Positions 1 to 9,649 of a stretch of DNA of 9,649 nucleotides are shown piece by piece. Made by a program: the position numbers and the translations under genes. Every line of letters begins with the position of its first letter. The stretch's first letter is position 1. The notes below the pieces were generated by a model. That model was not told the origin of the DNA. It worked only from the letters and a program-made list of their open reading frames with translations, and made no database searches. Origin of the DNA: Pseudonocardiaceae bacterium (lineage in GTDB: Bacteria; Actinomycetota; Actinomycetes; Mycobacteriales; Pseudonocardiaceae); NCBI GenBank assembly GCA_025937115.1, contig JAICSB010000096.1, positions 1 through 9,649 of the forward strand. The letters are read 5' to 3'.

Positions 1-385
1 CACTAGTTAAACGCTCAGCGATAAACTGCAACTCTAGGTCACGTCCCGTGAGCGTCCACGGATCCGTCCTCATAGCTGCCCCGACCAACGCGCTCGGTAC
101 CTCGCGCTGGTCGGAGGCACAGTGGATGGCATGGTGCGAACTTCCGACCGCCCCCAGCCCCTCTGATACATTGGCTACGCCCCCCCGCGTCGCGCCAATA
201 GCTGACCAACTACCCCATGGGTCAGCATATGCTAACGGTGACGAAATCGCCATGGGCGACACGTCAAGTAATGTGGATATTAGCGCGAGTATGGATCGCG
301 AGATCCGTGCTCGGTAACCGTGTGTGCTCATTCGGTGACAGTGCGTTCAGGTGCATTCGATCACTTAACAATGACCGTCAATTAC
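1..385. other. Left-edge region with no convincing gene
   Basis: No minus-strand gene is visible here, and no hairpin strong enough to call as terminator for the lipoprotein operon. A plus-strand frame from GTG 48 to 317 (89 codons) does not overlap any gene. Its first half has GC-rich third positions, but it has only a weak AGG upstream, low-complexity content and no recognisable domain. A second overlapping plus-strand frame (217-438) runs into the lipoprotein gene. I treat both as unproven. The right half is noticeably richer in A and T than the genes around it. Confidence 0.35.
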
Positions 386-1390
386 TTACGGTGAATCCCG
401 CACTATCGACGACATCCCCGACGTCTGGGAGCGGGTGACGCTCGGGTCGCCCCGATAGCGAAGCACCGAGGCACCTGCGGCCTGTACGGCTAGCGTGTCG
501 GTCACCGTCGCGGTGGCATGGCTGGCCCCGGACAGCGTCGCGTCAAGATAGCGGACAGTGAGATCTGCTAGCGGCAGCTGGCTGGCTCCCGCCGCACTGA
601 AACTCAGCTGCGCAACATTACCGGACAGCGCCAGGGTACCGGCGCCGGAGACCGTCGCCTGCACCCGACCGACCATGACAGGGCCGGTGATTGCGCTGGT
701 CCCAGCGATGTTCAGGTACAGCGCGGGGCTAGTCAGTGTTGGGTCCAGCATCACCCGACTGGCCCCCGCGGTGGCCAGTCGATCGAGCTGACCCACCGTG
801 ACATCAGCGGACAACGTCGCATTTCGGACGCTCATACCCGGCTTGATCCCCAGACGTAGCTGGCCGCCGGTGACGGTGGCCGCGACGCGATCAGTCAGGT
901 TGTCATCCATCGTGACCGCGGCCTGTGCAGAGCGACCCGTCCTGAGGTGCACCACGAAATTGGCCTCCGCCACCACCGAGGTGACCCCGGACAGATCTAT
1001 CGTCCGGGTGGTCAGCCGACCAGAACCAGCCACCGCACCGGGATCGGAGAAACTGCCTCCCCCAGTACCATCTACACCATCACGGCCATCAGCACCGTTG
1101 CCGCCGTAACCATTGCCGCCCCATCCGCCATAGCCATTGCCGCCGTTGCCCCCGGTACCGCCGCCATTAGCGTCACCGCCATTTCCACCGTAGCCATTTC
1201 CGCCGCTACTGCTACTGGTACCGGGACTGCCGGTGCCCCCCATGCCGGCGGTTCCGCCGGCCGACGTGCCGAGACAGCCGGCCAGCGAGCCCACCGCGGC
1301 GAGCACCGCCACCGCCCTACCAAACCGTCCGGTCCACCCCGCGCCACGAAGCGCGGCACGTTGCGTGCCACCGTTCGGGGACACCAACAC
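386..1390 (-). CDS. Gly-rich lipoprotein with DUF2807-type beta-repeat domain
   Basis: A 334-residue predicted lipoprotein. Basic residues (11-25) and a hydrophobic stretch precede a lipobox LAGC with the lipid-bearing cysteine at 39, so the mature protein should sit on the outer face of the membrane. Residues about 45-113 are very Gly-rich with three GGNGYGG repeats (63-69, 83-89, 91-97). Residues about 124-318 match the DUF2807 (GIN-type) pattern: a start like LSGVTSVVAEANFVVHLRTG, repeated strands each with a SGA/AGAS turn, and an ending RYRGDP. DUF2807 proteins form beta-repeat folds of mostly unknown function. The GTG start at 1390 directly follows the protease stop codon. Its ribosome binding site GGGAGG lies inside the protease gene, so the two are probably translationally coupled. 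A GTG two codons further in is an alternative start. I see no clear terminator after the stop. Confidence 0.85.
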   Translation of the reverse strand: MLVSPNGGTQRAALRGAGWTGRFGRAVAVLAAVGSLAGCLGTSAGGTAGMGGTGSPGTSSSSGGNGYGGNGGDANGGGTGGNGGNGYGGWGGNGYGGNGADGRDGVDGTGGGSFSDPGAVAGSGRLTTRTIDLSGVTSVVAEANFVVHLRTGRSAQAAVTMDDNLTDRVAATVTGGQLRLGIKPGMSVRNATLSADVTVGQLDRLATAGASRVMLDPTLTSPALYLNIAGTSAITGPVMVGRVQATVSGAGTLALSGNVAQLSFSAAGASQLPLADLTVRYLDATLSGASHATATVTDTLAVQAAGASVLRYRGDPSVTRSQTSGMSSIVRDSP

Positions 1391-2734
1391 TTAGATCCTC
1401 CCTGCGCTGACCGCCGCTGGCGCCAACCGCCGTCGCAGCCACCGAACCGGCCGCCGAGCCATCATTCCCAACATCAGCGAAGAGCCCACCCACGGTAGCA
1501 ATAGCAAAACGATCTGCACTACACCCAACGCAGCCTCGGCTCCGTGACTGGCCGATGCTGCTTGCCCCACTGCGTGGATCAAAAAGACAAGCCGGTGCCA
1601 CACCACTGGCAGCACCCGAGGAATCACGATCAAGAAACCGATCAACCAGTACCCTAGGTAGGGCACCACGATGAGCACCCACAGGGTGATCATTCGACGG
1701 ACCCACGGCTTGAGTTCCTGCACCCGAGGATGCTTCGCGCGCCCGGGAATGATGCTCGCCAACACCGGTCCCATCCGGCTGAACAGATCGGGAACCCCGA
1801 TCAGGTCACTAAGGATGTAGTAGCCATCCAGTCGGATCATCGGCAGGAACTGCGTCGCGGTCTCGACATGTAGCGCCACGATGGCTACCAGTAGCCACGG
1901 TGCCCCGGTATACAGGTAGGCGACACTCATCCCGGCGATGAACACCGCGTTGAAGTACACGCCACCCAGGTCGGTGCGTAACCGACCGACCCGTCCCAGC
2001 CGGTAGGAGTCGGTGACCGTGCTGTACAGCGCCGGCCACACCAGATACAGACCGAAACCCATCACCCCGGGTTTAGCGCCGCCATAGCGGCAGGCAGTGA
2101 CATGACCGCACTCGTGAAACGCCGCTGACGCCAAGATCAAACCCAGCACCAGCAAGGTCAACGCCGGCTGGTAGATCAACGCGATCGCGCTGGGCACGAT
2201 CCGCCCCAGACCCCCCTGGGCGATGATCAGCACGTCCAAGCCGATGAAGCTGGCCAACGTGGCGAGGATCACCGGCGGCCAGAACATCGGACCGAAGACC
2301 CCGGCGATGCGCCACACCGTCCGCTCCGGGACGACCCCGACCCGGAACTTCAAGGCCAACAACGGATCCGACTTCACCGCCATCGTCGGTGCCGCACCAT
2401 CCGGTCCGGTCTGCGGATCACCAGCTCCCGGATCAGCCGCCACGATCCCCGCCGGGCGCAACCGGTTGTCCACCAGAAACGCCACCTGCTCGGCCTGGAC
2501 CACCTTGCCGAACTCGGCGCTGAGCACACCAGCAACCTGTGCCTGGTTGCGTTGGCCGTCCATGCTGGCCGCAAGCAGATACAGCAACCGGGGCAGCTGG
2601 ATGACCTGCCCATCGGACCGACGCACGATGTAGCGAGGCTCTTGAAACCCCGATCCCTGATACTCCCCGATCAGCTCGACCCCGTCAGCCAAGCGCGGCA
2701 CAGTGCCCACAGCCGACCCAAAGTCAACCTCCAC
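1391..2734 (-). CDS. Membrane M50 zinc metalloprotease with N-terminal PqqD-like (RRE) domain
   Basis: A 447-residue membrane protein of the M50 site-2-protease type often annotated as a putative peptide zinc metalloprotease (YydH-like). The zinc site is HECGH (207-211) at the end of a membrane helix, with a distal LDG (302-304) in RLDGYYILSD supplying the third ligand. The segment PALYSTVTDSYRLGRVGRLRTDLGG (about 234-258) is typical of this subfamily. About six or seven membrane segments are visible (roughly 148-173, 182-205, 258-276, 279-297, 345-372, 402-424). Residues about 15-100 resemble the PqqD winged helix, including QLPRLLYLLAASMDG, and could bind a peptide leader. The start is GTG; its best ribosome binding site (GGAGG) lies a rather long 20 bases upstream. 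The gene is followed without a gap by the lipoprotein gene. Action on the four peptides is inferred from the domain and the neighbourhood. Confidence 0.88.
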   Translation of the reverse strand: MEVDFGSAVGTVPRLADGVELIGEYQGSGFQEPRYIVRRSDGQVIQLPRLLYLLAASMDGQRNQAQVAGVLSAEFGKVVQAEQVAFLVDNRLRPAGIVAADPGAGDPQTGPDGAAPTMAVKSDPLLALKFRVGVVPERTVWRIAGVFGPMFWPPVILATLASFIGLDVLIIAQGGLGRIVPSAIALIYQPALTLLVLGLILASAAFHECGHVTACRYGGAKPGVMGFGLYLVWPALYSTVTDSYRLGRVGRLRTDLGGVYFNAVFIAGMSVAYLYTGAPWLLVAIVALHVETATQFLPMIRLDGYYILSDLIGVPDLFSRMGPVLASIIPGRAKHPRVQELKPWVRRMITLWVLIVVPYLGYWLIGFLIVIPRVLPVVWHRLVFLIHAVGQAASASHGAEAALGVVQIVLLLLPWVGSSLMLGMMARRPVRWLRRRLAPAAVSAGRI

Positions 2735-2781
2735 ACGCTCAGTATCGATGACGCCCTCCCCGACTCAAAGTCCCAGTCCGC

Positions 2782-2829
2782 CGAATCGAAACTTCGTCGA
2801 ATCGAAACTTCGTCGAATCGAAAACTGCT
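2782..2829. repeat. Three tandem copies of a 16-base repeat upstream of the protease gene
   Basis: The unit CGAATCGAAACTTCGT occurs at 2782-2797 and 2798-2813 exactly, then as CGAATCGAAAACTGCT at 2814-2829. Each exact unit contains the small inverted repeat CGAA-AC-TTCG. The array lies 48-95 bases before the protease start codon, where operator or activator sites would be expected. No other gene occupies 2735-2975, and I could not assign a -35/-10 pair there. Confidence 0.7.
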
Positions 2830-2975
2830 CGAGTCACAGACCGCCGCCCCGAAACACGCCATGAGTAGCATTTACTTAATGCCCACCCAGCCTACCGACG
2901 CTTAACCTCGCAGGCACGGCTCGTCACTACCTAGTTTCGCCGGTGCCACTGCGTAATAACGTGCTCACCGGGTGT

Positions 2976-3012
2976 GCGGGAGGGGCGGCCGTAGGCTGGC
3001 CACCCCCCACGC
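2976..3012 (-). terminator. Hairpin after peptide gene 1
   Basis: GCGGGAGGGGCGGCC (2976-2990) faces GGCCACCCCCCACGC (2998-3012) across a 7-base loop. Twelve of 15 positions are Watson-Crick pairs, with at least one more as a G-U pair in the minus-strand RNA. It starts 43 bases after the stop codon and separates the peptide cassettes from the protease operon. There is no U tract. Confidence 0.65.
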
Positions 3013-3054
3013 CCCCGCATGCAACATCGGCGCTTACCGATCGCACCAGGCGAA

Positions 3055-3318
3055 TCAGCGGTAAACAGCTCCGCCGGTACCGCCGGCTGCGCCGCCGCCC
3101 TCGCCGCCGACACCGCTACCGGCGAGGTTGGTCTGGTCGCCAAGGATGTTGGCGTTGATGAGGTTGGCGCCGAGGCCGCCCCTGCCTACCCCACCGGGAG
3201 CACCCAGGCCGCCATTGCCACCGCGTCCAGCGGCGCTGAACAGCGACAATACGGTGCGGGACGGCAGCAGCTCCACGCGCTGCGCGTCGAGTTCGGTCGA
3301 GCTCAGTGCATCAGACAT
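3055..3318 (-). CDS. Gly-rich conserved-leader peptide 1
   Basis: An 87-residue peptide of unknown function, the shortest of the four. Its leader is the most changed (MSDALSSTELDAQ, then RVELLPSRTVLSLFS, residues 1-28) but keeps the VELLP-RTV-S-F pattern. The Gly-rich spacer (29-47) includes GVGRGG, as in peptides 2 and 3. The core GLGANLINANILGDQTN (48-64) keeps the GDQTN ending. The tail is Gly-rich and ends GGAVYR. There is no cysteine. The ATG at 3318 lies 4 bases after AGGAGG. The gene has its own promoter module and hairpin and is the cassette nearest the protease operon. A role as a precursor processed by the downstream protease is inferred from context only. Confidence 0.8.
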   Translation of the reverse strand: MSDALSSTELDAQRVELLPSRTVLSLFSAAGRGGNGGLGAPGGVGRGGLGANLINANILGDQTNLAGSGVGGEGGGAAGGTGGAVYR

Positions 3319-3560
3319 AGATCCTCCTAGGAAAGGTGGGTCCCGTGACCTGCAGACGGCCTCAGGACTACGAACACCGCATCGGGTGGCAGTGCCGATC
3401 CGGCGCTACATACCTTGCCCACGGTAAGATCGATGTGGCAATCAGTAGCGGTACTTAACTCTTACGAGTGTAGTACTTAGACTATTCGAGCTATGACCAT
3501 ACCTAGTTCCTGCGAGGCTCTACGGAAGGTGTAGATCCGAATACTTACGACGTAGACCTC
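3319..3560 (-). promoter_or_regulatory. Promoter and 5' leader of Gly-rich peptide gene 1
   Basis: The most divergent of the four modules. Plus-strand elements are GGCAATCAGTAG (3437-3448), CATACC (3409-3414) and the inverted repeat ATCGG-N9-CCGAT (3381-3399). Their starts are exactly 28 bases apart, as for peptide 4. A far-upstream sequence CCGAATACTTACGACGTAG (about 3537-3555) may be the CGAATACGTAG element with a 6-base insertion; this is uncertain. The pre-ribosome-binding-site stem is the short GGTC-CCGT-GACC (3339-3350). The ribosome binding site is ACCTTTCCTAGGAGG (AGGAGG complement at 3323-3328), 4 bases from the ATG. Confidence 0.6.
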
Positions 3561-3595
3561 ACAAGCACCGTTTCCGCAGGTAGTAGCTCTATGAC

Positions 3596-3638
3596 TAGCT
3601 GGGAGGGGTGGGAGCGATTGACCACCCCTCCCAGGCTA
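3596..3638 (-). terminator. Hairpin after peptide gene 2
   Basis: CTGGGAGGGGTGG (3599-3611) pairs perfectly with CCACCCCTCCCAG (3622-3634) across a 10-base loop. The stem extends to TAG/CTA (3596-3598 with 3636-3638) past a one-base bulge. It begins about 45 bases after the stop codon. There is no U tract on the minus strand. Confidence 0.78.
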
Positions 3639-3683
3639 CGGCGCCGCCACGAATAGGTGACCAGCTAGCAGCGCCGGCTCGAC

Positions 3684-3959
3684 TCAGCCGCTTACGGCTC
3701 CACCAGTACCGCCGTTGCCGCTGCCGCCAGCGCCGCCGAAGCCGCCGCCGGCGTCGTTCGTCTGGTCGCCGAACAAGTTGATGTTGAGGAGGTTGAGACC
3801 GAGGCCGCCGCGGCCAACGCCGCCGGTGCCACCCTCGCCGCCGTTGCCCCCACGGCCGCCGCCGTCATGGCCAGCGGTGAACATCGACATCACGGTACGG
3901 GCGGGCAGCAGCTCCACGTGCTGACCGTCGACCTCAGCAAAGCTCAATGCGTCAGACAT
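3684..3959 (-). CDS. Gly-rich conserved-leader peptide 2
   Basis: A 91-residue peptide of unknown function. The leader (1-28) is MSDALSFAEVDGQ, then HVELLPARTVMSMFT. A Gly-rich spacer (29-51) has GGNGGEGGTGG type repeats. The core GLGLNLLNINLFGDQTN (52-68) matches peptides 1 and 3, and the tail is Gly-rich, ending GGAVSG. There is no cysteine. The ATG at 3959 is set by AGGAGG 6 bases upstream. The gene sits in its own cassette with promoter module and hairpin. Near-identity to peptide 3 in leader and core points to recent duplication or selection on those parts, while the Gly stretches vary in length. Confidence 0.82.
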   Translation of the reverse strand: MSDALSFAEVDGQHVELLPARTVMSMFTAGHDGGGRGGNGGEGGTGGVGRGGLGLNLLNINLFGDQTNDAGGGFGGAGGSGNGGTGGAVSG

Positions 3960-4140
3960 CTAAATCCTCCTAGGAAAGGTGATCCCGGCGAGCCGGGTAT
4001 AAGTACCTGGTCGGTGGCAGTACCGATTTGGTAACTCATACCCTGCCGCGCAGTAACCTTCGTGGCAATCAGTAGTCACACGTAACTCAATTAAGGTCGC
4101 TACGTAGGACTGGCAAACTTCGCTAATACGTAGTCGGCCG
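3960..4140 (-). promoter_or_regulatory. Promoter and 5' leader of Gly-rich peptide gene 2
   Basis: Same module as upstream of peptides 3 and 4. Plus-strand elements are TAATACGTAGTC (4124-4135, a weaker match to the far-upstream element), GGCAATCAGTAG (4064-4075) followed by CACGTAACT, CATACC (4037-4042) and GTCGG-N8-CCGAT (4010-4027). The starts of the last three are 27 bases apart. The stem CCCGGC-GA-GCCGGG (3984-3997) precedes the ribosome binding site ACCTTTCCTAGGAGG (AGGAGG complement at 3966-3971), 6 bases from the ATG. Confidence 0.65.
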
Positions 4141-4371
4141 CACAGACTACGGAACATCGACAACTGGGAGTACCTACATGAACGGGCGGCCGCCCCTACG
4201 CCACCACCTATCTCGCAGAACAGAAGACCAAATCGGCTCAGCTATGGTGGGCGCTCAGTACGCCGTCGGCTCTGCAGCTCGCGTCCGGCGAAGCATTGGC
4301 GATTCACGGCGACCTACCCTGCTGGATGCCGACGATGGGATATGTCGTCGCTGATCTTGGCGTCACGCCAG
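4141..4371. other. Cassette-interrupting remnant without a convincing gene
   Basis: This stretch makes the spacing between peptides 3 and 2 about 130 bases longer than between the other cassettes. At 4184-4195 lies a perfect 12-base palindrome GGGCGGCCGCCC, similar to the stem tips of the cassette terminators and placed where a terminator of an upstream cassette would be expected. On the plus strand, 4182-4439 is open without a stop but has no good start codon. Its third positions looked more GC-rich than its first and second in a hand count, so it could be a truncated gene remnant. A 58-codon plus-strand frame from the ATG at 4178 to 4354 has no ribosome binding site. I recognise no protein family in either frame. 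Confidence 0.35.
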
Positions 4372-4406
4372 GGGGAGGGGTGGCCGTGATCTGGCCACCC
4401 CTCCCC
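4372..4406 (-). terminator. Hairpin after peptide gene 3
   Basis: A perfect 14-base-pair stem: GGGGAGGGGTGGCC (4372-4385) pairs with GGCCACCCCTCCCC (4393-4406) across a 7-base loop, 48 bases after the stop codon. There is no U tract. Sequence and position match the hairpins after the other peptide genes. Confidence 0.78.
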
Positions 4407-4454
4407 ATAACGCGCACCGTGCGATCAGCTGATCGCTAGTGGCACCGGCTCAAG

Positions 4455-4724
4455 TCACCCGCTGATGCTTCCACCTTTGCCGCCCTCGGCCGAACCGCCC
4501 GCGCCACCGACGCCGTCACCAGCGCTGTTGGTCTGGTCACCGAAGAGGTTGAGGTTCAAGAGGTTGATACCGAGTCCGCCCCGGCCGACGCCGCCAGTGC
4601 CGCCGGTCCCGCCGTTGCCACCCCGGCCGGCGCCACCAGCACTGAACATCGACATCACGGTGCGGGCCGGCAGCAGCTCCACGCGCTGCCCGTCGATCTC
4701 CGCAAAGCTCAATGCATCAGACAT
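4455..4724 (-). CDS. Gly-rich conserved-leader peptide 3
   Basis: An 89-residue peptide, about 31% glycine, of unknown function. The leader (1-28) reads MSDALSFAEIDGQ, then RVELLPARTVMSMFS. A spacer of GGNGGTGG type repeats follows (29-49). The core GLGINLLNLNLFGDQTN (50-66) is shared almost exactly with peptides 1 and 2. The tail (67-89) is Gly-rich and ends GGSISG. There is no cysteine. The start is the ATG at 4724, 5 bases after AGGAGG, not the TTG at 4727. It has its own promoter module and downstream hairpin. The Gly repeats resemble mycobacterial PE_PGRS proteins in composition only; there is no PE domain. The conserved leader and nearby RRE-like protease suggest a processed precursor, which is inference. 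Confidence 0.82.
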   Translation of the reverse strand: MSDALSFAEIDGQRVELLPARTVMSMFSAGGAGRGGNGGTGGTGGVGRGGLGINLLNLNLFGDQTNSAGDGVGGAGGSAEGGKGGSISG

Positions 4725-4920
4725 CAAATCCTCCTAGGAAAGGTGGTCCCAGTGATCCGGGACGATAATCGCCTCATCGGCGGCATTACCGATTCGGCAT
4801 CACATACTTTGCCTGCAGTAGAGTCGCAGGGCAATCAGTAGTAACACGTAACTCGCCCCAGTGCACTACTTATGCAACGGACCCAGGCAGTGCAATTCGC
4901 TTTTTCGAATACGTAGGCAG
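4725..4920 (-). promoter_or_regulatory. Promoter and 5' leader of Gly-rich peptide gene 3
   Basis: Same module as for peptide 4. Plus-strand elements are CTTTTTCGAATACGTAG (4900-4916), GGCAATCAGTAG (4830-4841) with CACGTAACT (4845-4853), CATACT (4803-4808) and the inverted repeat ATCGG-N8-CCGAT (4776-4793). The starts of the last three are exactly 27 bases apart. The stem GTCCC-N8-GGGAC (4746-4763) comes just before the ribosome binding site (AGGAGG complement at 4730-4735), 5 bases from the ATG. Sigma factor boxes cannot be assigned with confidence. Confidence 0.65.
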
Positions 4921-4978
4921 CAACGTTTTGCGCCGTACATTTCACCAGTGCCTGTACGTACTGCCGACACAGCAGACT

Positions 4979-5008
4979 GGGTGGGGCGGCCAGGCGGCCA
5001 CCCCACCC
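4979..5008 (-). terminator. Hairpin after peptide gene 4
   Basis: GGGTGGGGCGGCC (4979-4991) faces GGCCACCCCACCC (4996-5008) across a 4-base loop. Twelve of 13 positions are Watson-Crick pairs and the remaining one is a G-U pair in the minus-strand RNA. It lies 52 bases after the stop codon. There is no U tract, which is common for actinobacterial terminators. Closely related hairpins follow the other three peptide genes. Confidence 0.7.
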
Positions 5009-5060
5009 TGAACTCCCACGCCGAGCGATGACGCTGATCTGTTGGAGCACAGTTGTCAGC

Positions 5061-5360
5061 TCAGTGCCCGGACTCGCCAGCACCACCGGTAGCGGCACCA
5101 CCGTCAGCAGCGCCGCTGACGCCGCCTTCGCCGCCGGTGACGGTGTTGATCACGTCGCCCTCGGTGTAGAAGTAGTTGTCAAACAGTGCCGCCTTGCCGC
5201 TGCCCGCGCCGCCGGTGCCACTGGTGCCGCCCGCGCCGCCGTTGCCGGCGTCGCCGCCGCGGGAACCGTTGCCGGTGCTGAACATTGACAAGACGGTGCG
5301 GGCCGGCAGCAGCTCCACGTGCTGCCCCTCGATCTCCGCAAAGCTCAGTGCATCAGACAT
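5061..5360 (-). CDS. Gly-rich conserved-leader peptide 4 (divergent core)
   Basis: A 99-residue peptide of unknown function. Residues 1-29 carry the leader common to all four peptides (MSDALSFAEI, then GQHVELLPARTVLSMFS). A Gly-rich spacer follows (about 30-56), then a core that differs from the other three, KAALFDNYFYTEGDVINTV (56-74), then a Gly/Ala tail ending GESGH. It has no cysteine, no tryptophan and no signal peptide or clear membrane span. The start is the ATG at 5360, 5 bases after AGGAGG; the in-frame TTG at 5363 would be too close to that site. It is the first cassette after adnB and has its own promoter module and terminator-like hairpin. The leader identity to its neighbours, with a different core, resembles a precursor peptide whose leader is recognised by a processing enzyme. 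That reading is inference; I recognise no named family. Confidence 0.8.
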   Translation of the reverse strand: MSDALSFAEIEGQHVELLPARTVLSMFSTGNGSRGGDAGNGGAGGTSGTGGAGSGKAALFDNYFYTEGDVINTVTGGEGGVSGAADGGAATGGAGESGH

Positions 5361-5545
5361 CAAGTCCTCCTAGAAAAGGTAAGTCCCGGTGGCCCGGGCA
5401 CAGGAAACCACCTCATCGGCGACAATTACCGATTCAGTACCACATACCCTGCCGAGAAGTAACGTCGTGCGGCAATCGGTAGTCGCACGTAAATCCTTAG
5501 GTTGACTACCTAGCAGCGGAGTCCTTTTTCGAATACGTAGTCAGT
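5361..5545 (-). promoter_or_regulatory. Promoter and 5' leader of Gly-rich peptide gene 4
   Basis: One of four related upstream modules. In minus-strand order it holds CTTTTTCGAATACGTAG (written on the plus strand, 5524-5540, identical to the copy upstream of peptide 3), GGCAATCGGTAG with CACGTAA (5471-5492), CATACC (5443-5448) and the inverted repeat ATCGG-N9-CCGAT (5415-5433). The last three elements start exactly 28 bases apart. A small stem CCCGG-TGGC-CCGGG (5385-5398) lies just before the ribosome binding site ACCTTTTCTAGGAGG (AGGAGG complement at 5366-5371), 5 bases from the ATG. I cannot assign standard -35 and -10 boxes. The rest of the gap to adnB (5546-5626) shows no gene and no clear terminator. 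Confidence 0.65.
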
Positions 5546-5626
5546 GTCAACCATTTACCGAGATTGCGGTCATCGATTACTAACGACGACGCATCGCCAC
5601 ACCACGACGCCGGGGCCCGCTCTCGG

Positions 5627-8600
5627 TCAGCCGATCGGGATCGTGCGCAGCAGATCGCGCAATCCGTCGGCATCGAGCAGGTCCGCGGGTCGCAACGTTC
5701 GGTTGGCGCGGACGTAGTGAAATGCCGCGCGAACCCGCTCCAGTGGTGCCCCGGACAGCGCCGACCAGGCCAGCCGGTAGGCAGCGAGCTGCACGCTCAC
5801 CGCGCGCAGCGTCGCCTCATCGGGCACCATCCCGGTCTTCCAGTCGACCACTGTCCAGCCGCCATCGGCATCGGCGAACACCGCATCCATCCGACCACGC
5901 ACGCCCACCCCGTCCAACACGGTCTCGAAAGGCACCTCGACGTCATGCGGGCAACGTGGCGCCCATTCGCTGGCAAGGAAGGCGGCCTGGAGCGATTCGA
6001 GTTCGGCGTTCGGGGCGGCGCCCTCATCGGCAGCGCCGGGCAACTCGTCGTGATCGATCAGCCGAGTGCAACCGAACCGGCGTTCCAGCCACGCGTGAAA
6101 GGCGGTACCGCGGCGAGCCATCGGGTTCGGTGCGAACGGCAGCGGCCTGCGCAGTCGAGCGGCCAGCGCCAATGGGTCCGCGGCGAGCTCCACAAGCTGG
6201 CTCACCGACAGGTGTGCGGGCAGTACGACGCGTTGCGTTGCGCGGTGGGCAGCCCGCTCCGCGAGCAACACGTCGATCTCGCGCTGCCAACCCGCTGCGC
6301 TGCCGACTGGTGAGTGCCGATCGGAGTTGGCGACCGCTAGTGCGTCGTACACCAGCTGGGCGCCCTCAGCAACGGCGTCGCGCCGCGGGCCCAGCGGGTC
6401 AATCGGGATTGGCGCGCACCGCGGTTCGGTGTCCAGCGGGTTGGCCTCGCCCTCGGCGGGGGCTGCGGCCCATTGATCGATCACGCACTGTTCGACGTCC
6501 CGAATCTCCAACAGGAACTGCGATGGCAACCGGGGTGCGCTGCCGGCCTCGCCCCAATGGTGGCCACTGACCAGCAAGGTCTGCTCTGCACGGGTCAGCG
6601 CTACATACATCAGCCGGCGTTCCTCGGTCAGCCGGCGGGTGTCGAAGGCCGCCTCGTGGTCCGCGAGGGTCCTGGCGAGCTCCTTCTGATCAGCACCAGT
6701 GGGCAGTGCCACGTCGGGGAGGTCGACCCGATCACCCCTCAGCGTCACCGGCAGCTCGGTGACCGTCCGCAGCCACGACGAACTCTTCTTGGCTGCCGGG
6801 AACACCCCATCCACCAGGTGCGGGACGGCTACCAGCTGCCATTCCAGGCCTTTGGCCGCGTGCACGGTGAGGATCTGCACGCGGTCGTGGGCGACCTCGA
6901 TCTCGCCCGACTTGAGACCATCTTCGGCGTCCTCGGCGGTGGCCAGGTAGTCCAGCAGCGCGGGCAAGCCGGCCATCGGGCCGGCCGCGGAGAAGTCCGC
7001 TACCACGCCGGCAAAGGTGTCCAGGTGGACCCGGCCAGCGAGGCCAGGCCTGGCCAGCGACTCGATATCAAGAAGCAGGGTCCGTTCGGCGTCGGCGACC
7101 AGATCGGTCAACGGTTGGGTAACGCGGCGGCGCAGTGCCCGCAGCTCGCCAGCCAGGGTGCGCAGCCGCTGGTAGCCCAGCTCGGAGTACCGGGCCGGAT
7201 CGCCGGGCGAATCCAGCGCGTCGACCAGTCCCGCCTGGTCGACGCGCTCCCCAGGCAGGCCCTCCGGTAAGGCAGCCAACACTTCCTCCGGGCTGCCCAG
7301 ACCTTCAGCGCCGTGCCTCGATGGGGTCCGGTGATCGGTCGCCAACTCCCGCGCACGACACCACAGCGCGACCAGATCCGCCGCGCCGAGCCGCCACCGC
7401 GCACCGGTCAGCAGCCGCGCCGCGGCTGTGCCCGCTAGCGGATCGACGAGCAACCGCAGCACACTCACCAGGTCGCAAACCTCCGGCGCAGCCAGCAACC
7501 CGCCGAGACCCACCACCTCGACAGGGATATCGCGAGTACGCAACGCGGCGGCCAGCACCGCCATGTCAGCGCGGCGGCGCACCAACACCGCGGCGGTCAG
7601 GGGGGTGCCCTGGTCCACCACCGCCGAGTGCCAGCGGCCGGCGATGGCGTCAGCTACCCAGTTCACCTCGGCACGGACGTCAGGCAGCAGCGCGCAGCGG
7701 ACCTCGCCCGGTTGGGCACCATCGCGGCAGCGCAACTCGCCGACGCGAACCTGCCCGCTGCGAAGCTCGCCAGAGACTGCGTTAGCCACCGCGAGCACCT
7801 CGGGCGGGTTGCGGAAGCTGGTGAACAGTCCGCGGGTGAGGGCGGGGGTCCCGTCGTCGCGGGGGAAATCGGTGGTGAACCGCGGCAGGTTGGCCGCTGA
7901 GGCGCCGCGCCAGCCGTAGATCGACTGGCAAGGGTCACCGACCGCAGTGACTGGGATCGCGCGCCCGGGCGTTGCCACAGTGCCAAACAATGACCGCAGC
8001 AGCACCCGTTGGGCATGCCCGGTGTCCTGATATTCGTCGAGCAGCACTGCGCCGAAGCGGGCGCGCTCGGCCTCGCCGACCTCCGGATGGTCGCGCGCCA
8101 GCTTGGCCGCGATGCCCATCTGATCGCCGAAGTCGAGTACAGCCTCGCGCCGCTTGAGCTCGGTGTAGCGCTGCACCAGCGGCAGTATCGCCAGCCGGGA
8201 CCGCTGGCTGCGCACCACCGGCGTGAGGTCACCACGTAGCGGGCCCTTCTGGCGTGCGGTCGGCGAAGCCGTGACCAGCGCCGTGATCATCGCCTCGGTG
8301 GACTGCCGCAACTGCTCCGGCTCGCACAAGTGCTCGGCGAGCTGCCCCGCCAGCCCAAGCACCCAACCGGTGACCGTGTGCGGCACCTTTCCGTCCAGGT
8401 CAAGGTCCGGTTCCCAGCCAGCGGTGACCCGATGCGCGAGCTGCCACGCGCCGGTCTCAGAGAGCAGCCGGGCCCCGGGGTCGGTGGGGAGTCGAAGCGC
8501 ATGCTCAGCAACCAGCTGGCCGGCATATGCGTGGTAGGTCAGCACGGTGGCCTCGCCGGAGAGCACCGCAGCCCTGCGCTGGCCGGTGGGGTCGAGGCGA

Positions 8601-8905
8601 TCCAGCACTGCGGAACCGGCGAGCCGGCGCAACCGGGCCCGGATCCGCTCGGCAAGCTGCTGAGCCGCCTTGCGGGTGAACGTCAGGCCGAGCACGCCGT
8701 CGGGAGTGACGTACCCGTTGGCGACCAGCCACACCACTCGGGCGGCCATCGTCTCGGTCTTACCCGACCCGGCACCGGCGACTACGAGCGTGGGGCCCCC
8801 CGGGTCGGCGGCGATGACGGTGGCCTGCTCCGCCGTGGGGGGCGCGATACCGAGTTCCGCAGCAAGCTCAGCGGGCTCGATGCAGCTGGCGTGCACCGTC
8901 GTCAT
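5627..8905 (-). CDS. adnB: AdnB, UvrD-family helicase with C-terminal nuclease
   Basis: A 1092-residue ATP-dependent 3'-5' helicase and nuclease, the partner of AdnA in actinobacterial break resection. Superfamily 1A motifs appear in order: Walker A GAGSGKT (44-50), motif Ia LTFTRKAA (about 74-81), Walker B LLDEYQD (288-294), motif III AVGDPCQSIYGWRGA (321-335), motif IV FTSFRNP (361-367), motif V TVHAAKGLEWQ (680-690) and motif VI EERRLMYVALTRAEQ (761-775). The C-terminal PD-(D/E)XK nuclease shows GTAFHAWLE (933-941), GRMDAVF (Asp1007), VVDWKTG (Asp1021, Lys1023) and QLAAYR (1039-1044). There is no C-terminal cysteine cluster, as expected for AdnB and unlike AdnA. An upstream in-frame start at 8959 exists, but the ATG at 8905 is preferred because it overlaps the adnA stop as ATGA. 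Length is close to mycobacterial AdnB (about 1100). The long open frames antisense to it are compositional shadows. Confidence 0.95.
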   Translation of the reverse strand: MTTVHASCIEPAELAAELGIAPPTAEQATVIAADPGGPTLVVAGAGSGKTETMAARVVWLVANGYVTPDGVLGLTFTRKAAQQLAERIRARLRRLAGSAVLDRLDPTGQRRAAVLSGEATVLTYHAYAGQLVAEHALRLPTDPGARLLSETGAWQLAHRVTAGWEPDLDLDGKVPHTVTGWVLGLAGQLAEHLCEPEQLRQSTEAMITALVTASPTARQKGPLRGDLTPVVRSQRSRLAILPLVQRYTELKRREAVLDFGDQMGIAAKLARDHPEVGEAERARFGAVLLDEYQDTGHAQRVLLRSLFGTVATPGRAIPVTAVGDPCQSIYGWRGASAANLPRFTTDFPRDDGTPALTRGLFTSFRNPPEVLAVANAVSGELRSGQVRVGELRCRDGAQPGEVRCALLPDVRAEVNWVADAIAGRWHSAVVDQGTPLTAAVLVRRRADMAVLAAALRTRDIPVEVVGLGGLLAAPEVCDLVSVLRLLVDPLAGTAAARLLTGARWRLGAADLVALWCRARELATDHRTPSRHGAEGLGSPEEVLAALPEGLPGERVDQAGLVDALDSPGDPARYSELGYQRLRTLAGELRALRRRVTQPLTDLVADAERTLLLDIESLARPGLAGRVHLDTFAGVVADFSAAGPMAGLPALLDYLATAEDAEDGLKSGEIEVAHDRVQILTVHAAKGLEWQLVAVPHLVDGVFPAAKKSSSWLRTVTELPVTLRGDRVDLPDVALPTGADQKELARTLADHEAAFDTRRLTEERRLMYVALTRAEQTLLVSGHHWGEAGSAPRLPSQFLLEIRDVEQCVIDQWAAAPAEGEANPLDTEPRCAPIPIDPLGPRRDAVAEGAQLVYDALAVANSDRHSPVGSAAGWQREIDVLLAERAAHRATQRVVLPAHLSVSQLVELAADPLALAARLRRPLPFAPNPMARRGTAFHAWLERRFGCTRLIDHDELPGAADEGAAPNAELESLQAAFLASEWAPRCPHDVEVPFETVLDGVGVRGRMDAVFADADGGWTVVDWKTGMVPDEATLRAVSVQLAAYRLAWSALSGAPLERVRAAFHYVRANRTLRPADLLDADGLRDLLRTIPIG

Positions 8906-9648
8906 TGCGTGACCTGCCGACCGGCATCCTGCAGCGGGCAGGCGATCTTCGAGGGGCACCGCGCGCAGTCGCCGCTGTCGATGGCGACGAACTCCGGCCC
9001 CACGGTGCGCCGAGCCGCCTCGCGCACGACCTCCTGCCAGCTCGTCAACGCTACCGGGTCCAACGGCCGTTGATCGCGCTGCACAGGCGCGGCGTTTCGT
9101 GCGGAGACCGAAACGATGCAGGCCCCACCAGGTTCGGTCGGCAGACCATGTTCGCCGAAGGCACCATTAGCCGCAGCTAGCTGGTAAATGGCCAGCTGCG
9201 GGTGGCCCTGCGCGGCTTCTTTGCTGACCGGGACCTTGCTGGTCTTCACGTCGACGATCACGGGACGGCCGTGGCGGTCCCGCTCCAACCGGTCCACCCT
9301 TCCCTGAAGCTGTACAGCGGTGTCGTCGGGAGCGCCGTGAGCAGGGGGCAGCTGCACCTCGAACGCCAGCTCGCAACCGACTTCGGTCAGCTCAGCACGG
9401 CTGGCTCTCCACCAGCTGCGAAATGCTGCAACCATCTGGAGAACCCGCTGCTGCTCTGCCCGGGAGTACCACGGAGCACCGGCATCGACGGCGGTCCAGG
9501 CTTGGTCTAGCGCTAGTTGCAACTGTTCGTCGCTGGCACCGGCTGCCACCGCGTGGACCAGGCTGTGCACCAGCGACCCGGTGACCGCGGGCAGCGCCCG
9601 GACGTCCTCGCCGCCGTGCCGGGTGAGCAACCAGCGCAAAGGGCAGCT
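8902..9648 (-). CDS. adnA: AdnA, C-terminal nuclease part (5' end beyond the window)
   Basis: Partial gene; only the last 248 or so codons are present and the reading frame is open to the right edge. It encodes the RecB-like PD-(D/E)XK nuclease end of AdnA, which pairs with AdnB to unwind and cut DNA ends during double-strand-break processing in the cytoplasm. Visible nuclease motifs are a GSLVHSLVH helix, GRVDRLERD, the catalytic strand VIVDVKTSK, and the helix QLAIYQLA. A cysteine in SCPLRWLL at the window edge (codon at 9643-9645) and a C-x2-C-x5-C cluster near the C-terminus (CARCPSKIAC) together give the four cysteines expected of the iron-sulfur nuclease module in AddB/AdnA proteins. 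The TGA stop overlaps the adnB start (ATGA), which indicates co-translation. The TTG at 9639 is an internal codon, not a start. Family assignment is firm; the AdnA name rests on the Fe-S cluster and the partner downstream. Confidence 0.9.
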   Translation of the reverse strand, partial: SCPLRWLLTRHGGEDVRALPAVTGSLVHSLVHAVAAGASDEQLQLALDQAWTAVDAGAPWYSRAEQQRVLQMVAAFRSWWRASRAELTEVGCELAFEVQLPPAHGAPDDTAVQLQGRVDRLERDRHGRPVIVDVKTSKVPVSKEAAQGHPQLAIYQLAAANGAFGEHGLPTEPGGACIVSVSARNAAPVQRDQRPLDPVALTSWQEVVREAARRTVGPEFVAIDSGDCARCPSKIACPLQDAGRQVTQ

Positions 9649-9649
9649 C

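Follow-up and report, generated by a model that had tools for sequence, protein, structure and literature searches.

The window, a 9,649-nucleotide stretch of DNA from a Pseudonocardiaceae bacterium, encodes a membrane protease with an N-terminal RRE/PqqD-like domain and four small peptides that share a leader. Our main reading, to which we give a probability of roughly 0.68, is that this RRE-site-2-protease processes a dispersed leader-peptide family without visible chemical tailoring. A membrane protease of soil actinobacteria appears to recognise a tag on many dissimilar small peptides and to remove it. The best reading is a leader-cleavage, perhaps cleavage-plus-export, system whose peptides are unmodified and probably extracellular; its cleavage, export and function are what we infer. 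If true, RiPP-style leader recognition would have a use beyond chemical tailoring, in maturing secreted peptides by proteolysis alone. The E-x-L-P-x-R leader with its RRE-M50 protease is a searchable handle for thousands of unnamed proteins, and the system makes peptide export by an intramembrane protease a testable question.

Protease and precursor genes of the window

The protease gene (1391..2734, minus strand) was assigned from a profile score and a predicted model, in which an RRE/PqqD-like part is fused to an M50 site-2-protease-like part. The RRE/PqqD-like domain is predicted at about residues 10-104 (2423..2707, minus strand) as three strands followed by three helices. The sequence contains the zinc motif HECGH at residues 207-211 (2102..2116, minus strand) and RLDGY. 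With its N-terminal RRE/PqqD fold and a membrane domain carrying the HExxH and DG metal motifs, the protease has the DapP-like architecture of an RRE-fused site-2 protease. The Pfam M50 match of the window protease is below threshold. Pfam finds no PqqD domain in 11 protease members at E-values up to 10; the RRE assignment is structural. The preliminary description had reported a HECGH/LDG membrane protease with a PqqD-like N-terminus; the motifs are present and structure prediction recovered the RRE-like fold.

The four precursor genes, all on the minus strand, encode peptides of 99 (A1, 5061..5360), 89 (A2, 4455..4724), 91 (A3, 3684..3959) and 87 amino acids (A4, 3055..3318). A1 consists of the leader MSDALSFAEIEGQHVELLPARTVLS and a Gly-rich core. 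The columns M-S-D-A-L-S, E, Q, V-E-L-L-P and R-T-V are invariant, and E-L-L-P-x-R is common to all four leaders. Whole-gene dN/dS was 0.12-0.62 in six ortholog comparisons covering three of the four precursors. In every comparison the leader had a lower dN than the core; for one pair (A2 against L005) the leader had the higher dN/dS. The whole-gene ratios and the lower leader dN indicate that A1-A4 are genes and not chance ORFs, confirming, with the invariant columns, the earlier claim of four small genes with near-invariant leaders. The start of A1 had been placed at a TTG (5363); the ATG one codon later, at 5360, matches the other three precursors and is preferred. Pfam returned no match for A1-A4.

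Each precursor is preceded by a similar upstream block, with approximate limits of 5361..5560 for A1, 4725..4925 for A2, 3960..4160 for A3 and 3319..3520 for A4 (all minus strand). The A1 block contains boxes of the CTACGTA/CTAGGTA/TTACGTG type. Counted in a near-identical genome (L003), such boxes are common to most of its 21 leader genes, which are scattered. On the 3' side of each precursor lies a strong terminator-like hairpin (-31 to -42 kcal/mol in 50 nt), again on the minus strand: 4959..5008 after A1 (-38.7 kcal/mol), 4364..4413 after A2 (-42.0), 3599..3648 after A3 (-30.7) and 2968..3017 after A4 (-37.4). A gene for a LuxR-type regulator lies just past window position 1. Judging from co-distribution, the adjoining regulator probably controls the precursor regulon of the window's clade through the common boxes.

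Leader and protease across genomes

We surveyed 376 genomes from three actinobacterial groups, 60 with the protease and 316 without. The leader profile matched 43 of the 376, all among the 60 protease genomes, and none of the 316 protease-less genomes, and therefore the pairing is not due to chance. In the other 17 protease genomes, inspection by eye and regular expressions turned up precursor-like genes whose leaders are weaker or variant. The leader is found with the protease in different families and phyla, and six genomes of the window's clade hold 8-26 precursor genes each. Together with the RRE-like fold, the co-occurrence supports the proposed pairing of an RRE-bearing M50 protease with ELLP-leader precursors. 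A plasmid search with a precursor as query returned no match; two Streptomyces plasmids carry the leader and protease pair.

The sequence shows that each precursor gene has an upstream region and a terminator-like hairpin of its own and encodes a conserved leader, closed by E-[LV]-L-P-x-R-x-x-[ML]-[SG], followed by a variable core. Fold and co-occurrence suggest E-L-L-P-x-R as the segment to which the protease's RRE domain binds. The HExxH/DG membrane domain would then cut right after this segment, close to the [ML]-[SG] junction. With no recurring ABC exporter among the protease neighbours (69 neighbours, 18 loci), the core may leave the cell through or with the protease, by analogy with EpeP, which PMC10885120 describes as thought to perform both cleavage and export. 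More speculatively, the cores could act outside the cell, secreted or at its surface, alongside a secreted partner encoded with them, which in the window is a DUF2807 lipoprotein. A broader reading, possible but less likely than not, is a widespread modification-free branch of RiPP-type logic: a single RRE-site-2-protease would both trim and export unmodified peptides, encoded by a regulon that spans the genome, which build or coat the cell surface and whose core types change freely behind a fixed leader.

Known systems and other explanations

The RRE-site-2-protease layout is already known from daptides. According to PMC10036551, the peptidase DapP/MpaP is a site-2-type protease with an RRE fused to its N-terminus, and each locus has several short precursors whose leaders carry a conserved E-L motif close to the core, as does the window. 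However, the daptide leader, C-terminal Thr and recurring enzyme set or exporter are missing here. The window protease scores 98.9 bits against daptide_HExxH (NCBIfam NF041824), whose cut-off is 300; across 150 Streptomyces genomes, the true daptide proteases stand apart with scores of 434-536 bits, and none of the others exceeds 150. A regular expression for the ELExMEAP leader with C-terminal Thr matched no ORF in 81 protease loci versus eight in three of three daptide loci, a looser expression one versus eight, and 4 of 142 distinct cores end in Thr. The window also resembles the systems of the epipeptide maturation protease YydH/EpeP/LiaK, with a membrane M50 protease beside small peptides, but its protease scores 39.8 bits where NCBIfam NF058609 sets the cut-off at 225. 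An epipeptide locus would also carry a radical SAM epimerase; no radical SAM gene was seen in the window or among the 25 commonest families of the 69 neighbours. No description of such a system was found in open-access full text, including the accessible parts of PMC10036551, PMC12338566 and PMC10885120.

The neighbourhood was viewed over 4-5 kb around the protease, with 69 neighbours from 18 loci searched by profile. The 25 commonest families of this set include no recurrent RiPP enzyme, nor does any appear among recurrent neighbour clusters with a profile-searched representative. Daptide aminotransferase, alcohol dehydrogenase, methyltransferase, DapB and ABC transporter are absent from the window and the annotated L003 flanks, and none of these families recurs among the 25 commonest, though trans-acting copies may exist. 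The preliminary description had noted no visible modifying enzyme or ABC exporter, and the window genes and neighbour families bear this out. These results make it rather unlikely that the peptides belong to a true RiPP class whose tailoring enzymes are encoded more than 4-5 kb away or in another part of the genome, with the protease as the last step only. The scattered precursors do mean that system parts need not cluster, single tailoring-type neighbours occur at some loci, and the RRE-fused daptide peptidase acts after tailoring (PMC10036551, accessible text). However, the 142 cores differ widely, with no common modifiable residue seen, and 94 lack Cys.

Bacteriocins typically show a conserved leader, a variable core and paralogues, so the cores might be antimicrobial peptides freed by the protease, as EpeP makes the antimicrobial epipeptide EpeX (PMC10885120, accessible text). 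We consider this very unlikely, given the number of precursor genes per genome, the lack of a recognised recurrent immunity gene or exporter among the protease neighbours, and the 35-45% Gly cores and long double-repeat versions, which are unlike small antimicrobials. Site-2 proteases are often signalling proteases, and a LuxR-type ATPase regulator is near 16 of the 81 loci. Regulated intramembrane proteolysis, with the released leader or core as signal and not product, is nevertheless the least probable reading: there are many precursor genes, paralogous to one another and with long cores, and no neighbour of the LuxR family was found at the remaining 65 loci, some of which have short flanks.

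Secreted partners and core types

The DUF2807 lipoprotein gene (386..1390, minus strand; Pfam E 5.2e-29) abuts the protease gene with zero gap and encodes a lipobox-like LAGC and a Gly-rich linker. The preliminary description had asked for a test of whether it co-occurs with leader and protease; the leader does accompany the protease, but DUF2807 is present at 16 of 81 protease loci, in one clade, and is a clade accessory, not a universal part. Outside this clade a different secreted protein is near the protease in 21 of 81 loci, directly after it in 18. Likewise, Gly-rich cores hold for the window peptides but not as a general trait, being one flavour (at least 30% Gly in 50 of 142).

GGxGG is over-represented in A2, A3 and A4, whereas A1 (p 0.13) and the lipoprotein segment (p 0.14) show no enrichment. 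In a test for Gly period-3 (polyglycine II), whole cores of A2-A4 were not significant (p 0.45-0.57); A1 gave p 0.04 and the lipoprotein segment p 0.06. Because these tests are mixed, a fold or co-assembly common to cores and lipoprotein is treated as likeness only. The GGxGG-rich cores resemble PE_PGRS-type Gly-rich mycobacterial proteins, from which the window peptides differ in their short leader and different kind of protease; no PE domain is recognised in A1-A4, since Pfam finds nothing in them. Between cores and the secreted partner of family 1 there is a suggestive motif with weak statistics, and the regular expressions were written after sight of the sequences. In a profile search with one core type, all 7,999 of 7,999 scored candidates passed E 0.001.

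Precursor and protease genes of the window

The minus strand of the window carries four short precursor genes, A1 (5061-5360), A2 (4455-4724), A3 (3684-3959) and A4 (3055-3318), together with the gene for a membrane M50 protease bearing an N-terminal RRE/PqqD-like domain (1391-2734), which abuts a DUF2807 lipoprotein gene (386-1390) without a gap. The A1-A4 leaders are nearly invariant (M-S-D-A-L-S...E...Q.V-E-L-L-P-x-R-T-V), and their cores contain 35-45% Gly. Comparison of three of the four with counterparts in related genomes gave dN/dS values of 0.12-0.62, with dN lower in the leader than in the core in 6/6 comparisons, which marks A1-A4 as genuine genes. A similar block stands upstream of every one of them and a strong hairpin lies 3' of it, suggesting four separate transcription units. 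A short direct repeat (GAATCGAAACTTCGTC) lies at about 2780-2822, just upstream of the protease start. A UvrD-type helicase with a PD-(D/E)XK nuclease domain is encoded at 5627-8959, and 8902-9648 covers the last part of another nuclease gene; this pair, which we take to be AdnAB-like, is kept in 9 of 81 protease loci. The window protease is 99% identical to that of locus L003, from a Pseudonocardiales metagenome-assembled genome (G006) that was used as a stand-in for the genome of the window.

Among relatives, cores change and the leader stays. Across 148 leader matches, the columns around the motif keep L in all 148, P and R in 146 each and E in 143. At least 30% Gly is found in 50 of 142 distinct cores, and 94 lack Cys. 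One core type, N-x-x-x-A-x-N-x-x-S...A-x-A-x-Q, occurs in MAGs that include Chloroflexi and Thermoleophilia; in Streptomyces, types akin to it are joined by additional ones. In a profile search with this core type, E 0.001 was passed by all 7,999 candidates scored, and the best 120 were named "hypothetical protein", "predicted peroxiredoxin" or not at all.

Pairing of leader and protease

We examined 81 protease loci, 79 from a scan of genome contigs (best 80 of 119 relatives) and two from Streptomyces plasmids. The leader profile matches 73 of them (E<0.01), with 135 of 136 matches on the protease strand and 128 of 136 no more than 4 kb upstream of the protease. Four of the remaining eight loci (L043, L055, L061, L068) have weaker matches, and L036, L037, L040 and L062 have none, L062 beginning just 171 bases upstream of the protease match. 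Because the profile was trained on the same 81 loci, this count is partly circular, and whole genomes were therefore searched (protease E 1e-40; leader E 1e-4, or 1e-3 for the Geodermatophilus family) in three groups named after the records behind the centre loci. In the family of Pseudonocardia, the protease is present in 24 of 150 genomes and the leader in 16, all within the 24; in that of Geodermatophilus, the counts are 19 and 10 of 76, again all within the protease carriers (Fisher p-values for these two families ignore relatedness). The genus of Streptomyces eurocidicus has both in the same 17 of 150 genomes. The preliminary description had proposed testing whether the protease, the leader peptides and the DUF2807 lipoprotein co-occur. 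The pairing of leader and protease is borne out, with the leader in 43 of 60 protease-bearing genomes versus 0 of 316 protease-less ones, whereas DUF2807 is limited to 16 of the 81 loci.

Inspection of the protease regions, by eye and regex, revealed a precursor-like gene in all 17 protease genomes missed by the leader profile. Four have weaker profile matches, and 13 have a variant A-L-P-[DN]-K-E leader, mostly within extended reading frames in which the core unit is repeated (L096, L097, L099-L101, L104-L107, L109-L112; in L100 and L110 the leader and beginning of the core only are seen). Several of these frames span about 240-400 codons, with the core unit in two copies.

Neighbours, daptides and a possible mechanism

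The protease layout is already known from daptides, and we used three canonical Streptomyces daptide loci as a positive control. Each has two to four precursors with ELEAMEAP/ELEVMEAP and a C-terminal Thr, and neighbour genes of the sizes expected for an ABC ATPase, permease, aminotransferase, dehydrogenase and methyltransferase, as named by size and sequence start rather than by profile search. A strict daptide-leader regex found 8 ORFs in these three loci versus 0 in the 81 protease loci; a looser one found 8 and 1. The daptide profile (daptide_HExxH) gave a clean split in 150 Streptomyces genomes, with 10 places at 434-536 bits and all others scoring 150 or less. Some Streptomyces daptide_HExxH-like proteases, at about 120-150 bits, are below the daptide cut-off and outside the profile set of the present family (e.g. 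genomes G178, G184 and G187).

A script picked 77 neighbour proteins from 22 loci, one representative per recurrent family with precursors and proteases mostly omitted, and 69 of these, from 18 loci, were scanned against Pfam and NCBIfam. No recurring tailoring enzyme or exporter was detected among them, each family matching at most 2 of the 69 (25 of 97 Pfam and 25 of 788 NCBIfam families listed). Among the single matches were a luciferase-like monooxygenase, a class-V aminotransferase and a short-chain dehydrogenase, and there were two methyltransferases. Representatives of additional recurrent clusters were ordinary: aconitase, EPSP synthase-like, Uma2, GntR, hydrolase, FG-GAP and HTH proteins. 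At a distance of 4-10 kb, 8-11 loci, almost all of them from Streptomyces, share a solute-binding protein and ABC permeases of the binding-protein type, which resemble an importer.

Accessory genes vary with clade. In 21 of 81 loci the protease has a secreted CxxC protein, distinct from DUF2807, close by, directly after it in 18. In 16 of 81 a nearby gene encodes a large ATPase regulator of LuxR type (Pfam GerE); that of L003 begins some 1.4 kb beyond the protease gene and so falls a little outside the window. DUF4397 and sortase genes adjoin the protease in Pseudonocardia (L021:12958-14420) and Geodermatophilus (L024:12618-14077), as assigned by Pfam for the L024 pair and by shared gene families for L021. 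Beyond the LuxR-type gene of L003 and an NAD-binding gene lie two adjacent Peptidase_M16 genes (L003:16999-19649), probably chromosomal neighbours, although PMC10885120 also mentions M16 proteases in connection with lanthipeptide leaders.

In the most probable mechanism, the RRE would hold the leader and the membrane protease would cut near the end of the conserved leader stretch, setting the core free. EpeP, of the epipeptides, is thought to perform both cleavage and export (PMC10885120); the missing exporter would be explained if the present protease did likewise. Our guess is that the products act outside the cell, as surface or matrix peptides, which would fit their numbers and composition better than toxins. 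As far as searched, mostly in papers open without subscription, we found no description of the precursor families, their regulon or the absence of recurring tailoring genes.

A probable scattered regulon

The leader profile matches 21 genes in G006, four in the locus of the window and 17 elsewhere, and we fetched 14 stretches together covering all 21. Upstream lie [CT]TA[ACG]GT[AG] boxes, often spaced 26-28 and 20-22 bases apart. At least one box occurs within 330 bases of 17 of the 21 genes and at least two for 15, at a density of 6.06 versus 0.50 per kb, for a pattern picked after viewing these upstream sequences. At other loci, in groups with a LuxR neighbour, the pattern precedes 36 of 44 precursors in the clade of the window and 7 of 20 in Pseudonocardia/Geodermatophilaceae; for the two groups in which that neighbour was not found, the counts are 1 of 24 and 0 of 47. 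Elsewhere in G006, a fragment that resembles the protease in its RRE part and is interrupted by an in-frame stop adjoins a precursor gene (contig C13, 8326-8556; L085) and is perhaps a decayed second locus.
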